Shown: positions 1 to 64,000 of the stretch, piece after piece | How the letters are laid out: each line of letters opens with the position of its first letter | Numbering within the stretch: position 1 is the first letter of the stretch | NCBI GenBank assembly: GCA_945787015.1 | Contig: CALZGM010000011.1 | Span: 33,461-97,460 of the forward strand | DNA length: 64,000 nt | Direction: 5' to 3' | DNA from: an uncultured Roseburia sp. | GTDB taxonomy: Bacteria; Bacillota; Clostridia; Lachnospirales; Lachnospiraceae | Translations under genes and position numbers: made by a program | The notes under the pieces: model-generated | The model's database searches: none | What the model was told of the DNA's origin: nothing | What the model saw: the letters and a program-made list of their open reading frames with translations, nothing else

Positions 1-340
1 TTCCCAATGCCGTCAGTATCACCCCTGCCGCAAGACCAAATGCCACATCTGTATGCACGGCTTTTTTTAAGGTCTCGTAATCTTTTGCGCCAAAATATTT
101 CGAAATGACAACACCGGCACCTATTGCAATTCCATTAAAAAATCCAACCATCAGAAAAATAAGGGAACCGGAAGACGTAACTGCAGCCAGCGCTTCACTT
201 CCCAAAAACTTTCCTACTATGAGTGAATCTACGGTATTATATAATTGTTGAAATAAATTTCCCAAAAAGATGGGGATTGCAAAACCTACAATCCCCCTCC
301 AAATTGAACCTTCTAATAACTTTGTTCCTTTTTTCTCCAT
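1..340 (-). CDS. MATE family multidrug/sodium antiporter, N-terminal part (cut by window edge)
   Basis: The reverse strand encodes the first 113 residues of a membrane protein that continues past the left edge of the window. The N-terminus (MEKKGTKLLEGSIWRGIVGF) followed by a hydrophobic stretch containing FLGNLFQQLYNTVDSLIVG is the first transmembrane pair of MATE-family exporters, which swap drugs or metabolites for Na+ or H+ at the inner membrane. The family is normally about 450 residues, so roughly three quarters is outside the window. The ATG at 338-340 follows an AGGATG-like ribosome site. Substrate cannot be inferred. Confidence 0.85.
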   Translation of the reverse strand, partial: MEKKGTKLLEGSIWRGIVGFAIPIFLGNLFQQLYNTVDSLIVGKFLGSEALAAVTSSGSLIFLMVGFFNGIAIGAGVVISKYFGAKDYETLKKAVHTDVAFGLAAGVILTALG

Positions 341-416
341 CGTATTGCATCCTGATTTCCTATGATAAGAACTATATTACGCCTACATGATTATTTTTTC
401 AACTATTACTCCACTT

Positions 417-1682
417 TTAGCATAGAAACATCATAATCGCTACTACAGTAATTAGTAAAAGAACACAGCCTATTCCAACAGATAACTTTGCGCGTGTCTG
501 TAAAGAAGTATCGCCTTCTATGGTGCTAATTCTCGGATTTTTCAAATCATATAGCACAACAACCTCCTGTCCGATCTTCCAAGTGCCTTCCCAGACTCCT
601 TCACCCATAATACGGCATAATTCTTTTCCATCTACTTTATAAGTAACACATGGAAACCATGGTGGAATCCGCTTCTTTAGCATGCCGCCCCAAAACTGTT
701 CTCCCTGAGATACATCCCAGCCAATCAGTGCGTCACCCGGTACATCACCATGTATTTCGTTACGGAACAAATGAGACTTTATAAGACCTCTTATCACACC
801 CGATGTTCTTTCTTTCAGCTTTTTTAGCTTTCTATTCTGAAGTAAATCATATACTCCCAGTGCAATTGCAAAAATCCCAAGGATTCCCGGCAGTGCCATA
901 AGTGCAAACGCAATCTGAATGATTTCAAACATGCTAAAGCGTTCCCCCAGATATTTTGTTCTTCCTTCTACTGTGAAAGCCAGCTTTTTCCATTCAAAAC
1001 AATTATCATAAATATCTAAAAACTGTGAAAGTTTTCTCCCCTGTTCCGTAATTGCTTCGTTATCACTCACAATCTGCCATCCATACGTTTCATAATTTTT
1101 ATAGGTGTATTGCGATAATGGAAGGAAATGATATTCCTTCTGCAGGTAGGATATGGCATCGCTATAGATTATTTTTGCCTGTCGCATTGCTTTTGCTGTA
1201 TCTACAAATACCGGCTGTCCCGTCCTGCTTAATCCCATCTCAAAAGCAGAATGCTTAGGGAACTGATCTTCCCATTGACTGACATCTCCACTTTGATATG
1301 GTACTTCCGCAAAAAACACAGAATTCAAAAGAAGCCATACGAAAAGCAGTATAAATATCACTCCGGTGATTGACAAATAGAATTGATACTTACTTTTTTT
1401 AATTTTCTGTTCCGAATATGCTAACGTACTGGCAAGGGAAGCCTCCGCTTTTTCTGCAATTTTTTCCTGTCCTATGTGCTCTCCACTCAACAATTCGTTG
1501 AGAGATATATCAAGCACTTCACTAAGTGGCCAAAGCAGGGATAAGTCCGGCATATAATTTCCATTTTCCCACCGTGAAACTGTTTTATCTGATACACCAA
1601 GTTTTTCTGCCAGCTCTCTCTGTGTCATACCCAACGCTTTTCTGTTTTCTGCTATAAATTGTCCGATTTTCTTTGTGTCCAT
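417..1682 (-). CDS. XRE-type helix-turn-helix protein with DUF3592-like membrane region
   Basis: This 421-residue protein begins with a classic XRE/Cro helix-turn-helix at about residues 4-58 (GMTQRELAEKLGVSDKTVSRWENG). It continues into a membrane portion with hydrophobic segments near residues 105-130, 255-285 and the extreme C-terminus. Between the last two lies a soluble stretch resembling DUF3592 (KIGQEVVVLYDLKNPR). A DNA-binding head on a membrane body suggests a membrane-linked regulator, but its signal and targets are unknown. I chose the ATG at 1680-1682 because an AGGAGG precedes it by seven bases and the HTH starts at once; a longer frame to 1730 lacks such a site. It ends 76 bases before the MATE start. 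Confidence 0.75.
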   Translation of the reverse strand: MDTKKIGQFIAENRKALGMTQRELAEKLGVSDKTVSRWENGNYMPDLSLLWPLSEVLDISLNELLSGEHIGQEKIAEKAEASLASTLAYSEQKIKKSKYQFYLSITGVIFILLFVWLLLNSVFFAEVPYQSGDVSQWEDQFPKHSAFEMGLSRTGQPVFVDTAKAMRQAKIIYSDAISYLQKEYHFLPLSQYTYKNYETYGWQIVSDNEAITEQGRKLSQFLDIYDNCFEWKKLAFTVEGRTKYLGERFSMFEIIQIAFALMALPGILGIFAIALGVYDLLQNRKLKKLKERTSGVIRGLIKSHLFRNEIHGDVPGDALIGWDVSQGEQFWGGMLKKRIPPWFPCVTYKVDGKELCRIMGEGVWEGTWKIGQEVVVLYDLKNPRISTIEGDTSLQTRAKLSVGIGCVLLLITVVAIMMFLC

Positions 1683-1762
1683 AAGTGTCCTCCTGTTTAC
1701 CATCATAGCATTTTTAGGCAAAAATAACACCCCACAGATAGCGAATTCTCATTTTAAAGAGA

Positions 1763-1809
1763 AAAGACAGACTATCTAAAAGATATCCATCTTCAGATAA
1801 TCTGCCTTT
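1763..1809 (-). terminator. Rho-independent terminator after leuS
   Basis: On the minus strand, about 20 bases past the leuS stop, arms beginning AAAGGCAGATTATCT and ending AGATAGTCTGTCTTT pair imperfectly around a short loop, then run into TCTC and a T-rich stretch. Confidence 0.6.
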
Positions 1810-1830
1810 CTTCATAAATAAATTTGTTCT

Positions 1831-4245
1831 TTATTTTACAACAATGTTTACAATTCTGCCCGGAACATAAATCTCTTTTACAATCGTTCCTGTTACTTTA
1901 TCTGCTATTGCTTCTCTTGCTTTTGCAAGAACTGTATCCTGTGCCTCATCACGGTCAATAGCGATTGTCGCTTTCATTTTGCCATTTACCTGCACAGCAA
2001 TTTCGATGGTATTCTCAATCGTCTTTGCTTCGTCATACTGTGGCCAGTTTTCGTATGCAATCGTATTGTCATGACCAAGTTTTTCCCACATTTCTTCACC
2101 AGCATGAGGGCAAATACAAGAAAACATCTTAACGAAACCTTCTGCATATTCTTTTGGGCACTTACCAGCCTTATAAACTTCATTTACAAAAATCATCATC
2201 TGGCTGATTGCAGTATTGAAGCCAAGCTGTTCGAAATCGCTTGTAACCTTCTTAACAGTCTTGTGATATATTTTTTCAAGGGATCCATCGTTCTCTTCTG
2301 TGATATTATCTAGGTTGGTAAAGAATGTCCATACACGCGTGATGAACTTTCTCGCGCCGACAACACCACTTGAGCTCCATGGTTTTGACACTTCAAGAGG
2401 TCCCATAAACATTTCATAAAGTCTCAAGGTATCTGCTCCGTATTCCTCAACAATATCACTTGGATTTACAACGAATTCAGGGAATCGTTTACCCATTTTA
2501 ATGCCGTTCTCACCCAAAATCATACCCTGATGTACCAGTTTCTTAAATGGTTCTTTTACAGGTGATAAGCCGTTATCATATAAGAAGCGGTTCCAAATAC
2601 GGGAATACATCAGATGACCTACTGCATGCTCCGGTCCGCCTACATATAAATCAACCGGTAACCAGTGTTTCAAAAGTTCCTGATTTGCAAATTCTTTATC
2701 GTTATTTGGATCAATATATCTCATATAATACCAGGAAGAACCTGCTGAACCAGGCATGGTAGAGGTCTCGCGGATACCCTTTACACCATTTGCATCATAT
2801 TGTTTCCATTCTACTGCATTCTCAAGTGGTGCTTTTCCATTTTTACCTTTGTAATCTTCAAGTTCCGGTAAAATAAGTGGTAATTCTTCATCCGGAATAA
2901 AGTAAATTTCACCATCTTCCTTGTAAACACATGGAACCGGCTCACCCCAGTATCTCTGACGAGCAAAAATCCATTCACGGAAATGATAATTTACCTTTCT
3001 TCTTGCAACACCTTTATTTTCTAATTTCACAGTAATTGCTTCTTTTGCTTCTTCTACAGTAAGGCCTGTAAACTCTTCAGAATTGATTAACTTACAGCCT
3101 TTTCCAAGATAATCCTGCTTTTCAAATGCATGCTCAGAAACATCGCGTCCTTCAATAACCTGAATCATATTGATATTATGTGCAATCGCATACTCAAAAT
3201 CACGCTGGTCATGACTTGGTACTGCCATAACTGCACCTGTACCGTAGTTTGCAAGTACGAAGTCACCGATAAAGAGTGGCACTTCTTTGCCGTTTACCGG
3301 ATTGATAGCATATAAGCCTTTCAACGGACAGCCGGACTTTGTCTTGTTCAATTCTGTACGATCCATATCATTTTTCTTCAATGTCTCATCAATATATGCC
3401 TGAACTTCGTCCTTATTCTCTACGCGGTCCATAAGACCTTTCACAATTTCTCCGTCCGGAGCAAGTACCATGAATGTGATACCATAAATAGTCTCTATAC
3501 AGGTTGTGAAAATAGAAAAGTTGCCTCCGCCTACGATTTCAAAATCAACTTCAACACCGGTACTCTTACCAATCCAGTTTTTTTGAATCTCTTTGGTAGA
3601 AGCAGGCCAGTCAATTTCTTCTAAACCTTCTAATAATTTCTCTGCAAATGCAGGCTGGTCAATTACCCACTGCTTCATATTTTTTCTAACAACCGGGTAA
3701 CCGCCACGTTCTGATTTTCCATCAATTACTTCGTCGTTGGATAAAACTGTTCCTAATTCTTCACACCAGTTAACCGGCATATCGATATATTTCGCATAGC
3801 CTGCTTCATATAACCGTTTGAAAATCCACTGTGTCCATTTGTAAAATGATGGGTCAGAAGTTGCTATCATCTTAGACCAATCATAGTCAAATCCTAATTC
3901 TTTCAACTGTTTAGAGAAAGTCTTGATATTCTCCTGGGTAAATCCATTTGGATGATTTCCTGTTGATACTGCATACTGTTCTGCAGGAAGACCAAAAGAA
4001 TCGTATCCCATTGGATGAAGGACATTGTAGCCCTGCATACGCTTCATTCTGGACATAATATCAGTCGCTGTGTAGCCTTCCGGATGTCCTGCATGAAGAC
4101 CTACACCTGACGGATAGGGGAACATATCAAGCACATAGTATTTTGGCTTTGAAAAATCCCATACATCTGTTTTGAAAGTCTCATTCTCTTCCCAATATTT
4201 CTGCCATTTTTTCTCGACTACTTTATGATTATAAAGTTCAGCCAT
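1831..4245 (-). CDS. leuS: Leucine--tRNA ligase
   Basis: LeuS charges tRNA-Leu with leucine in the cytosol. The 804-residue product has the expected class I features: the HIGH-type signature as HAGH within PYPSGVGLHAGHPEGY near residue 45, the CP1 editing region in the middle (an MAVPSHDQRDFE stretch), and an anticodon-binding C-terminal half. The KMSKS loop reads KMGKR (ENGIKMGKRFPEF), which departs from the B. subtilis form; I recall the same variant in other Clostridia and Bacteroides, so I do not treat it as damage. The length is usual for the family. AGGA precedes the ATG, and a T-box leader lies directly upstream, so expression should respond to uncharged tRNA-Leu. Confidence 0.97.
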   Translation of the reverse strand: MAELYNHKVVEKKWQKYWEENETFKTDVWDFSKPKYYVLDMFPYPSGVGLHAGHPEGYTATDIMSRMKRMQGYNVLHPMGYDSFGLPAEQYAVSTGNHPNGFTQENIKTFSKQLKELGFDYDWSKMIATSDPSFYKWTQWIFKRLYEAGYAKYIDMPVNWCEELGTVLSNDEVIDGKSERGGYPVVRKNMKQWVIDQPAFAEKLLEGLEEIDWPASTKEIQKNWIGKSTGVEVDFEIVGGGNFSIFTTCIETIYGITFMVLAPDGEIVKGLMDRVENKDEVQAYIDETLKKNDMDRTELNKTKSGCPLKGLYAINPVNGKEVPLFIGDFVLANYGTGAVMAVPSHDQRDFEYAIAHNINMIQVIEGRDVSEHAFEKQDYLGKGCKLINSEEFTGLTVEEAKEAITVKLENKGVARRKVNYHFREWIFARQRYWGEPVPCVYKEDGEIYFIPDEELPLILPELEDYKGKNGKAPLENAVEWKQYDANGVKGIRETSTMPGSAGSSWYYMRYIDPNNDKEFANQELLKHWLPVDLYVGGPEHAVGHLMYSRIWNRFLYDNGLSPVKEPFKKLVHQGMILGENGIKMGKRFPEFVVNPSDIVEEYGADTLRLYEMFMGPLEVSKPWSSSGVVGARKFITRVWTFFTNLDNITEENDGSLEKIYHKTVKKVTSDFEQLGFNTAISQMMIFVNEVYKAGKCPKEYAEGFVKMFSCICPHAGEEMWEKLGHDNTIAYENWPQYDEAKTIENTIEIAVQVNGKMKATIAIDRDEAQDTVLAKAREAIADKVTGTIVKEIYVPGRIVNIVVK

Positions 4246-4261
4246 TTTTTATCCTCCTTTT

Positions 4262-4614
4262 TTTTCGAAGAAAAAAGTCCCCGTCTCTAAATTAATTAGA
4301 GGCGAAGACTGTTTATTCTCCGTGGTACCACTCTATTTCGTATAAAAACACACTTCGGTTTTACCGCAGGTATTCTATGAAATACGCACTTGATATCCTT
4401 AACGCGGATATTACGCTTTTTCCTACACACCATTTATGATAATAACAGGCTTCTGAAAAAGAACTCAAAGGCGAGTTCAGACACTTTGGCTTACCATCTC
4501 ACACCAACCGACGGCTCTCTGAAAAGCTTTCGTACTTACTACTCCTTGTCAACGTCTTATTTTATTCCCATAAAAGAAAGTATGCTCAGCGAACTTTCTT
4601 TTATCATGTATAAC
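4262..4614 (-). promoter_or_regulatory. T-box leader of leuS
   Basis: The minus strand carries the hallmark T-box AGAGTGGTACCACG (complement of 4321-4334). It is followed by a terminator hairpin at about 4270-4310 with arms CGCCTCTAA and TTAGAGACG and a TTTTTT tail. Upstream is a stem I region containing AGAGAGCCGTCGGTTGGTG and GAACTCGCCTTTGAGTTC, where CTC is a plausible leucine specifier codon. Uncharged tRNA-Leu would pair with the specifier and the T-box bulge to favour the antiterminator. A separate 12-bp perfect hairpin (4570-4581 with 4593-4604) sits at the extreme 5' end of the predicted leader; it may be the terminator of the upstream HAD gene. Confidence 0.9.
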
Positions 4615-4621
4615 ATGATTT

Positions 4622-4649
4622 ATTTTATCATAACAAATCATTTTGTCAA
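4622..4649 (-). promoter_or_regulatory. Sigma-A type promoter for the leuS T-box transcript
   Basis: The minus strand shows TTGACA (4644-4649) and TAAAAT (4622-4627) separated by 16 bases. Initiation near 4614 would give a leader of about 350 bases before leuS, normal for a T-box. The promoter overlaps the intergenic gap just after the HAD gene stop. Confidence 0.6.
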
Positions 4650-4655
4650 CACTTT

Positions 4656-5276
4656 CTATCTTGCTGCTAAGGTCTGTATACCAAAAAGCCGCTCACATTC
4701 ACTTCTGATAAACTCTAATACTTCTTCAAAAGAATCACATCTGCATGCACACTCTTCTACCAGATGTTCATTACATTTTGCATTCATACAGATTACTTTT
4801 GTAATATCATGCATCGCTACAATGTTATCCGGATCATCCTCTACCATATAACTGACATGGTATTTTTTTAATGCCGGGAGCTTGTCCTCATCACAAAAAG
4901 TAATATCCTCATAACGAATACCGCTCTTTTTCAGCCAATGTCTGACAGACCATCTGGCAAGCTTTCCAATCACATTATCTTTTGTACTAAATGCACGTGA
5001 TGTAATAATATATATCTTATGTCCATTCTCGTATGCCCACTTTGTAAATTCAGCAGCGCCTTCCCTTACCGGGTCCTTTATGGTATACTTTACCATATGT
5101 TTCAGCCAAAACTTTGCTTCTTCTTTCTTTGTGCAGTCAAATAACTGCTGTATCGTCTTTCCTCTTTCATTCACTAACTGTTTATGAAACTTTTTTTCAA
5201 AGAATGGAATTCCGTATTGCAAATGGAATTGTTCGATATCGGTAAGGCATCCATCAATATCCAATCCTATATTCAT
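4656..5276 (-). CDS. HAD-superfamily phosphatase, 5'-nucleotidase (NT5C)-like
   Basis: The 206-residue protein starts almost directly with the HAD catalytic motif I (GLDIDGCLTD, DxD). It carries motif II ITSR in the middle and acidic motif IV residues near VEDDPDN. This pattern suggests a magnesium-dependent phosphatase of the deoxyribonucleotidase-like group, but the substrate is not determined. I chose the ATG at 5274-5276 because motif I must lie near the N-terminus; the frame extends 21 codons upstream through a hydrophobic stretch that looks untranslated. It is followed by the leuS promoter and lies downstream of the ilvC terminator region in the same orientation. Confidence 0.7.
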   Translation of the reverse strand: MNIGLDIDGCLTDIEQFHLQYGIPFFEKKFHKQLVNERGKTIQQLFDCTKKEEAKFWLKHMVKYTIKDPVREGAAEFTKWAYENGHKIYIITSRAFSTKDNVIGKLARWSVRHWLKKSGIRYEDITFCDEDKLPALKKYHVSYMVEDDPDNIVAMHDITKVICMNAKCNEHLVEECACRCDSFEEVLEFIRSECERLFGIQTLAAR

Positions 5277-5392
5277 CTCTAATACCCCATATAAAGTAAA
5301 ACATAAAATTATTATAACATGTTTATGTAATTTTATCATAAAAAAAAGCCCGAATCAATTCCGGACCGTAAAAATACTGTGAATAAAATGTA

Positions 5393-5416
5393 AAAAGGAG
5401 CATTTCTGCTCCTTTT
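5393..5416 (-). terminator. Terminator after ilvC
   Basis: A perfect inverted repeat AAAAGGAGCA / TGCTCCTTTT with a four-base loop lies 16 bases past the ilvC stop on the minus strand, followed by a T-rich run. Confidence 0.85.
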
Positions 5417-5431
5417 CCATAATATATAAGA

Positions 5432-6977
<1,546 letters not shown>

Positions 6978-7028
6978 AAGAAAACCTCTTTCTGCCTAAT
7001 TTTTCAGTGCCAAATAGCAACTATCAAA

Positions 7029-7056
7029 ATCATAGCATATTCGTTTTTTTTGTCAA
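7029..7056 (-). promoter_or_regulatory. Promoter of ilvN-ilvC
   Basis: The minus strand reads TTGACA (7051-7056), 16 bases, TATGAT (7029-7034), and faces ilvN 45 bases away. No leader-peptide or T-box structure is visible in the short gap, so control of this operon is not evident from its leader. Confidence 0.65.
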
Positions 7057-7073
7057 TAAATGATAAGGAAAAT

Positions 7074-7096
7074 GGGTATACCTATTAGGAATACCC
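7074..7096 (-). terminator. Terminator after the zinc-ribbon/TM2 gene
   Basis: The repeat GGGTAT / ATACCC, with a partly self-complementary loop, lies 18 bases beyond the gene stop. It is followed on the minus strand by CATTTTCC; the U-tract is modest. It also separates that gene from the ilvN promoter. Confidence 0.6.
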
Positions 7097-7113
7097 AAAA
7101 TAACTTATTGTTC

Positions 7114-7617
7114 TTATTTCAGTCTTCTGCCTTTTCCGTCACGGTCTATTTTCCCGCATAAAATTAAGATACCTTCTACAAATGACCAGATACGGACTCC
7201 CACTATAATCATAATAACCAAAAATGTTCCCAACGCCAAAGCACCGGCCGATTCATCTGACATATACGGATCTGAAATAATCATAGAAAAGATAAATGAA
7301 AAATAAACGATGTACGATCCGAGTACGCTAACCAATTGTATCACTGCTTTTTTGATATAACCAAGATAAAAGTTATGTACACCAAATACACCTAAGAAAA
7401 TACCCAGTAATCCGGCCGCAATTTTTGATTTCACACCCACTTCACCATAATGATCCATCTCTACACCGCAATTCGTACAGATTTTCTGTCCCGGTGTTGT
7501 CTGAGCTCCGCAAAATGGGCAAAAATTTGTTCCTTTTCCCTTTGGAGCCTGACATCTCGGACACATTACCGCCTCATCTGTCATATACTCTAATCCACAA
7601 TGTCTACACTTATACAT
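7114..7617 (-). CDS. Zinc-ribbon and TM2 domain membrane protein
   Basis: The 167-residue protein opens with three CxxC-type zinc knuckles (CRHCG, CPRCQ, CPFCG plus CTNCG) within the first 55 residues. It then has a TM2 domain from about residue 68 (KIAAGLLGIFLGVFGVHNFYLG) with two or three further membrane helices. Such proteins are common in Clostridia and have no established function; the zinc ribbons may mediate protein contacts on the cytoplasmic face. It appears monocistronic, with a terminator behind it. The ATG at 7615-7617 is preceded by AGAGGTAAG. Confidence 0.8.
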   Translation of the reverse strand: MYKCRHCGLEYMTDEAVMCPRCQAPKGKGTNFCPFCGAQTTPGQKICTNCGVEMDHYGEVGVKSKIAAGLLGIFLGVFGVHNFYLGYIKKAVIQLVSVLGSYIVYFSFIFSMIISDPYMSDESAGALALGTFLVIMIIVGVRIWSFVEGILILCGKIDRDGKGRRLK

Positions 7618-7685
7618 AAAATCTTACCTCTGCTTTCTCATACTTTTGAATTATTGTACCATAACTTGTTTTAATGTAAATAGTT

Positions 7686-7865
7686 TTATCTCAGAAAGTA
7701 ATCAGTCATCAGCCAGATTACCGCTGCCAAAAATAACCAGTAGCCCAAGTTTCTGGTTCGTTTTACTACCTCTTCTTTTTCTCTGTCCTGCATTTTAGTC
7801 AGTAAGCGTGGAAAAAAAATCATACATGTACCTGTTAATACTAAAACTGCCTGAATAATATTCAT
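7686..7865 (-). CDS. Small membrane protein (59 aa), unknown function
   Basis: This short frame encodes MNIIQAVLVLTGTCMIFFPR, then a charged middle (DREKEEVVKRTRN) and a second hydrophobic segment (YWLFLAAVIWLMTDYFL). The two-helix hairpin layout with a basic loop suggests a genuine small inner-membrane protein. An AGGGAAAG ribosome site lies seven bases before the ATG at 7863-7865. I do not recognise the family. It is separated from the zinc-ribbon gene by 68 bases. Confidence 0.6.
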   Translation of the reverse strand: MNIIQAVLVLTGTCMIFFPRLLTKMQDREKEEVVKRTRNLGYWLFLAAVIWLMTDYFLR

Positions 7866-8042
7866 ATGTAGCTTTCCCTTTCTCTCATTTTATTTATTGT
7901 AGCATTGAACGTCCACCTAGGCAAGGGAATCGATTTGCATCTTTTTAGAATACTTGTTTGTTGTATATTATCCTAAACAATGATAGAATAAAATGCAGTT
8001 AAAGTTCTAAGCCTAATAATAGAACTACAAGGAGGTTCACAC

Positions 8043-8195
8043 ATGGAAGAAAAAATATACAAAACAATGGGCTCTACCGGAGCTGCCAATCTCACAATCG
8101 GAATCTGTCTTTTAGTCGGCGGTATCGCCGGAGGGGTTCTTTTAATTGTAAATGGTGCAAGATTAATTAAAAACAGAGGAAAACTTCTCTTTTAA
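8043..8195 (+). CDS. Small glycine-rich membrane protein (50 aa)
   Basis: A 50-codon frame starts at an ATG seven bases after a perfect AAGGAGG. The product has a polar N-terminus (MEEKIYKTMGSTGAANLTIG), one hydrophobic glycine-rich helix (LLVGGIAGGVLLIVNGARLI) and a basic tail. The strong ribosome site, the start/stop context and the membrane character support translation. The family is similar to small hypothetical membrane proteins seen in Lachnospiraceae, with no known role. It precedes the TetR operator by about 30 bases and is read in the same direction as the TetR gene. Confidence 0.6.
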   Translation: MEEKIYKTMGSTGAANLTIGICLLVGGIAGGVLLIVNGARLIKNRGKLLF

Positions 8196-8226
8196 TGCAT
8201 AAGGTATCAATTTAATATTAAAAAAT

Positions 8227-8287
8227 AAAATTGACCACATGGTCTATTTGTGCTAAACTTTGCAAAATAGACCATGTGGTCAATTTT
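8227..8287 (+). promoter_or_regulatory. Promoter with two palindromic operators for the TetR gene
   Basis: Two 23-base arms (8227-8249 and 8265-8287) are exact reverse complements around a 15-base spacer. Each arm itself holds the dyad GACCA-CA-TGGTC (or its complement), the kind of site TetR proteins bind. A promoter fits inside: TTGACC (8231-8236), 17 bases, TAAACT (8254-8259). One operator therefore covers the -35 and the other covers the region just past the start point. Autorepression by the adjacent TetR is the natural inference. Confidence 0.75.
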
Positions 8288-8300
8288 TTGAGGTGACACT

Positions 8301-8891
8301 ATGAAGCGAGAAGAAAAGAATCAGCAGACCAAACGCCGTATTATGGACAACGCATTGGCTGAATTTGCAAAACAGGGTTATGGTGCCAGTTCCGTCAATA
8401 CGATTTGTGCCGCGCAAAATATTTCAAAAGGTATCATTTATCACTATTTCAAAACCAAGGATGAACTCTATCTGGCTTGTGTAGATGAATGTTTTGAATT
8501 GTTGACCAAGCATCTTGAATGCTGCATCACTTTAAACCAAGGATCAGTCGAAGAACAGTTAGAAGAATACTTTACTGTACGTATGGCTTTTTTCCGTAAA
8601 AATCCTATCTATCAGCCTATTTTTTGCGAGGCAGTCATCTCGCCTCCGGCTCATCTAATCTCTGAAATACATGTCAGAAAGCAGGCTTTTCATGTAATAT
8701 TCTCACTCTTTGCACAAAAACTCTTTGACCTCAAACAAACTGCCAAAGATATATCTTGCTTTTTCCTTCATCTCCTGATTTGGCTTAAGCATATCAGGAA
8801 CCATAATTGGTATCAAGCCTCCTGTATATGCTGCGCGAATTCCATTATAGGAATCCTCAACCACATATGTACTACCCACTGTTGCACCTAA
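8301..8891 (+). CDS. TetR/AcrR family regulator, truncated at its C-terminus
   Basis: Residues 1-60 form a good TetR DNA-binding domain (KRRIMDNALAEFAKQGYGAS, then ISKGIIYHYFKTKDELY). Family-like sequence continues to about residue 132 (NPIYQPIFCEAVISPPAHLI, ending near VRKQAF). From there the frame runs into the antisense strand of the neighbouring HAD gene for 189 bases, giving a cysteine-rich tail that does not look like a TetR ligand domain. The real C-terminal domain and any efflux partner appear lost, probably by deletion. The DNA-binding half and its operator are intact, so a short repressor could still be made, or this is a decaying gene. GAGGTG precedes the ATG. Confidence 0.75.
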   Translation: MKREEKNQQTKRRIMDNALAEFAKQGYGASSVNTICAAQNISKGIIYHYFKTKDELYLACVDECFELLTKHLECCITLNQGSVEEQLEEYFTVRMAFFRKNPIYQPIFCEAVISPPAHLISEIHVRKQAFHVIFSLFAQKLFDLKQTAKDISCFFLHLLIWLKHIRNHNWYQASCICCANSIIGILNHICTTHCCT

Positions 8892-9353
8892 TAATTCTAC
8901 AGCTTTCAAGAAAATATCCGGACTGGGTTTACTTCGCTCTACCATATCACCGCCGACAATTACATCAAAATACTTGCTTAAACCCGCATTTTCTATCTGC
9001 TCTTTTACAATTTGAGTTCGAGTTGAAGAGGCAATTGCAATCTTAAAACCATTTGTTTTCAGTCCTTCCAGCAATTCAACAATTCCCGGTTTCATTGGGA
9101 GCTTTCCATGATCATATTTTGTATGATAGTTTTGTGACTGTTCTTTGCAATATCTATCATATGGAAAATCCTGTCCATAATAATCCAAAAAGATTTGTTT
9201 TGCCGTAACTGCATTCACGCCTATACATTTCATATATGGAACTTCCAGATTTTCAAATCCATATTTGGCAGCAAGTTCTTTCCACCCATCAAATACAGCC
9301 CGCTCAGAATCAAAAATAACACCATCCATATCAAATATAATCGTTTTGAGCAT
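8703..9353 (-). CDS. HAD-family phosphatase, beta-phosphoglucomutase/phosphatase-like
   Basis: The 216-residue protein has all four HAD motifs: DMDGVIFDSE at the start (motif I, DxD), SSTRT (motif II), a conserved lysine in RSKPSPDIF (motif III) and VVEDSYNG (motif IV). The helical cap after motif I is that of subfamily IA, which includes beta-phosphoglucomutases and sugar phosphatases. The exact substrate is open. I prefer the ATG at 9351-9353, with AAGGAG ten bases before it, to the TTG two codons upstream. Its 3' end overlaps the tail of the truncated TetR frame on the other strand. Confidence 0.85.
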   Translation of the reverse strand: MLKTIIFDMDGVIFDSERAVFDGWKELAAKYGFENLEVPYMKCIGVNAVTAKQIFLDYYGQDFPYDRYCKEQSQNYHTKYDHGKLPMKPGIVELLEGLKTNGFKIAIASSTRTQIVKEQIENAGLSKYFDVIVGGDMVERSKPSPDIFLKAVELLGATVGSTYVVEDSYNGIRAAYTGGLIPIMVPDMLKPNQEMKEKARYIFGSLFEVKEFLCKE

Positions 9354-9375
9354 TTTCAAATATCTCCTTAAAAAA

Positions 9376-9411
9376 AGGACAAACCATGTCCTTTACGACT
9401 TGGTTTGTCCT
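9376..9411 (-). terminator. Terminator after the GGGtGRT gene
   Basis: The arms AGGACAAACCA and TGGTTTGTCCT pair perfectly over 11 bases, and the minus strand continues into TTTTTT. It lies 22 bases past the GGGtGRT stop. Confidence 0.88.
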
Positions 9412-9432
9412 CAAAGTTCAACTTTTAATTTT

Positions 9433-10443
9433 TTAGAATTTACCAGCTTTTGCAGCTTCTTCAACGGATACAGCAACTGCAACAGTCATACCAACCATTG
9501 GGTTGTTACCAGCACCGATTAAGCCCATCATTTCTACATGGGCCGGTACGGAAGAAGAACCAGCGAACTGTGCATCTGAGTGCATACGTCCTAAAGTATC
9601 TGTCATACCATAAGAAGCAGGACCGGCTGCCATGTTATCCGGGTGAAGGGTACGTCCTGTACCACCGCCGGATGCTACTGAGAAGTATTTCTTACCCTGC
9701 TCGATACATTCTTTCTTGTATGTACCTGCTACCGGGTGCTGGAAACGTGTTGGGTTGGTAGAGTTACCTGTGATAGATACACCTACGTTCTCATGATGCA
9801 TGATAGCAACACCTTCCTGAACATCATCAGCACCGTAACATTTAACTGTTGCACGAAGACCATTTGAATATGGTTTTTCGTAAACGATGTTTAATTTAGC
9901 TTCTTTGTAATCGTATTTTGTCTCAACAAATGTGAAACCATTGATACGGGAAATAATCTGAGCTGCGTCTTTTCCTAAACCATTTAAGATAACACGTAAT
10001 GGTTTCTGACGAACTTTGTTTGCTTTTTCAGCAATACCGATTGCACCTTCAGCAGCTGCGAAAGATTCGTGACCTGCTAAGAAGCAGAAGCACTCTGTCT
10101 CTTCCTCTAATAACATTTTACCAAGGTTACCATGTCCTAAACCTACTTTTCTGTGGTCAGCAACAGAACCCGGAATACAGAAAGCCTGAAGACCTTCACC
10201 GATTGCAGCAGCTGCATCAGCAGCGCGTCTGCAGTCCTTTTTAATAGCGATTGCAGCACCTACAATGTAAGCCCAGCAAGCATTTTCGAAACAGATTGGC
10301 TGGATACCTTTTACCATATTGTAAACATCAAGTCCAGCGTCTTTTGTAATTTTCTCAGCTTCTTCGATAGAACTGATACCATAACTATTCAACACAGCAT
10401 TAATCTGTGGAATTCTTCTCTCATATGATTCAAATAAAGCCAT
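9433..10443 (-). CDS. GGGtGRT protein
   Basis: The 336-residue protein contains the naming motif GGGTGRT at residues 259-265 (SVASGGGTGRTLHPDN) and matches the family I know as 'GGGtGRT protein' throughout. That family is abundant in anaerobic Firmicutes and archaea and regularly encoded next to a NifU-like scaffold, as here. Its biochemical function is, to my knowledge, not established. Cysteines at 51, 56, 71, 89, 118, 120, 202 and 246 include a CFC pair. The chromosomal pairing hints at an iron-sulfur or redox role. The ATG follows AAAGGAG, the gene is cotranscribed with the NifU-like gene upstream, and a strong terminator follows. Confidence 0.9.
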   Translation of the reverse strand: MALFESYERRIPQINAVLNSYGISSIEEAEKITKDAGLDVYNMVKGIQPICFENACWAYIVGAAIAIKKDCRRAADAAAAIGEGLQAFCIPGSVADHRKVGLGHGNLGKMLLEEETECFCFLAGHESFAAAEGAIGIAEKANKVRQKPLRVILNGLGKDAAQIISRINGFTFVETKYDYKEAKLNIVYEKPYSNGLRATVKCYGADDVQEGVAIMHHENVGVSITGNSTNPTRFQHPVAGTYKKECIEQGKKYFSVASGGGTGRTLHPDNMAAGPASYGMTDTLGRMHSDAQFAGSSSVPAHVEMMGLIGAGNNPMVGMTVAVAVSVEEAAKAGKF

Positions 10444-10465
10444 TTTCTTTTCTCCTTTCTCTTTT

Positions 10466-10486
10466 CTCGCATGCTATGCATGCGAG
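10466..10486 (-). promoter_or_regulatory. Tight hairpin in the gap between NifU-like gene and GGGtGRT gene
   Basis: A perfect 9-bp inverted repeat, CTCGCATGC and its complement around a three-base loop, sits 22 bases before the GGGtGRT start. It has no U-tract, so it is more likely an mRNA-stabilising or processing element than a terminator. Further short repeats of ACTCGT follow in the same gap. Confidence 0.5.
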
Positions 10487-10540
10487 CGAAACTCGTCGTT
10501 CGTCAACCATGCAAGCATGATGACTCACTTCCACTCGTTT

Positions 10541-11233
10541 CTACTCGTGACGTGGGTCGATAATCTTAACAGCATCTGCTACACGACCATACTGTCCTTT
10601 TGCTTTTTCCCAAGCGGTATTAGGATCATCACCTTTTTTGATGAAGTCAGTCATTTTTCCAAGAGAAACGAACTGGTATCCGATTACTTCATTGTTCTCA
10701 TCAAGTGCGATACCTGTTACATAGCCTTCAGCCATCTCAAGGTAACGAACACCTTTTTCCTTTGTTGCGTACATAGTACCAACCTGAGAGCGAAGTCCTT
10801 TTCCTAAGTCTTCCAGACCTGCACCGATTGCAAGACCATCATCAGAGAACGCACTCTGTGTACGGCCGTAAACAATCTGTAAGAATAATTCTCTCATAGC
10901 TGTGTTGATTGCATCACAAACTAAGTCTGTATTTAAAGCTTCCAGGATTGTCTTGCCCTGTAAAATTTCAGCTGCCATAGCTGCTGAATGAGTCATACCG
11001 GAGCATCCGATAGTCTCTACTAAAGCCTCTTCAATGATACCGTTCTTTACATTAAGAGAAAGCTTGCAGGCACCCTGCTGTGGTGCACACCAGCCAATAC
11101 CGTGTGTAAAGCCTGAGATATCTTCAATTTTTTTGGAATGAACCCATTTTCCTTCTTCCGGAATCGGAGCTGGTTCATGTTTTGCGCCCTTGGCAACAGG
11201 ACACATGTTTTCAACTTCCTTTGTGTAAATCAT
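10541..11233 (-). CDS. NifU-like iron-sulfur cluster assembly scaffold protein (GGGtGRT partner)
   Basis: The 230-residue protein carries a NifU/IscU-type core, most clearly GCSGMTHSAAMAAEILQGKT at residues 76-95. This corresponds to the cysteine-containing segment of Fe-S scaffolds. Cysteines at 11, 49, 56, 77 and 106 are candidate ligands. The length exceeds a plain IscU (about 130 residues); the extra C-terminal half (GYVTGIALDENNEVIGYQFV) looks like a small added domain. It is read first in a two-gene unit with the GGGtGRT gene 97 bases downstream. AAAGGAG lies seven bases before the ATG. Cluster building for a dedicated client is an inference. Confidence 0.85.
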   Translation of the reverse strand: MIYTKEVENMCPVAKGAKHEPAPIPEEGKWVHSKKIEDISGFTHGIGWCAPQQGACKLSLNVKNGIIEEALVETIGCSGMTHSAAMAAEILQGKTILEALNTDLVCDAINTAMRELFLQIVYGRTQSAFSDDGLAIGAGLEDLGKGLRSQVGTMYATKEKGVRYLEMAEGYVTGIALDENNEVIGYQFVSLGKMTDFIKKGDDPNTAWEKAKGQYGRVADAVKIIDPRHE

Positions 11234-11349
11234 TATAAAACTCCTTTCACATAAATAGATATGTAATGATTGTATCTGTTAAACATCGTTATACATTTAA
11301 CATACTGCAATCATTTTCGCATATTTTTTTCGAATAGTAAAGTCTTATT

Positions 11350-12918
11350 TTAGCCAAAAAAGTTTAATTCTGAAAAAACTTCTTCAGCAGGTAGACCAAT
11401 ATTCAAAATATTCCCATCTTTTACCTGAATATAGCCTTCTGTACCATCTTTTCCACGAACTAAAATCCACTCTTTTAAATCTGTCTTTATAAAATAGACT
11501 TCACTCTGTGCTGTTAAAGTACGGGTTGGTGATTCTTCATCCATGGCATAATAAACAGGGATATCCAGATAAAGTTCATGTGCATTATACCATTTATAAC
11601 TATATAGTCCGGAATCCATTCTCATAATAGTCTTATTTTCACGGTCATACCAATAGTACATGTCCACATAAGCGGTTTCAATCAAATCAATTCGGGCTTG
11701 TCCCATAATACCATTTTGGCCATTAAAGCCATTAAGATACTCCTGCTTTTCAAATGGGAATCCCTCAACTTTCCCAATATAATGTAAATTACCATCATAC
11801 TTAAAGAAATACGTTTCTAAGTCATCACTCGGACCATAATCTAAAACAGCAATTTCCAAACCATCTTCTAATTCAGGGACACCAAAGTTTTCGGAAATAT
11901 CTGTAATATAGAATATATCTGCTTCCGGTCTGATAATATCTGTATATTCATTTATTTGATATTCTTTCTCATCAATCGTCAATATGCAGGTATAATCATC
12001 ACCTCTCTCTAAAACCTCATATCGAACCTTCTGTATTGTACCGTCCCCTCGCAGAGGTACCGATACGCTTGTTCCTGCTTCACATTCTTTCGGGTATGGA
12101 TGTGCCATTTCATAAGCAGACTCAGCAGCAACTATCAAATCAAGATTTGCCAGTTCCATCTCGTTTAACTCACGTTCTGACACGTCCGTCTTTCCCTCTT
12201 TGGGCTGATACCAGCTGCAGGCATTAAAGTATGCTTGTAAATATTCGTTCTTAAAAAGTTTCCCGTGTCTTGCATAAATTTCATTCCGGGCAATCCAAAG
12301 TTCATTATCTGACAAATTCGCCATATGATAGCTTTCCAGTTTCATAATACTGCTGACAGGAATAACATACTGACTAACATCATAAAATACATTTGGGGCA
12401 GCAATCAAAACACCGCTTCCAATCCATGATACCCTTTCCGTCATCTTACAATATTCTTCTACAATTGCTTCATCATCCGTGTAGCAGGTCACATCTGTCG
12501 GCTGCATCAAATAATAACATATTCCTTCTTGTGTATAGGCCAGCAATGTATCTCCTGCGCCGGCATTTGAATAGGTATTACTTTTATAGATACCACATAA
12601 ATATCCAAGACTTGACTCAATATCACAGGAAGCCTTCTGGTAAAAGGAAAAACCATTTGCCTCTTCTTTTATAACATATAGACCTTTCCAATCATCCGGA
12701 ATTGTTATTGTAATCTCATTCCATGTATATGTCTCGCCTTCATATTCAATCAGATTCACCGGTTCTTCCACCTCAGAGAAAATCCCCTCTGTTGACATCA
12801 CACTTTCTGTAGCGGGCACCTCTTTTGTCCGATTTTGTCCATCTTCTTTTTTATCAGAACCACATCCGGCTAATAAGCATGAGCCCGCCAGTAAAAATAA
12901 AATCAGTCTCTTCCTCAA
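11350..12918 (-). CDS. YARHG-domain lipoprotein
   Basis: This 522-residue protein starts with a lipoprotein signal (LILFLLAGSCLLAGC), so it should be anchored outside the membrane by the lipobox cysteine. A YARHG domain follows around residues 205-265 (ELWIARNEIYARHGKLFKN, then WYQP), a module of extracellular proteins with no known activity. The C-terminal part is beta-rich with an SH3-like end (TDLKEWILVRGKDGTEGYIQ). I place the start at TTG 12916-12918: AGGAGG lies seven bases before it and translation then begins with MRKRL, a normal signal. The ATG further upstream (12963) has no such site. Substrate or partner is unknown. Confidence 0.8.
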   Translation of the reverse strand: MRKRLILFLLAGSCLLAGCGSDKKEDGQNRTKEVPATESVMSTEGIFSEVEEPVNLIEYEGETYTWNEITITIPDDWKGLYVIKEEANGFSFYQKASCDIESSLGYLCGIYKSNTYSNAGAGDTLLAYTQEGICYYLMQPTDVTCYTDDEAIVEEYCKMTERVSWIGSGVLIAAPNVFYDVSQYVIPVSSIMKLESYHMANLSDNELWIARNEIYARHGKLFKNEYLQAYFNACSWYQPKEGKTDVSERELNEMELANLDLIVAAESAYEMAHPYPKECEAGTSVSVPLRGDGTIQKVRYEVLERGDDYTCILTIDEKEYQINEYTDIIRPEADIFYITDISENFGVPELEDGLEIAVLDYGPSDDLETYFFKYDGNLHYIGKVEGFPFEKQEYLNGFNGQNGIMGQARIDLIETAYVDMYYWYDRENKTIMRMDSGLYSYKWYNAHELYLDIPVYYAMDEESPTRTLTAQSEVYFIKTDLKEWILVRGKDGTEGYIQVKDGNILNIGLPAEEVFSELNFFG

Positions 12919-13002
12919 ACGCACGCCCTCCTTTATGCCTCTTCTCAGCTTATTTTCTCTCATTTGTGCAGGTTCGTCAATTCGTTTCGCAACATTGTCA
13001 TA

Positions 13003-14514
13003 CTAATTTAATATTTCCGACAAAAGTTCTGCTTTTTTTGTACCGATTAAAAGCTGTTCGTTATATTTTAAATAACGTTCACAGGTATGCTCTGCCAAAA
13101 ACATAACTGCTTCTTTCCCCAAAGTCAGTTCTGTTACAAATACAACCATTTCCTGTCCATTTTCAAAGGCCTGCTCCATAAAATCAAATGCATGCTCCAA
13201 AGCCTCTGCTGTCAAATCTTCGGTGTGTTCTAATACGATTTTTTGTACATCAAAGCCACGTTTTGCATTGAGGAAGCAGTTTTCCGCCACATTCTTTTTC
13301 TCGCCGAACATCGTAGCATCCATCTCTGTCAAGCCTTCTTTCAGCTTTCTAAGGAGACGGTTCTGTAGCTTAAGTTCTCTGCTGGTATAAAATCCGGCTT
13401 CTTTCATTGCTGTTAATTCTGCTTCTTTCTTTTGAAGCAATTTTTCATAATACTGAATCGGATTATCTGCTTCGACAATTCCTTTTCGATAGGTCTTTAA
13501 AAAAGCATACCAGTTATCTGTGATATATTTTTCTTCCCTGTATTTTTCAAAAAACGCCTGCAAGCCATCAATCAGCAGATTTGTCACTGCAAGTCTTTCA
13601 TCGAAAGCCGCGGCATAAATACGGGCAAACACCTCCGGCTTCACTCTGCCGTTTAAAATTTCTTTGATTCCGTAATCATCCTGATATTTATGGTATAAAT
13701 CAAAATAGGCTGCGGCATCCTCTGCAGCTTCTGTATGATGTATAAACTCATGTACCACAGTCTCATCAACCGGAATTCCCATCTCCTCGTATACCATCAT
13801 AAGATTACTTAAGTCTTCCCAGCCTCGGGCGGTAACAAATTGCAGTCCATCCACATCTGCTTCCACGCGGTAGAAATTTTGAGGTCGCAGTTCCAGATAA
13901 CTTAAAATTGCTCCATGTATATGCTGTGCTCTTGCATACTCCTTCCAGACCTGAAAATCTGCCTCAACCGTCAGATAACGCACACGGTCTAAGGTAACCA
14001 TGTCAAAATCACGAACAGACTTATTGTATTCCGGCGGATTGCCCGCTGCTACAATCATCCAACCTTCCGGCACAGACTGATTGCCGAAGGTTTTGCATTG
14101 CAAAAACTGTAACATAGTTGGAGCCAGTGTCTCCGATACACAGTTTATTTCATCAATAAATAAAATTCCCTCTTTCTGCTCGCTATCACGGATTTTGCGA
14201 TATACGCTGGCAATAATTTCACTCATGGTATACTCCGTAACAGAATAGTTTTTACCTTCAAATTCTTCTTCCCGGATAAACGGAAGTCCGATTGCGCTCT
14301 GTCTTGTATGATGTGTAATCGTGTACGCCACCAAACCGATTTTTTCTTCTCTTGCAATCTGCTCCATAATCTGTGTTTTTCCGATTCCCGGAGGTCCCAT
14401 CAGAAGAATCGGCCGTTGCCTTATAGCCGGAATCTTATAGGCTCCCTCTTCTGTTTTTGCCAGATATGCCTGTACGGTATGCTTAATTTCATTTTTAGCC
14501 TGTTTAATATTCAT
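13003..14514 (-). CDS. MoxR-family AAA+ ATPase
   Basis: The 503-residue protein has a Walker A (GPPGIGKT, residues 40-47), Walker B (ILFIDE, 117-122), a sensor-1 asparagine (VAAGNPPEYN) and a helical C-terminal extension rich in charged residues. MoxR ATPases typically act as chaperones that insert cofactors or remodel complexes together with a von Willebrand A partner. Exactly such a partner is encoded directly upstream and overlaps it by four bases (ATGA at 14511-14514), pointing to translational coupling. The ATG follows GGGAGG by nine bases; the frame extends 19 codons upstream inside the neighbour. Client and process are unknown. Confidence 0.85.
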   Translation of the reverse strand: MNIKQAKNEIKHTVQAYLAKTEEGAYKIPAIRQRPILLMGPPGIGKTQIMEQIAREEKIGLVAYTITHHTRQSAIGLPFIREEEFEGKNYSVTEYTMSEIIASVYRKIRDSEQKEGILFIDEINCVSETLAPTMLQFLQCKTFGNQSVPEGWMIVAAGNPPEYNKSVRDFDMVTLDRVRYLTVEADFQVWKEYARAQHIHGAILSYLELRPQNFYRVEADVDGLQFVTARGWEDLSNLMMVYEEMGIPVDETVVHEFIHHTEAAEDAAAYFDLYHKYQDDYGIKEILNGRVKPEVFARIYAAAFDERLAVTNLLIDGLQAFFEKYREEKYITDNWYAFLKTYRKGIVEADNPIQYYEKLLQKKEAELTAMKEAGFYTSRELKLQNRLLRKLKEGLTEMDATMFGEKKNVAENCFLNAKRGFDVQKIVLEHTEDLTAEALEHAFDFMEQAFENGQEMVVFVTELTLGKEAVMFLAEHTCERYLKYNEQLLIGTKKAELLSEILN

Positions 14515-15854
14515 CTTCTCTGACCTCCCTGTAAAAATTCTTCCGGTTCCAATTTTAGCCTGATTGCCCATGCCGGCACCTGTGTCTCATCATATTCCTC
14601 CAAAAATAAAAATGCCGTTTTGTAATCCGGTCTCTGTTTTGGATAAATTCCTTTTCCGTCCGTAAAGTACAATAAGCCACCCAAATTTCTGCACTTCTTT
14701 TTTTCCAACAGCTCATTTACATAGGTAAAGACCGGTCTGAAATCTGTTCCCCCGCCGCCAATCAGTTCAAACTGTTCCATAAACTGTATTAGTTCATCTT
14801 CTGTACGAATGACCGTATCATTTCGTACGGCATTATCGCATTGTAAAATCCGAATGACTGAATCCGCAAAGAAACTTCCGCTTTGATTTAAAATCGCAGC
14901 CGTCTCCCTTAAAAATTGTTTTACCAAATCTCCACTTGTGGAATAGCTGGTATCAATTACAATCACAAACTCACGAATTTTTTTACTTTCTCTGCTTTCC
15001 ATTGGTTCTATCAGTGGCAAATTTCCATATACCCTTAAGCCATAGGTATAATAATTCAAATCAAACTCATCCGGATCAGAATGCAATTCTTCCCGAAGCA
15101 CGGAAAATTTCTGCAAAAAATCCCGATAGTTTCTTCTGCTTTTTGCGGCCGCAAGCTGCAGTGCCAGAAGCCGTTCTCCTTCTTCCTTTTCCTCTCCGCG
15201 TTGTTCCTGCTCCATCCTGGTCTGTCTTACAATTCGATCCCACTTTTTATGATTTTCTGCTGCTATCTGTTGTTTTGCCTCATCATCCTCTTTTTTCGGC
15301 CAATAACAATGATCATCTGTATAAAATTCCGCTTCCAAACTTTTAATTTCTTCTTCCGATAATTCCCACAGCATCCGATAGATGACCGCCGCAGAAATGT
15401 TTCCCTTTTCCTTCTTCAGTATTTCGTATGTGCTCTGCCTGCACCAGCTTAATATTCGCTTTGTGCATGGTTTATTCATACCATCAATCACATATTCCAC
15501 TGCAATGTCACAGGCCAAATTCCATAGCCTGCGATATTCGCCGGAATCCACATTCGTGGGCATAATCCACAGATGCGAAAAAATGCAGTGCAGTATGGTA
15601 TGCAGATATAACCGGTCCAGAAAAAGGCTATTGTTTTGAAATACTCTTAAAACCTGTTCTGGCGAAAAACAAAGTGCACTTCCATCCGTTGCAAAGGTAT
15701 GAATTGCTTTATCATTTTTGGGAGTCAGCGCAGACAAGGCAACATTTAAGAAACGAAAATCCAGATAAATTTCATTCCGTACGTAATCCAATACTTTTAT
15801 TGACATCTCTGTTTCCCATTCCTCCTGGGTTTTCACATGCTGCACTTTTTTCAC
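14511..15854 (-). CDS. DUF2201-like protein: metallopeptidase-like N-terminus plus VWA-like C-terminus
   Basis: This 447-residue protein combines two parts. Near residues 85-94 is a histidine-rich helix (LHTILHCIFSHLW), followed by WNLACDIAVEYVID, as in the putative metallopeptidase domain of DUF2201 proteins. Near residue 301 begins a VWA-like fold with a metal-binding DTSYS motif, then GGGGTDFRP and LLYFTDGKG. DUF2201/VWA proteins pair with MoxR ATPases, consistent with the overlapping gene downstream. The strand between the domains is strongly charged. The start is uncertain: the GTG at 15852-15854 has only AAGG close by; an ATG at 15804-15806 lies 14 bases after AGGAGG. Confidence 0.8.
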   Translation of the reverse strand: MKKVQHVKTQEEWETEMSIKVLDYVRNEIYLDFRFLNVALSALTPKNDKAIHTFATDGSALCFSPEQVLRVFQNNSLFLDRLYLHTILHCIFSHLWIMPTNVDSGEYRRLWNLACDIAVEYVIDGMNKPCTKRILSWCRQSTYEILKKEKGNISAAVIYRMLWELSEEEIKSLEAEFYTDDHCYWPKKEDDEAKQQIAAENHKKWDRIVRQTRMEQEQRGEEKEEGERLLALQLAAAKSRRNYRDFLQKFSVLREELHSDPDEFDLNYYTYGLRVYGNLPLIEPMESRESKKIREFVIVIDTSYSTSGDLVKQFLRETAAILNQSGSFFADSVIRILQCDNAVRNDTVIRTEDELIQFMEQFELIGGGGTDFRPVFTYVNELLEKKKCRNLGGLLYFTDGKGIYPKQRPDYKTAFLFLEEYDETQVPAWAIRLKLEPEEFLQGGQRR

Positions 15855-15863
15855 TTCCTTCTT

Positions 15864-16760
15864 CTAAAAATCCTCAAAATCATATCTTCCAGTTTTTTCC
15901 AGTTGCGGAAAATACTGATCTTTTAACCGCAGCAAAAACGCTACTCCTTCTGCCCATTCGTTTTCAGCAGCTAATGCTATAAATTGTTCGAATGTTTCCC
16001 TGTTTACCAGTTGCTTTTCACATAAAAACTGTAACGTTCTCATATCTCTTGAGCCAATTACTTTCTTTCCAATTACATCCATATGTGATTTTGCAAAATC
16101 CATATATTGTCTCTTTGCAGTTTCATCCAAACCGACCGGATAAAGCAGACGGTTTAGTGCCATTTCGCATAAAGTTGTAACCTGTTCTTCTGCACACGCT
16201 TTTTGAAAAATACCATCATAGCGGTTATATTCAAAAATCCCTTCTTTAAAGCATTGGCGTGCCCGGAAACCTTCCCCCTCAATATTGCGGCCAAACAAAT
16301 GCGCAGGAGCTACTTCGTCATAAGTCTCGTAATATTCAGGAAAAAGAATTACCGCCTCTTCTTTTCCCATGCCACCCATAAAATGTACGCGCATATCGGA
16401 TGAAATCTGTTGCAGTACCAAACGGGCGCCGCTTTTATCATACGCACCGCAACGAATCACAAGGCTATGCAGGTTATGACAATTCATAAAGGCATCCCCG
16501 CCAAGTTCTGTTACAGCCGCTCCCATTTCCAATTCCTTTAAGCTTGTACAATTATAAAACGCCATTCGGTCAATCTTTTTTATCGTATCCGGAATCGTAA
16601 CACGCTCAATAAATTTATTATTTTGAAAACAATAAGGGCCGACCTCTGTTAACGGCAGCCCTTCTATGTTCTCAGGCAGTACCAGCTCAGCCTCCATTTC
16701 TTCCAAGTGCAAGAGTCTGGCATTACCCTCGTTTGTTTTTTCCCATTCTAATTGATACAT
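15864..16760 (-). CDS. BspA-type leucine-rich repeat protein
   Basis: The 298-residue protein has LRR_5 (BspA-like) repeats from about residue 30 to 105: LPLTEVGPYCFQNNKFIERV, IPDTIKKIDRMAFYNCTSL, ELGGDAFMNCHNL. A helical C-terminal half follows with no recognised domain. There is no signal peptide, unusual for BspA repeats, which are often on the surface; this copy should be cytosolic. It sits one base after the acyltransferase-like gene stop and nine bases before the VWA gene, so it is likely the third subunit or a client-recognition part of the MoxR/VWA set. The start at 16758-16760 abuts that stop; the longer frame overlaps it. Confidence 0.75.
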   Translation of the reverse strand: MYQLEWEKTNEGNARLLHLEEMEAELVLPENIEGLPLTEVGPYCFQNNKFIERVTIPDTIKKIDRMAFYNCTSLKELEMGAAVTELGGDAFMNCHNLHSLVIRCGAYDKSGARLVLQQISSDMRVHFMGGMGKEEAVILFPEYYETYDEVAPAHLFGRNIEGEGFRARQCFKEGIFEYNRYDGIFQKACAEEQVTTLCEMALNRLLYPVGLDETAKRQYMDFAKSHMDVIGKKVIGSRDMRTLQFLCEKQLVNRETFEQFIALAAENEWAEGVAFLLRLKDQYFPQLEKTGRYDFEDF

Positions 16761-16761
16761 T

Positions 16762-17427
16762 TTACTGTTTTTCCACAATTTCTGTCTTATTTTTATAAAT
16801 GGAATTTGCCGGCACCACACCGCGTACGCAGGAAGTTGGATACACATTACTGTGTCTTCCGATTACCGTTCCCGGATTCAATACAGAGTTGCAGCCAACT
16901 TCCACATAGTCACCTAACATTGCACCAAATTTTTTCAGTCCTGTTTCAATCTGTTCCTCTTTATCCTTTACTACGACCAGAGTTTTATCTGATTTTACAT
17001 TTGAAGTAATGGAACCTGCACCCATATGTGATTTGTATCCAAGCACTGAATCACCAACATAATTGTAATGCGGCACCTGTACGGAATTGAAAATAATGAC
17101 ATTCTTTAATTCTGTCGAATTTCCGACTACAGAACCTTTTCCGACAATAGCGCTTCCTCTGATAAATGCACAGTGACGGATTTCAGCGTCCTCATCAATA
17201 AGAAGTGGTCCGTTTAAGCAGGCAGTCGGTGCTACTTTTGCACTCTTTGCTACCCAGATATTCTCTCCACGCTGTTCAAATTTCTCTGTATCTAAGGTTG
17301 GACCGAGTGTTTTAATATAATCGCTGATTCCCTTTAAGGCCTCCCATGGGTATGTAAACTGTTCTAAATATTCCTTTGCGATTGTCTGTTCTAAATCGTA
17401 TAAGTTACAAATTTTTGCGTTTTCCAT
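16762..17427 (-). CDS. Left-handed beta-helix acyltransferase-like (GlmU C-terminal-like) protein
   Basis: The 221-residue product has hexapeptide repeats from about residue 58 to 210 (IWVAKSAKVAPTACLNGPLL, AIVGKGSVVGNSTELKN, GAGSITSNVKSD). This forms the left-handed beta helix of the acetyltransferase half of GlmU and related sugar-nucleotide enzymes. The N-terminal 55 residues are helical and carry no nucleotidyltransferase domain. Databases often label such proteins UDP-N-acetylglucosamine pyrophosphorylase, which goes beyond what the sequence supports. The ATG follows AGGAAGGAA. It is the first gene after topB and abuts the LRR gene, but a functional link to the MoxR set is not obvious. 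Confidence 0.75.
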   Translation of the reverse strand: MENAKICNLYDLEQTIAKEYLEQFTYPWEALKGISDYIKTLGPTLDTEKFEQRGENIWVAKSAKVAPTACLNGPLLIDEDAEIRHCAFIRGSAIVGKGSVVGNSTELKNVIIFNSVQVPHYNYVGDSVLGYKSHMGAGSITSNVKSDKTLVVVKDKEEQIETGLKKFGAMLGDYVEVGCNSVLNPGTVIGRHSNVYPTSCVRGVVPANSIYKNKTEIVEKQ

Positions 17428-17505
17428 GTTTTATTCCTTCCTCGTTCATAAACTTATGAATTGATTTTATATCTCTAGGCATTGCATTGCAATAGATAAT
17501 TCTTC

Positions 17506-20500
17506 TTACGAATTTTCTTCCGCTAAAAAGGTATCCCCTAATATTTGCTCCTGCATTTCCTGCTCCTGGTATGCCGCGATTTCGTCTGCCATGGCATCAT
17601 AGAATGCCGGAACATCGTCTGAGATGTATTGAGCATTTTCTAATTCCTCATAGAACGGTCTGTCCCCACCAGCGGTTGTACTTCCCGGATTATCAAAATC
17701 AAAAGAAATCCGATCATCTTCAAACTTTAAGCAGGCATCAAACACATTTCCTGCCTTCGAGGTAAAACCAATTACTTTATCCTTTGTTTTCCCGGTTTCA
17801 AACAGTTCTTTAATTACCTCTTCAGAAAGCTCCACTTTTGCTATCGTATGAGACACCTTAAAGCCACACTCACATTCATAGTACCATTGTGATTTCTTCA
17901 TCATTTTTTGACACTTTGGGCAGGAAACGGTTGTTTCTACCGGCTTTGGTTTTTCCGGAAAATCAAAAGCAATCTGTCCGTCTTCCGTTAATTTTAATGG
18001 TGCATCAAACATCATGCCTGTTTTTGCCACAAAACCTTTAATAACTTCCGTTTTCTTATTTAGCAGAAGTTCTTTCACCTGAGCTTCCTTTAACTTGACT
18101 CCTGCAATTTTCCCAATGGAAAAGCGACAACTGTCTGGGTTATCCTTCGAATAATTTGCACATCCAAATCCAAACGGTGTCTGTACGATATCACCACCGC
18201 ACAGTGGGCATTTCACATCCTTCACCTTTGGTGCTTCTAAATCCGTAAAGTCAAATTTCAGACCGATTACCTTCCCCGTCTCATCTTTATTTATAGCAAC
18301 TCTTGCATCAAACTTCTTTCCTTCTTTAGACTTAAAACCGCGAATTGTTGAAGTCCTTCCAAAGGTCAGTAACTCTTTTACCTGCATTTCATTTAGTGCC
18401 TTATCTGCCATTTTTCCAATTGAAAAACGACAGCTTTCCGGATTATCCTTGGAATAGTTGGCACATCCAAATCCAAACGGAGTCTGTACAATGTCCCCAT
18501 TACAAATTGGACAACGGACATCCTTCACCTTTTTCGCTTCCACATTCTCAAAGTCAAATTTTAGTCCTTTAATGGTTCCATCTTCCGCTTTATCAAAGGT
18601 GATGCAGGCATCGAATTTTTTCCCGGACTTTGATTTGAAACCGCGGATAGTCGAAGTTCTGCCATTTTCTAACAGTTCCTTCACCTGTGTTTCGTTCAAA
18701 TCTTTATCAGCAATCTTTCCTATCGAAAAATCACAGCCATCCGGAGTATTTGGATTTCGGTTTGCACACACATAACCAAAAGAAACTACCAGAATTTCTC
18801 CACCACATTTTGGACAGAAGGCATCCTTCACTTTTTTCATTTCCACATGTTCAAAATCGAATTTTGTGGTGTATTTTCCGGTCTCATCCTTTTCCAATAC
18901 AACGCAGGCATCGAATTTTTTGCCACTTTTTCCTTTAAAACCACGAATGGTTGAAGTAATTCCATTTGTCAAAAGTTCTTTTACCTGTGCAGGATTTAAG
19001 TCTTTCTCTGCCATCTTACCGATTGCGAAGGTACAACTTCCCTCTACATTCCGGTTTCGATGTTCACAGGCGTAGCCAAATGGTGTTTTTACAATCGCAC
19101 CACCACAGGCAGGGCATTTCACGTCCTCAATAATTTCCGGTTTATTTTCAGAAAAGTCAAAATTAACAGAGACTTTTCCTTCCTCATCTTTTTGCAAAAC
19201 AAGGGCTCCACTGAATTTCTTTTTATTCTTGGACACAAAACCATTCATCACTTCGGTCCGCCCATTTGTAATGAGTGCTTTAAATTCCTCTTCGCTTAAG
19301 TCTCGTCCTGCCACAGTTCCCAGAGAAAACTTACAGCCGGTTCCGTTTTTTTTATAGTTGCTGCAGCCATAGCCGAATGGCGTAGTTTCTAACTCTCCTC
19401 CACATATCGGACAGGCAACTCCCAGTTTCTTTTTTGCAGCGGCTCCTCTTGCACCTTTTCCTGTTAACGGCTGTATCTGGGTAATCAACTGCTGTTTGCG
19501 GTCCTGTTCAATCATCGCTAAGGTTTCTTTTCGGATAAAATCCTCCAGTTTCTCGCGATAGTCTTCCATGATGACTGTTCCTCTGATAATCCCGTCTAAG
19601 CCCTTTTCCCAAGATGCGGTCATTTTTGGATTAAGCAGTGCCGGAACCGTCATATTCACAACCTCATATACCATCTCACCCATAGTTTCTGGAGACAGCA
19701 CCTGTGATTTTTTATTCAGATTTATGTATCCGATGCGAACAAGCTTTTTAATAATTTCTGCTCTTGTCGCAGAAGTTCCGATTCCGGAACCTTTTATCTG
19801 CGCCCGCAGCTCCTCGTCTTCAATCAGCTGACCTGCATTTTCCATCGCTAACACCATGGATCCTGAGGTATAACGTTTCGGAGGTGAGGTTTTTCCCTCC
19901 TTTATTTCGAACCCATGAACGCTTAATTCGTCGCCGTTTTTGATACGTTGTGCTAATACGAGCAGGCCACGGTTTTCATCTTTTTCACTTTCATCGGTTT
20001 CCTCACTATTTTCCTCAACGTTCTTTTTATAGCCTGCAATCTCTAAGTAACCCGGCGATTTTAAAACCTTCGTAGAGGTATACAGTTTTTCCGTATAGTC
20101 GCTGTTTGCTCCCGGATGTGAAATCTCAACTGTTAGCTTAACTGTCTGATATTCCGCAGCCGGATAAAAAATACTTAAAAAACGTCTGACAATCAAATCA
20201 AAAACTGCTCTCTGCAAAGAATTTAGAGAACCAAGTTCTGTCAACTGTCCTGTCGGAATAATCGCATAGTGGTCTGTAACCTTCGAATCATCCACATAAG
20301 CCGTTTTAGCAATATTGTAATGAAGACCTTCCTTCATGATTTTTTCCACATATGCTGTTGTCGGCTCATAGCCCTTCAATCGACTGATGTTTTTACCGAT
20401 TTCCTTTGCTACTGCGGTAGATAATACTCTGGCATCCGTTCTCGGATATGTAGTCAGCTTCTTTTCATACAAATCCTGGGCCACCTGTAAAGTTTCATCC

Positions 20501-21471
20501 GGACTGATTTTAAAACGTTTTGAACACTCTGCCTGCAATTCCGCCAGATTAAATAGCAACGGAGCCTTCTTTTTTGAAATACCCTGTTCAATGGAATTTA
20601 CAATTGCTTTTTTGCCGGTCAATTCTGAAATCAGCTGTTTAGCCGTACTTTCCTCTTTGAATCCATTTTCTTTATATAAATATGGAGATTCAAAATATTT
20701 GGAACCTTCTACTGCTTTCCATTCCGCCTGTGCCACACCTGCTTCTTCTGTCATTTCGACCGGAGAAAAATTACCTACCACACGATAAAACGGAGTTTCC
20801 TTAAAATTACGGATTTCACGTTCTCTTATGACAACCATGCCAAGTACACATGTCATAACACGCCCAACTGCAATCGCTGTATAGTTATTTGTTCCCGCTG
20901 CATCGTTCAATAATTTCCCGTACTTTACAGACATGGCACGCGAAAAGTTGATTCCCATTGCATAATCTTCAATAGTACGCATGATACCGGATTTTCCAAG
21001 GTTCGCATACTCTGACATCGGCTTAGCTTCCCTGATTCCACGTTTAATTTCTTCTTCCGTCTGAGAATCAATCCAGACACGAAGTTCATTCATTCCTTCG
21101 CGAACACCGCCAAAGTTACGAATATTCTCTTCTATGGTTTGTCCTTCTTTTCCCGCATCACCTGCCCAATAAACAGTATCAATATCTTCTCTTTGCAACA
21201 TGCCATGTACAATGTCATATTGTTTACTTACTGCAGGGATAACATCGTATTTATAATCCCGTGGCAAAAACGGAAGATCCTCTAATTTCCATTTTTTATA
21301 TTTCTCGTCATATACTTCCGGGTACACCATTTCAACCAGATGTCCTACGCACCAAGTAATGACATATTTTTCATTTTCTAAATAACCATCTTGTCTTCCG
21401 GATACACCCAACACCTGCGCAAATTCTCGTGCCACACTCGGTTTCTCCGTAATAATCAATGATTTTCCCAA
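17506..21471 (-). CDS. topB: DNA topoisomerase III with six C-terminal zinc repeats
   Basis: This 1321-residue type IA topoisomerase relaxes and decatenates DNA through a transient 5'-phosphotyrosine. It has the Toprim motifs (IITEKPSVAREFAQ and AGDAGKEGQTIE, a DAG variant of the DxD motif) and the catalytic tyrosine in TTYPRTDA (Y342). The core ends by about 670. Six tandem units of about 100 residues then follow, each starting with CPxCxG-type cysteines (C687, C786, C886, C987, C1088, C1184) and containing a GFxSKxGKKFDA-type strand; these are Toprim C-terminal (Toprim_Crpt) repeats. Family members are usually 650-750 residues. The start is TTG at 21469-21471 after AAAGGA. Confidence 0.92.
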   Translation of the reverse strand: MGKSLIITEKPSVAREFAQVLGVSGRQDGYLENEKYVITWCVGHLVEMVYPEVYDEKYKKWKLEDLPFLPRDYKYDVIPAVSKQYDIVHGMLQREDIDTVYWAGDAGKEGQTIEENIRNFGGVREGMNELRVWIDSQTEEEIKRGIREAKPMSEYANLGKSGIMRTIEDYAMGINFSRAMSVKYGKLLNDAAGTNNYTAIAVGRVMTCVLGMVVIREREIRNFKETPFYRVVGNFSPVEMTEEAGVAQAEWKAVEGSKYFESPYLYKENGFKEESTAKQLISELTGKKAIVNSIEQGISKKKAPLLFNLAELQAECSKRFKISPDETLQVAQDLYEKKLTTYPRTDARVLSTAVAKEIGKNISRLKGYEPTTAYVEKIMKEGLHYNIAKTAYVDDSKVTDHYAIIPTGQLTELGSLNSLQRAVFDLIVRRFLSIFYPAAEYQTVKLTVEISHPGANSDYTEKLYTSTKVLKSPGYLEIAGYKKNVEENSEETDESEKDENRGLLVLAQRIKNGDELSVHGFEIKEGKTSPPKRYTSGSMVLAMENAGQLIEDEELRAQIKGSGIGTSATRAEIIKKLVRIGYINLNKKSQVLSPETMGEMVYEVVNMTVPALLNPKMTASWEKGLDGIIRGTVIMEDYREKLEDFIRKETLAMIEQDRKQQLITQIQPLTGKGARGAAAKKKLGVACPICGGELETTPFGYGCSNYKKNGTGCKFSLGTVAGRDLSEEEFKALITNGRTEVMNGFVSKNKKKFSGALVLQKDEEGKVSVNFDFSENKPEIIEDVKCPACGGAIVKTPFGYACEHRNRNVEGSCTFAIGKMAEKDLNPAQVKELLTNGITSTIRGFKGKSGKKFDACVVLEKDETGKYTTKFDFEHVEMKKVKDAFCPKCGGEILVVSFGYVCANRNPNTPDGCDFSIGKIADKDLNETQVKELLENGRTSTIRGFKSKSGKKFDACITFDKAEDGTIKGLKFDFENVEAKKVKDVRCPICNGDIVQTPFGFGCANYSKDNPESCRFSIGKMADKALNEMQVKELLTFGRTSTIRGFKSKEGKKFDARVAINKDETGKVIGLKFDFTDLEAPKVKDVKCPLCGGDIVQTPFGFGCANYSKDNPDSCRFSIGKIAGVKLKEAQVKELLLNKKTEVIKGFVAKTGMMFDAPLKLTEDGQIAFDFPEKPKPVETTVSCPKCQKMMKKSQWYYECECGFKVSHTIAKVELSEEVIKELFETGKTKDKVIGFTSKAGNVFDACLKFEDDRISFDFDNPGSTTAGGDRPFYEELENAQYISDDVPAFYDAMADEIAAYQEQEMQEQILGDTFLAEENS

Positions 21472-21589
21472 TCTAGTTTACCGTCCTTTCCGTGACTGCA
21501 TAGAAAAATCCCCATAAGAATTATACGAAAAAAATAACGAACAAACAACTGTCACTTTTCTTATTTTTTCATTTTTATAATATTAGGAA

Positions 21590-21796
21590 CTATTCCCGAA
21601 TAAAACACTGGGTTTGATTCATTTTAAGATTTCTGGAATCATAATTTCCGGAAAAAGATAATTTGATATTACATCGTATGTACTTATAACGGTTTTCTAT
21701 CACTCGTTTGTTGTTAGCACTAAGTGTAACATGTATAATCAAAAAACACAAGAAAAAAAGAAGATAACAACGGCTTGTCATCTTCCTTAAAATCAT
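21590..21796 (-). CDS. Possible small secreted protein (68 aa), doubtful
   Basis: A short frame 24 bases after the lipoprotein gene gives a hydrophobic signal-like N-terminus (CYLLFFLCFLIIHVTLSANN) and a basic tail beginning NKRVIENRYKYIRC. The layout recalls small secreted proteins that sit near lexA in Clostridia, but I see no LysM or other domain in any frame. A ribosome site is weak at the first ATG, while AAGGA lies only two bases before the ATG at residue 6. It may be a decayed gene. Confidence 0.25.
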   Translation of the reverse strand: MILRKMTSRCYLLFFLCFLIIHVTLSANNKRVIENRYKYIRCNIKLSFSGNYDSRNLKMNQTQCFIRE

Positions 21797-21820
21797 AAAT
21801 CTTATTTTTTAATGCAACTT

Positions 21821-22615
21821 TTAATTTGAATAGACGCTAAGCATCCCATAATACTTTGAAACAACGGAATCATCTCTCGTGTATTTGCCGACATCTTCAA
21901 TTCCATATCTAAGTAAAAAGTAATCCATATCATGCAATGCTTTATATATATTATTTGCATGTTCCATCTCATGCGTTTCGGCAGCTAATTTCGTTTCATT
22001 AATAATATAGTCCATGTCATTTTGGAGTTTTTCGTTATGAACAGAGTTTTTCATGTCACTCATCAGCTCTATAAAATTATTTGCATCGAATCTATTATAG
22101 GTCATAACCTTTTGAGCATATTTCTCGTAGAATTCTTCTTCTGTTAAATTCTCTTTCTCGCAAATCTCTTTTTTCGATATTGACGCATCATATGCCCATC
22201 CAATTTGAATCTCTCCTTTTTGGTCAAAATAGTTCCAGTACAAATCATTTTTATCTTCTAATCGGCCAAACAAATTATCATATAGGTAACCATTTTCCAT
22301 TTTGTTATTTGCAATTTTAATATTTTCTGTAAGTCTTTCAATTTCTTTTTCACTCATCCCCTCTAAAACCAGCGCACGCATTGCAAGTACTTCTTCTTTG
22401 GTTGGTGCTACGATTTCTCCATCCGTCTGAGTAGTTTCATTTTCAGAAACCCGGCTCACATCATCATTACTGACGGTTTGTTCTTCCTCTATTAAGTTAG
22501 TTGTTTCACTAACAGATGATTCTATTTTGTCATTTTGCGTTCTTCCGCACCCACTGAAACTGACTGTTGCAATTACTACTAATAAAGACATCATTTTTTT
22601 CCAATATTTTACCAT
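21821..22615 (-). CDS. Putative lipoprotein, unknown function
   Basis: The 264-residue protein has a lipoprotein signal with lipobox FSGC near residue 23. A low-complexity acidic and serine/threonine linker follows to about residue 70, then a helical acidic domain (EEVLAMRALVLEGMSEKEIE and onwards). It should be tethered on the outer face of the cytoplasmic membrane. I do not recognise the domain. GGGAG precedes the ATG by ten bases. It is transcribed in the same direction as, and 46 bases after, the HEAT-like gene, and a weak hydrophobic frame follows it. Confidence 0.65.
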   Translation of the reverse strand: MVKYWKKMMSLLVVIATVSFSGCGRTQNDKIESSVSETTNLIEEEQTVSNDDVSRVSENETTQTDGEIVAPTKEEVLAMRALVLEGMSEKEIERLTENIKIANNKMENGYLYDNLFGRLEDKNDLYWNYFDQKGEIQIGWAYDASISKKEICEKENLTEEEFYEKYAQKVMTYNRFDANNFIELMSDMKNSVHNEKLQNDMDYIINETKLAAETHEMEHANNIYKALHDMDYFLLRYGIEDVGKYTRDDSVVSKYYGMLSVYSN

Positions 22616-22661
22616 ATATGTATTTCTCCCTTTTTTGTATATTCTTCAACAGAAATCTATA

Positions 22662-23090
22662 TTAATCCATCATTTTTCGCAACTCTTCCATATCCTTTTT
22701 TACTAGTGGGCTCATACTATCCTTATACTTTGATAAGTCCATTGCGTCTAACTTAGCTATAATCGTCTCGCACAACTCAGGTTTATATAGTACAACCGTA
22801 TGGAGTGCCGTCAGGCATTGCCTTACAGCCGTTGGTTTTTCATCGTCAAGCATAAGAAGAATTAACTCCAAATTCTTTTTAATCTTATTCTCAACATCCC
22901 ATTGTGCCTGTGCACAGGCTAGGCGAAACCCTCTGGTTCTCACAAAAGAACTTTTATTCTTTAAAAGATTAATGAAATCATCAAAATATTCATACAACGT
23001 ATTTGATTCAGATGATTGTTTTTCAAGTTGTAAAAGCAGTTGATGCGCTTCCGTATCCTTTTTATTCTGTAATCCCGTAATAATATCCAT
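22662..23090 (-). CDS. HEAT-like helical repeat protein (often annotated SufBD protein)
   Basis: The 142-residue all-helical protein shows paired amphipathic helices typical of HEAT/armadillo repeats: YFDDFINLLKNKSSFVRTRG, then DDEKPTAVRQCLTALHTVV and KPELCETIIAKLDAMDLSKY. Homologues in Firmicutes are commonly labelled 'SufBD protein', but I see nothing of the SufB/SufD beta-helix, and that name looks misleading. A short repeat scaffold usually binds another protein. A terminator for upstream transcription lies about 100 bases before the start at 23088-23090, where AGGATTGCCTT precedes the ATG. Confidence 0.7.
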   Translation of the reverse strand: MDIITGLQNKKDTEAHQLLLQLEKQSSESNTLYEYFDDFINLLKNKSSFVRTRGFRLACAQAQWDVENKIKKNLELILLMLDDEKPTAVRQCLTALHTVVLYKPELCETIIAKLDAMDLSKYKDSMSPLVKKDMEELRKMMD

Positions 23091-23189
23091 AAGGCAATCC
23101 TCTCAAATGATACTACTATCTTTTCATACCACAGCTAAGAATTTATATCAAATTATAGCACAATATAAAGCAGGAGATAGACAAAAAAA

Positions 23190-23227
23190 TTAGGCACAGA
23201 GAGGTATGAAAAAAACCCTGTGCCTAA
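23190..23227 (-). terminator. Rho-independent terminator downstream of asd
   Basis: TTAGGCACAG and CTGTGCCTAA pair perfectly over ten bases, with possible extra GGT/ACC pairing inside. The minus strand then runs TTTTTTTGTC. Together with the hairpin at 23301-23329 it fills the otherwise gene-free 23091-23468 stretch, in which I see no other coding or RNA gene. Confidence 0.85.
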
Positions 23228-23300
23228 AAGAATAGCAGTTTTTTTGCATTTTTGCAATTTTTTTGAAAAAGTTGGGCACATGAATTTGTTTTTTTGTGCA

Positions 23301-23329
23301 GTGCCTAATTTTTAGTATTTTTTAGGCAC
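23301..23329. repeat. Second GTGCCTAA / TTAGGCAC hairpin
   Basis: An 8-bp inverted repeat with a 13-base AT-only spacer reuses the same octamer as the neighbouring terminator. A further variant, TTGGGCACA, lies at 23272-23280. The minus strand of the spacer side is A-rich, so it is a weaker terminator. Confidence 0.55.
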
Positions 23330-23468
23330 AACATATCATGTTAAGAAACATATGCCCAAAGCAAATTCTACATATGACGTTTCTTGCAGCAAACCAAAAG
23401 TTTCATAAGCACGCCCGACACAGCCAGGGCTTCATAAGAATGAAAGTTACGCTGTTACACAACAATCC

Positions 23469-24560
23469 TTATTTCTTTGTAATATATCCCTGTGCCTTCA
23501 ACAGTTCAGCGCAAAGTAACGCACCACCTGCAGCACCACGAACCGTATTGTGTGACATTCCGATAAATTTCCAATCATAGACCGTATCTTCACGGAGACG
23601 TCCGACAGAGATGCCCATACCCTGTTCAAAGTTAACATCCATCGTAATCTGTGGTCTGTTATCCTCTTCCAGATACTGAATAAACTGTTTTGGAGCATTT
23701 GGAAGATTCAATTCCTGTGGAGCACCGCTATAGTTACGTAATGCTTCAATCAACTGTTCTTTTGTCGGTTTCTTTCTAAACTTTACGAATACCGCAGCGG
23801 TATGACCATTTAAAACCGGAACTCGGACACACTGGCAGGTAATCACCGGTGATGTAGCAGGAACAATTGCCTTTTTCTCATCATCTACATAACCCCAGAT
23901 GCGAAGCGGTTCCTTTTCTGATTTTTCTTCCTCGCCGCCAATAAAAGGAATGATATTTCCAACCATTTCCGGCCAGTCCTTAAAGGTCTTTCCTGCGCCT
24001 GAAATTGCCTGGTAGGTAGTTGCGACCACTTCATACGGCTCAAACTCTTTCCATGCTGTTAATACCGGTGCATAAGACTGGATGGAGCAATTTGGTTTTA
24101 CTGCAATAAAACCTCTCTTTGTGCCAAGACGCTCTTTCTGGTATTTGATTACTTCCATGTGCTGTGGATTAATTTCCGGTACTACCATCGGTACATCCGG
24201 AGTCCATCTGTGTGCACTATTATTGGAAACGACCGGTGTTTCAGTTTTTGCGTATGCCTCTTCGATTGCTTTGATTTCATCCTTAGTCATATCAACAGCA
24301 GAAAATACAAAATCAACTTCAGCAGCAACCTTCTCTACTTCATTTACATTCATAACGACAATGTTTTTTACTGCCTCCGGCATTGGGGTATCCATTTTCC
24401 AACGGTCACCAATTGCCTCTTCATAAGTCTTTCCTGCACTTCTTGGGCTTGCAGCAATTGTTGTAACCTCAAACCACGGATGATTCTCTAACAAAGAAAT
24501 AAATCTCTGTCCAACCATACCGGTTCCACCAAGAATACCTACTTTTAACTTTTCACTCAT
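23469..24560 (-). CDS. asd: Aspartate-semialdehyde dehydrogenase
   Basis: Asd reduces aspartyl phosphate to aspartate semialdehyde, the branch point to lysine, diaminopimelate, threonine and methionine. The 363-residue product has the NADP-binding GILGGTGMVGQRF at the N-terminus, the active-site cysteine in KPNCSIQSY and the conserved histidine region near VRVPVLNGHTAAVF. The PNCS context and length match the archaeal/fungal-type enzyme found in Clostridia rather than the E. coli type. AGAGGAG precedes the ATG. No lysine riboswitch is visible in the 176-base gap upstream. Confidence 0.95.
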   Translation of the reverse strand: MSEKLKVGILGGTGMVGQRFISLLENHPWFEVTTIAASPRSAGKTYEEAIGDRWKMDTPMPEAVKNIVVMNVNEVEKVAAEVDFVFSAVDMTKDEIKAIEEAYAKTETPVVSNNSAHRWTPDVPMVVPEINPQHMEVIKYQKERLGTKRGFIAVKPNCSIQSYAPVLTAWKEFEPYEVVATTYQAISGAGKTFKDWPEMVGNIIPFIGGEEEKSEKEPLRIWGYVDDEKKAIVPATSPVITCQCVRVPVLNGHTAAVFVKFRKKPTKEQLIEALRNYSGAPQELNLPNAPKQFIQYLEEDNRPQITMDVNFEQGMGISVGRLREDTVYDWKFIGMSHNTVRGAAGGALLCAELLKAQGYITKK

Positions 24561-24700
24561 GTCGCTAAATCTCCTCTTCGTACTCTATCATCTTGTCCGC
24601 CAGTCGCGAACAAATGTCTTTATATTTCAATATCTTATGCTTTTTTAATGAAAAATGCAAGATTTTTATATGTAAAAAAAACTGTTAAAAAAAGCGCTTT

Positions 24701-24720
24701 CTTGTGCAATTCGCACAAAG
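24701..24720 (-). terminator. Terminator after argH
   Basis: CTTTGTGC and GCACAAG pair around a five-base loop 17 bases past the argH stop. The minus strand then reads AAAGCGC followed by TTTTTTT, so the U-tract is offset by seven bases. Confidence 0.55.
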
Positions 24721-24736
24721 TTGTACTTAAGTAGCC

Positions 24737-26134
24737 TTATTGCTTTGTCATAGACGGATTCTTGGCAAGATATTCTTTTTCCAAAAGAATTACCTTTTCC
24801 ATTGCTTCTTTACCGGGTGCACCAATGGTTAAACGTTTATTTACGCAGGTTTCCATAGAAATCGCTTCATAAATATCTTCCTCGAATACCGGGCTGATTG
24901 CTTTTAATTCATCAAGGCTCATATCATCAATTGCAATTCCTTTTTCAATGCAGTATAAAACTATCTGTCCCACGATTCCATGGGCGTCACGGAATGGTAC
25001 TCCGTGGTTTACCAGATAATCCGCTGCATCTGTTGCATTGGTAAAGCCGTTGTTTGCAGAATTACGCATAATATCTTTATTAAACTTCATAGTAGCAAGC
25101 ATGCCATTAAATAATGCAATACAGCCTTTTACATTTTCCATTGCATCAAAGGAAAGTTCTTTATCTTCCTGCATATCCTTATTGTATGCAAGCGGTATTC
25201 CCTTCATGGTAGTTAGCAAAGAAATTAAGGCACCATAAACACGGCCTGTTTTCCCACGTACCAGTTCTGCGATATCCGGGTTTTTCTTTTGCGGCATAAT
25301 GCTGCTTCCGGTGCTGTATGCATCATCAATTTCTACGAACTGATACTCATTTGAATTCCAGATAATGACTTCTTCGGAAAAACGACTCAAATGCATCATA
25401 ATGGTTGCACAAGCTGCCAGGTATTCAATTAGATAATCTCTGTCGGATACTCCGTCCATACTGTTTAGAGTCGGTCCGTAAAAGCCAAGCAGCTCTGCAG
25501 TATACTCACGGTCCAAAGGATAGGTAGTTCCTGCCAAAGCTCCTGAGCCTAATGGGCAATAATTCATACGTTCATAAATATCATGCAGACGTAATCTGTC
25601 TCGCTTAAACATCTCAAAATAGGCACCCATATGATGTGCCAGTGTAATTGGCTGTGCTTTCTGTAAATGTGTAAAACCCGGCATAATTGTTTCCGTATTG
25701 GTTTCCATAATACCCAAAAGTGTCTCTAAAAGTTCTGTTAACAATGCATCCGTCTGTTTTACCTCTTCTCTTGTAAAAAGGCGCATGTCCAAAGCCACCT
25801 GATCGTTACGGCTTCTTCCTGTATGTAATTTTTTCCCCGTATCCCCAAGACGCTCAATCAGCTTTGCTTCTACAAAGCTATGAATATCCTCATATTCAGT
25901 AGAAATTTCAAGCGTTCCTGCCTCCACTTCATTTAAAATATCCTGTAAGGTCTTTACAATCGCCAGCATTTCCTCTTGCGTTAAAATTCCCTGTTTCCCA
26001 AGCATTTTTACATGTGCAATGCTGCCTTCGATATCCTGCTTATAAAACTTGCGATCAAAGGTAATAGAAGCATTAAAATTGTAAACTAACTGATCTGTTT
26101 CCTTGGTGAATCGTCCACCCCATAACTGTGCCAT
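24737..26134 (-). CDS. argH: Argininosuccinate lyase
   Basis: ArgH splits argininosuccinate into arginine and fumarate, the last step of arginine synthesis. The 465-residue protein shows the fumarase/aspartase superfamily signature GSSIMPQKKNPD, the N-terminal MAQLWGGRFTKETD typical of ArgH, and HTGRSRNDQVALDMRLFTRE with its catalytic region. No argG is adjacent. GAGG precedes the ATG at 26132-26134, which lies 14 bases after the queH stop, so the two are probably cotranscribed from queH. Confidence 0.96.
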   Translation of the reverse strand: MAQLWGGRFTKETDQLVYNFNASITFDRKFYKQDIEGSIAHVKMLGKQGILTQEEMLAIVKTLQDILNEVEAGTLEISTEYEDIHSFVEAKLIERLGDTGKKLHTGRSRNDQVALDMRLFTREEVKQTDALLTELLETLLGIMETNTETIMPGFTHLQKAQPITLAHHMGAYFEMFKRDRLRLHDIYERMNYCPLGSGALAGTTYPLDREYTAELLGFYGPTLNSMDGVSDRDYLIEYLAACATIMMHLSRFSEEVIIWNSNEYQFVEIDDAYSTGSSIMPQKKNPDIAELVRGKTGRVYGALISLLTTMKGIPLAYNKDMQEDKELSFDAMENVKGCIALFNGMLATMKFNKDIMRNSANNGFTNATDAADYLVNHGVPFRDAHGIVGQIVLYCIEKGIAIDDMSLDELKAISPVFEEDIYEAISMETCVNKRLTIGAPGKEAMEKVILLEKEYLAKNPSMTKQ

Positions 26135-26148
26135 AACATTTCCTCACT

Positions 26149-26793
26149 TTATCTGTTTTCTTTTTCTGCAATCTCTTTATCCCGTTCGGCCTTCGAGTAA
26201 ACACAACCACAATAATACTGACGGTACATTCCGTACTCTTCGGATAGTTCTACCGAACGTTTATATCCATTTTTCTTTTTAAAATCAGAATTTAAATAAA
26301 GGCTGCCATACTTCTTTGCTATCCTATCGCCGATTTCATTTAGCTTCCCGGCATTCTTTAAGGGACTAATGGATAAGGTTGTCGTAAAATAATCCATTTC
26401 CATCTCTTTTGCAAGCTTTGCAGTTTCTTCCAGCCGAAGTTCATAACACTTAAAGCATCGCTCGCCACCTTCTTTACAATCTTCTAAACCTTTGACTGAT
26501 TCATAAAAACGTTCCGGCTCAAAAGTGCCTTCCACAAATTCTATTTTATGAACTGCCGGAAGCTTATTTATAAACATCTGCTGTTCTTTTACACGCTTTG
26601 CATATTCTTCTTCCGGATAAATATTCGGATTGTAATAGAATACAGTAATATGAAAATAATTGGACAAATATTCAAGGCAGTATGAACTACATGGTGCACA
26701 GCAGCTATGCAACAAAAGCCGGGGTACTTCACCTGCCTTCGCATGTTTTTCAATTGTCTCTTCCAATACCTTCTGGTAATTGATACCGTTCAT
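26149..26793 (-). CDS. queH: Epoxyqueuosine reductase QueH
   Basis: QueH performs the last step of queuosine synthesis, removing the epoxide oxygen from epoxyqueuosine in tRNA; it replaces the unrelated cobalamin-dependent QueG. The 214-residue product carries the defining cysteines: LLLHSCCAPCSSYC near residue 25 and GGERCFKCYELRLEETA near residue 110, plus FYYNPNIYPEEEY. These bind a [4Fe-4S] cluster and a nearby metal in characterised members. AAGGAAG precedes the ATG. No other queuosine genes are near. Confidence 0.93.
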   Translation of the reverse strand: MNGINYQKVLEETIEKHAKAGEVPRLLLHSCCAPCSSYCLEYLSNYFHITVFYYNPNIYPEEEYAKRVKEQQMFINKLPAVHKIEFVEGTFEPERFYESVKGLEDCKEGGERCFKCYELRLEETAKLAKEMEMDYFTTTLSISPLKNAGKLNEIGDRIAKKYGSLYLNSDFKKKNGYKRSVELSEEYGMYRQYYCGCVYSKAERDKEIAEKENR

Positions 26794-26894
26794 AAGCTTC
26801 CTTTCAAAAATGGCATGTATATTTATTATTTATATTTGTATAATTATACATTTCTATCATTCTACACTATTGCATTCAAAAACGCAAATATTTT

Positions 26895-28064
26895 TTAGAT
26901 AACTTCTAGCAATTGTCTAGCACGGCATTCCCATGTATGTTTTTCCAAAAATTCCTGATAAGCTGATTCCTGAATATTTCTAAGCAGACTTGGATTCGTC
27001 ATCAATTCCTCTGCCATATCTTTTATTGTTTTTGTATCCTTAAGCGAATACAGCATTATATTTTCTCTGTCCTTTAAGGTTCGTCTCAAATATGGATTTT
27101 CATCGGTCATGACCACACAGTGATTTGCCATACCCGCATAGATACGATCATGTGCTCCTCTGTTAAAAATCGGGGAATTATTCAGCAAAATATGTTCTTT
27201 CGCAATCTTTTCAAATGAAAGACCAAATTCCACTTCTTTCTCCCTGATTATGAAATCATCATAGCTGCTTTGGTACTTTTCCCAGCCCTCTCCTATGATT
27301 TTGACAGGAATTCTAGCTTTCACCATCGTTTCTATGGACATTCTGCGATAATAATTACGGATGAATGCATCAACCGCATACATCTGATTCATAAAAAGTG
27401 CAAACTTCGCATCTTTAAGTTCCAATCCTTTTTGCAGCAATAAATCTTCAAACGCCTGCTCCATCGGAATCTCCGGTTCTTCCATTCGCCGTTTTAGAAT
27501 TTCCTTCATAAAGGACTTTAATGGTTCTGGAGCCAAATTCATAATTCCCCGTAATTTTTCTTCCGAATCATAAGAGCCAATAAACAAGACACAATCCGGT
27601 TTTTCTACTCTTTTCTCTTTTGTAAAAGCCTCCGTTGCACCAAGAGGCATCATCATGGTACTTTTCACATTCGGATGATACCGTTTTACATAGTTTTCCT
27701 GTCCTTCGTCCAGTAAAATTGCATGAAAATCATTTGCTTTCACAGACAAACAATTATAGTGAAATAAAGGATGATCCAGTATATAATCATAAAACGGTCC
27801 ATGAATCATATTTAATACCGGTGTTCCATCTTCTTCAATCAATTGGGGAAGTAAGGAATTAAAGTCCAGCATAAGCTTATATGTTTTACCAAGATGGGGC
27901 TTTAATACAACATCAAAATCATCTTCTTTTGTAAATTCGCAAAAATCCACTTCCTGTCCTAATTTTTCAAAGGCTGCCGCTATCTGATGTGCAAAAAAGG
28001 AATGTGAATTATAACAAATTTCTCTGGATGTAAATACCAGAATTTTTTCATCTGTTTGTGCCAT
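26895..28064 (-). CDS. Glycosyltransferase, CgeB-like (GT4-type)
   Basis: The 389-residue protein has a two-domain GT-B layout. The N-terminal half (EKILVFTSREICYNSHSFFA) resembles DUF3880/CgeB N-terminal domains. The C-terminal half has NNSPIFNRGAHDRIYAGMAN and VVMTDENPYL, matching the CgeB-type glycosyl transferase 1 region that binds a sugar nucleotide. Donor and acceptor cannot be named; spore or cell-surface glycosylation is possible. The ATG at 28062-28064 follows TGGAGG by five bases; an in-frame ATG four codons upstream lies before that site. A small GTCCAGC hairpin (28131-28147) lies in the leader. Confidence 0.75.
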   Translation of the reverse strand: MAQTDEKILVFTSREICYNSHSFFAHQIAAAFEKLGQEVDFCEFTKEDDFDVVLKPHLGKTYKLMLDFNSLLPQLIEEDGTPVLNMIHGPFYDYILDHPLFHYNCLSVKANDFHAILLDEGQENYVKRYHPNVKSTMMMPLGATEAFTKEKRVEKPDCVLFIGSYDSEEKLRGIMNLAPEPLKSFMKEILKRRMEEPEIPMEQAFEDLLLQKGLELKDAKFALFMNQMYAVDAFIRNYYRRMSIETMVKARIPVKIIGEGWEKYQSSYDDFIIREKEVEFGLSFEKIAKEHILLNNSPIFNRGAHDRIYAGMANHCVVMTDENPYLRRTLKDRENIMLYSLKDTKTIKDMAEELMTNPSLLRNIQESAYQEFLEKHTWECRARQLLEVI

Positions 28065-28130
28065 GTAAGCCTCCATATTTCAAGAAGTAATCAAAACACA
28101 CATTGGTATCTTTCTATTATCGGTAGTGAG

Positions 28131-28147
28131 GTCCAGCTTCGCTGGAC
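28131..28147. repeat. Perfect 7-bp hairpin between two genes
   Basis: GTCCAGC and GCTGGAC flank a TTC loop about 67 bases before the glycosyltransferase start. It has no U-tract on either strand. Confidence 0.45.
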
Positions 28148-28162
28148 ACACTGAATGAAAAA

Positions 28163-28197
28163 GAAGCTCCCGCTTTCTTGCGGCAGCCTCCTGCTTC
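28163..28197 (-). terminator. Terminator overlapping the stop of the small membrane protein gene
   Basis: The minus strand forms GAAGC...GCTTC with an inner CCGC...GCGG helix and then TTTTTC. It begins at the gene's stop codon, which is unusually tight. Confidence 0.7.
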
Positions 28198-28508
28198 TAC
28201 TTATTCCAAACATTTAATGCCAGGATACCCACTACGTAAAAAAGTGCACATAATAATAGGAAAGTGGCTTTCCCAAAAATAACACCCACAACTACCTGTG
28301 CAATCGCAATAATTCCATGCAGCCAAATTGGGACATCCTGCATACATACTGACAAGCCAGCCTCGATTAACAACAGCACACAAATTGCAACAACCGGAAG
28401 CTTCCACACAAAAATCCCCATTAATATCACAAATAGCGCAGCCAAAACCACCCCAAAAAGTATCAACTGCTGTTTATTTTCTTTCACTAAAGCTTTTATA
28501 TCATTCAT
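28197..28508 (-). CDS. Small integral membrane protein (103 aa), unknown
   Basis: Nearly the whole protein after residue 15 is hydrophobic: LILFGVVLAALFVILMGIFV, PVVAICVLLLIEAGLSVC, LHGIIAIAQVVVGVIF and FLLLCALFYVVGILAL give four membrane helices. A short charged N-terminus precedes them. No family is recognised. Of two in-frame ATGs, the one at 28506-28508 lies nine bases after AAGG and is preferred; the other, at 28514, is too close. It is divergent from the GDSL gene. Confidence 0.6.
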   Translation of the reverse strand: MNDIKALVKENKQQLILFGVVLAALFVILMGIFVWKLPVVAICVLLLIEAGLSVCMQDVPIWLHGIIAIAQVVVGVIFGKATFLLLCALFYVVGILALNVWNK

Positions 28509-28663
28509 TTTCATTCACCTTTCATCTCATGATATGCTATTATATCAATTTCTTTTAAAAAGGACAAGGTATAAGTTCCTCTTCACAATATGTTTTTCAA
28601 CTGATATAATAGCTTTAAATGCTTTAGAACAAAATTAGAAAGATTGAGAGGATCTCTTTTCAT

Positions 28664-29833
28664 ATGAACCAATGGATTTCTATGTGGGGCAATGCGATTT
28701 CCTTTGCCGAACGCAGACCCGAAAGTTATGCCAAAAATATCACCCTGCGCTATCCCATCTATGTACCGTTTTCCGGGGAAGCACTTCGTTTTACATTTGA
28801 TAATTATTGTGGAACAGAAAAGATTGATATAACAAAGGCAACTGTTTCTCTCTCGCCTGTTAATATGAAAGAAAAAGTTGGACTCACATGTCCAATGTAT
28901 GAAAAGCAGGTACAGGAAATTACATTTTTCAGCAGTACGGATGTTACCATACTTCCAAATGATCATGTTGTCAGCGATCCGGTGTTTATAGATGTAAAAG
29001 CAGGTGACACAATCTGCGTCAATTTATATTTTGCCAATTACACTTCTATGCAGTCTGCCGTATTAGTAACCGGTCCTTTATCAAAAGGCTATTTTTCGAT
29101 TGGAGATATGACAAAAGTTGGAAATCTTCCGTTAGAAGAAACGAAAGCGACTAATTGGTTCTATTTTCTCAGTAATATAGAGATTCTTTCTCCTATTGGG
29201 AATCACACAATCCTATGCTATGGTGATTCCATAACGGCACAATCCTGGCCGGATTATTTAATGCTTCGGGCAGCTACAAACGAAAATAATCATACTGCCA
29301 TCGTCCGCCGTGCCGTTAGTGGTACCCGTGTACTTCGCCAATATGATTGCCTGACCTACCAGTCTTACGGTTTAAAGGGAACCAATCGTTTCCTTCATGA
29401 GGCGCCTACATCCGGTTGCGACACAATTATTATTCAACAGGGAATCAATGATATTATTCATCCCGTAGGAACTGAGCAAAACCCATTCCGTCCGATGAGT
29501 GATTTACCAACCTCAAACGAATTGATAGATGGCTTAAAATGGTATATTGAGGAAGCACGAGCCTTAAACTATAAAGTTTACATGGGTACTCTTCTACCAA
29601 TTAAAGGGTGGAGAACCTTCGCGCCATTTCGTGAGGAACTGCGAAATGAAATAAATGCATGGATTCGCTCAACAACTGATATTGATGCATGTATCGATTT
29701 TGATTTGGCACTTCGTGATGTATCCGACCCTTCCGCTTTTAAAACCAGTTATGACAGCGGTGATCATTTGCATCCAAGTGCAAAAGCTTACAAGAAAATG
29801 GCAGACATCGTACCTTCTGATTTGATTTTTTAA
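28664..29833 (+). CDS. SGNH/GDSL-family hydrolase with N-terminal beta domain
   Basis: This 389-residue protein has an N-terminal jelly-roll-like region (about 1-170) and a C-terminal SGNH hydrolase: block I LCYGDSITAQSW with the nucleophile serine near residue 190, block III QQGINDI, and block V SGDHLHPSAKAY with the Asp-His pair. Such enzymes deacetylate plant polysaccharides or other esters. No signal peptide is visible, so it probably acts on imported oligosaccharides or small esters. GAGAGG lies 13 bases before the ATG. Transcription ends at a hairpin shared with the convergent gene. Confidence 0.85.
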   Translation: MNQWISMWGNAISFAERRPESYAKNITLRYPIYVPFSGEALRFTFDNYCGTEKIDITKATVSLSPVNMKEKVGLTCPMYEKQVQEITFFSSTDVTILPNDHVVSDPVFIDVKAGDTICVNLYFANYTSMQSAVLVTGPLSKGYFSIGDMTKVGNLPLEETKATNWFYFLSNIEILSPIGNHTILCYGDSITAQSWPDYLMLRAATNENNHTAIVRRAVSGTRVLRQYDCLTYQSYGLKGTNRFLHEAPTSGCDTIIIQQGINDIIHPVGTEQNPFRPMSDLPTSNELIDGLKWYIEEARALNYKVYMGTLLPIKGWRTFAPFREELRNEINAWIRSTTDIDACIDFDLALRDVSDPSAFKTSYDSGDHLHPSAKAYKKMADIVPSDLIF

Positions 29834-29836
29834 AAG

Positions 29837-29888
29837 AAAAAGAGCACTATTGGTTCCTTAATGTAAGGCACCTAAATAATGCTCTTTT
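29837..29888. terminator. Bidirectional terminator between convergent genes
   Basis: AAAAGAGCA and TGCTCTTTT pair at the ends of a 34-base spacer that can pair partly within itself. A-runs and T-runs flank both sides, so it can serve the GDSL gene (plus) and the facing membrane protein gene (minus). Confidence 0.7.
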
Positions 29889-29897
29889 CTTATTTCA

Positions 29898-30293
29898 TTA
29901 TTTTTTTATCTCATATACTCTGATTCCAATAATGTACCATAGTCCGCGTATTGCCGCTGCCGCCACAAATCCATTATAGAAAGCCATCATATAATCAATA
30001 TTCTGCTTCAACCATACAAGTACTACAATCTGAATCACAGTAAATGCAACAGTAAAAGCAAATAACCAAATAATTGCAGACATATCGTGCCGCATCAAGT
30101 GGGACATGATATCAAGTGCAAATCCAATTAAAAGACAAAGTGCCATCAGCATAACAGAAAACAGCATAAAGTATGCAATTGGCGCAGGCAGAACAATGGA
30201 AATATCAAAAATTGATATAACTGCTAAAGCAATTAATGATAATATCCCCAGACAACAACATATTCTGCTTGCAATTAAAAATTTATAATGCAT
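29898..30293 (-). CDS. Four-helix integral membrane protein, unknown
   Basis: The 131-residue product has hydrophobic segments at about 8-30, 38-62, 72-96 and 104-125. The ends are charged (MHYKF and EIKK) and a short loop carries LMRHDM. No motif identifies the family. It lies 25 bases after the uridine kinase stop in the same direction, so it could be the last gene of the nucleoside operon, but nothing in the protein indicates transport of nucleosides. AAAGGAAATGG precedes the ATG. Confidence 0.55.
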   Translation of the reverse strand: MHYKFLIASRICCCLGILSLIALAVISIFDISIVLPAPIAYFMLFSVMLMALCLLIGFALDIMSHLMRHDMSAIIWLFAFTVAFTVIQIVVLVWLKQNIDYMMAFYNGFVAAAAIRGLWYIIGIRVYEIKK

Positions 30294-30318
30294 GCTCCAT
30301 TTCCTTTCTTTTTCTGTT

Positions 30319-30948
30319 CTAATCTAATGCACACTTACGCAGGTGCTTATGCACGCGTTCTATTAACATCTGTAATGCTACAACATTTTCTCCGCCTTCC
30401 GGAATAATAATATCCGCACGGCGTTTACTTGGCTCTACAAATTGTTCGTGCATCGGCTTTACCGTAGTAAGATACTGGCTGATTACACTGTCTAATGAGC
30501 GTTCTCTTTCTTTTACATCACGTAAAATTCTGCGTAAAATGCGTACATCTGCATCAGTATCGACAAACACCTTAATATCCATTAAGTCACAAAGAGCCTG
30601 CTCTGCAAATATAAGAATCCCTTCAAGCACTATTACAGGTGCCGGTTCCACAACCACAACCTCATTTGAGCGGTTATGTACCGTATAATCATAAACCGGC
30701 ATTTCAATTGCCTTTCCCTCTTTCAACATTTGAATATGCTCACATAACAATTCCGTATCAAATGCATCCGGATGGTCATAATTTAGTTTTGAACGTTCGT
30801 CATAAGTCATCTCATCATGTCGTTTATAATAATTATCATGGCGTAGAATACTCACTTCATCGCTTCCAAAACTATCCACCAGTTTATCCGCTAAAGTCGT
30901 TTTTCCGCTTCCTGTTCCACCCGCAATTCCAATTAAAATTGTATCCAT
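30319..30948 (-). CDS. udk: Uridine kinase
   Basis: Udk phosphorylates uridine and cytidine, the salvage step after nucleoside import. The 209-residue protein has the P-loop GIAGGTGSGKTT at the N-terminus, the conserved DNYYKRHDEM and YDHPDAFD segments, the Walker B-like VIVLEGILIF and the lid region with RILRRILRDVKER. This is the usual family length. It follows deoC by 40 bases in the nucleoside uptake operon, which fits its role. AGAGGAACC precedes the ATG. Confidence 0.95.
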   Translation of the reverse strand: MDTILIGIAGGTGSGKTTLADKLVDSFGSDEVSILRHDNYYKRHDEMTYDERSKLNYDHPDAFDTELLCEHIQMLKEGKAIEMPVYDYTVHNRSNEVVVVEPAPVIVLEGILIFAEQALCDLMDIKVFVDTDADVRILRRILRDVKERERSLDSVISQYLTTVKPMHEQFVEPSKRRADIIIPEGGENVVALQMLIERVHKHLRKCALD

Positions 30949-30988
30949 AAGGTTCCTCTCATGCGCTTTGCATTTTCTCTAGTATTAC

Positions 30989-31633
30989 TTACTTTCCAAT
31001 AATTGCAAGGGTAGCACTTGTTCCCAGTCTGCTTGCACCCGCATCAATCATTGCCTGTGCTTCTTTGGCAGAATGAATTCCGCCGGAAGCTTTTACACCC
31101 ATTTCCGGTCCAACCGTTTTTCGCATAAGTGCAACATGCTCTGCCTTTGCACCGGTTGTAGAAAATCCGGTAGAAGTCTTTACAAAATCAGCACCGGCTT
31201 CCTTTGATAGTTCACAGGCTTTTACGATTTCATCCTCTGTCAAAAGGCATGTTTCTAAAATTACTTTTAACACTACATCTTTTCCACATACCTCTTTTAA
31301 GGTTCGGATATCGTTTAATACATAATCATACTTTTTATCCTTTAGTGCACCAACATTGATAACCATATCAATTTCTGTTGCACCATCTTCAATAGCCGCT
31401 TTTGTCTCAAATGCCTTTACTCTTGTATCAGACATACCGAGAGGGAAGCCTACTACCGTACACACATCAATGCCGGAGCCCCCCAGTTTCTCTGCAACAA
31501 ATTTCGTATAATACTGATTGACGCAAACAGATGCAAAATTATTTTCCAAAGCCTCATCACATATTTTAGCAACCTGAGTTTCTGTCGCATCAGCTTTCAA
31601 AATTGTATGATCAAAATATTTTGTTGAAATCAT
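30989..31633 (-). CDS. deoC: Deoxyribose-phosphate aldolase
   Basis: DeoC cleaves 2-deoxyribose 5-phosphate to acetaldehyde and glyceraldehyde 3-phosphate, feeding nucleoside sugar into glycolysis. The 214-residue TIM-barrel enzyme shows [12 protein letters not shown] at the start, [20 protein letters not shown], the [10 protein letters not shown] lysine strand and the Schiff-base lysine in FVKTSTGFS. It sits nine bases after the second permease gene and is surely cotranscribed. AGGAG precedes the ATG. Confidence 0.96.
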
Positions 31634-31642
31634 TTCTTTCTC

Positions 31643-32608
31643 CTATCTTTGTCCTTTATCGTAAGGTATACCTTCTGCTTTTGGCGCTCTTGATTTTCCT
31701 GATGTAAATGCCAAAATAATCATCGTAGCAATATAAGGAAGCATTTTATAAATTGCATTATCAATTCCAAGATTTGCAAGGAACGGAATCAATGGTACCG
31801 AATATGCAACCGTACGTAAGAATGCAAAGAACAGTGCTGCAAAGAAAATAGAAATAGGTTTCCACTGTCCAAAAATCATTACAGCAAGAGCCAGGAAGCC
31901 AAAACCGGCTACTCCGGTATGACCATTACTATTTCCATCCATAACACTGACTGCATAGAAGAAACCACCAATACCACCTAAAATTCCAGAAAGAATCACA
32001 CCCGCATAACGCATTCTATAAACGTTAATACCTACTGAATCAGCAGCCTGTGGATGTTCACCACAAGCCCGAAGTCGAAGTCCAAACTTTGTTTTGTAAA
32101 AAACAATTGTAACAATAACCAGAATGAGAATACCAAGAATTACAGTCAAATACGTCTTCTGGAATAACAATCTTCCAATAAACGGAATATCTCCCAATAC
32201 TGGAATTTTCTGAATATAAAATGCAACATTTGTGGTAACACCATCAGAGTTAAATGTCATTTTACAGAATAATAACATAATTGCAGGCATTAACATATTA
32301 AGAGCAGTACCTGAAATTGTCTGATCTGCCTTCATATGGATTGCTGCCACTCCTAAAAGGAGTGCATAAATAACACCTGCAATTGCAGCAACCATCATTG
32401 CTAAAATCAAAATCACCTGTGGTTCCATGCCAGAACCTTGTATGAAATATACAAATAAAGTGCCAATAAATGCACCGGCTAACATGATACCTTCCAAAGC
32501 AATATTGATAACACCACTTCGTTCACTAAACATACCACCAAGTGCTACTAAAAGCAGTGGAATCATTACTGGAAGAGTATTCTGAATAATATATACTAAT
32601 GTATCCAT
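31643..32608 (-). CDS. Nucleoside ABC transporter permease (NupQ-like)
   Basis: The 321-residue membrane protein has eight or more hydrophobic helices and the BPD_transp_2 signature region GGMFSERSGVINIALEGIML near residue 24, plus FGLRLRACGEHPQAADSVGI in the cytoplasmic loop that touches the ATPase. This is the second permease of a BMP/Nup-type importer for purine or pyrimidine nucleosides. The neighbouring salvage enzymes support that substrate. It begins three bases after the first permease gene ends, with AAAGGAGG overlapping the end of that gene. Confidence 0.9.
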   Translation of the reverse strand: MDTLVYIIQNTLPVMIPLLLVALGGMFSERSGVINIALEGIMLAGAFIGTLFVYFIQGSGMEPQVILILAMMVAAIAGVIYALLLGVAAIHMKADQTISGTALNMLMPAIMLLFCKMTFNSDGVTTNVAFYIQKIPVLGDIPFIGRLLFQKTYLTVILGILILVIVTIVFYKTKFGLRLRACGEHPQAADSVGINVYRMRYAGVILSGILGGIGGFFYAVSVMDGNSNGHTGVAGFGFLALAVMIFGQWKPISIFFAALFFAFLRTVAYSVPLIPFLANLGIDNAIYKMLPYIATMIILAFTSGKSRAPKAEGIPYDKGQR

Positions 32609-32611
32609 AAT

Positions 32612-33760
32612 TTACTCCTCCTTTCCTTCTTCCGGTAATACCGGACTTTCTGCGTTTACATTTACTTTTGCCTGGTTTTTGGTGAATCTATTTACAAATT
32701 TTGCTAATGCTCCACCCATAATCATCGAGAAGGATGAGAAGTAAATAATAACCGCAATAACAATATCAATAATTTCAGGCTTATATCCATATAGCGCAGA
32801 CAGTGTACCACCACGCTGAATATAAGAGATAAAAATTGATGAAAAAATAATACCCAGAGGGCTAGAGTTACCCAGCAAGGCAACTGCTATACCATTAAAA
32901 CCATTTGCTGCAATCACATTAATCGGCTCATAAGTAACACTGCTTCCTGCAATTGTTGTAGGCGCTAATATTGCAAATGCTCCACCAAGACCTGATAAAG
33001 CTCCGGCAATCACCATTGTAACAACAATATTACGTTTTCCATTCATGCCTGCATAGTGGCATGCTTCTTTGTTAAAACCGGTTGCTTTTAACTCATAGCC
33101 AAAGGTTGTCATATTTAAAATAATATATAGTAAAATTGCAATCAAAATGCCGAAAACAATTGCAATGCTTACATTAGAGCCCTCAATGCCAAGTGAAGGT
33201 ATCTTAGCTGTTTCTGGTAAATACTGTGTTCGCGCTCTTACAGAGTCATACATAGAAGGATTACCTGTCACCAGCATATCTACCAGATACATTCCAATAT
33301 AGTTAAACATAATTGCAGTGATTACTTCATTTACATTCAAAAATGCTTTAAAGAAGCCAGGAAAAATCCCCCATAACATACCACCAAGCATGCCTGCAAG
33401 TACACATACAATCCAGTGAATACCATCAGGCAAGTCAAACATAAAGCCAACATACATAGCGCAAAACATACCCATTGTATACTGCCCGGACGCACCAATA
33501 TTAAACAATCCCATTTTAAATGCAAATCCTACAGAAAGACCTGTCATTAGTATCGGTGTTGCATAATAAAATACATCACCTATTTTTTTCATACCACCGG
33601 TCAAAATACTGCTAAATCCTAACCATGCATTTTCAGGGCTGGCAATTACCATTACAATATAGCCAAACACCAAACCGATTATAATTGCCATTAAGGTTGC
33701 AGTAAATGCAGAAAATCCTCTGCTGTCAAAAATCTGTTTCAAAGAAAATTTCTTATTCAT
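32612..33760 (-). CDS. Nucleoside ABC transporter permease (NupP-like)
   Basis: This 382-residue permease has about ten hydrophobic segments. The conserved MGLFNIGASGQYTMGMFCAM and FGYELKATGFNKEACHYAGM are the membrane and coupling-loop signatures of the BMP/Nup permease family. It pairs with the following permease to form the channel. The start at ATG 33758-33760 follows AGGTGG by eight bases and overlaps the ATPase stop by eight; a GTG at 33772 would also be in frame but lacks a site. Family length is 340-390. Confidence 0.9.
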   Translation of the reverse strand: MNKKFSLKQIFDSRGFSAFTATLMAIIIGLVFGYIVMVIASPENAWLGFSSILTGGMKKIGDVFYYATPILMTGLSVGFAFKMGLFNIGASGQYTMGMFCAMYVGFMFDLPDGIHWIVCVLAGMLGGMLWGIFPGFFKAFLNVNEVITAIMFNYIGMYLVDMLVTGNPSMYDSVRARTQYLPETAKIPSLGIEGSNVSIAIVFGILIAILLYIILNMTTFGYELKATGFNKEACHYAGMNGKRNIVVTMVIAGALSGLGGAFAILAPTTIAGSSVTYEPINVIAANGFNGIAVALLGNSSPLGIIFSSIFISYIQRGGTLSALYGYKPEIIDIVIAVIIYFSSFSMIMGGALAKFVNRFTKNQAKVNVNAESPVLPEEGKEE

Positions 33761-35300
33761 TTGCTGCACCACCTACTTTCTGATTATTTTTCGCTCCTGC
33801 CATGTAAAGTCCTAATTCCTGTACAGTTGTTGTTTTTGGATCCAATTCGCCAACAATTTCTCCCTCATACATAACAAGAATACGGTCACTAACATTCATT
33901 ACCTCATCCAATTCAAGGGATACAAGTAATACCGCTTTTCCTGCATCGCGTCGAGCTACCAGTTGTTTATGGATATACTCAATTGCTCCAACATCTAGTC
34001 CTCTGGTTGGCTGAACAGCTACTAAAAGTTCATGTTCCTTATCAATTTCTCTGGCAATAATAGCCTTTTGCTGATTACCACCTGACATACTTCTGGCTAT
34101 AGTAACCGGTCCTTGTCCGCTTCGGACATCAAACTTCGCGATTAAATTCTCTGTATATTCGCGCATTTCTTTTTTCTTAATAAATCCAAATTTTTGAAAT
34201 CTGGGTTCGAAATATCTTTGTAAAATCATATTCTCTTCTAAAGAATAATCCAAAACCAAACCATGTTTATGTCTGTCTTCCGGAATATGACTCATACCGG
34301 AAGTAGAACGCGTACGAATGGAAGCCTTTGTAATGTCCTTACCACATAATGTAATTTTACCACCACTAATTTTATCTAAGCCGGTTAAAGCGGATACAAA
34401 TTCCGTTTGTCCATTTCCATCGATACCTGCAATACATACAATCTCGCCTGCACGAACTTCAAAAGATACATTCTTAACCACATCTTTTTTTCCCATTTTA
34501 GCAGGTACAGAAACATTTTCTACAGATAATACAACATCCCCTAATTTTTGTTCCTGTTTTTCAACAATGAAATTAACATCACGTCCAACCATCATCTTAG
34601 AAAGCTCTTCTTTATTCGTGTCTTTAATATCGACAGTACCGACTAGCTTTCCCTTTCTAAGTACTGTACAGCGGTCAGCAACTGCCATAATTTCATTTAA
34701 TTTATGCGTAATAAAAAGAATAGACTTGCCTTCTTTTGCAAATCCTCTCATAATTTCCATTAATTCATCGATTTCCTGAGGTGTAAGCACTGCTGTAGGT
34801 TCATCAAAGATGAGAATCTCGTTCTCTCGATATAACATTTTCAGAATCTCAACTCTCTGCTGCATACCTACAGAAATCTTCTCAATCAAAGCATCGGGAT
34901 CGACCTTCAATCCATATTGCTCACTTAATGCAAGCACTTTTTTTCTTGCTTCCTTTTTATTTAAAAATCCTGCTGTGTTTGGCTCCACACCAAGAATAAT
35001 ATTCTCTAATACTGTAAAAATTTCTACTAATTTGAAATGCTGATGCACCATACCAATTCCAAGTGCGTTGGCATCATTTGGATTGTTGATTTTAACAACC
35101 TCTCCATTTTTACGAATTTCTCCTTTTTCCGGTTGATACAAACCAAATAAAACACTCATAAGTGTAGACTTGCCGGCACCATTTTCACCCAGCAATGCAT
35201 GGATTTCCCCTTTTTTTAAACGAAGTGTAATATCATCATTTGCAATAATTCCTGGGAATTCCTTTGTAATATTGAGCATTTCAATAACGTATTCACTCAC
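33753..35300 (-). CDS. Nucleoside ABC transporter ATP-binding protein (NupO-like)
   Basis: This 515-residue protein has two fused nucleotide-binding domains. The first has Walker A GENGAGKST, signature ISVGMQQRVEILKML and Walker B LIFDEPTAVL. The second has a degenerate Walker A (AGIDGNGQTEF), signature SMSGGNQQKAIIAREI and VQPTRGLDV. This is the RbsA/NupO pattern for sugar and nucleoside importers. I set the start at GTG 35298-35300, seven bases after AAAGGAG; the frame continues seven codons upstream without support. The bmp-attenuator hairpin lies 43 bases upstream, so its level may be lower than that of the binding protein. Confidence 0.93.
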   Translation of the reverse strand: MSEYVIEMLNITKEFPGIIANDDITLRLKKGEIHALLGENGAGKSTLMSVLFGLYQPEKGEIRKNGEVVKINNPNDANALGIGMVHQHFKLVEIFTVLENIILGVEPNTAGFLNKKEARKKVLALSEQYGLKVDPDALIEKISVGMQQRVEILKMLYRENEILIFDEPTAVLTPQEIDELMEIMRGFAKEGKSILFITHKLNEIMAVADRCTVLRKGKLVGTVDIKDTNKEELSKMMVGRDVNFIVEKQEQKLGDVVLSVENVSVPAKMGKKDVVKNVSFEVRAGEIVCIAGIDGNGQTEFVSALTGLDKISGGKITLCGKDITKASIRTRSTSGMSHIPEDRHKHGLVLDYSLEENMILQRYFEPRFQKFGFIKKKEMREYTENLIAKFDVRSGQGPVTIARSMSGGNQQKAIIAREIDKEHELLVAVQPTRGLDVGAIEYIHKQLVARRDAGKAVLLVSLELDEVMNVSDRILVMYEGEIVGELDPKTTTVQELGLYMAGAKNNQKVGGAANE

Positions 35301-35343
35301 GCCATTACTCCTTTCCGGCAATCAGCCCCCATTTTGTATTAAA

Positions 35344-35372
35344 AAAGGGAAGGTTCTAAAAACCTTCCCTTT
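35344..35372 (-). terminator. Hairpin between bmp and the ABC ATPase gene (attenuator)
   Basis: AAAGGGAAGGTT and AACCTTCCCTTT pair perfectly over 12 bases with a five-base loop, and the minus strand continues with a TTTTTT run. It is a complete intrinsic terminator placed inside the operon. Partial readthrough would give excess lipoprotein over transporter. Confidence 0.85.
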
Positions 35373-35409
35373 ATAATTAAAGGTTTTCACCTTTATTTTG
35401 CACCAAAAA

Positions 35410-36567
35410 CTATCTTCTTTCAACTACAACTTTTACTAAATTAAGGTTTGTTTCTAATTCTTCAGCTGTAACAGAACCAGCATCTGCTGCTTCAAATGTA
35501 CGAATTGGATCTACTGTTCCATCAACCAATGTTGCATAAACTGCATCGTACTGTTCTTTTGTGAATGATGTGAAACGTTCAAAGTCATCTGGAAGTCCTA
35601 CACCATCATTAGCTGCTGAGAAGTATGTTGTTTTTCCAGCATATGTGTCAAATGAATCAGAGTAGATTGATTCAAGAACTGCCTGTACAGAAGCTCCAAG
35701 ACCCTTAGTAGCAGATGTAATTACTGTCTCGCTGTCTGCCTTCTGGTTAACGTCTACACCGATAGATTTTGCACCAGCTTCTGCTGCTGCTGACATAACA
35801 CTTTTACCTACAGAACCACCGCAACCGAAAATAACTTCTGCACCAGATTCAAACATTGCTTTTGCTGTTGCTTTATTTGCATCTGTTTCAGCGAAGTCAC
35901 CTGTATAGTGATAGAATACTTTAACAGATCCATCTTCTAAGCCAAGCTCTGTAGCTGCATCTTCAATACCCTGTAAGTAGCCATAACCAAAAGCAACTAC
36001 TGCCGGTACTGCCATACCGCCTTCAAAACCAAGTGTTCTCATACCATCCATAACTGCTGCATAACCTGCAAGATAACCAGCTTCTTCTTCTGCGTACATA
36101 ACACATGCCACATTAGATTCTGTCTGGAATGTTGCATAGTCAGCTGTATGTGGTTCACCATCTAATAAGATAAATTTAACATCTGGATACATTGTCTGTG
36201 CATTATAAACAGCTACTTCAAATAAGAAACCTGGACAAACTACAACCTTAGCTCCACCATCTACTGCAAGGCTAATTGCTGCTAAATAACCTTCATCTGA
36301 AGCTTCTTCAGGTTTGTAATACTGGTGTGAGATACCATTTGCTTCTGCAAACGCTACAACACCTTCCCATGAACCCTGATTGAAAGATTTGTCATCAATA
36401 TTACCTTTGTCGGTTACTAACGCAATTTCGTAACCTGTTGATGCATCTGCTTTCTCTGTACTTTCCGTACCATTTGAACTTGCATTGTTGTTTGATGAAC
36501 CGCAAGCAGCGAACATAGAAACTGCCATTGCTGCAACTAACAATAAGCTCATTACTTTCTTTTTCAT
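35410..36567 (-). CDS. BMP-family nucleoside-binding lipoprotein
   Basis: The 385-residue protein has a lipoprotein signal (LLLVAAMAVSMFAACG) followed by a serine/asparagine-rich linker. It then has the BMP domain (YEIALVTDKGNIDDKSFNQG, CGGSVGKSVMSAAAEAG and KSIGVDVNQKADSE). BMP lipoproteins capture nucleosides outside the cell for the ABC importer encoded downstream. The gene is first in the operon bmp-ATPase-permease-permease-deoC-udk. TTTTAGGAGG precedes the ATG. No clear separate promoter is visible between it and the tRNA-Thr gene, so both may share one. Confidence 0.95.
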   Translation of the reverse strand: MKKKVMSLLLVAAMAVSMFAACGSSNNNASSNGTESTEKADASTGYEIALVTDKGNIDDKSFNQGSWEGVVAFAEANGISHQYYKPEEASDEGYLAAISLAVDGGAKVVVCPGFLFEVAVYNAQTMYPDVKFILLDGEPHTADYATFQTESNVACVMYAEEEAGYLAGYAAVMDGMRTLGFEGGMAVPAVVAFGYGYLQGIEDAATELGLEDGSVKVFYHYTGDFAETDANKATAKAMFESGAEVIFGCGGSVGKSVMSAAAEAGAKSIGVDVNQKADSETVITSATKGLGASVQAVLESIYSDSFDTYAGKTTYFSAANDGVGLPDDFERFTSFTKEQYDAVYATLVDGTVDPIRTFEAADAGSVTAEELETNLNLVKVVVERR

Positions 36568-36614
36568 ATTGTTTTCCTCCTAAAATATGTACTTTTGAAT
36601 AGTTCCAAAAGCAT

Positions 36615-36645
36615 AAATAGATTTCTCTATAAGAGAAACCTATTT
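36615..36645 (-). terminator. Hairpin after tRNA-Thr
   Basis: AAATAG-TTTCTC and AGAGAAA-CTATTT pair three bases past the tRNA 3' end; each helix has one mismatch. The downstream side has only short T-runs, so termination may be partial and allow entry into bmp. Confidence 0.55.
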
Positions 36646-36647
36646 AA

Positions 36648-36720
<73 letters not shown>

Positions 36721-36762
36721 AAAATACATTCCCATAAAGAATGTCTGCTATCACACTAGGTT

Positions 36763-36790
36763 ATTATATCGCAAAACACAAAAAAAGCAA
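36763..36790 (-). promoter_or_regulatory. Promoter of tRNA-Thr (and perhaps bmp)
   Basis: TTGCTT (36785-36790) and TATAAT (36763-36768) are 16 bases apart on the minus strand. They lead into a 35-base leader that contains an ACATTC/GAATGT helix before the tRNA. Confidence 0.65.
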
Positions 36791-36968
36791 TTGCTTTTTC
36801 GCTTTTTTTACTAATTAAACAACGTTTTTTATCATTTTTTTATTTTTTTTGGGACTTGTGTCTTGAAATTAGAGAATTAATATGATAAATTTTTCTATGT
36901 GGTTTCCCATAGACCACATCTATATTCATCATGAAATAGAATTCCTGAGTCAAAAAGGAGCATTTCAA

Positions 36969-37865
36969 ATGACATATCAGGAATTTAAAGACACGACCAT
37001 TCGTGCGATTCAAATGAAACTCGGCAAAAATGCCAGAGTTACCATTCAGGATATCATTAAGAATAATGATACTCATTTAGATGGTCTTACCATCTTAGCC
37101 GATCAGAGCAACATTTCCCCGACCATTTATTTAAATCAATATTATGAACAGTTTCTGCATGGGAAAACGCTCTCCGAAATTTATACAGAAATTCTGTTAG
37201 CCTACGAAAAGCATTTACCGAAAAAAAATATTGATGTTTCATTTTTTACAGATTACAGTAAAGTAAAGGAACATATTATTTTTAAGTTAGTAAATTATGA
37301 GCGTAACAGAGAACTCTTAAAACAGGTACCTCATATCCGATATCTGGATTTAGCCATTGTTTTCAACTGTCTCATATCTGCGGACGAAGACGGTTGCGCT
37401 ACCATTTTAATCCATAATCATCATCTGTCTTTTTGGAATGTCAGCACAGATGAATTATATGAACTGGCAAAAGTTAACACACCTAAGCTTCTGTCCCACA
37501 GAATTCATAGCATGTCTGATATTATAAAGGAGGTTTTTGATGATGAAGATTTGTCTGCTGTACTTTCCGAAGAAGCTGATGTCATTCCAATGTATATTCT
37601 CACAAACAGACAAAAACTCCATGGTTCTGCCTGCATTGTATATGAAAATCTTCTATCCAGTATCGCAGACCGCTTAAACAGCGATTTGTATGTACTTCCA
37701 AGCAGCATTCACGAAGTCATCCTGATTCCTTCCGCGTCTGCAAATTCTTATGCAGAGCTCTCTTCCATGGTCCGTGAAGTCAATGCTACACAGGTTTCCA
37801 GAGAAGAAGTACTCTCTGACCACGTTTATTACTATTCGCGCACCAGCAAAAAATTATCTATGTAA
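36969..37865 (+). CDS. DUF5688 family protein
   Basis: The 298-residue protein begins MTYQEFKDTTIRAIQMKLGK and contains the pattern LPSSIHEVILIPSASANSYA near its end. It matches what I know as DUF5688, a family largely confined to Lachnospiraceae and relatives and of unknown function. It is soluble, with mixed alpha/beta content and no signal. The start is the ATG at 36969, with AAAGGAG eight bases before; the frame extends 29 codons upstream through AT-rich leader. It is monocistronic and faces the kinase gene, sharing a terminator. Confidence 0.75.
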   Translation: MTYQEFKDTTIRAIQMKLGKNARVTIQDIIKNNDTHLDGLTILADQSNISPTIYLNQYYEQFLHGKTLSEIYTEILLAYEKHLPKKNIDVSFFTDYSKVKEHIIFKLVNYERNRELLKQVPHIRYLDLAIVFNCLISADEDGCATILIHNHHLSFWNVSTDELYELAKVNTPKLLSHRIHSMSDIIKEVFDDEDLSAVLSEEADVIPMYILTNRQKLHGSACIVYENLLSSIADRLNSDLYVLPSSIHEVILIPSASANSYAELSSMVREVNATQVSREEVLSDHVYYYSRTSKKLSM

Positions 37866-37896
37866 CTATGTACTCTTAGATATATGTAAAGAAAAA

Positions 37897-37925
37897 GGAC
37901 TTACCGGTTATAATCCGGCAGGTCC
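37897..37925. terminator. Bidirectional terminator between DUF5688 and hybrid kinase genes
   Basis: GGAC-CCGG and CCGG-GTCC pair with one mismatch. A-rich and T-rich runs flank both sides (AAAGAAAAA before, CTTTTTTT after). It lies between convergent stops. Confidence 0.8.
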
Positions 37926-37931
37926 CTTTTT

Positions 37932-39134
37932 TTATTCTTCTTCATTTAGCAAATGATCTAATAAAGCATACATTTTTTGAATGTCTATTGGTTTACTTAA
38001 ATGTCCGTTCATACCGGCTTCTAATGATTTCTTTACATCTTCCTCAAATGCATTTGCCGTCATAGCAATAATCGGTATCAGACGCCCATCCGGTCTTTCC
38101 TCCATGCAGCGGATTCTTTTCGTTGCTTCCAGTCCATCCATAATCGGCATGCGAATATCCATGAGAATCACATCATAGTATCCGGCTTCATGACCCATAA
38201 ATGCTGTAACAGCCTCTTCCCCATTTAATGCCACTTCAACCTCAAAATGCTTGTGAAGCAGAATATTCTTTGCTATCTCAATATTAATATCGCTGTCCTC
38301 AACAATCAATGCCCGTTTTCCGGTAAAATCAAAAATACGTCTATCGCCTTCCTGTACCTTTGGACGCTTTTTACTCCTACGCTCTTTTTTCAAGGAAAAA
38401 GTAATAGAAAACGTCGTTCCAATCCCTTTTACACCTGTTACACTAATTTCACCATTTATAAGTTCCACTATATTCTTTGTAATGGCAAGCTCTAATCCAG
38501 AACCACTATGTAAGGTTCTGCTGTCACCATAAAGCTGTTCGAATGGTTCAAAAACCTTTGGCAAAAGTGTTTCTTCGATTCCCAGACCATTATCTGAAAT
38601 CGAAACCAGAAGTTTCATTTCCTCTTCACTCTCAGCAAGAATATCTGCAACAAAAGAAATCGTTCCTCCTGACGGTGTTGTTTTTACAGCATTATCAATC
38701 AAATATCTGAAAGCCTTCGTTAATAATTTTTCGTCAAATACATAGCACCCTTCCATATTTTGAGGTATGGCAGAAGAAAAATAAATTTGTTTTTCCTCCG
38801 CCTTCGCTTTCAATTCTAAAAGTAATGCCTTAAAATAATCCTGTATATCGATAGAATCATAATCAAGCGCAATCCTGCCGCTTTCTAAATCGGATAAACT
38901 TAAAATGTCGTTCACAAATGATAACAGAAAATGTGCTGACTGCTCTATCTTATCCAGATTCTCATATACCTTTTCCGGCATTGACTCATTTTCTTTACTT
39001 AAATAGGATAAACCAATAATTGCATTTAAAGGTGTCCGAATCTCGTGGCTCATTCTGCTTAAGAAATCACTTAGCTTATGGTTTTCGCGCTTAGCCTCTT
39101 CTAATGCTTTTCGAAGTTCTTCGTTTTCGTTCAT
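37932..39134 (-). CDS. Soluble hybrid histidine kinase with receiver domain
   Basis: The 400-residue protein starts with a coiled coil and the HisKA dimerisation helix with phospho-acceptor H30 (MSHEIRTPLN). It continues with an HATPase domain (N148 in YLIDNAVKTTPSG, D181 in DNGLG) and a C-terminal receiver with phospho-acceptor D326 (VILMDIRMPIMDG). There is no membrane helix or sensor domain. It probably takes its cue from another protein, or from an upstream domain in a multi-protein complex. No partner response regulator is adjacent. The ATG has only a weak site. Confidence 0.85.
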   Translation of the reverse strand: MNENEELRKALEEAKRENHKLSDFLSRMSHEIRTPLNAIIGLSYLSKENESMPEKVYENLDKIEQSAHFLLSFVNDILSLSDLESGRIALDYDSIDIQDYFKALLLELKAKAEEKQIYFSSAIPQNMEGCYVFDEKLLTKAFRYLIDNAVKTTPSGGTISFVADILAESEEEMKLLVSISDNGLGIEETLLPKVFEPFEQLYGDSRTLHSGSGLELAITKNIVELINGEISVTGVKGIGTTFSITFSLKKERRSKKRPKVQEGDRRIFDFTGKRALIVEDSDINIEIAKNILLHKHFEVEVALNGEEAVTAFMGHEAGYYDVILMDIRMPIMDGLEATKRIRCMEERPDGRLIPIIAMTANAFEEDVKKSLEAGMNGHLSKPIDIQKMYALLDHLLNEEE

Positions 39135-39221
39135 TATTTTACTCCATATCCAGAATCTGTAACCAAAGTACTATTTATTATAGCAAATATTCTTTATTTT
39201 TCAAGAATTAAATCAGAAAAA

Positions 39222-40619
39222 CTAAGAAATCCGTAAGCCCTTGGGATAATGATTCTTTAATATGTTTCCGGCAAGTTTTCCCCATCCAACACTGTAACCG
39301 TCTGCTGTAATCAGGTACCATCCTTTTTCTCCTTCATAAGAAAGCGTTTGTCCATTTAAATATGCCCTTATCTCCTGACTATCAGCTGAAAAGTGAATCA
39401 CATGCTTTGCAGCTTCCTCATGTATTGCCAAAGCGAATGCATGGGAGGGTTCAAAGCGATTCTTTTTCATTGTTCCAAGATGTAAGCCGGGACGTAAAAC
39501 TTTCATTCCCTTTAAAGACGGCATATCTTTTGGAATCAGATAAAGTTGGTCTCCGAATTTCATTTTATTTCCTTGCGGTATTTCATTCAGATTTTCTTTG
39601 CAAAAATCCATAAATTCCTTATACTCACCCGGGGCAATTCCCTTCTCGGGTGCATTTTTACAATATCCGGTATCATCCGGTGACAGATCTCCTGCTTTTT
39701 TTAAAACAGCAAGATAATGTCCTTCACCCTTTAATTTATGAGGCCATAACCGAATTGTTTTTGAAATTTTTTCATGATAGATATCAAAATCCGTTATCTG
39801 TTCCTCTCGATACCACTCCAGGCGACCCGCCGTCATTCCGTCATATTTCATTACTTCCACTGTATCAAAATCGTTATGATGTTTTAGGAAACGGTAAATG
39901 CTGCCCTCATTCTCGGCAGGTGCAAACGTACAGGTAGAGTAAACGATACGCCCGCCCGGTTTTAGCATACCTGCGGCAAGGTCCAGAATCTCATCCTGCC
40001 TTTCTTTACAAAGTTTCACATTCAAAGGGCTCCATTCCTCACAGGCATCCTCATTTTTACGAAACATTCCTTCTCCTGAACACGGAGCATCTACTAAGAT
40101 TTTATCAAAGTAATGTACAAAAAGTTCCGCAAGATGTACCGGTGTCTCATTCAGAACCACTGCATTTTTAATTCCAAGGCGCTCTATATTCTCAGACAAT
40201 ATTTTCGCTCTGGCAGGATGAATTTCATTACAAATAAGCATTCCTTTCCCCTGCATATAGGCAGCAATCTGAGTTGATTTTCCCCCAGGCGCTGCACATA
40301 AGTCAAGCACCCGTTCTCCCGGTTTTACGTCCAGATATTCCACCGGTGCCATCGCACTGGGTTCCTGAATATAATACACCCCCGCTGCGTGGTAGGGGTG
40401 CTTGCCCGGGGTATCTGCGCTTTTATAATAAAATCCGTTTGAACACCATGGCACTTCTTCCAAAGAAAACCTTGTCTGTTTTAGGAATTTCTCATTTTCT
40501 ACCTTTAATGAGTTAATACGAAGTGCCTGGTGATTAGGACTTTCATAGCTTTGTTCAAATTCCTCATATTCACTGCCCAGCATATCTTTCATACGGCAGA
40601 TAAATTCCTGTGGTAACAT
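39222..40619 (-). CDS. RsmB/NOP-family RNA (cytosine-5) methyltransferase, RsmF-like
   Basis: This 465-residue enzyme transfers a methyl group from S-adenosylmethionine to C5 of a cytosine in RNA. The family motifs are complete: LDLCAAPGGKST (SAM site), DAPCSGEGMFRK with a catalytic cysteine, and YSTCTFAPAENEG with the second cysteine. The C-terminal extension with a PUA-like RNA-binding region (DGYSVGWGKLAGNILKNHYP) resembles RsmF and YebU. The start follows the GTPase-NYN gene stop by three bases, so the two are cotranscribed. rRNA is the likely target but is not shown. Confidence 0.88.
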   Translation of the reverse strand: MLPQEFICRMKDMLGSEYEEFEQSYESPNHQALRINSLKVENEKFLKQTRFSLEEVPWCSNGFYYKSADTPGKHPYHAAGVYYIQEPSAMAPVEYLDVKPGERVLDLCAAPGGKSTQIAAYMQGKGMLICNEIHPARAKILSENIERLGIKNAVVLNETPVHLAELFVHYFDKILVDAPCSGEGMFRKNEDACEEWSPLNVKLCKERQDEILDLAAGMLKPGGRIVYSTCTFAPAENEGSIYRFLKHHNDFDTVEVMKYDGMTAGRLEWYREEQITDFDIYHEKISKTIRLWPHKLKGEGHYLAVLKKAGDLSPDDTGYCKNAPEKGIAPGEYKEFMDFCKENLNEIPQGNKMKFGDQLYLIPKDMPSLKGMKVLRPGLHLGTMKKNRFEPSHAFALAIHEEAAKHVIHFSADSQEIRAYLNGQTLSYEGEKGWYLITADGYSVGWGKLAGNILKNHYPKGLRIS

Positions 40620-40622
40620 ATG

Positions 40623-43268
40623 TTATGCCTCCTCATCTGTCTGTTTTAATGCAGCAAGTGTTTCTTCATCTGCTGCATCCAATAAATAATGATGCACCTT
40701 TTCCTGTGTCTGTACCATTGTCTCGCGAAGTTCATCGTTGGCATTTTGAATATCCGCCTCCAGTTCTCTTGCAGACATCAGAAAACATCCCTGTCCACGG
40801 ATGATAATCTGTTCAAGCCCATCGGAGGTTGCAACCGTCACATGATATTTTCTTCCATTTTCATGCGCAAATTTTTCAATAAATGCATCCGCTGTTTCTG
40901 CTTCTTTCGTATATACCACATGAATGTTATGGTAATCATATAATTCCGTTTTATGACCTGCCACACGATATGCATCAAAGACAACAATGAGATTCCATTT
41001 TCGTATTCCCTGATAGTTAGACAACATATCCAATAGTTTTCCTCTGGCAGCATCCACATTTCTCTCCGCCAGTTCTCTCAACTTTGGAAAAGCAAAGATG
41101 ATATTATAGCCATCTACAAGTAAATATTTATCTTTTAACTCCTTCTTCTGTGAAACAAAAACAGTAGAGGACTCCTTTTGAATTACTTTCTTCGTTTTCC
41201 ACTTCTTCACCCCATCTTTATCATGTGAATTGGAGCGATAAGTACGATTCATGATTTCATCAATCTCATCCGCACCGATAGAAATCTCCTGTATCTTCTG
41301 TTTTGTACTAAGGGAAGGCATTCCCTTATCTGTGGAAGCATCTCTTCCTCTGCCAAGCAGCCTGCCCGGAAGATGCATATATTCTTTCACCAGATTCCAT
41401 TCCACTACAAAGCCTGCACCATGAGCACAAAAAACAGAATCTGCCGAATTCTTCGTATCATGCAAAGGATCATAACCAATCCGGGTACACACTTCCTCTG
41501 TATTATGGCAGGTTTTATAACCGCCAACAGTCAAGGTAAGTCTACCCTCCCCTTTTGAATAAGCTGTTACTTCCTTCTGATAATTTTGCATGCAGGCTAC
41601 CGGAGCACTTCCAAGCAGTACGCACTTCTCTCCTTCGTGAAAAGGACCTGTTACCTTACCATACATTTTCTCGATGTCTGTCATAGCCCTCCCGACAAGC
41701 ATCTGTGGCAGTTCTAAGCGGAAATCATAGTATGGTTCTAAAAGCACAGACTGTGCCTGCATCAATCCTTGTCTGACAGCACGATAAGTGGCTTGTCTGA
41801 AATCACCGCCTTCAGTGTGTTTTGTATGGGCTCTTCCTGCAATCAATGTCATTTTTATATCCGTTATTTCAGAACCGGTTAATACCCCTATATGTTGTTT
41901 TTCTTCTAAATGAGTCAGTATCAGGCGCTGCCAGTTTTTTGCCAGTTCATCTTCGCTACAATCCAAGCAAAACTGCATTCCACTTCCCGGTTCCCCCGGT
42001 TCAAGCAGCAAATGTACCTCTGCATAATGACGCAATGGCTCAAAATGTCCAACCCCTTCTACTATATTTGCAATTGTTTCCTTATAAACAATATTGCCCG
42101 TTCCAAAAGTAATAGTAACACCAAAACGCTCTGCTACCATTCTTTGAATAATTTCAATCTGCACTTCCCCCATAATCTGTGCATGAATCTCCTGTAACGC
42201 TTCATTCCATAATATATGAAGCTCCGGTTCCTCTTCCTCTAGCATTCTAAGCTTTGGAAGCATTAATGCAGGTGCCACATCCTCAGGCAATATAATTTTA
42301 TAACTTAATACCGGCTCTAACATCGGTAGCGGCGAAGGTTTTTCAACCCCAGCCGTCATGCCCGGCATCGAATGCTCCATTCCAATAACCGCACATACCA
42401 TTCCTGCTTCTGCCTCTGAAACTGTTTCATATCTGCTTCCTGAATACACGCGGATCTGGCTGATTTTCTCTTCTCCAATGACATCCCTGACTCTAAGAGT
42501 TCCCCCTGTTATTTTTAAATAGGTAAGCCTTACATTCTGTTCATCCCTGGCAATTTTAAAAACCTTCGCACCAAACGCATCTCCATATTCCGGAATACTT
42601 ACAAAGCGATAAAAGCCCTCTAGAAATTCTGCTACTCCTGTCAATTTCAGTGCAGAGCCAAAATAGCATGGATAGATGAAACGATTTTTTATTAAGTCGC
42701 GAATTTGCTCATCCAAAAGCTTCCCTGTTTCTAAAAAAGTATCCATGGCAGTTTCTTCCGCCATTGCCGCCTCTTCATAAAAACCGGTGCTGTCCGTTAT
42801 CGTAAAATCGATACAGTCACTTGATAGTTTCCTCTTTATTTCTGTTAACAGAGCTTCCTTCTCGCATCCGTGCTGATCCATTTTATTAATGAACAAAAAT
42901 ACCGGTATCTCATAACGTTTCAGGAGTCGCCATAATGTCTTCGCATGTGCCTGTACACCATCTGCTCCGTTAATCACTAAAATTGCATAATCAAGCACTT
43001 GTAAGGTTCGTTCCATTTCCGAAGAAAAATCCACATGACCCGGTGTATCTAACAGTGTTAGTTCCAAATCTTTATAAGAAAATACCGCCTGTTTCGAAAA
43101 AATAGTAATTCCTCTCTCTTTTTCCATCCGGTTCGTATCTAAATAGGCATCCTGATTATCTACTCTGCCCATTTTGCGGATTTTTCCACTACTATATAAT
43201 AATCCCTCTGATAAAGTTGTCTTTCCGGCGTCAACATGCGCCAATATGCCAACTACAATTCTTTTCAT
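40623..43268 (-). CDS. Tet(M)-like ribosomal GTPase fused to a C-terminal NYN nuclease domain
   Basis: The 881-residue protein is an EF-G/Tet(M)-type translation GTPase through about residue 640. It has G1 AHVDAGKTT (10-18), G3 DTPGH (74-78), G4 NKMD (128-131), and domains IV-V like Tet(M) (LLEPYYDFRLELPQMLVGRA). A basic linker follows, then a NYN domain from about 713 to 850 (LLVDGYNIIFAFP, VVFDAYRVAGH, ETADAFIEKF, VATSDGLEQ). The acidic residues D719, D765, D794 and D816 are those expected for a PIN-like nuclease. NYN proteins include YacP/Rae1, which cleaves mRNA in the ribosomal A site. The protein thus joins a ribosome-binding GTPase to a nuclease; role unknown. It is cotranscribed with an RNA methyltransferase. 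Confidence 0.92.
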   Translation of the reverse strand: MKRIVVGILAHVDAGKTTLSEGLLYSSGKIRKMGRVDNQDAYLDTNRMEKERGITIFSKQAVFSYKDLELTLLDTPGHVDFSSEMERTLQVLDYAILVINGADGVQAHAKTLWRLLKRYEIPVFLFINKMDQHGCEKEALLTEIKRKLSSDCIDFTITDSTGFYEEAAMAEETAMDTFLETGKLLDEQIRDLIKNRFIYPCYFGSALKLTGVAEFLEGFYRFVSIPEYGDAFGAKVFKIARDEQNVRLTYLKITGGTLRVRDVIGEEKISQIRVYSGSRYETVSEAEAGMVCAVIGMEHSMPGMTAGVEKPSPLPMLEPVLSYKIILPEDVAPALMLPKLRMLEEEEPELHILWNEALQEIHAQIMGEVQIEIIQRMVAERFGVTITFGTGNIVYKETIANIVEGVGHFEPLRHYAEVHLLLEPGEPGSGMQFCLDCSEDELAKNWQRLILTHLEEKQHIGVLTGSEITDIKMTLIAGRAHTKHTEGGDFRQATYRAVRQGLMQAQSVLLEPYYDFRLELPQMLVGRAMTDIEKMYGKVTGPFHEGEKCVLLGSAPVACMQNYQKEVTAYSKGEGRLTLTVGGYKTCHNTEEVCTRIGYDPLHDTKNSADSVFCAHGAGFVVEWNLVKEYMHLPGRLLGRGRDASTDKGMPSLSTKQKIQEISIGADEIDEIMNRTYRSNSHDKDGVKKWKTKKVIQKESSTVFVSQKKELKDKYLLVDGYNIIFAFPKLRELAERNVDAARGKLLDMLSNYQGIRKWNLIVVFDAYRVAGHKTELYDYHNIHVVYTKEAETADAFIEKFAHENGRKYHVTVATSDGLEQIIIRGQGCFLMSARELEADIQNANDELRETMVQTQEKVHHYLLDAADEETLAALKQTDEEA

Positions 43269-43337
43269 GTATCAACCTAATCTTTCTTAACTGATTTTAT
43301 TGATTTTATCATATTGTTGGATAAAAAGAAAGATTCA

Positions 43338-43365
43338 GCAGCGGAAAGCTTCTACCTTCCACTGC
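43338..43365 (-). terminator. Terminator after the cell-wall hydrolase gene
   Basis: GCAGTGGAAG and CTTTCCGCTGC pair with one mismatch on the minus strand. TGAATCTTTCTTTTT follows. It separates the hydrolase gene from the GTPase-NYN gene. Confidence 0.7.
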
Positions 43366-43374
43366 CAAATCTCC

Positions 43375-43959
43375 CTAAAAGCAAAAATAATGATGTTCAA
43401 TCTTTACATCCAAATCAGATGTCAATTTTGAAGTCGCAAAATATACGGTATCATCCCTTAAGATATCAGTTTGTCCACTTAGCACCTCATATATAGCATT
43501 ATATTCTTTCTCTGTAGGTACTGCGGTATCTCTATGCTTCCATGAAGCAAATTGTACCGGTTTCTTCTGACTTAACACTTCATAAAGAGTGTCCGGAAAT
43601 TCTTCCGATACCATACGGTTAAAAACGACCTCCACAATTGCTTTCTGTCCTTCTTCTGACTCTCCGCGGGCTTCCACCCAGAGAATTTTTGCTAATAAAT
43701 CAATCTCCTCCTCGGTCAATTCGATTTCCCAGCGGTTATCAAATTCTGTATCTTCAACCCCTAATGTTACAAATGCAACGTTTTTTCTTTCAAATCCTGT
43801 CTTTTCATCTGATTCTGTCGTAAATGATTTCTCTGAAACTTCCGCAAATATGCCTTTATCGTCTCTTGCTGATACTGCAGCAGCACGTTCTCCGTTTCCC
43901 TGATAATGGAAGGAAACCAGCAGACAACCTATTATGGCAACTGTCTGTGTTATGTTCAT
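43375..43959 (-). CDS. Cell wall hydrolase, SleB/CwlJ-like
   Basis: The 194-residue protein has an N-terminal hydrophobic segment that could be a signal or anchor, a charged linker, and a Hydrolase_2 (SleB-type) domain from about residue 80: LLAKILWVEARGESEEGQKA with the catalytic glutamate in EARGE, and EVVFNRMVSE. Such enzymes cut spore cortex or vegetative peptidoglycan. The C-terminus is short (KIEHHYFCF), as usual. The start at 43957-43959 follows AGGAGAAAAATGAG. It lies outside any evident sporulation cluster, so its timing is unknown. Confidence 0.82.
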   Translation of the reverse strand: MNITQTVAIIGCLLVSFHYQGNGERAAAVSARDDKGIFAEVSEKSFTTESDEKTGFERKNVAFVTLGVEDTEFDNRWEIELTEEEIDLLAKILWVEARGESEEGQKAIVEVVFNRMVSEEFPDTLYEVLSQKKPVQFASWKHRDTAVPTEKEYNAIYEVLSGQTDILRDDTVYFATSKLTSDLDVKIEHHYFCF

Positions 43960-44152
43960 GTTCTCATTTTTCTCCTTTCCTCAAGAATGATACACACATC
44001 TTACTGATTTTTTATCAAAAGTCAAATTTATCGGAAAGGAAGAAAATGGTTATTTTTGCCACCATTTTACCAGTTTTTCATAAGGTTAAAGCAACTTTGT
44101 CTACTTTTAATCTAGTTATATCTTTCATACATTAAATCGTGAAAGAGCATTT

Positions 44153-44182
44153 TGCACAAATGCATCATTTTATATTTGTGCA
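44153..44182 (-). terminator. Hairpin after tatD
   Basis: TGCACAAAT and ATTTGTGCA pair perfectly over nine bases with a 12-base loop just past the tatD stop. The U-tract is poor, so this is a weak terminator or a transcript-end stabiliser. Confidence 0.5.
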
Positions 44183-44184
44183 TT

Positions 44185-44970
44185 TTACACAGTATTCACA
44201 ATCTTTTTGTAGAGAGTAAGCGCATTCTCCCATGTCACATTTTCTACCTCTTTTGGTGGAATATGCTTTATTTGGGCGATTTGATCCACTATATATGGAA
44301 TAAATCGAGAGTCATTTCGCTTTCCCCGATGTGGTTCAGGCGCCATATATGGACAGTCTGTTTCCAGCAAAATACGTTCCAATGGAATCTCTTCAACCGT
44401 TTCTTTCAGTTTTTTGGCATTTTTAAAAGTAACCACTCCGCCCACACCGATATAGTAACCCATTTTTATAAACTCTTTTGCCATCTCAGGCGAATAGGAA
44501 TAACAATGAATCACTCCCGGGATTTCTTCCGCGTGAGCTTCTTTCATAATCTGCATAGTATCTAAAGCTGCATCTCTCGAGTGAACCACAATTGGAAGAT
44601 TTGTTTCTCTTGCAAGTTCCATCTGACGTCTAAACCAGTAACGTTGATTCTCCTGTACCGCAGGTTCCTTGTCCCAGTAATAATCCAGCCCGATTTCACC
44701 AATCGCAACTACTTTTTCTAATTTTGTTAATTCTCTTAGCCATGCAAATCGTTCTTCGTTCAGTTGTGAAATTTCACTTGGATGAACACCAACTGCAGCA
44801 TAAATAAAATCATATTTTTTTGCTAACTCAACTGTTTTTTTTGTAGATTCTATGGTAGATCCAACGTTTACTACACGCTTAATACCACAATCAGGCAGAG
44901 AAGCAAGTATTGCTTCTCTGCCTGAATCAAATTGTTCATCATCATAATGCGCATGTGTTTCAAAAATCAT
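44185..44970 (-). CDS. tatD: TatD-family metal-dependent hydrolase
   Basis: The 261-residue TIM-barrel protein keeps the family metal ligands: ETHAHYDD (HxH), GEIGLDYYWD (Glu), VHSRDA and IHCYSYS (His), and LETDCPYMAP (Asp). TatD enzymes act as 3'-5' exonucleases or D-tyrosyl-tRNA related hydrolases in different organisms; the precise role here is open. It follows the GLUG surface protein gene by one base, so it is translated from the same message, though metG or rsmA (common neighbours) are absent. The position is probably incidental. Confidence 0.93.
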   Translation of the reverse strand: MIFETHAHYDDEQFDSGREAILASLPDCGIKRVVNVGSTIESTKKTVELAKKYDFIYAAVGVHPSEISQLNEERFAWLRELTKLEKVVAIGEIGLDYYWDKEPAVQENQRYWFRRQMELARETNLPIVVHSRDAALDTMQIMKEAHAEEIPGVIHCYSYSPEMAKEFIKMGYYIGVGGVVTFKNAKKLKETVEEIPLERILLETDCPYMAPEPHRGKRNDSRFIPYIVDQIAQIKHIPPKEVENVTWENALTLYKKIVNTV

Positions 44971-44971
44971 C

Positions 44972-47806
44972 TTATTTCTTATCGTCCTTTTTCATTTTTA
45001 CATTTCGTTTTCGTTTATTATGAACGATAATTCCGGAAATTACAAGCAGTAATGCAAGAACTGCCACTCCGGCTGCAAGATATGTTCCTGTATGATTCTC
45101 TTCAATTTCTACTATCGCAAATGCTGCTTCAAATGGAATCTCTGCTACAACGTAGCTTCCATCCCATTCAGTCTCTACAGCCATCCATTTGTTTTCTTTA
45201 ACAGTCCATACTTCAATTTCACTATTTCGAAATTCCTCCGGAATATAAAAGTGACCCTCTACAGTTTCATATTCTTTTTCACGGTTTGAAACAAGTGTCC
45301 AATCATGGAAATAAAGAATATTTTCTCCTTTTTCAGCAAGCAGGCTTTCTGTTACTGGTAAAAGCTTTATTTCTACCCCTTCATAGAAATGAGATACGAC
45401 TATAAAAATCGGTTTTTCATCCATCTGTTCTGCTACCGCTACACTCTGGTTCCAAGGCACATACTCTGCTTCGATTGTTACATTATTTTTAATATCTGTA
45501 TATATCGATTCATCAGGCCATTTTGCATAAGCATCTTCCCTGTCAATCAAAAGTGGAAAATCTTCTAAAGTCAGACTGGAACCATATGGTATCATACGCT
45601 CTGAAATCACTTCACCGTCAACTTCATAGGTCACACGGACACGTTTAAAACCATTTGGTACGCCATCTATCAGCATAATCTCTTCATAGGTTTTCGGTTC
45701 CGCAATGCCAAAATAACTGATATTATCAACGCCATCGTATTTTTCTTTCACAAAATAATTTGCTTCAACCGTACCGCCTTCTTCCAGGTTACCTGCAATG
45801 CCTCCGATGCGCTCTCCTTTTGCGTCAATCTTTTCAATGCTTAAACAGCCAATAATACTTGCGCCTTCCCCCACAATGCCACCAAGGAAATCCGTACCGC
45901 TTAAATCTGCCATACTATAAGATTTTTCAATCGTCCCGCCGCTTTTTCCTGCAATACCTCCAATGTAACTTCCTGAATCAGCAATTACATGCCCATAACC
46001 TTCACAACCATAAATAAGTCCAAATTCCTGGAGGCCGGCAATCGATCCAAGGCAATTTTTCTTACCTTTGATTTTTCCATAATTAATGCAGGAAATAATG
46101 ACATCATTAACCCTTGAACTTGTCGCTATATCAATATCTTCTGACAGATTAAAATCTTCTTCCGGATCTTCGTCATATTCAACATTCATAGTTCCGGCAA
46201 TTCCTCCTACGTTTAAATCACCTTCTATGATTCCTCTGTTTACACACTCCGAAATGACTCCATCCATGGTCGTTGCATTTTTTATTGAAGAAATATCCGT
46301 AATGAAATCCTTTTCTCCACGGATAACGGCTGTGTTGTCATAAATATGATTGACAGCTTTATCAGCCTGAGCAGTCAGACTGTCAATTCCCTTTGTAATG
46401 GTATCAATACCATCTAAAATAGCATCCGACAATCCGGTCAGATTACTAGTATCCGTATTCTCTGAACTGGTCGATATCGGTTCTTTATTATTGTCTGAAG
46501 CTTCCTCTCTCGAAATCTCCTCAAGACGTCTGGTATTTTCTTCAATAATTCTTTGCTGTTCTAAAAGTTCCTGTCTTTCTGCTTCAGAAAAACTTCCATC
46601 CTCATTTGCATCTAAGATTTCCTGAATCCGGTTTTGTGCATTGGTTATATTATCCATACACTCTTTCGTCTCTTCATTATCTTCCGGAATTGCATTCTCC
46701 ATCTGGTCCAGACGGTCACTTAGACTTCCATTAGATGCCTCATACTGCTTGGCAAGCGCATCTGCATATTTCTTTGCTTCTTCAGAGGTACTCTCCAAAC
46801 TGTTTGACATACTTGTAAGGGTGCGGTTCATGCGGTCAAGATCATTTTTCGTCTGTTCAATCTGATTAGACAGATACTCTGATTCAATATACGGCTCTGC
46901 CTGTCCTACAATACCGCCTACATCCTTACGCCCATATATTTTTCCATCATTGGTGCAATTATGAATGACTCCACTTTGGCTTCCTGCAATACCACCCACA
47001 TTATAGCCGGTATGTGCATAACCGATTTCTCCATAGTTACGGCAATTAGAAATCACTCCTGTTGATTTTCCTGCAATACCGCCCATATTATTTCTGGTCA
47101 CTACATTCTGTGTCAAATTTAGTGTTCCAAGATCAATTCCTCCTAAATCTAACACGGTTTCCAATTCTTCAATATTGACCCTGCTTTTATTAATACAATC
47201 ATCAATGAGACCTTCATTGATACCTGCAATCCCCCCTGTAAAGTCCGTTGCTAATACAAGTGCATTTGAATTACAGCTAAGAATCTTTCCCATTGATTTA
47301 TTCATACCGGCAATGGCTCCGACAGCTTCTATACCACAAACAGTTCCCTCAAAATAGCACTTACGAATCGTTCCATAGTTTACTCCGGCAATTCCTCCGA
47401 CTTCTACTTGGGAACCTGTCGGCATCACCGCCCCGGCAACATTTAAATCTGAGATAATCCCCAGTTCTCCTACATATCGAAACAATCCAATTTGTGACCC
47501 CTTATCCTCTATATCAATACCAGAAATTGTAAAACCATTTCCGTGAAAAGTTCCGTTAAAATATGGTATTCCGGAAAAATCACTTCCAGAAAGGTTAATG
47601 TTTTCTTTTAATTCCACAACCTTCCTAATACTAAAAACATCAAGTTTGCAATTTTCAGCCAGTTCTAAAAAGTCTTCTACCGTATTAATTTCAATTACAT
47701 TTTCTGTCTCATCCGCATATACCGGTGATATTTCAGTCAAACAGAGTGTAAGGAGCAGAAAAAGGGCAAGCAAACGTTCTATTTTCTGTATGAACCTACG
47801 CTTCAT
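44972..47806 (-). CDS. GLUG-repeat surface protein with internal coiled coil and EF-hand loop
   Basis: This 944-residue protein has a signal peptide (LLALFLLLTLCLTEISPVYA). Two blocks of GLUG motifs follow (VGGIAGVNYGTI, TGGIAGINEGLI, MGGIAGKSTGVI; later VGGIAGTMN, IGGIAGKSGGTI). Between them is a 200-residue coiled-coil insertion (about residues 310-500) that contains a perfect EF-hand loop, DANEDGSFSEAE. A C-terminal membrane helix (LAAGVAVLALLLVISGIIV) and basic tail anchor it. GLUG domains are beta-helical and occur on secreted adhesins and proteases. The start ATG 47804-47806 is nine bases from GGAGG and overlaps the MMPL stop. Function is unknown. Confidence 0.82.
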   Translation of the reverse strand: MKRRFIQKIERLLALFLLLTLCLTEISPVYADETENVIEINTVEDFLELAENCKLDVFSIRKVVELKENINLSGSDFSGIPYFNGTFHGNGFTISGIDIEDKGSQIGLFRYVGELGIISDLNVAGAVMPTGSQVEVGGIAGVNYGTIRKCYFEGTVCGIEAVGAIAGMNKSMGKILSCNSNALVLATDFTGGIAGINEGLIDDCINKSRVNIEELETVLDLGGIDLGTLNLTQNVVTRNNMGGIAGKSTGVISNCRNYGEIGYAHTGYNVGGIAGSQSGVIHNCTNDGKIYGRKDVGGIVGQAEPYIESEYLSNQIEQTKNDLDRMNRTLTSMSNSLESTSEEAKKYADALAKQYEASNGSLSDRLDQMENAIPEDNEETKECMDNITNAQNRIQEILDANEDGSFSEAERQELLEQQRIIEENTRRLEEISREEASDNNKEPISTSSENTDTSNLTGLSDAILDGIDTITKGIDSLTAQADKAVNHIYDNTAVIRGEKDFITDISSIKNATTMDGVISECVNRGIIEGDLNVGGIAGTMNVEYDEDPEEDFNLSEDIDIATSSRVNDVIISCINYGKIKGKKNCLGSIAGLQEFGLIYGCEGYGHVIADSGSYIGGIAGKSGGTIEKSYSMADLSGTDFLGGIVGEGASIIGCLSIEKIDAKGERIGGIAGNLEEGGTVEANYFVKEKYDGVDNISYFGIAEPKTYEEIMLIDGVPNGFKRVRVTYEVDGEVISERMIPYGSSLTLEDFPLLIDREDAYAKWPDESIYTDIKNNVTIEAEYVPWNQSVAVAEQMDEKPIFIVVSHFYEGVEIKLLPVTESLLAEKGENILYFHDWTLVSNREKEYETVEGHFYIPEEFRNSEIEVWTVKENKWMAVETEWDGSYVVAEIPFEAAFAIVEIEENHTGTYLAAGVAVLALLLVISGIIVHNKRKRNVKMKKDDKK

Positions 47807-50291
47807 TACCATCTTCCTCCTTTCTATCTTGTTCTTCTATTGACTCTACGGTAGCATCATGCCCCGGAATTACTGATTTTAATGACACCTGCATATCTCC
47901 CTGGAAAACACCCTGAATGTCTGCGTCTATTTCACCCTGTACATAACCTCTCACATGGCCGGATACCGCAAGTTTTCCGCTTATCGCCTTACGTTCTCTG
48001 CTTAAATTAATATTAAGAGCTGTTTTCTCAATAATAGTATCACCCAATAATAAAATTTGAGGTAATACAAACATAACTAAGAAAATAGAAATCAATGTTC
48101 CTCTGCCAAGCGCTGTACCCATTGCTGAAGTTGTCGCATCAGAAGAAATATTACCGATTAGAAAACCTGAGCTTGCCATAATACTCCCCGAAGTAAAAAT
48201 TGTCGGGAATGCCTGATTAATTGTTTCTCCTACGGCATCTTTGAGCGGCATCTTATATTTCAAATCCATATAGCGGCTGGAAATGACGATTGCATAGTCA
48301 ATGGTAGCTCCCATCTGAATAGCAGAACAAATCAGATAAGCGATAAAGTATATTCCCTGTCCTTCTATTGCCGGAATACTAAAGTTAATCCAGATACTTC
48401 CCTGGATTGTCAATACAAGAAGTACCGGAAGCCCTGCAGACTGGAAGGTACAAATCAGAATAATTAATACAAATAATGCCGTTAAAATCGTAATAATCCA
48501 GTTATCAATTGCAAAGGAAGCCGCCAGATCTTTACAGCTTGTGGAGTTACCAACCAAAATAGTGGAGCCTTCTCCATAATATTTCTCTGCAACATCGCGA
48601 ATCTCTTCCATTGCAGCATAGGTTTCTTCACCCTCTGCCGGTTTATCAATATTCAAGATGAATCGCACATAATTTTCACCTTTTAGCTGTGCAGTTGCAT
48701 CATCTAACATGTCCGTTAGATCATCAATCATTTCTGCCAGATCTCCGCTTAATGTTACATACCCTTCCTTGTACTGATCGACTAAAAAAAGAACCATATC
48801 TAAAAGCGGCACTTCATATTCATCGATACCTGTTACCATTGGACCATATTGTTCTTCACTATACGCATAAGCTGTATATAAAAACTGTACGACTTCCATA
48901 TCCAAATCCGTTAGTTCCGAAAATTCACGTGGTGTAATTTTTTCTGTCAATGTAATACCATCTGCAATTTCCTGATTTGCAAGCCCTAATGCGCTCTTTA
49001 CATAATCAAGCTCCTCCAGTTCCTTTAAAACTTTTGCCTCTAACTCATAGTCTCCGCTTGGTACCATAACAACAAGTTGATTGCTCTTTCCAAATGCTGC
49101 TTCAATTTTCTCAGTAGCGATTTTAGCGGCACTCTTCTTTGCACTTTCCACATTGTTCATATCATAAACATACAGACAGTTACTTGAAACAAAGAAGCCA
49201 AGAATAATTACTACCAGAAAAATCGGCGGAATAATATATTTCGTCTTATTAGCAAATTTTCCGATAAAAGATACATTCGGTACAAGACTCTTATGTGCAG
49301 TTTTATCAATTAGTTTTTCAAAGGTCATCAGCATGCCCGGCATAAAAAAGAATACCGATGCCATACTTAGAAGAATTGCTTTTATTAATACAATACCCAT
49401 GTCATAACCGATTCGAAACTGCATAAAACACATAGCGAGCATGCCGGAAACTGTCGTAAGGGAAGAAGAACTAATTTCCGGAATCGCCTTCGAAAGTGCT
49501 AATTTTAGTGCACTCTCGCTATCCATATGCTGCTTTTCTTCCAGGAAACGATCTAACAGAATAATTGCATAGTCAATGGCTAATGCAAGCTGCAGCACAA
49601 CTGCAATGGAATCTGTAACAGAAGAAATTTCGCCCAGCAGATAGTTCGTTCCCATGTTTAAAATTGCTGCGATTCCAAAGGTCATCATTAAAACCGGTAC
49701 CGCCATATAGGAAGAGCTTGCCAGTATTAAAACGATGATAATAATAACAACTGACAGAATCATGATAACGGAAATATCATTCTGAATCTGCTCTAACTGG
49801 GCTTCGTTTGAACCAATTGTAGTCGATATGTAATAATCATAGCCCTCTAATGCTTCTTTGACCCGATTCATGGTTTCAATATTTTCCGGATCCCCGTCTA
49901 TTCCTTCTACATTCACGGTTATCAGCGCGTTGGTGCCCGAATAATAATCTTTTGTATTCTCTAAAAGAACAGAAGAAACTCCTTTTACATTTTCAATCAG
50001 TTCTGCCGCATCTTTGGCCTGCTCGTATGTTACATTTGCAATCATTACAGAAGCCATACCAAAGGTTGTAAATTCTTCTTCCATCGTTGTAAGACCTTTT
50101 CTTGTCTCACTATCCTCCGGAAGATATTTGGTAATATCCTGATTTACTTTTGTTAACGTAGATCCATACGCGCAGTAAATGGCAGCAAAAAGAAAAAGCA
50201 ACAAAATTGCCTTTCTTTTATCTACAATAAAACTGGCTACTGTCAGCCAAAAATTTCCTTCAGACTTTTGCTCCTTCTTCTGCTCCTGCAT
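47796..50291 (-). CDS. MMPL/RND-family transporter with beta-solenoid-like tail
   Basis: The 831-residue protein has two homologous halves, each with an external loop and a five-to-six helix bundle (VASFIVDKRKAILLLFLFAA; DYAIILLDRFLEEK and the matching TIDYAIVISSRYMDLKY). That is the MMPL/RND plan of proton-driven lipid or drug exporters. The last 70 residues carry a repeating pattern (SGKLAVSGHVRGYVQGEIDA, then QGVFQGDMQVSLKS) that looks like a short bactofilin-type beta-solenoid, then an acidic end. A divergent TetR gene lies 224 bases upstream. It overlaps the GLUG gene start and is probably coupled to it. Substrate is unknown. Confidence 0.87.
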   Translation of the reverse strand: MQEQKKEQKSEGNFWLTVASFIVDKRKAILLLFLFAAIYCAYGSTLTKVNQDITKYLPEDSETRKGLTTMEEEFTTFGMASVMIANVTYEQAKDAAELIENVKGVSSVLLENTKDYYSGTNALITVNVEGIDGDPENIETMNRVKEALEGYDYYISTTIGSNEAQLEQIQNDISVIMILSVVIIIIVLILASSSYMAVPVLMMTFGIAAILNMGTNYLLGEISSVTDSIAVVLQLALAIDYAIILLDRFLEEKQHMDSESALKLALSKAIPEISSSSLTTVSGMLAMCFMQFRIGYDMGIVLIKAILLSMASVFFFMPGMLMTFEKLIDKTAHKSLVPNVSFIGKFANKTKYIIPPIFLVVIILGFFVSSNCLYVYDMNNVESAKKSAAKIATEKIEAAFGKSNQLVVMVPSGDYELEAKVLKELEELDYVKSALGLANQEIADGITLTEKITPREFSELTDLDMEVVQFLYTAYAYSEEQYGPMVTGIDEYEVPLLDMVLFLVDQYKEGYVTLSGDLAEMIDDLTDMLDDATAQLKGENYVRFILNIDKPAEGEETYAAMEEIRDVAEKYYGEGSTILVGNSTSCKDLAASFAIDNWIITILTALFVLIILICTFQSAGLPVLLVLTIQGSIWINFSIPAIEGQGIYFIAYLICSAIQMGATIDYAIVISSRYMDLKYKMPLKDAVGETINQAFPTIFTSGSIMASSGFLIGNISSDATTSAMGTALGRGTLISIFLVMFVLPQILLLGDTIIEKTALNINLSRERKAISGKLAVSGHVRGYVQGEIDADIQGVFQGDMQVSLKSVIPGHDATVESIEEQDRKEEDGNEA

Positions 50292-50331
50292 GTAAGTCTC
50301 CTCCTTGTATTTTACAATTTCTGGTTTTTGT

Positions 50332-50363
50332 GTTGATTTATAGACATTCAGTTGATTTACAGA
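50332..50363 (-). repeat. Two direct repeats in the MMPL/TetR divergent region
   Basis: The motif TCTRTAAATCAAC occurs twice on the minus strand, 19 bases apart, and the copy nearer the MMPL gene overlaps a TATAAA-like -10. It lies in the 224-base gap between the divergent genes, where I see no coding sequence. It could be a regulator site, but it is not palindromic. Confidence 0.4.
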
Positions 50364-50515
50364 AAATTTTTTACTATAATAAAAATTATATTAAAAATAT
50401 CATTTTTTTCAATCATCAAAGCTTTTCACTGTGTTCATTAATTAACATTTTTACCTTATTTGTTTATTATTTTACTTTTTTTCTAGGAAATAAGTACGAA
50501 AAAGGAGAAATCAAC

Positions 50516-51091
50516 ATGGGAAATGACCGACGTTCAAAACGTACGAAACTGTTACTAAAAAATGCATTTATTGAATTATTATCAATTAAAACTTTAAATG
50601 AGATTTCTGTAAAAGAACTTTGTGAATTGGCAGATATCAATCGCGGCACTTTCTATCTGCACTATCAGGATATCTATGATTTAAAACAAAATTTAGAAAC
50701 TGAACTTTATGAACAGTTATTGAACATTGCCAATGCCGCTCCCCAAAATATAGATGAAGATACTTCTTATACCTTTTTTTTAGAAATGTTTCGTTCTGTT
50801 GAAAGGCAAAAGCCGCTTCTTAAGGCTTTTCTCGGGCCTAATGGCGACATCTCTTTTCTACGTCAGATACAGACTCTTTTTAAAGAACAGTATCTAAGTA
50901 TTCTCTTACACGGGAAAGAAGCAAAGAATCTGACCGATTTGGACTATTCCTATAACTTTATCGCATCCGGCTTTATTGGTCTGGTGGAAGCATGGATATA
51001 TGAAGAAACTCCTACTCCGGCAGAAGAAATGGCAAAGCTTACCAGTAAAATTGTATTTGACGGACTGCCGTCACTCGTTAACTTTTTATAA
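50516..51091 (+). CDS. TetR-family transcriptional regulator
   Basis: The 191-residue protein has an N-terminal TetR helix-turn-helix (KNAFIELLSIKTLNEISVKE then ADINRGTFYLHYQDIYDLKQ) and a helical C-terminal dimer/ligand domain resembling TetR_C_33/AcrR proteins of Firmicutes. It is divergent from the MMPL-GLUG operon, which it most likely represses in response to an exported compound. I start at the ATG 50516, with AAAGGAG nine bases before; the frame extends 62 codons upstream as AT-rich noncoding DNA. Nothing indicates damage. Confidence 0.85.
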   Translation: MGNDRRSKRTKLLLKNAFIELLSIKTLNEISVKELCELADINRGTFYLHYQDIYDLKQNLETELYEQLLNIANAAPQNIDEDTSYTFFLEMFRSVERQKPLLKAFLGPNGDISFLRQIQTLFKEQYLSILLHGKEAKNLTDLDYSYNFIASGFIGLVEAWIYEETPTPAEEMAKLTSKIVFDGLPSLVNFL

Positions 51092-51110
51092 TGCTTTTTA
51101 TCATAAACTG

Positions 51111-51139
51111 AAAATGCGAGGCATGCAGCCTCGCATTTT
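51111..51139. terminator. Bidirectional terminator between convergent TetR and MCP genes
   Basis: AAAATGCGAGG and CCTCGCATTTT pair perfectly over 11 bases around a seven-base loop. It lies 19 bases past the TetR stop and 25 past the MCP stop, and suits both directions. Confidence 0.85.
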
Positions 51140-51164
51140 CGATGAATATTTCTATGTATCTACT

Positions 51165-52898
51165 TTATATATTTTTGAATCGTAAAACTTCTCCCTGTAA
51201 CTGATTTGAGATTTCCTTATTAGTATCAGCTTCTGTTTTAATATCAACCAAAGCTTCCACCAGTTGAGCCGTATTGGAAGCAGCCATAGAAACTCCCTGT
51301 GCACTCTCATCAATCGCCACATTAATGCCGCTGATACCATCCGCAGCCTCTGCCACGGTTGTTTCAAGGTTCTGTGCACTCTGATAGAATTCATCCAAAA
51401 TTCCATTCAGGCTATCCGTATCCTCATGGTACTGCCCAACTACTTCCACGAATTTATCATAGTCCTTCAATACCGTCTCATCAATAAAGCTCAACATATC
51501 ATTAGCATTCTTCGCCAAATCGTCTACAGCCTTTGTAACCAATACACTAATACTCTGAATATTATTAGCTGTATTCTTAGAATTTTCAGCTAACACACGA
51601 ATCTCATCTGCTACAACTGCGAATCCCTTTCCTGCCTCGCCTGCTCTTGCAGCTTCAATAGAAGCATTTAACGCCAACAGATTCGTCTGACCGGAAATGC
51701 TTAATATATCGCCCGTCAATTCATTAATCTGATCTACACTGCGGCTATTCTCAATTGCCTGTTCCAGCAGGACACGGATATCGGCAAGCATTCGATTGGT
51801 GCTTTCCTTACTTGAAATGACCTCTCCCATAACACCCTGTGCGCGGTCTTTAATTTCACGGCAATACGCTGCACCACTTTCAGCTCTCTCGCTAATCACT
51901 TTTACCTCAGACAGTGCTTCCTTCGTACCTTCCGTCATATTGGATAATGTTGCTGCAATTTCTTCCATACTTGCGGATAATTCTTCCATAGCAGCAGAAA
52001 CGCTGGTTGCATTCTCATTGGAGTCATTAATACCCAAAGTTATATTGTTCACCAGACAGTCTAAGTTCTGAGATTCCCCCTGAATCTTCTTAATTGTATC
52101 CTGAAGCAGATTTAAGAATTCATTAATTCCGATTACCAACTGTCCCACTTCATCCTGTGTCTTGACATCAATACGTTCAGTTAAGTCGCCTTCATTATTA
52201 GCCAGCTTCTCAATAATTGCTGTTAAATGGTGACTTGCATCTTTTGCAGGCTTCGCAACTGTCAGCATGACGATCACAATGACCATAGCTGCTGCACCAA
52301 GGTAAACAAAGAATAAAATATCATTAAGTGCATTTAATCCTTCGGATTTTTCAGCTCTTAAGTTAACTACTTCCATAGAACACTCATGAAGTGTATCAGA
52401 AAAGAGTGCCGACTTCTCAAGTACACCGCTAACAATTCCCTGCGTATTTCCATTTAACGTTACAACCTTTTCCCTGTTGCCGCTAAGAGCCGCATCAATC
52501 ATTGCAGAAAAGTTTTCTTCCAGCTTTAAGCATTCTTCCTTATATGCGGATAATGCTAACTGTAAGTCTTCATCCTGCATCTCTGCCAGCAATTCTTCCA
52601 TCCGTGTAAAGGTAGCGTCCATATTTTCAACAACCGGAGGTGCTACCTGTTTGGCAATGGCAGTAAGCGTCGTATCATCCTGCGTAAGTGCCATAATATT
52701 CGAATACAAACGAAACTCACCGACAATTGTTGCCATATTTGTATTTTCTTCCTCAACAGCAAGATAATAATTGCCTACTTCTGTAAGTGAAGTCAGAGTC
52801 TGTTTTGCCGAAAAACCACTCAATGTTGAACTTACAACAAACAAAACCATCAGCAATGCAATTAGTGTTACAACCTTAGTTCCAATGTGTTTTCTCAT
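51165..52898 (-). CDS. Methyl-accepting chemotaxis protein
   Basis: The 577-residue receptor has a first membrane helix near 8-30, a four-helix-bundle sensor (residues 40-190), a second membrane helix ([20 protein letters not shown]), a HAMP domain and a long cytoplasmic coiled coil. The coiled coil carries the highly conserved hairpin [20 protein letters not shown] and [16 protein letters not shown], which docks CheA and CheW. It should signal an external or membrane cue to chemotaxis or to a related output. No other chemotaxis gene is in the window. The ATG follows GGAGAAC. Confidence 0.93.
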
Positions 52899-53028
52899 AT
52901 GTTCTCCATTCCGAACTACCCGCTATAATACCTGATAGCCCTAATTTTCTACTGTTGATTTCTATCAATTTTCTTTCATATTATAGCACTTTTTTATACA
53001 ATATTACAATACTCTCTCAAACTTTTTC

Positions 53029-53082
53029 TCATTTATTTGGGCAGTTTTTCTTTTTCTCGTCGACTTTATTGTACTGTTTCAT
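53029..53082 (-). CDS. Possible 17-residue peptide ORF
   Basis: Between the chemoreceptor and the cyclase a frame encodes MKQYNKVDEKKKNCPNK, a strongly basic peptide. A perfect AGGAGG lies six bases before its ATG. Without conservation data this may be translation noise or a leader peptide. It lies 29 bases after the cyclase stop, in the same direction as both neighbours. Confidence 0.35.
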   Translation of the reverse strand: MKQYNKVDEKKKNCPNK

Positions 53083-53111
53083 AGAAATCCTCCTAAAAAA
53101 GCCGGCTTTCA

Positions 53112-54899
53112 TTACTCTTCTATGGCTATTTCAGCCAGAAACTTTCCAATCGTTTGCATCAGTCCCTGATCCGTTACACCAAACTTTGGTGCACGGTTAA
53201 AGAAATCAAAGGACACCAGCGATACCGGCTTTCCATCCCGCATTCCCAGAAACTGAATAAACTTACTGCATTCCATCTTCACATTCGTCTCATATGCAAG
53301 AGGAGAACGTTTCTCCAAATGCATCATATTCGACTCCATAAAGCATCCGTTTTCGTCAAAAAGTCTCTGATACTCCGGTTCGAAGATACAGCTCATATAC
53401 ATAACTGGGTTCATATAACTTCCTCTCGAAACAAGCCGATGCATATCTTTCCCTGCATAAATTGTGATTCCGTCAATATCGAAATACGTCTGCATCTGCT
53501 CAAGTATTTCCTCTATGGAATCTTTGCCATTACGATGCATTTTTAGCAGCAGTTCCGTTACCAATTCGTGTTTTTTATCATCACTAATCGCTGCTTTCAA
53601 GCCAATGCTACGTTTGGAAATGTCATCGCGCATAAGGGCTCCATGCATTTCTTCGCGATAAATAATATAGCGGTTCTTTCCCTTATCTTTTGCAAGATAA
53701 AGGCATTTATCCGCTTTTTTTAATACTTCCTCATAAGTGTCTCCATCTTCCGGAAATTTGCAGATACCGATGGAAAAAGAAATTGTAAATCCCTCTTTTT
53801 CAGCAAAAGCCCATTTTGCATGTTTATCAAGTACTTTCATAATTCTGCGAAGTTCCGTCTCCTGATTCACCTTCTCTAATACAAGAAGGAATTCATCTCC
53901 TCCAAATCTGCCTGCCATACCTCTGTTTTGTGTGATACTTCGTAAAATTTCTGCCGTTTTTATAATTACCTCATCACCAAACATGTGACCAAAGCGGTCA
54001 TTAATCTGTTTAAAATTATCAATATCAATGATGGCAAGGTAACCGCTTTTTTTACTATTCTGAATCTGTTCTACTGCATATTCATTAATTGCACGTTTAT
54101 TAAAAAGACCAGTCATGGAATCACTCGCATATTCCGTCTGATAATAAGTTTTCCGCGGTCTTTTATTTCCGGTATAATGAATCATGCCAACCATTTTATC
54201 ATGCCGGTCTTCTTTATAGGTTAACGCGCAATTACATTCCAAACGTACCCCTTTCATAGACTCAATGAAAACCTCTGCGTCTATGGATAGTTTAAAGCAA
54301 TCCATTCCTTTGCGAATCGACTCTGCAAGGCGAAAGAATTCCTCCTTCTGGCATACAGTAAGCTGCTCAGATGCTTTTATCCGTGCTTCGGTCTGAGTCA
54401 ATGTCTTATAATACATTCTTCGACTTTGTCCGTTATAATATTCATAAATTTGAATTCCATCATCATCATAACCGTATTCTAGAAACAAACCATCGTGCAG
54501 TGTCAGCATTCTACGGTATTTTCCAACCAGGTTTTCATAAAATTTATAGCGATTCAAAAGCATCATAATATCACTAATTTCTATGTCAAAAGATTGGAAT
54601 CCACCCAGAACCTTTCCATTATAACTAAGCTCCATATAGAAATAACGATATCGCTCACTGCTTATCATAAAGCGCACAATCAAGCTCTGTGGTTCACACT
54701 CTAAGCACTTTACAGCTTCCATAAAAGATGCAACATCATCCGGATGTAATAATTCCGGCAATGAATAGCAGGTATTTTTTCCTACAAGATAATAAAAATA
54801 CTCATCTGCACTTGCAATAAAGTATCCTTCTTTTATTGACGCTTTTCCATAATAAAATGTCAGCTCATCCGGTAGCGGTTTATACGCTGTAATATTCAT
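53112..54899 (-). CDS. Diguanylate cyclase (GGDEF) with PAS-like N-terminus
   Basis: The 595-residue protein is soluble. The N-terminal half (about 1-240) looks PAS-like (SLPELLHPDDVASFMEAVKC). The central GGDEF domain (about 260-415) has DSMTGLFNKRA and an intact RFGGDEFLLV active loop, so it should make cyclic di-GMP from two GTP. I see no RxxD inhibitory site before the loop. The last 180 residues form another alpha/beta domain, possibly GAF-like (ITIYAGKDMHRLVSRG), of unknown ligand. The ATG at 54897-54899 is nine bases after GGAG. Confidence 0.88.
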   Translation of the reverse strand: MNITAYKPLPDELTFYYGKASIKEGYFIASADEYFYYLVGKNTCYSLPELLHPDDVASFMEAVKCLECEPQSLIVRFMISSERYRYFYMELSYNGKVLGGFQSFDIEISDIMMLLNRYKFYENLVGKYRRMLTLHDGLFLEYGYDDDGIQIYEYYNGQSRRMYYKTLTQTEARIKASEQLTVCQKEEFFRLAESIRKGMDCFKLSIDAEVFIESMKGVRLECNCALTYKEDRHDKMVGMIHYTGNKRPRKTYYQTEYASDSMTGLFNKRAINEYAVEQIQNSKKSGYLAIIDIDNFKQINDRFGHMFGDEVIIKTAEILRSITQNRGMAGRFGGDEFLLVLEKVNQETELRRIMKVLDKHAKWAFAEKEGFTISFSIGICKFPEDGDTYEEVLKKADKCLYLAKDKGKNRYIIYREEMHGALMRDDISKRSIGLKAAISDDKKHELVTELLLKMHRNGKDSIEEILEQMQTYFDIDGITIYAGKDMHRLVSRGSYMNPVMYMSCIFEPEYQRLFDENGCFMESNMMHLEKRSPLAYETNVKMECSKFIQFLGMRDGKPVSLVSFDFFNRAPKFGVTDQGLMQTIGKFLAEIAIEE

Positions 54900-54996
54900 G
54901 CAGTAACACTCCAATACATTATTTCTAGGAAATAACTCCCACTTTTATCATAAATATCTATTCATTAAAATGCAAGTAATTTCTTAGTTTTTAAGA

Positions 54997-55362
54997 TTAT
55001 TCCTCCTCTTCAATATGTTCTCTGCCCTGAGCAATAATGGTTCTTACATGGTCATCTGCAAGCGAGTAAAAAATGGATTTTCCTTCCCGACGGTTTTTCA
55101 CCAGCTTACTCTGCTTTAAAATTCGAAGTTGATGGGAAATTGCAGACTGTGTCATATTAAGTGCTTTAGCCAGATCACATACACATACTTCCGTTTCAAA
55201 TAATACAAACAAAATACGAATTCGAGTAGAATCTCCGAACACTTTGAAAAGTTCTGCCAAATCATATAATTCTGTTTCTTCCGGCATTTTTTCTTCTACG
55301 ATTTTTAAAAGTTCATCATGAATCTCTTCTCCATCACAGATTTCAAAATTATTTTCTAACAT
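54997..55362 (-). CDS. ArsR/SmtB-family zinc/cadmium-responsive repressor
   Basis: The 121-residue winged-helix protein has the ArsR core FGDSTRIRILFVLFETEVCV and recognition helix QSAISHQLRILK. Its C-terminal helix carries D/H ligands (DDHVRTIIAQGREH) at the alpha-5 site known from CzrA and SmtB. The cysteines in EVCVCDLA could form an alpha-3 site. Zinc or cadmium should release it from DNA. The gene is last in the export operon and overlaps the ATPase gene by seven bases. Autoregulation through the palindrome at 57548-57569 is inferred. Confidence 0.9.
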   Translation of the reverse strand: MLENNFEICDGEEIHDELLKIVEEKMPEETELYDLAELFKVFGDSTRIRILFVLFETEVCVCDLAKALNMTQSAISHQLRILKQSKLVKNRREGKSIFYSLADDHVRTIIAQGREHIEEEE

Positions 55363-57263
55363 TCATTTTCTCCTTTTTTTAATCCCTTAAAAATCCCGAG
55401 GGTTCTGGTTGCATTCAATACCGCGATTACCATAACTCCTACATCGGCAAAAATAGCAAACCACATATTTGCAATACCGATTGCTACAAATAGCAAACAC
55501 AATAGTTTAATACCAATTGCAAAATAAATATTCTCATATACAATACTGATACATTTCTTAGAAATCTGAATGGCTCTCGCGATTTTAAGCGGATTATCAT
55601 CCATTAGCACAATATCCGCAGCTTCAATTGCTGCGTCCGAACCAATAGCCCCCATGGCAATCCCAATGTCTGCTCTGGATAAAACCGGAGCGTCATTTAC
55701 GCCATCTCCCACAAAAATTAACTTTTCTTTTGCATTCTTTTCTTCTAGCAGGCATTCAACCTGAGTCACTTTATCTGCCGGAAGTAATTCACTATGCACC
55801 TCGTCAATCCCAAGTTCCATAGCTACAGAATCTGCTACCGCTTTTGCATCGCCGGTCAGCATCACAAGTCGCTTCATTCCATTTCTTTTTAAAGCTTCCA
55901 TCGCTTCTTTTGCTGTTGGCTTTAACTTATCCGAAATCACAATACTTCCTACAAATATTCCATCTATTGCTACATAAATTATCGTTCCGACAGCATCAGC
56001 TTTTTCAAAGGAAATCCCAAGAGAATTCATTAATTTCTCATTGCCGACCGCAACTGCTTTTCCAAATACCTGCGCTGTCACACCATTGCCGCTGATTTCT
56101 TTAACATCTGACACTTTCTCCATATCAAGCTGTTTTCCATAAGCCTTCTTTAAGCTTTTACTAATTGGATGCGTCGAGTAGCTCTCAGCCAAAGCCGCAT
56201 ATTCTAACAATTCCTCCTGCGGTATCTGATTATGATATACACCTGTCACTTCAAAAACACCCTGCGTTACAGTGCCTGTCTTATCAAACACAACATATTT
56301 TGCCTGCGACAATGCTTCTAAGTAATTAGAACCTTTTACAAGGATACCCTCTCTGCTTGCTCCGCCAATTCCTGCAAAAAAGCTTAGAGGAATACTGATA
56401 ACCAATGCACAGGGACAGCTTGTTACTAAAAATGCCAGTGCACGATATACCCAGACACCCCACTTGGGATCTGCGCCCATAAACAGCATACGTACAAGAG
56501 GTGGTAATATTGCCAGTGCCAAAGCACTATAGCAGACTGCAGGTGTATAGTATTTTGCGAAACGAGAAATAAAGTTCTCTGAACGGGATTTTTTTGAGCT
56601 GGAATTCTCTACCAGGTCTAAGATTTTGGAAACAGTAGATTCCCCAAATTCTTTTGATGTTTTAACTTTAATCACACCTGTCATATTGATACAGCCACTG
56701 ATTACTTCATCACCGAGCCCTGCATCTCTTGGAACACTTTCTCCGGTCAATGCACTGGTATTTAAGGTAGTGCTTCCTTCCACAATTGTTCCGTCAATCG
56801 GAATCTTCTCACCCGGTTGTACTACAATAACAGAACCAACGGTCACTTCATCCGGGTCCACCTGTTCTAATACTCCGTTCACTTCCACATTCGCATAATC
56901 AGGTCTGATATCCATCAATTCACTAATATTCTTGCGGCTTTTTCCAACCGCATAACTCTGAAACAACTCACCAATCTGATAAAACAGCATAACCGCGATT
57001 GCTTCCATATAATCGCCATCTGTGGTAATTGCAATAGCGATAGCGCCTACTGTTGCTACCGCCATTAAAAAGTTTTCATCAAAAACCTGCTTCTTTAAAA
57101 TGCCTTTTATTGCTTTTCTTAAAATGTCATATCCTATCACAAAATATGGCACCATATAAAAAACGAATCTTAGCAATCCTATCGATGGTATCAATGCCAA
57201 AACTGCCATCAAAATGATTGTAATAATAATGCGGTATAATACTTTTTTCTGCTTTTTCGTCAT
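55356..57263 (-). CDS. P1B-type heavy-metal ATPase (Zn/Cd/Pb exporter)
   Basis: This 635-residue pump uses ATP to expel divalent soft metals. It has the SCPCALVISIPL membrane metal site (CPC) typical of P1B-2 zinc/cadmium pumps, the phosphorylation site FDKTGTVTQG, the HP locus STHPISKSL and GDGVNDAPVLSRADIG. Unlike most family members there is no N-terminal HMA domain; that domain is a separate gene directly upstream. AAGGGAAGAAG precedes the ATG at 57261-57263. It sits between the HMA and ArsR genes in a single operon. Confidence 0.93.
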   Translation of the reverse strand: MTKKQKKVLYRIIITIILMAVLALIPSIGLLRFVFYMVPYFVIGYDILRKAIKGILKKQVFDENFLMAVATVGAIAIAITTDGDYMEAIAVMLFYQIGELFQSYAVGKSRKNISELMDIRPDYANVEVNGVLEQVDPDEVTVGSVIVVQPGEKIPIDGTIVEGSTTLNTSALTGESVPRDAGLGDEVISGCINMTGVIKVKTSKEFGESTVSKILDLVENSSSKKSRSENFISRFAKYYTPAVCYSALALAILPPLVRMLFMGADPKWGVWVYRALAFLVTSCPCALVISIPLSFFAGIGGASREGILVKGSNYLEALSQAKYVVFDKTGTVTQGVFEVTGVYHNQIPQEELLEYAALAESYSTHPISKSLKKAYGKQLDMEKVSDVKEISGNGVTAQVFGKAVAVGNEKLMNSLGISFEKADAVGTIIYVAIDGIFVGSIVISDKLKPTAKEAMEALKRNGMKRLVMLTGDAKAVADSVAMELGIDEVHSELLPADKVTQVECLLEEKNAKEKLIFVGDGVNDAPVLSRADIGIAMGAIGSDAAIEAADIVLMDDNPLKIARAIQISKKCISIVYENIYFAIGIKLLCLLFVAIGIANMWFAIFADVGVMVIAVLNATRTLGIFKGLKKGENEC

Positions 57264-57278
57264 ATCAGCTTCTTCCCT

Positions 57279-57497
57279 TTATAAATAAATCTCACAATCA
57301 TCTTCTACAATTTTGCAATTTTTTATTACTTCTTTCATCACGGAATTAATATCTGCACCATCTTCAAATTCTACATTCATTTTTAATGTCATAAAATTAA
57401 CTACAGCGTCCTTCACACCGGCAGTCTTTTTTGCAGCCTCTTCCATTTTATTTGCACAGTTTGCACAGTCTACTTCGATTTTGTAAGTTTTTTTCAT
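57279..57497 (-). CDS. Heavy-metal-associated (HMA) chaperone domain protein
   Basis: The 72-residue protein is a single ferredoxin-like HMA domain (MKKTYKIEVDCANCANKMEE) with a metal-binding CxxC (CANC). It has an acidic C-terminus (KIVEDDCEIYL) with another cysteine. It likely hands metal to, or is a detached N-terminal domain of, the ATPase encoded 15 bases downstream. The start at 57495-57497 follows GGGTGG; the frame extends further up without support. It is the first gene after the operator. Confidence 0.88.
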   Translation of the reverse strand: MKKTYKIEVDCANCANKMEEAAKKTAGVKDAVVNFMTLKMNVEFEDGADINSVMKEVIKNCKIVEDDCEIYL

Positions 57498-57547
57498 AAC
57501 ATCCACCCTTCTGAAGCATTTTGCTTCCAAATCATTTTATTCATTAT

Positions 57548-57569
57548 CATATGAGCAATTATTCATATG
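57548..57569 (-). promoter_or_regulatory. ArsR/SmtB-type operator of the metal export operon
   Basis: CATATGA and TCATATG form a dyad around an eight-base spacer (the core is ATATGAGCAATTATTCATAT), matching the ATATGAA-n-TTCATAT form bound by SmtB-like repressors. It lies directly downstream of the -10, over the start of the transcript. Confidence 0.85.
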
Positions 57570-57578
57570 TATAATTGT

Positions 57579-57606
57579 ATTATAACAAGATAACAGCAAT
57601 TGTCAA
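57579..57606 (-). promoter_or_regulatory. Promoter of the metal export operon
   Basis: TTGACA (57601-57606), 16 bases, and TATAAT (57579-57584) form a full consensus pair on the minus strand, just upstream of the palindromic operator. Confidence 0.85.
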
Positions 57607-57615
57607 TAGAAATAT

Positions 57616-57644
57616 TTGAAAAATCACTCTTCCTATGTTAAACT
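57616..57644 (+). promoter_or_regulatory. Promoter of the DtxR-family regulator gene
   Basis: TTGAAA (57616-57621), 17 bases, and TAAACT (57639-57644) face the regulator start 40 bases away, back to back with the export operon promoter. Confidence 0.55.
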
Positions 57645-57683
57645 TAATGAAATAGAAATGATTTCTACATTGGGGTGAATATT

Positions 57684-58046
57684 ATGACAACAAATGAATC
57701 TGCAGAAAATTATTTAGAAACAATCTACCGGCTTGGCAAAGTACTTCCGGTTGTCCGTTCTGTCGATATTGCAAATGAATTGGGATATAAAAAATCAAGC
57801 GTCAGTATTGCAATGAAAAATCTTCGTGAAAAAAATCATATTACCGTTACCGATGCCGGTTTTATTTATTTGACAGCCTCCGGTAAGGAAATCGCGGAAA
57901 TGATTTATGAACGACACGAGGTTTTAGCCGATTGGCTTACACGAATTGGTGTACCCGCTGACATTGCATCGGAAGATGCCTGTAAATTGGAACATGTTTT
58001 AAGTTCAGAAACCTATAATGCCTTAAAGCGCATCGCAACTCAATAA
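57684..58046 (+). CDS. DtxR-family metal-dependent regulator, iron-type ligands
   Basis: The 120-residue protein aligns with the DNA-binding and dimer domains of DtxR and MntR: a winged helix at about 20-60 (RSVDIANELGYKKSSVSIAM) and the dimerisation end (EDACKLEHVLSSE). Ligand residues C100, E103, H104, plus H78 and E12, match the DtxR iron set (Cys, Glu, His) better than MntR, which has Glu at the Cys position; the residue at DtxR Met10 is N9. The C-terminal SH3-like domain of DtxR is absent. It lies next to feo genes that bear DtxR-like boxes. The ATG at 57684 follows GGGGTG. Confidence 0.85.
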   Translation: MTTNESAENYLETIYRLGKVLPVVRSVDIANELGYKKSSVSIAMKNLREKNHITVTDAGFIYLTASGKEIAEMIYERHEVLADWLTRIGVPADIASEDACKLEHVLSSETYNALKRIATQ

Positions 58047-58055
58047 TTACTACAT

Positions 58056-58094
58056 AAAAGGGAAAATCTCCTAAGAAAGTTGATTTTCCCTTTT
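58056..58094. terminator. Bidirectional terminator between DtxR and FeoB-associated genes
   Basis: AAAAGGGAAAATC and GATTTTCCCTTTT pair perfectly over 13 bases, with A/T runs outside. It lies between the convergent stops at 58046 and 58098. Confidence 0.88.
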
Positions 58095-58097
58095 GTT

Positions 58098-58259
58098 TTA
58101 TAAATGCGGCTGGTCCTTCTTACATCCGCAGTTTCCACTGCAGGTTCCACCATCCGGACAGCCAATACATGTTACACCACGTTTTTTCTGTTTTCTAATA
58201 TACGCGATTGCCGCTCCTACAATTAGGACAAGGATTACAATAAGAATAAAATCTACCAT
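58098..58259 (-). CDS. FeoB-associated Cys-rich membrane protein
   Basis: The 53-residue protein has one N-terminal membrane helix (FILIVILVLIVGAAIAYI), a basic stretch and a cysteine cluster (CIGCPDGGTCSGNCGCKK) with six cysteines. This is the FeoB-associated Cys-rich membrane protein family, usually directly downstream of feoB. It may bind or guide ferrous iron at the transporter. It overlaps the feoB stop by seven bases; the start (58257-58259) follows GAGGAGAAA. Confidence 0.9.
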   Translation of the reverse strand: MVDFILIVILVLIVGAAIAYIRKQKKRGVTCIGCPDGGTCSGNCGCKKDQPHL

Positions 58260-60232
58260 CTTTTTTTCTCCTCTTTCTTGATTAAATATATCACAATTGC
58301 AACAATGACCGCAACTGCCAAAAGTCCCGGGAAGAAGCCGGCTCCAAAGGTACCTGTTGTAAGTAAGGTACCAACCTGATATACAAGAAACGCCACTGTG
58401 TAGCCGGTCGCAAACTGAAGTGCCACACCTCCCCAAAACCATTTTTTATCCTGCATTTCAGAGTTCATTGCGCCTAATGCAGCAAAACACGGCGGTGTAA
58501 AAAGATTGAACATTAAATAGGCTAAAGCAGCTACTTTTGTTAAGCCCATAGCCATTGCAACTGCATTTCCATCACCAACTAAAGCAAGTTCTTCTGTATC
58601 AATAAAGTTAGTAATTGCATAGGTAACGGCCAATGTTCCTACCACATTTTCTTTCGCAATGAAGCCTGTAACCGCAGCTGCTGCCAATTGCCATGCTGCT
58701 ACACCTACAATCGGTACCAGCAAAACAGAAATAGGAGCCGAAATGGATGCCAGTATTGATGTATGTTCCATACCCTCTTCAACAAGCTGTAATTTCCAGT
58801 TAAAGGACTGCATAATCTGTACGACAGTATTGCAAACAAGAATGATTGTACCCGCTTTTACAATATATGCTTTTCCACGTGACAACATGGTAATACATGC
58901 TCTCTTTACACTCGGAAGCTTATATTCCGGAAGTTCCATGATAAAGAAGGATTTTCTGAATTTGTAGCCTGTGATTTTATTCACTAATAAAGCGCCCAAA
59001 AAAATTAGTAAAATTCCTACGAAATACATGAGTGTTCCAACCCAGGAAGCATCTGCAAAAAATGCACCTACAAACAAGGCAATTACCGGAAGTTTTGCTC
59101 CGCATGGCATAAACGGTGTCAGCATTGCTGCCTCTCTGCGCTCTCTTTCATTACGAATCGTACGGCAAGCCATTATTCCCGGTATTGCACAGCCTGTACC
59201 GATTACCATAGGTATCACAGATTTCCCGGAAAGACCAACGCGTTTAAAAATCGGATCAAGAACAACTGTTGCACGTGCCATATAGCCACAGTCTTCCAAT
59301 AATGCAATCAAAAAATACATTACCATGACAAGAGGCAGGAAACCAACTACAGCGCCTACACCACCAATGATACCATCTACCAAAAGAGCATATAAAAAAT
59401 CATTTGAGCCTTCTAACATACTGCCAACCCAATCCTGAAAGTTTTCTATCCAGCCAACCAGCGTATCTGCAAGCCATGGTCCAAAGGTAGACTGTGAAAT
59501 ATCAAATACTAAAAACATCACAACAGCAAACAGGAAAAGGCCCGAAACCGGATGTGTAATTGCTTGATCGATTTTATCCTGATAATTGAATTCCTTTGTT
59601 AATACCTTACGCGTTTCTACTTCTGCCACAATTTTGTTTACAAAAGCAAAGCGCTTTCTGTCTGCAGCTTCAACTTCTGATTTAACATTTAAATTAATAT
59701 CCTCCTGCACATAAGGCGCCTTCTGTTCTTTTCCTTTTAATGAAACAGCTGCTTTTACCACGTCAGGTAAACCGTTTTCATTGGTTGAAGTAGAAATTGT
59801 ATTTATCACAGGGCAGCCTAATTTTTGAGATAGTGCAGCTGCATCAATTTTATTTTCCTTCTTCTTATTAATATCGCTCTTATTCAACGCAACTACAACC
59901 GGAATACCTAATTCCAGTAATTGTGTCGTAAAAAATAGGCTACGGCTCAAATTGGTAGCATCCACAATATTAATGATTACATCCGGATTCTCATTTTTTA
60001 CGTAACTACTGGTAATACTCTCTTCTGATGTAAATGGAGACATCGAATAGGCACCCGGTAAATCTACTGCAATCAGTTCTTCCGAACTTTCATAAAAATG
60101 TTTCCTGATTGGACTTTCTTTCTTGTCAACTGTTACACCTGCCCAGTTTCCAACTCTCTCATTTCTTCCTGTGAGTGCGTTATACATGGTTGTTTTTCCA
60201 CTATTTGGATTACCTGCAAAAGCAATTCTCAT
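58253..60232 (-). CDS. feoB: Ferrous iron transporter B
   Basis: FeoB imports Fe2+ across the cytoplasmic membrane. The 659-residue protein has a cytosolic GTPase domain (G1 GNPNSGKTT, switch AGVTVDKKE, G3 DLPGAYS, G4 NKSD), a GDI-like helical part and the two gated membrane blocks with conserved GTGCAIPGIMACRTIRN and AKENVVGTLA. The length is a little short of the E. coli protein. AGAGGAGG is eight bases before the ATG at 60230-60232. A DtxR-like box and a terminator for feoA lie upstream, so it can be transcribed on its own. Confidence 0.97.
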   Translation of the reverse strand: MRIAFAGNPNSGKTTMYNALTGRNERVGNWAGVTVDKKESPIRKHFYESSEELIAVDLPGAYSMSPFTSEESITSSYVKNENPDVIINIVDATNLSRSLFFTTQLLELGIPVVVALNKSDINKKKENKIDAAALSQKLGCPVINTISTSTNENGLPDVVKAAVSLKGKEQKAPYVQEDINLNVKSEVEAADRKRFAFVNKIVAEVETRKVLTKEFNYQDKIDQAITHPVSGLFLFAVVMFLVFDISQSTFGPWLADTLVGWIENFQDWVGSMLEGSNDFLYALLVDGIIGGVGAVVGFLPLVMVMYFLIALLEDCGYMARATVVLDPIFKRVGLSGKSVIPMVIGTGCAIPGIMACRTIRNERERREAAMLTPFMPCGAKLPVIALFVGAFFADASWVGTLMYFVGILLIFLGALLVNKITGYKFRKSFFIMELPEYKLPSVKRACITMLSRGKAYIVKAGTIILVCNTVVQIMQSFNWKLQLVEEGMEHTSILASISAPISVLLVPIVGVAAWQLAAAAVTGFIAKENVVGTLAVTYAITNFIDTEELALVGDGNAVAMAMGLTKVAALAYLMFNLFTPPCFAALGAMNSEMQDKKWFWGGVALQFATGYTVAFLVYQVGTLLTTGTFGAGFFPGLLAVAVIVAIVIYLIKKEEKKRW

Positions 60233-60291
60233 TTGATTTTCCTCCTCTTTCTGCAAACTATTTGCGTATAATTCTAGTATGCTAACTTTAG

Positions 60292-60310
60292 ATAGTTTAG
60301 TCTAACCTAT
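60292..60310 (-). promoter_or_regulatory. DtxR-like iron box before feoB
   Basis: The minus strand reads ATAGGTTAGACTAAACTAT, a 19-base match with few changes to the DtxR/IdeR consensus TTAGGTTAGSCTAACCTAA. It lies between the feoA terminator and the feoB start, the expected place for iron-dependent repression. Confidence 0.65.
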
Positions 60311-60321
60311 GTTTTTAAAAA

Positions 60322-60364
60322 TAGTGGTAACTGTCTGATTCATCATAGATAACAGCTACCACTA
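60322..60364 (-). terminator. Terminator between feoA and feoB
   Basis: TAGTGGTAGCTGT and ACAGTTACCACTA pair on the minus strand with one mismatch, then TTTTT follows. It would end the feoA transcript before feoB. Confidence 0.75.
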
Positions 60365-60368
60365 ATTT

Positions 60369-60581
60369 CTATACAAGAATCGATTCAGCTAATAGATGAT
60401 CAATGTTATATCTTCCATCTTTTATCGAAACCACACAGCCACCCTTCAAACGTGACACCACAGTAATTGGTTCTCCGCTATAGCAGCCAAGTGAAAAAAG
60501 GAAGGCATCCATTTCTTCATCATCGGTCTGTATCTCTTTAATAATATACTCTTCCCCCGTCTGTGCTTCTGTTAAATTCAT
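60369..60581 (-). CDS. feoA: FeoA domain protein
   Basis: The 70-residue protein is a single FeoA/SH3-like domain (EEYIIKEIQTDDEEMDAFLF, GEPITVVSRLKGGCVVSIKD) that binds the FeoB cytosolic part or helps its activity. Length and fold are usual. AGGAGG lies before the ATG at 60579-60581. It is the first gene of the feo group, separated from feoB by its own terminator and an iron box, so its expression is tuned separately. Confidence 0.93.
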   Translation of the reverse strand: MNLTEAQTGEEYIIKEIQTDDEEMDAFLFSLGCYSGEPITVVSRLKGGCVVSIKDGRYNIDHLLAESILV

Positions 60582-60607
60582 ACTTACCTCCTGTTTTCAT
60601 GTAGTGA

Positions 60608-60621
60608 TTAGTTTTATCTAA
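60608..60621 (-). promoter_or_regulatory. Second DtxR-like box before feoA
   Basis: The half sites TTAG and CTAA lie six bases apart, as in part of the DtxR consensus. This site is weaker than the box at 60292 but sits 27 bases before the feoA start. Confidence 0.45.
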
Positions 60622-60689
60622 CTCGTATTAAAGCACTCTAACAGGAGTATGTCAAGTATTACTTTTTATTTTTTTACTTTTTTTCAAAA

Positions 60690-63461
60690 TTATGACGGTT
60701 CAAAGGAAAGATATTCTATTTCAATCCCCGGTTTTACCACCTCAAACTCCAGTGTATAATATCCCTCCTGTAAAGACACTCGCATCATTTTTTCCGTAAT
60801 CCATCTTCCATCGGTTCCACAGGTTTGAATCGTTGTAAAAGGTTCTCCATTTACTTTTACGTTTGTACTGCTCTGTGATAAATTGGTCATTGGCGAGCTC
60901 ATTTTTACAATGACATTATGAACACCGGCTTTCTCTACTTTCATTGTTACTTTTCTTTCATTTCCGACCGGTATCTCCGATTTTTCCGAAAGACGATATA
61001 CCATTTCTCCCACCGGCACGCTTTTCCTGCTTTCTAATTCTTTTGCCGGATTCAGTGTCGCAAGAGGACGTTTCATAACAGGTGAATTAAAAAGGAATCG
61101 CAAAATATTCATGGCACAGCGTTGCAATTCTCCGATAGTGATTCTTTTTTCTGCAACTGCTTCCTCTAAATCATCCTGACTTGAATTAATCTCTGCTCCA
61201 TTGTTATTAACTACCATATAAACATCGTTTTGGGCGCGTACCATAAAGGACAAATAATTGCGTTCTGCCTGTCCACCTGATACACAATCATTCATCTTAG
61301 CCCACCAGTCTGTCATAACCATCCCCTGATAGCCCCACTCTTTTCGCAAAATTGTGGTACATAAATCATAATTGGATGCTGTCCAATGTCCATTAATTGG
61401 ATTGTAAGAGGTCATGATTGAACATGCACCACCTTCTTTTACTGCAATTTCAAAGCCCTTCAGATACAATTCTCTCAGTGCTCTTTCCGAAACAATACTA
61501 TTCACATCAAATCTGGCTGTTTCCTGGTTATTTGCCGCAAAATGTTTTATAGTAGCATGAGAGCCGCCTTTTTCAATACCGCTTATCGCCGCCGCAGCAA
61601 AGCGTCCGGTCACAAGAGGATCTTCACTGAAATATTCAAAATTACGGCCGTTTAGAGGATGCCTATGTAAATTCATTCCCGGTCCCAATAGAGTATCTAT
61701 TTCGTTATTGTACAGTTCTTTTCCTTCCAGCACATACAGTTCTTCCATCATCGGCACATTGAAACTACTTGCTAAAAGACTTCCGATTGGAAGCTGGGTT
61801 GCAAGAAGACCGTTTTCCATACGAATCCCGGAAGGACCATCTGCGCAACATGCCACAGGAATACCAAATGCGTGAAGATTATCACCTACACCTCCAAACG
61901 CTGATGCTGTTCCAGGCGTTACCTTCGGGCTGCTCATTCCTTCCCCACGTACAATTGTTACTAAATCTTTTACTGACAACTGCGCTGTAAAATCCTCCAA
62001 AGTAGCTGTCTCTTCTGCTACATCCTGTAACTTTATTCCACAGTCACCGGTAATGATCCGTTCTTTCGGAAGATGCTCTTTTATTCGTTCTTCCATATCA
62101 ATGGTCTTTTCCGGTGTCGATTCATAACTTATTTCAAAAGTACCGTCTGCTTTTTTAGTACCCGGTTTCAAGCGTAAAAAGCCTTCCTCCGGTGCCAGTG
62201 CTTCCTGCAAACGCTCCGTTACAAGCAGATGCTCTAATTCAAAGCTTCCTGCTTTTCTGACGTTTTTTATACTGTTCCCGGTATATACCTGATATACTCC
62301 TTCTTCCAATACATAACAGGACTTATTTCCGGTCGCCCCACTATCGTCATAAGATGATAAACGGTGAAGCGGAATCTCAAATTCTAACGTTTCTGTTTCC
62401 TTCGGTTTAAGCTTCTTTGTTTTTGCAAAATCAATCAGTACTTTTGCAGGTTTACCAAGTTTTCCCTGCGGAGCAGAAACATAAATCTGAACAACTTCTT
62501 TTCCAGCGTATAAACCTGTATTTGTCACTTGAGTCTGCAATTTTAGTTTTGCATCCGCACTTTCCCCTTCAAGTTTCATCTCTCTTGCCTCTATCGCAAA
62601 GGTAGTGTAGGAAAGTCCATAGCCGAATTCATAACGCACTTTCTCCGGGCAAAAGGTTTCAAAGTACCGATAGCCTACATAGATGTCTTCCTGATAAATA
62701 TTAGCATCCTTATTTCCAAAATTATTATATGCCGGATAATCTTTAAGTTCAAAAGCAATCGTATCAACCAGTTTTCCACTTGGAGTTACAACACCCGTTA
62801 AAACGTCGCAGACAGCTGCACCGCCTTCCATGCCACCTTGCCAAATATACATCACTGCTTTTATCTGTTCCCTTACTTCCGGCAAATCCATCCAGTTCAT
62901 ATCAATCAGGTTCGACACATTAAGAAGCACTATCACTTTGTCAAAATATGCACATACCATTTTCAAGTTTGAAATTTCTTCTTCTGTCAGATAATAACTG
63001 CCTTCTAAAGCAAGATTATCTTTATCCTCTCCTGCTGTTCGTCCGATGATAAAAAGCGCCGTATCCGATTCCTCACTTGCTGTTTTTGCGATTTCCTCTG
63101 TAACAGGCATCTCTTTTTGGAACCATGGTTCGCATGCCCAGCCACCGCCGCCATTGTCAAATGGGTGTTCTTTTAACCAGGACTCATAAATTCCGGCTAA
63201 TTTCTCATTCACACAAATAGCATCTGATTTTCTTAATTCCGCCAAAATATTTTTAACATAAGGAACATTGACAGCCCCGCCCGAACCGGTTCCGCTACGA
63301 TAATATTCTATTTGACATCTGCCAAACACAGAAATGCTTTCTCCCTTCTTCAAAGGAAGCGCATCTGCTTCATTCTTTAATAAAACGACTCCCTCTGCCG
63401 CCGCTTTTCTGCAATATTCGGCTAACTCAAGCAATGGAACCCCGATTTTTTTCTGCGTCAT
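60690..63461 (-). CDS. GH3-family beta-glycosidase with permuted domain order
   Basis: The 923-residue enzyme probably cleaves beta-linked glucosides or xylosides. Its GH3 C-terminal (alpha/beta) domain comes first (about 20-290: AAEGVVLLKNEADALPL), followed by a fibronectin-like segment. The N-terminal TIM barrel comes last (about 490-790: CADGPSGIRM, GPGMNLHRHPLNGRNFEYF, IKHFAANNQE). The nucleophile is D718 in MVMTDWW. A C-terminal beta-rich module (about 830-923) resembles a carbohydrate-binding domain. Inverted GH3 enzymes are known, for example in Ruminococcus. No signal peptide. The ATG at 63459-63461 follows AGGAGG. Confidence 0.93.
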   Translation of the reverse strand: MTQKKIGVPLLELAEYCRKAAAEGVVLLKNEADALPLKKGESISVFGRCQIEYYRSGTGSGGAVNVPYVKNILAELRKSDAICVNEKLAGIYESWLKEHPFDNGGGGWACEPWFQKEMPVTEEIAKTASEESDTALFIIGRTAGEDKDNLALEGSYYLTEEEISNLKMVCAYFDKVIVLLNVSNLIDMNWMDLPEVREQIKAVMYIWQGGMEGGAAVCDVLTGVVTPSGKLVDTIAFELKDYPAYNNFGNKDANIYQEDIYVGYRYFETFCPEKVRYEFGYGLSYTTFAIEAREMKLEGESADAKLKLQTQVTNTGLYAGKEVVQIYVSAPQGKLGKPAKVLIDFAKTKKLKPKETETLEFEIPLHRLSSYDDSGATGNKSCYVLEEGVYQVYTGNSIKNVRKAGSFELEHLLVTERLQEALAPEEGFLRLKPGTKKADGTFEISYESTPEKTIDMEERIKEHLPKERIITGDCGIKLQDVAEETATLEDFTAQLSVKDLVTIVRGEGMSSPKVTPGTASAFGGVGDNLHAFGIPVACCADGPSGIRMENGLLATQLPIGSLLASSFNVPMMEELYVLEGKELYNNEIDTLLGPGMNLHRHPLNGRNFEYFSEDPLVTGRFAAAAISGIEKGGSHATIKHFAANNQETARFDVNSIVSERALRELYLKGFEIAVKEGGACSIMTSYNPINGHWTASNYDLCTTILRKEWGYQGMVMTDWWAKMNDCVSGGQAERNYLSFMVRAQNDVYMVVNNNGAEINSSQDDLEEAVAEKRITIGELQRCAMNILRFLFNSPVMKRPLATLNPAKELESRKSVPVGEMVYRLSEKSEIPVGNERKVTMKVEKAGVHNVIVKMSSPMTNLSQSSTNVKVNGEPFTTIQTCGTDGRWITEKMMRVSLQEGYYTLEFEVVKPGIEIEYLSFEPS

Positions 63462-63625
63462 ATGTACTCCTCCTTGTATCTCATAGTTCTCCATGATTCT
63501 ATTCTACTGCTTTTTATTGGAACGGCCTACCATTTATTTCAAAAAAGGTTTCTTTTTTTTAGTTCCAATTTTCGGTTTCTTCATGTATAATAATTTCTAA
63601 CAACATAAGAAAAGGGGTCTATCGC

Positions 63626-63949
63626 ATGGGATTAAACTTTAGAAAGAGTATCAACCTTGGCAAAGGGGTAAGATTAAATATCGGGAAAAAAAGCGTCGGT
63701 GTATCAGCCGGAGTAAAGGGAGCCAGAGTATCCATGAATTCCAGCGGGCGAAAAACTGCCACCTTCAGCCTTCCGGGAACGGGCTTATCCTATACAATGA
63801 ACCTTGGAAAGAAAAAATCTTCCAAGAAAAAGAACGCAAATGAAAATACAAATGAAATTAATATTAACCTAATCTTAGTTATTATTATTCTTGTTTTATT
63901 GATAATAATAGCCGGCGCAGTCTACGCTTGGTACACAGGATTAATATAA
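63626..63949 (+). CDS. DUF4236 membrane protein
   Basis: The 107-residue product begins with the DUF4236 pattern MGLNFRKSINLGKGVRLNIG and GVSAGVKGARVSMNSSGRKT, ending at LPGTGLSYT. A lysine-rich linker and one C-terminal membrane helix (NLILVIIILVLLIIIAGAVY) follow. DUF4236 occurs in many bacteria, often with secretion or phage-like genes, and has no settled role. The N-terminal part would be cytosolic. The last 51 bases of the window hold no further gene. AAAAGGGG precedes the ATG. Confidence 0.8.
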   Translation: MGLNFRKSINLGKGVRLNIGKKSVGVSAGVKGARVSMNSSGRKTATFSLPGTGLSYTMNLGKKKSSKKKNANENTNEININLILVIIILVLLIIIAGAVYAWYTGLI

Positions 63950-64000
63950 ATAGATATTTAGTACAAAATTTTGATTTATTGTTTCGTATATTGAGGAAGA

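Follow-up and report, generated by a model that had tools for sequence, protein, structure and literature searches.

A Tet/EF-G-type GTPase fused to a Rae1-type nuclease replaces stand-alone Rae1 in most genomes sampled from a bacterial family

The window (the whole 64,000-nucleotide stretch analysed) carries a gene in which a translational GTPase is joined to an NYN nuclease (Table 1), and this fusion replaces the stand-alone Rae1 in most sampled members of the window's family. We think it somewhat more likely than not that the fusion is the cell's Rae1, a nuclease that cuts mRNA at the A site of paused ribosomes, combined here with a GTPase of the Tet/EF-G type that docks on ribosomes. A fuller account, to which we would give somewhat less than an even chance, is that of a GTP-gated ribosomal nuclease: the GTPase would read the state of the paused ribosome and leave after hydrolysis, the tethered Rae1 would then take the A site, and the fusion, having arisen once, would have reached further orders within the phylum and rendered the free Rae1 redundant, leaving decayed remnants.

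The earlier note on this DNA had described a Tet(M)/EF-G-like GTPase joined to an NYN domain, and profile and structure matches bear out that description. Pfam finds GTP_EFTU at residues 4-221 (2.7e-50), EF-G domain II at 234-298 (28.3 bits against a cut-off of 27), EFG_IV at 392-506 (1.1e-17) and EFG_C at 508-589 (9.2e-16), with a weak match to domain III that lies under the Pfam cut-off; the best PDB matches of residues 1-594 are Tet(O)/Tet(M) chains (6.6e-74 and 1e-71). The C-terminal part matches NYN_YacP at residues 716-877 (3.5e-50; 170.7 bits against a cut-off of 24.6) and the Bacillus subtilis YacP/Rae1 structures 5mq8 and 5mq9 (2.9e-23). Within the alignment of the fusion family the GTPase motifs are intact in nearly all members, and the catalytic His is present in 56/56 fused proteins. 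The four acidic residues that the note had picked out (D719, D765, D794 and D816) are all there and are invariant in 32/32 full-length fusion proteins; the loss in homologues against which it had suggested checking was seen in none of the 63 fused and 30 separate NYN domains (63/63 and 30/30 conserved). The fusion is not an accident of assembly, because it is present again in many genomes, including some that consist of a single contig, and selection on its NYN part is purifying (dN/dS 0.06-0.14, similar to the GTPase, in the three of five pairs with estimable dS). A search of the PADLOC anti-phage defence models gave no family (0) matched by the fusion at E 1e-5.

Table 1. Features of the fusion gene and its surroundings (positions in the window).
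Feature	Residues	Position	Strand	Basis or remark
Fusion gene: translational GTPase (Tet/EF-G type) + NYN nuclease (Rae1/YacP type)	1-881	40623..43268	-	881 aa, ATG start
GTPase part (domains G, G', II, III, IV, V)	1-589	41502..43268	-	Pfam; Tet(O)/Tet(M) by phmmer; EF-G by Foldseek
Domain IV loop III, AHTKHTEGGDF	480-490	41799..41831	-	Alignment
C-terminal extension of domain V, SVFCxHGAG motif	590-632	41373..41501	-	Mostly common to unfused relatives
Linker, predicted disordered, fast-evolving	639-711	41136..41354	-	pLDDT about 30; dN/dS
Conserved linker motif (ADEIDEIMNRTYRS)	666-679	41232..41273	-	Predicted helix, low confidence
NYN_YacP nuclease domain with D719, D765, D794, D816	716-877	40638..41123	-	Pfam, PDB match, alignment
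C-terminal tail, acidic, without LRR/MRR motif of stand-alone Rae1	851-881	40626..40718	-	
RsmF-type 16S rRNA m5C methyltransferase	 	39222..40619	-	3 nt downstream of fusion gene; few relatives linked
Terminator-like hairpin between upstream cell-wall hydrolase gene and fusion gene	 	43328..43375	-	Consensus scan only

To follow the distribution of the fusion we used a sample of 245 genomes of the order, 99 of which carry it, including 65 of the 72 genomes sampled from the window's family. A single NYN match, lying inside or beside the GTPase frame, is found in 95 of the 99 fused genomes, and a subset of 46 searched individually gave one NYN match each (46/46), in frames of 848-1004 aa. The window's own genome has no NYN_YacP besides the fusion, and its sigH lies 26 nt after rlmB with rae1 missing between them. 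At the locus cysS-mrnC-rlmB-rae1-sigH, an intact rae1 was found in 0 of 42 chosen fused genomes (0.5-1.5 kb examined after rlmB), with sigH still after rlmB in 32 of them; among the names used at this locus, RlmB, CysS, SigH and ThyX score above curated cut-offs and SpoVB below its own, and the same check of curated profiles gave no match for MrnC, the gene between cysS and rlmB being a putative mrnC. Remnants of rae1 persist at this locus in two genomes (G084 and G055), and two others (G148 and G166) carry both the fusion and an intact stand-alone Rae1, so the replacement was not immediate. The unfused GTPase is always accompanied by a separate Rae1 (27/27 genomes with the unfused form). The note's idea of a factor acting at the ribosome is strengthened by this distribution, since the fusion replaces a ribosome-dependent nuclease in 95 of 99 fused genomes, with its GTPase motifs and NYN domain kept.

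The fused proteins included fall into one clade of a GTPase tree of 45 rows (99/99; bootstrap flagged as not settled). In a GTPase tree of 52 rows, thinned from 74, the nearest unfused protein, L081, lies just outside the fused clade, and no renewed separation of fused GTPase and NYN was seen. Five Tet-like rows served as outgroup. The NYN tree (66 of 93 rows kept) requires three changes, the same after removal of long branches, and a single clade of fused NYN domains is not rejected (p-AU 0.357; 58 rows in the AU test and the run without long branches). Several independent fusions are disfavoured by the one fused GTPase clade and the AU result, and on these trees the fused GTPases are of single origin, their unfused relatives co-occurring with separate Rae1. 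One diverged protein, L093 from genome G256, was omitted from the GTPase trees and from the 58-row NYN run; its GTPase and domain IV tip have badly diverged and its NYN domain is intact with the aspartates, which shows that GTPase and nuclease are able to evolve separately.

Such separate divergence fits the view that two independent housekeeping activities share a chain, co-expressed and with the nuclease not directed by the GTPase. That reading also agrees with the company of unfused GTPase and separate Rae1 noted above and with the linker, which is fast-evolving (dN/dS 0.25-0.30 in three pairs), flexible, and imposes no fixed arrangement: residues 639-711 have a pLDDT of about 30 in a model whose overall pTM is 0.58 and which does not fix the position of the NYN domain. 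Since the linker is predicted to be disordered, the nuclease would not be held in one place. Against independence stand the absence of renewed separation in the GTPase tree, with L081 outside the fused clade, and a motif at residues 666-679 that is retained in 54 of 63 fused linkers (1.3 expected from shuffles); the listed unfused relatives stop short of it, and it may, from a resemblance judged by eye, match the helix at the C-terminus of Tet(M). The nuclease itself also differs from its stand-alone counterpart in a way that independence does not favour. A basic LRR/MRR motif near the C-terminus, absent from the window protein's tail, occurs in the LRR-type form in 28/29 stand-alone vs 4/34 fused NYN domains (27/29 vs 11/60 with a looser pattern), a contrast for which phylogenetically independent comparison offers two to three pairs, so that a sign test cannot reach significance. 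Most fused nucleases lack this motif, with very few independent loss events behind it. Overall we regard two unconnected activities as rather improbable.

In B. subtilis, R166P, which falls in the LRR-type motif if the structure chain has native numbering, inactivates Rae1. We count this loss of function, together with the loss of the motif from the fused form, as support for the preferred reading, in which targeting of the nuclease has, we infer, been taken over by the GTPase. Core and tail together also carry a charge of about +1.1 in stand-alone NYN domains vs -6.7 in fused ones, which we count on the same side; on the other side, the fused GTPases are likewise somewhat more acidic.

Tet-type GTPases bind over the ribosomal A site, and homology to Tet proteins and EF-G suggests that the fusion docks on the ribosome; destabilisation of mRNAs by the characterised Rae1 depends on translation, and mRNA is by homology our best guess for the substrate. 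We envisage that, on a ribosome with an empty or stalled A site, the GTP form would dock at the factor-binding site and place domain IV in the decoding centre, and that GTP hydrolysis would withdraw domain IV. The NYN nuclease, kept close by its flexible linker, could then move into the A site thus freed, or into that of a neighbouring ribosome, and cut the mRNA there. This order of events is proposed because domain IV and the NYN domain should not share one A site.

The nuclease might instead act on rRNA or tRNA, in maturation or ribosome quality control. NYN proteins have been proposed to mature rRNA and tRNA (as quoted in a passage of PMC4342817), in several genomes stand-alone rae1 comes after the 23S rRNA methyltransferase gene rlmB, and in the window a 16S rRNA methyltransferase gene adjoins the fusion, a neighbour that the earlier note had taken as a functional clue within the same operon. 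This clue proved local: an rRNA methyltransferase lies downstream in five of the 49 other fused loci whose contigs extend 2.5 kb or more beyond the fusion (directly adjoining in L005, L012 and L018, after about 1.6 kb in L014 and L037), and in L075 a methyltransferase gene lies 4.7 kb before the fusion's end. We therefore reject the operon as a general clue, and with the RsmF link not conserved and the known Rae1 acting on mRNAs we hold an rRNA or tRNA nuclease to be very unlikely. The four neighbour genes tested included no conserved neighbour of the fusion gene; a search of 43200-44000 for a regulatory leader gave no Rfam match, and we read the hairpin upstream as the terminator of the cell-wall hydrolase gene.

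A drug-protection factor would use the same architecture differently, the GTPase, like Tet(M), dislodging a tetracycline-like antibiotic from the decoding centre and the nuclease clearing the stalled message or modifying the response, an idea that goes back to Atkinson (2015). The nearest solved relatives are indeed Tet(O)/Tet(M), and loop III of the fusion aligns without gaps with that of TetM. The tip is changed, however: TetM Pro-509 aligns with Lys483, which is invariant in 32 aligned proteins, and His481 aligns with the His at the domain IV tip of the EF-Gs encoded by the window's genome. According to PMC4750697, the TetM triple mutant S508A/P509A/V510A is still functional, so a changed tip is compatible with drug protection. 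Other observations are less accommodating. The fusion scores 417.9 bits with NCBIfam tet_protect, about half the cut-off of 775, the gene is present in most sampled genomes of the family (65/72), and a further Tet-like GTPase gene is present in eight fused genomes (G107, G137, G170, G215, G253, G257, G266 and G281). This prevalence and the lack of a conserved gene among the four neighbours tested also disfavour a resistance gene recently brought in by a mobile element. We consider drug protection unlikely.

Work on Tet(M) and EF-G has made the ribosome-binding mode of such GTPases well understood; to our knowledge, based on a less than exhaustive search of the literature, little is known of how Rae1 is recruited to paused ribosomes or of the ribosome states in which it cuts. 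With the Rae1 nuclease tethered to a GTPase, a factor driven by GTP may now decide when a message is cut; if so, this translational GTPase would carry its own nuclease and would have to give clearance before the message is cut. The fusion is genetically tractable, being the sole Rae1, in one gene, in 95 of 99 fused genomes, and nature supplies controls in the unfused relatives with separate Rae1, the genomes with both forms and those with a decaying stand-alone copy. The fusion genes also counsel caution against annotating them by similarity as tetracycline resistance.

Compared with known systems, the fusion shares with Rae1/YacP of B. subtilis (PF05991; 5mq8, 5mq9) the NYN family, the four acidic residues and, as a rule, one match per genome, and differs in its attached GTPase, the vacated rlmB-sigH slot, the mostly lost LRR motif and greater acidity. 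Domain order and GTPase motifs are those of Tet(M)/Tet(O), its best PDB matches, but the fusion adds a long extension and a nuclease, its domain IV tip is altered (Pro-509 to Lys483), and the fused GTPases separate in the tree from the five Tet-like outgroup rows. Foldseek matches the GTPase to the fold of EF-G (E 2.9e-49), with TM-scores low (0.31-0.45) because the domains are arranged differently; the tip His is shared with EF-G, but the tip sequence KHTEGGDF differs, and the window's genome also carries two EF-G-like genes. The earlier note knew of no description of such a fusion, yet Atkinson (2015; PMC4342817) had already noted the union of a Tet protein and a YacP-like NYN domain in ten members of the Clostridiales, proposing that RNase activity brings about resistance. 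Those proteins share the architecture of a Tet-type GTPase followed by a YacP-like NYN domain, and the window's fusion very probably belongs to the same family. Its passages on these proteins do not deal with Rae1 replacement, origin, locus loss or the C-terminal motif; the present analysis adds the replacement of Rae1, the single clade of fused GTPases and the loss of the C-terminal motif in most fused nucleases.

The fusion is a real, conserved protein of single origin, in which an EF-G/Tet-like GTPase is joined through a linker to a nuclease in one reading frame (see table). The solved chains closest to its two parts in a PDB chain search were Tet(O) and Tet(M) for the GTPase and B. subtilis YacP/Rae1 for the nuclease. 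The four NYN aspartates proposed in the earlier note are present, and are unchanged in all 32 full-length proteins (that of the window and 31 of 38 loci, seven partial or frame-broken loci being excluded); the conservation check suggested there, once run, found them unchanged in 63 of 63 fused NYN domains (frame-broken fusion L032 excluded) and 30 of 30 separate ones. All 56 of the 56 fused GTPases retain the catalytic His, and nearly all the P-loop, G3 and G4, going by the four commonest motif forms. Three of the five pairs compared had a usable dS, and in these dN/dS was 0.06-0.14 for the NYN part, 0.08-0.10 for the GTPase and 0.25-0.30 for the linker; the nuclease is thus as constrained as the GTPase, and the linker less so. 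The closest titled relative (L005, a Roseburia MAG) has 89% identity, and titled relatives are mostly named Lachnospiraceae, Roseburia or Eubacterium; the window's family, f1, is taken to be Lachnospiraceae.

Features of the fusion and its neighbours in the window
Feature	Position	Remark
Fusion gene, single ORF of 881 aa	window 40623-43268	minus strand
EF-G/Tet domains	residues 1-589 of the fusion	domain search
NYN_YacP domain	residues 716-877 of the fusion	domain search
RsmF-type methyltransferase	window 39222-40619	downstream of the fusion
Small cell-wall hydrolase (Hydrolase_2, weak SleB-type match)	window 43375-43959	upstream of the fusion

RsmF lies 3 nt past the fusion in the window, and the earlier note had pointed to this rRNA methyltransferase neighbour; the pairing is not general, RsmF occurring within 2.5 kb downstream at just 5 of the 49 other fused loci for which enough DNA was present. 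A terminator-like hairpin closes the gene upstream, and the fusion may therefore have a transcript start of its own. A small cell-wall hydrolase is also close to the fusion in L005 and L012. None of the PADLOC defence models matches the fusion; the RsmF-type gene matches mad2 (4.5e-29), probably merely through the common methyltransferase fold.

In most of the genomes sampled from the window's family, the fusion has displaced stand-alone Rae1. The window's own genome has three EFG_IV proteins, two of them EF-G-like and the third the fusion, which is also its single NYN_YacP match. Of 245 genomes sampled across the order, each at least 90% complete, 226 (92%) had an NYN_YacP match. A profile search with the fusion's GTPase led to a count of 99 fused genomes: in 96 the frame is 840 aa or longer, and in three a contig end or a frame change interrupts it. 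Separate searches covering 48, 46 (46 of 46) and five of these placed the NYN match inside the GTPase frame in all 99, or beside it for the three broken ones, and in 95 it was the only NYN match. Of the other four, G148 and G166 combine the fusion with a 177-aa Rae1 that is intact, and G084 and G055 combine it with a rae1 remnant. The same GTPase subfamily lacks the nuclease in another 27 genomes (partial or frame-broken in G058, G198 and G251), every one of the 27 having a separate, stand-alone NYN in a frame 171-226 aa long, a result unremarkable alone because 92% of all 245 have NYN. G116 was excluded, its GTPase being cut by a contig end and NYN not seen; G256 is fused, with a diverged GTPase below the profile-search threshold. 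Phylum-wide, 91 of 159 sampled genomes (two of the 159, G000 and G060, also belonging to the order-wide sample) had an NYN match, 11 of them fused; only these 11 had the GTPase subfamily above 900 bits, and two others (G304, G342) gave a Tet-like hit at about 450 bits.

The site from which Rae1 was lost can be located. Related genomes show the order cysS, (mrnC), rlmB, stand-alone rae1, sigH, sometimes with spoVB or thyX between; the gene names were checked, apart from the bracketed gene, which we take to be mrnC. Unfused G197 and G122 have other neighbours around rae1. In B. subtilis, rae1 is described as co-transcribed with yacO, an rlmB homologue (PMC6613710). We inspected the rlmB locus in 45 chosen genomes (42 fused without intact Rae1, two with both forms, one unfused), and no intact rae1 was found in any of the 42 in the stretch covered downstream of rlmB, 0.5-1.5 kb long; in 32 of them sigH lies there; in the window's genome sigH starts 26 nt past it. 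Between rlmB and sigH, G084 has rae1 pieces with a stop (L091:5766-6109), which align to residues 2-114 and 140-173 of Rae1 from its congener G166, and in G055 the piece left (L103:1318-1404) corresponds to the first 29 residues. Both remnants appear to be stand-alone copies that have been decaying since the fusion took their place.

In a GTPase tree that had five Tet-like GTPases as its outgroup, the fused sequences fell into a single clade (support 99/99, 28 of 45 rows); the NYN tree, though weaker, does not reject a single clade of fusions. Just outside the fused GTPase clade lies L081, the nearest unfused relative; this G090 GTPase (L081/L131) ends shortly past the domain V extension and is either an unfused sister or an early nuclease loss. 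Eight fusions from families f2, f21, f24, f30, f74 and f85 and Anaerobacterium, all outside the window's family and some outside the order, form one nested group (100/98.9) that includes remnant-bearing G084 and G055; G104, another f2 member, is placed elsewhere. We read this group as probable horizontal spread, judging by the gene tree.

The C-terminus of stand-alone Rae1 is a basic stretch bearing an LRR/MRR/WRR motif, whose second Arg is R166 in B. subtilis, provided the chain carries native numbering; R166P is reported among loss-of-function suppressors of a B. subtilis efp mutant (PMC6613710). [LIMVW]R[RKL] occurs in the last 13 residues of 28 of 29 stand-alone versus 4 of 34 fused proteins of a thinned set; for a looser pattern the counts were 27 of 29 versus 11 of 60. 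At most 10 residues follow the nuclease core in 14 of 60 fused proteins, against 30-37 in 30 of 30 stand-alone ones. Mean net charge of core plus tail is -6.7 when fused versus about +1.1 when stand-alone, but this calls for caution, as the GTPase too is more acidic when fused (-29.8, versus -20.5 unfused, over about 640 residues). A pairwise motif-loss test on the tree had 2-3 independent contrasts, too few to reach significance. On the simplest reading, an NYN domain already carried to the ribosome would need no anchor of its own, and motif loss would point to the GTPase having assumed the targeting.

An AlphaFold2 model built with the 32-row alignment was fair (mean pLDDT 75.6, pTM 0.58), with the GTPase domains folded, the NYN domain predicted with moderate confidence and a pLDDT of about 30 in the linker (639-711). 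As modelled, the nuclease is a tethered domain whose position is not fixed. Foldseek top matches were EF-G structures with TM-scores of 0.31-0.45, low because the domains are differently arranged. The linker's short helix (666-679; window 41232-41273) coincides with a conserved motif: the pattern E-[IVL]-[DELQH]-x-I occurs in 54 of 63 fused linkers, versus 1.3 expected from shuffled linkers. By eye this helix resembles the Tet(M) C-terminal helix. Because Tet-type factors (PMC8161019) and Rae1 (PMC6613710) are both described as A-site occupants, GTPase and NYN should take the A site in turn on one ribosome, or else NYN should reach a different ribosome. Judging from sequence, we favour, with moderate confidence, a GTPase-delivered ribosomal mRNA nuclease as the most likely function.

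The fusion may instead protect against some A-site drug. By its sequence, however, its GTPase departs from the standard Tet type (417.9 bits against the NCBIfam tet_protect cut-off of 775), and eight fused genomes have a further Tet-like GTPase gene beside the fusion, which therefore need not be their tetracycline-resistance gene. Where the domain IV tip of Tet(M) reads YYSPVST, the fusion has AHTKHTE, with A480, H481, K483, H484 and T485 unchanged in 32 aligned proteins; Lys483 aligns with TetM Pro-509, which a review places in the tetracycline site (PMC8161019), and the EF-G-like proteins of the window's genome have His at the position of His481. Most unfused relatives examined have a similar tip (L061 with Glu in place of Lys), so the tip is older than the fusion, and it should not be over-read, since a TetM S508A/P509A/V510A mutant is reported as still functional (PMC4750697). 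The most diverged fusions break the tip, L074 and L076 lacking the His and L093 the whole motif. L093:4674-7460 (G256) keeps all four NYN Asp with a strongly diverged GTPase (321 bits versus about 1100 for the closest fusions) that may be losing its original function. Other Tet-like GTPases (L126, L127 and L128, from G116, G101 and G161) have a different tip, H-x-x-HTHPLDF.

The earlier note knew of no described mechanism for such a fusion; the fusion itself has been described before. Passages of Atkinson 2015 (PMC4342817) report a YacP-like NYN RNase domain on Tet proteins of ten Clostridiales species and suggest resistance via RNase activity as possible. Our literature search recognised no further paper treating the fusion, Condon 2018 (PMC6152456, Rae1 distribution) and Leroy 2017 (PMC5412759) lying outside its scope. 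The new results that stand firmest are that the fusion has replaced Rae1, leaving remnants at the ancestral locus, and that the C-terminal motif has mostly been lost; the joining of the NYN domain is itself as in the Tet proteins of Atkinson 2015.
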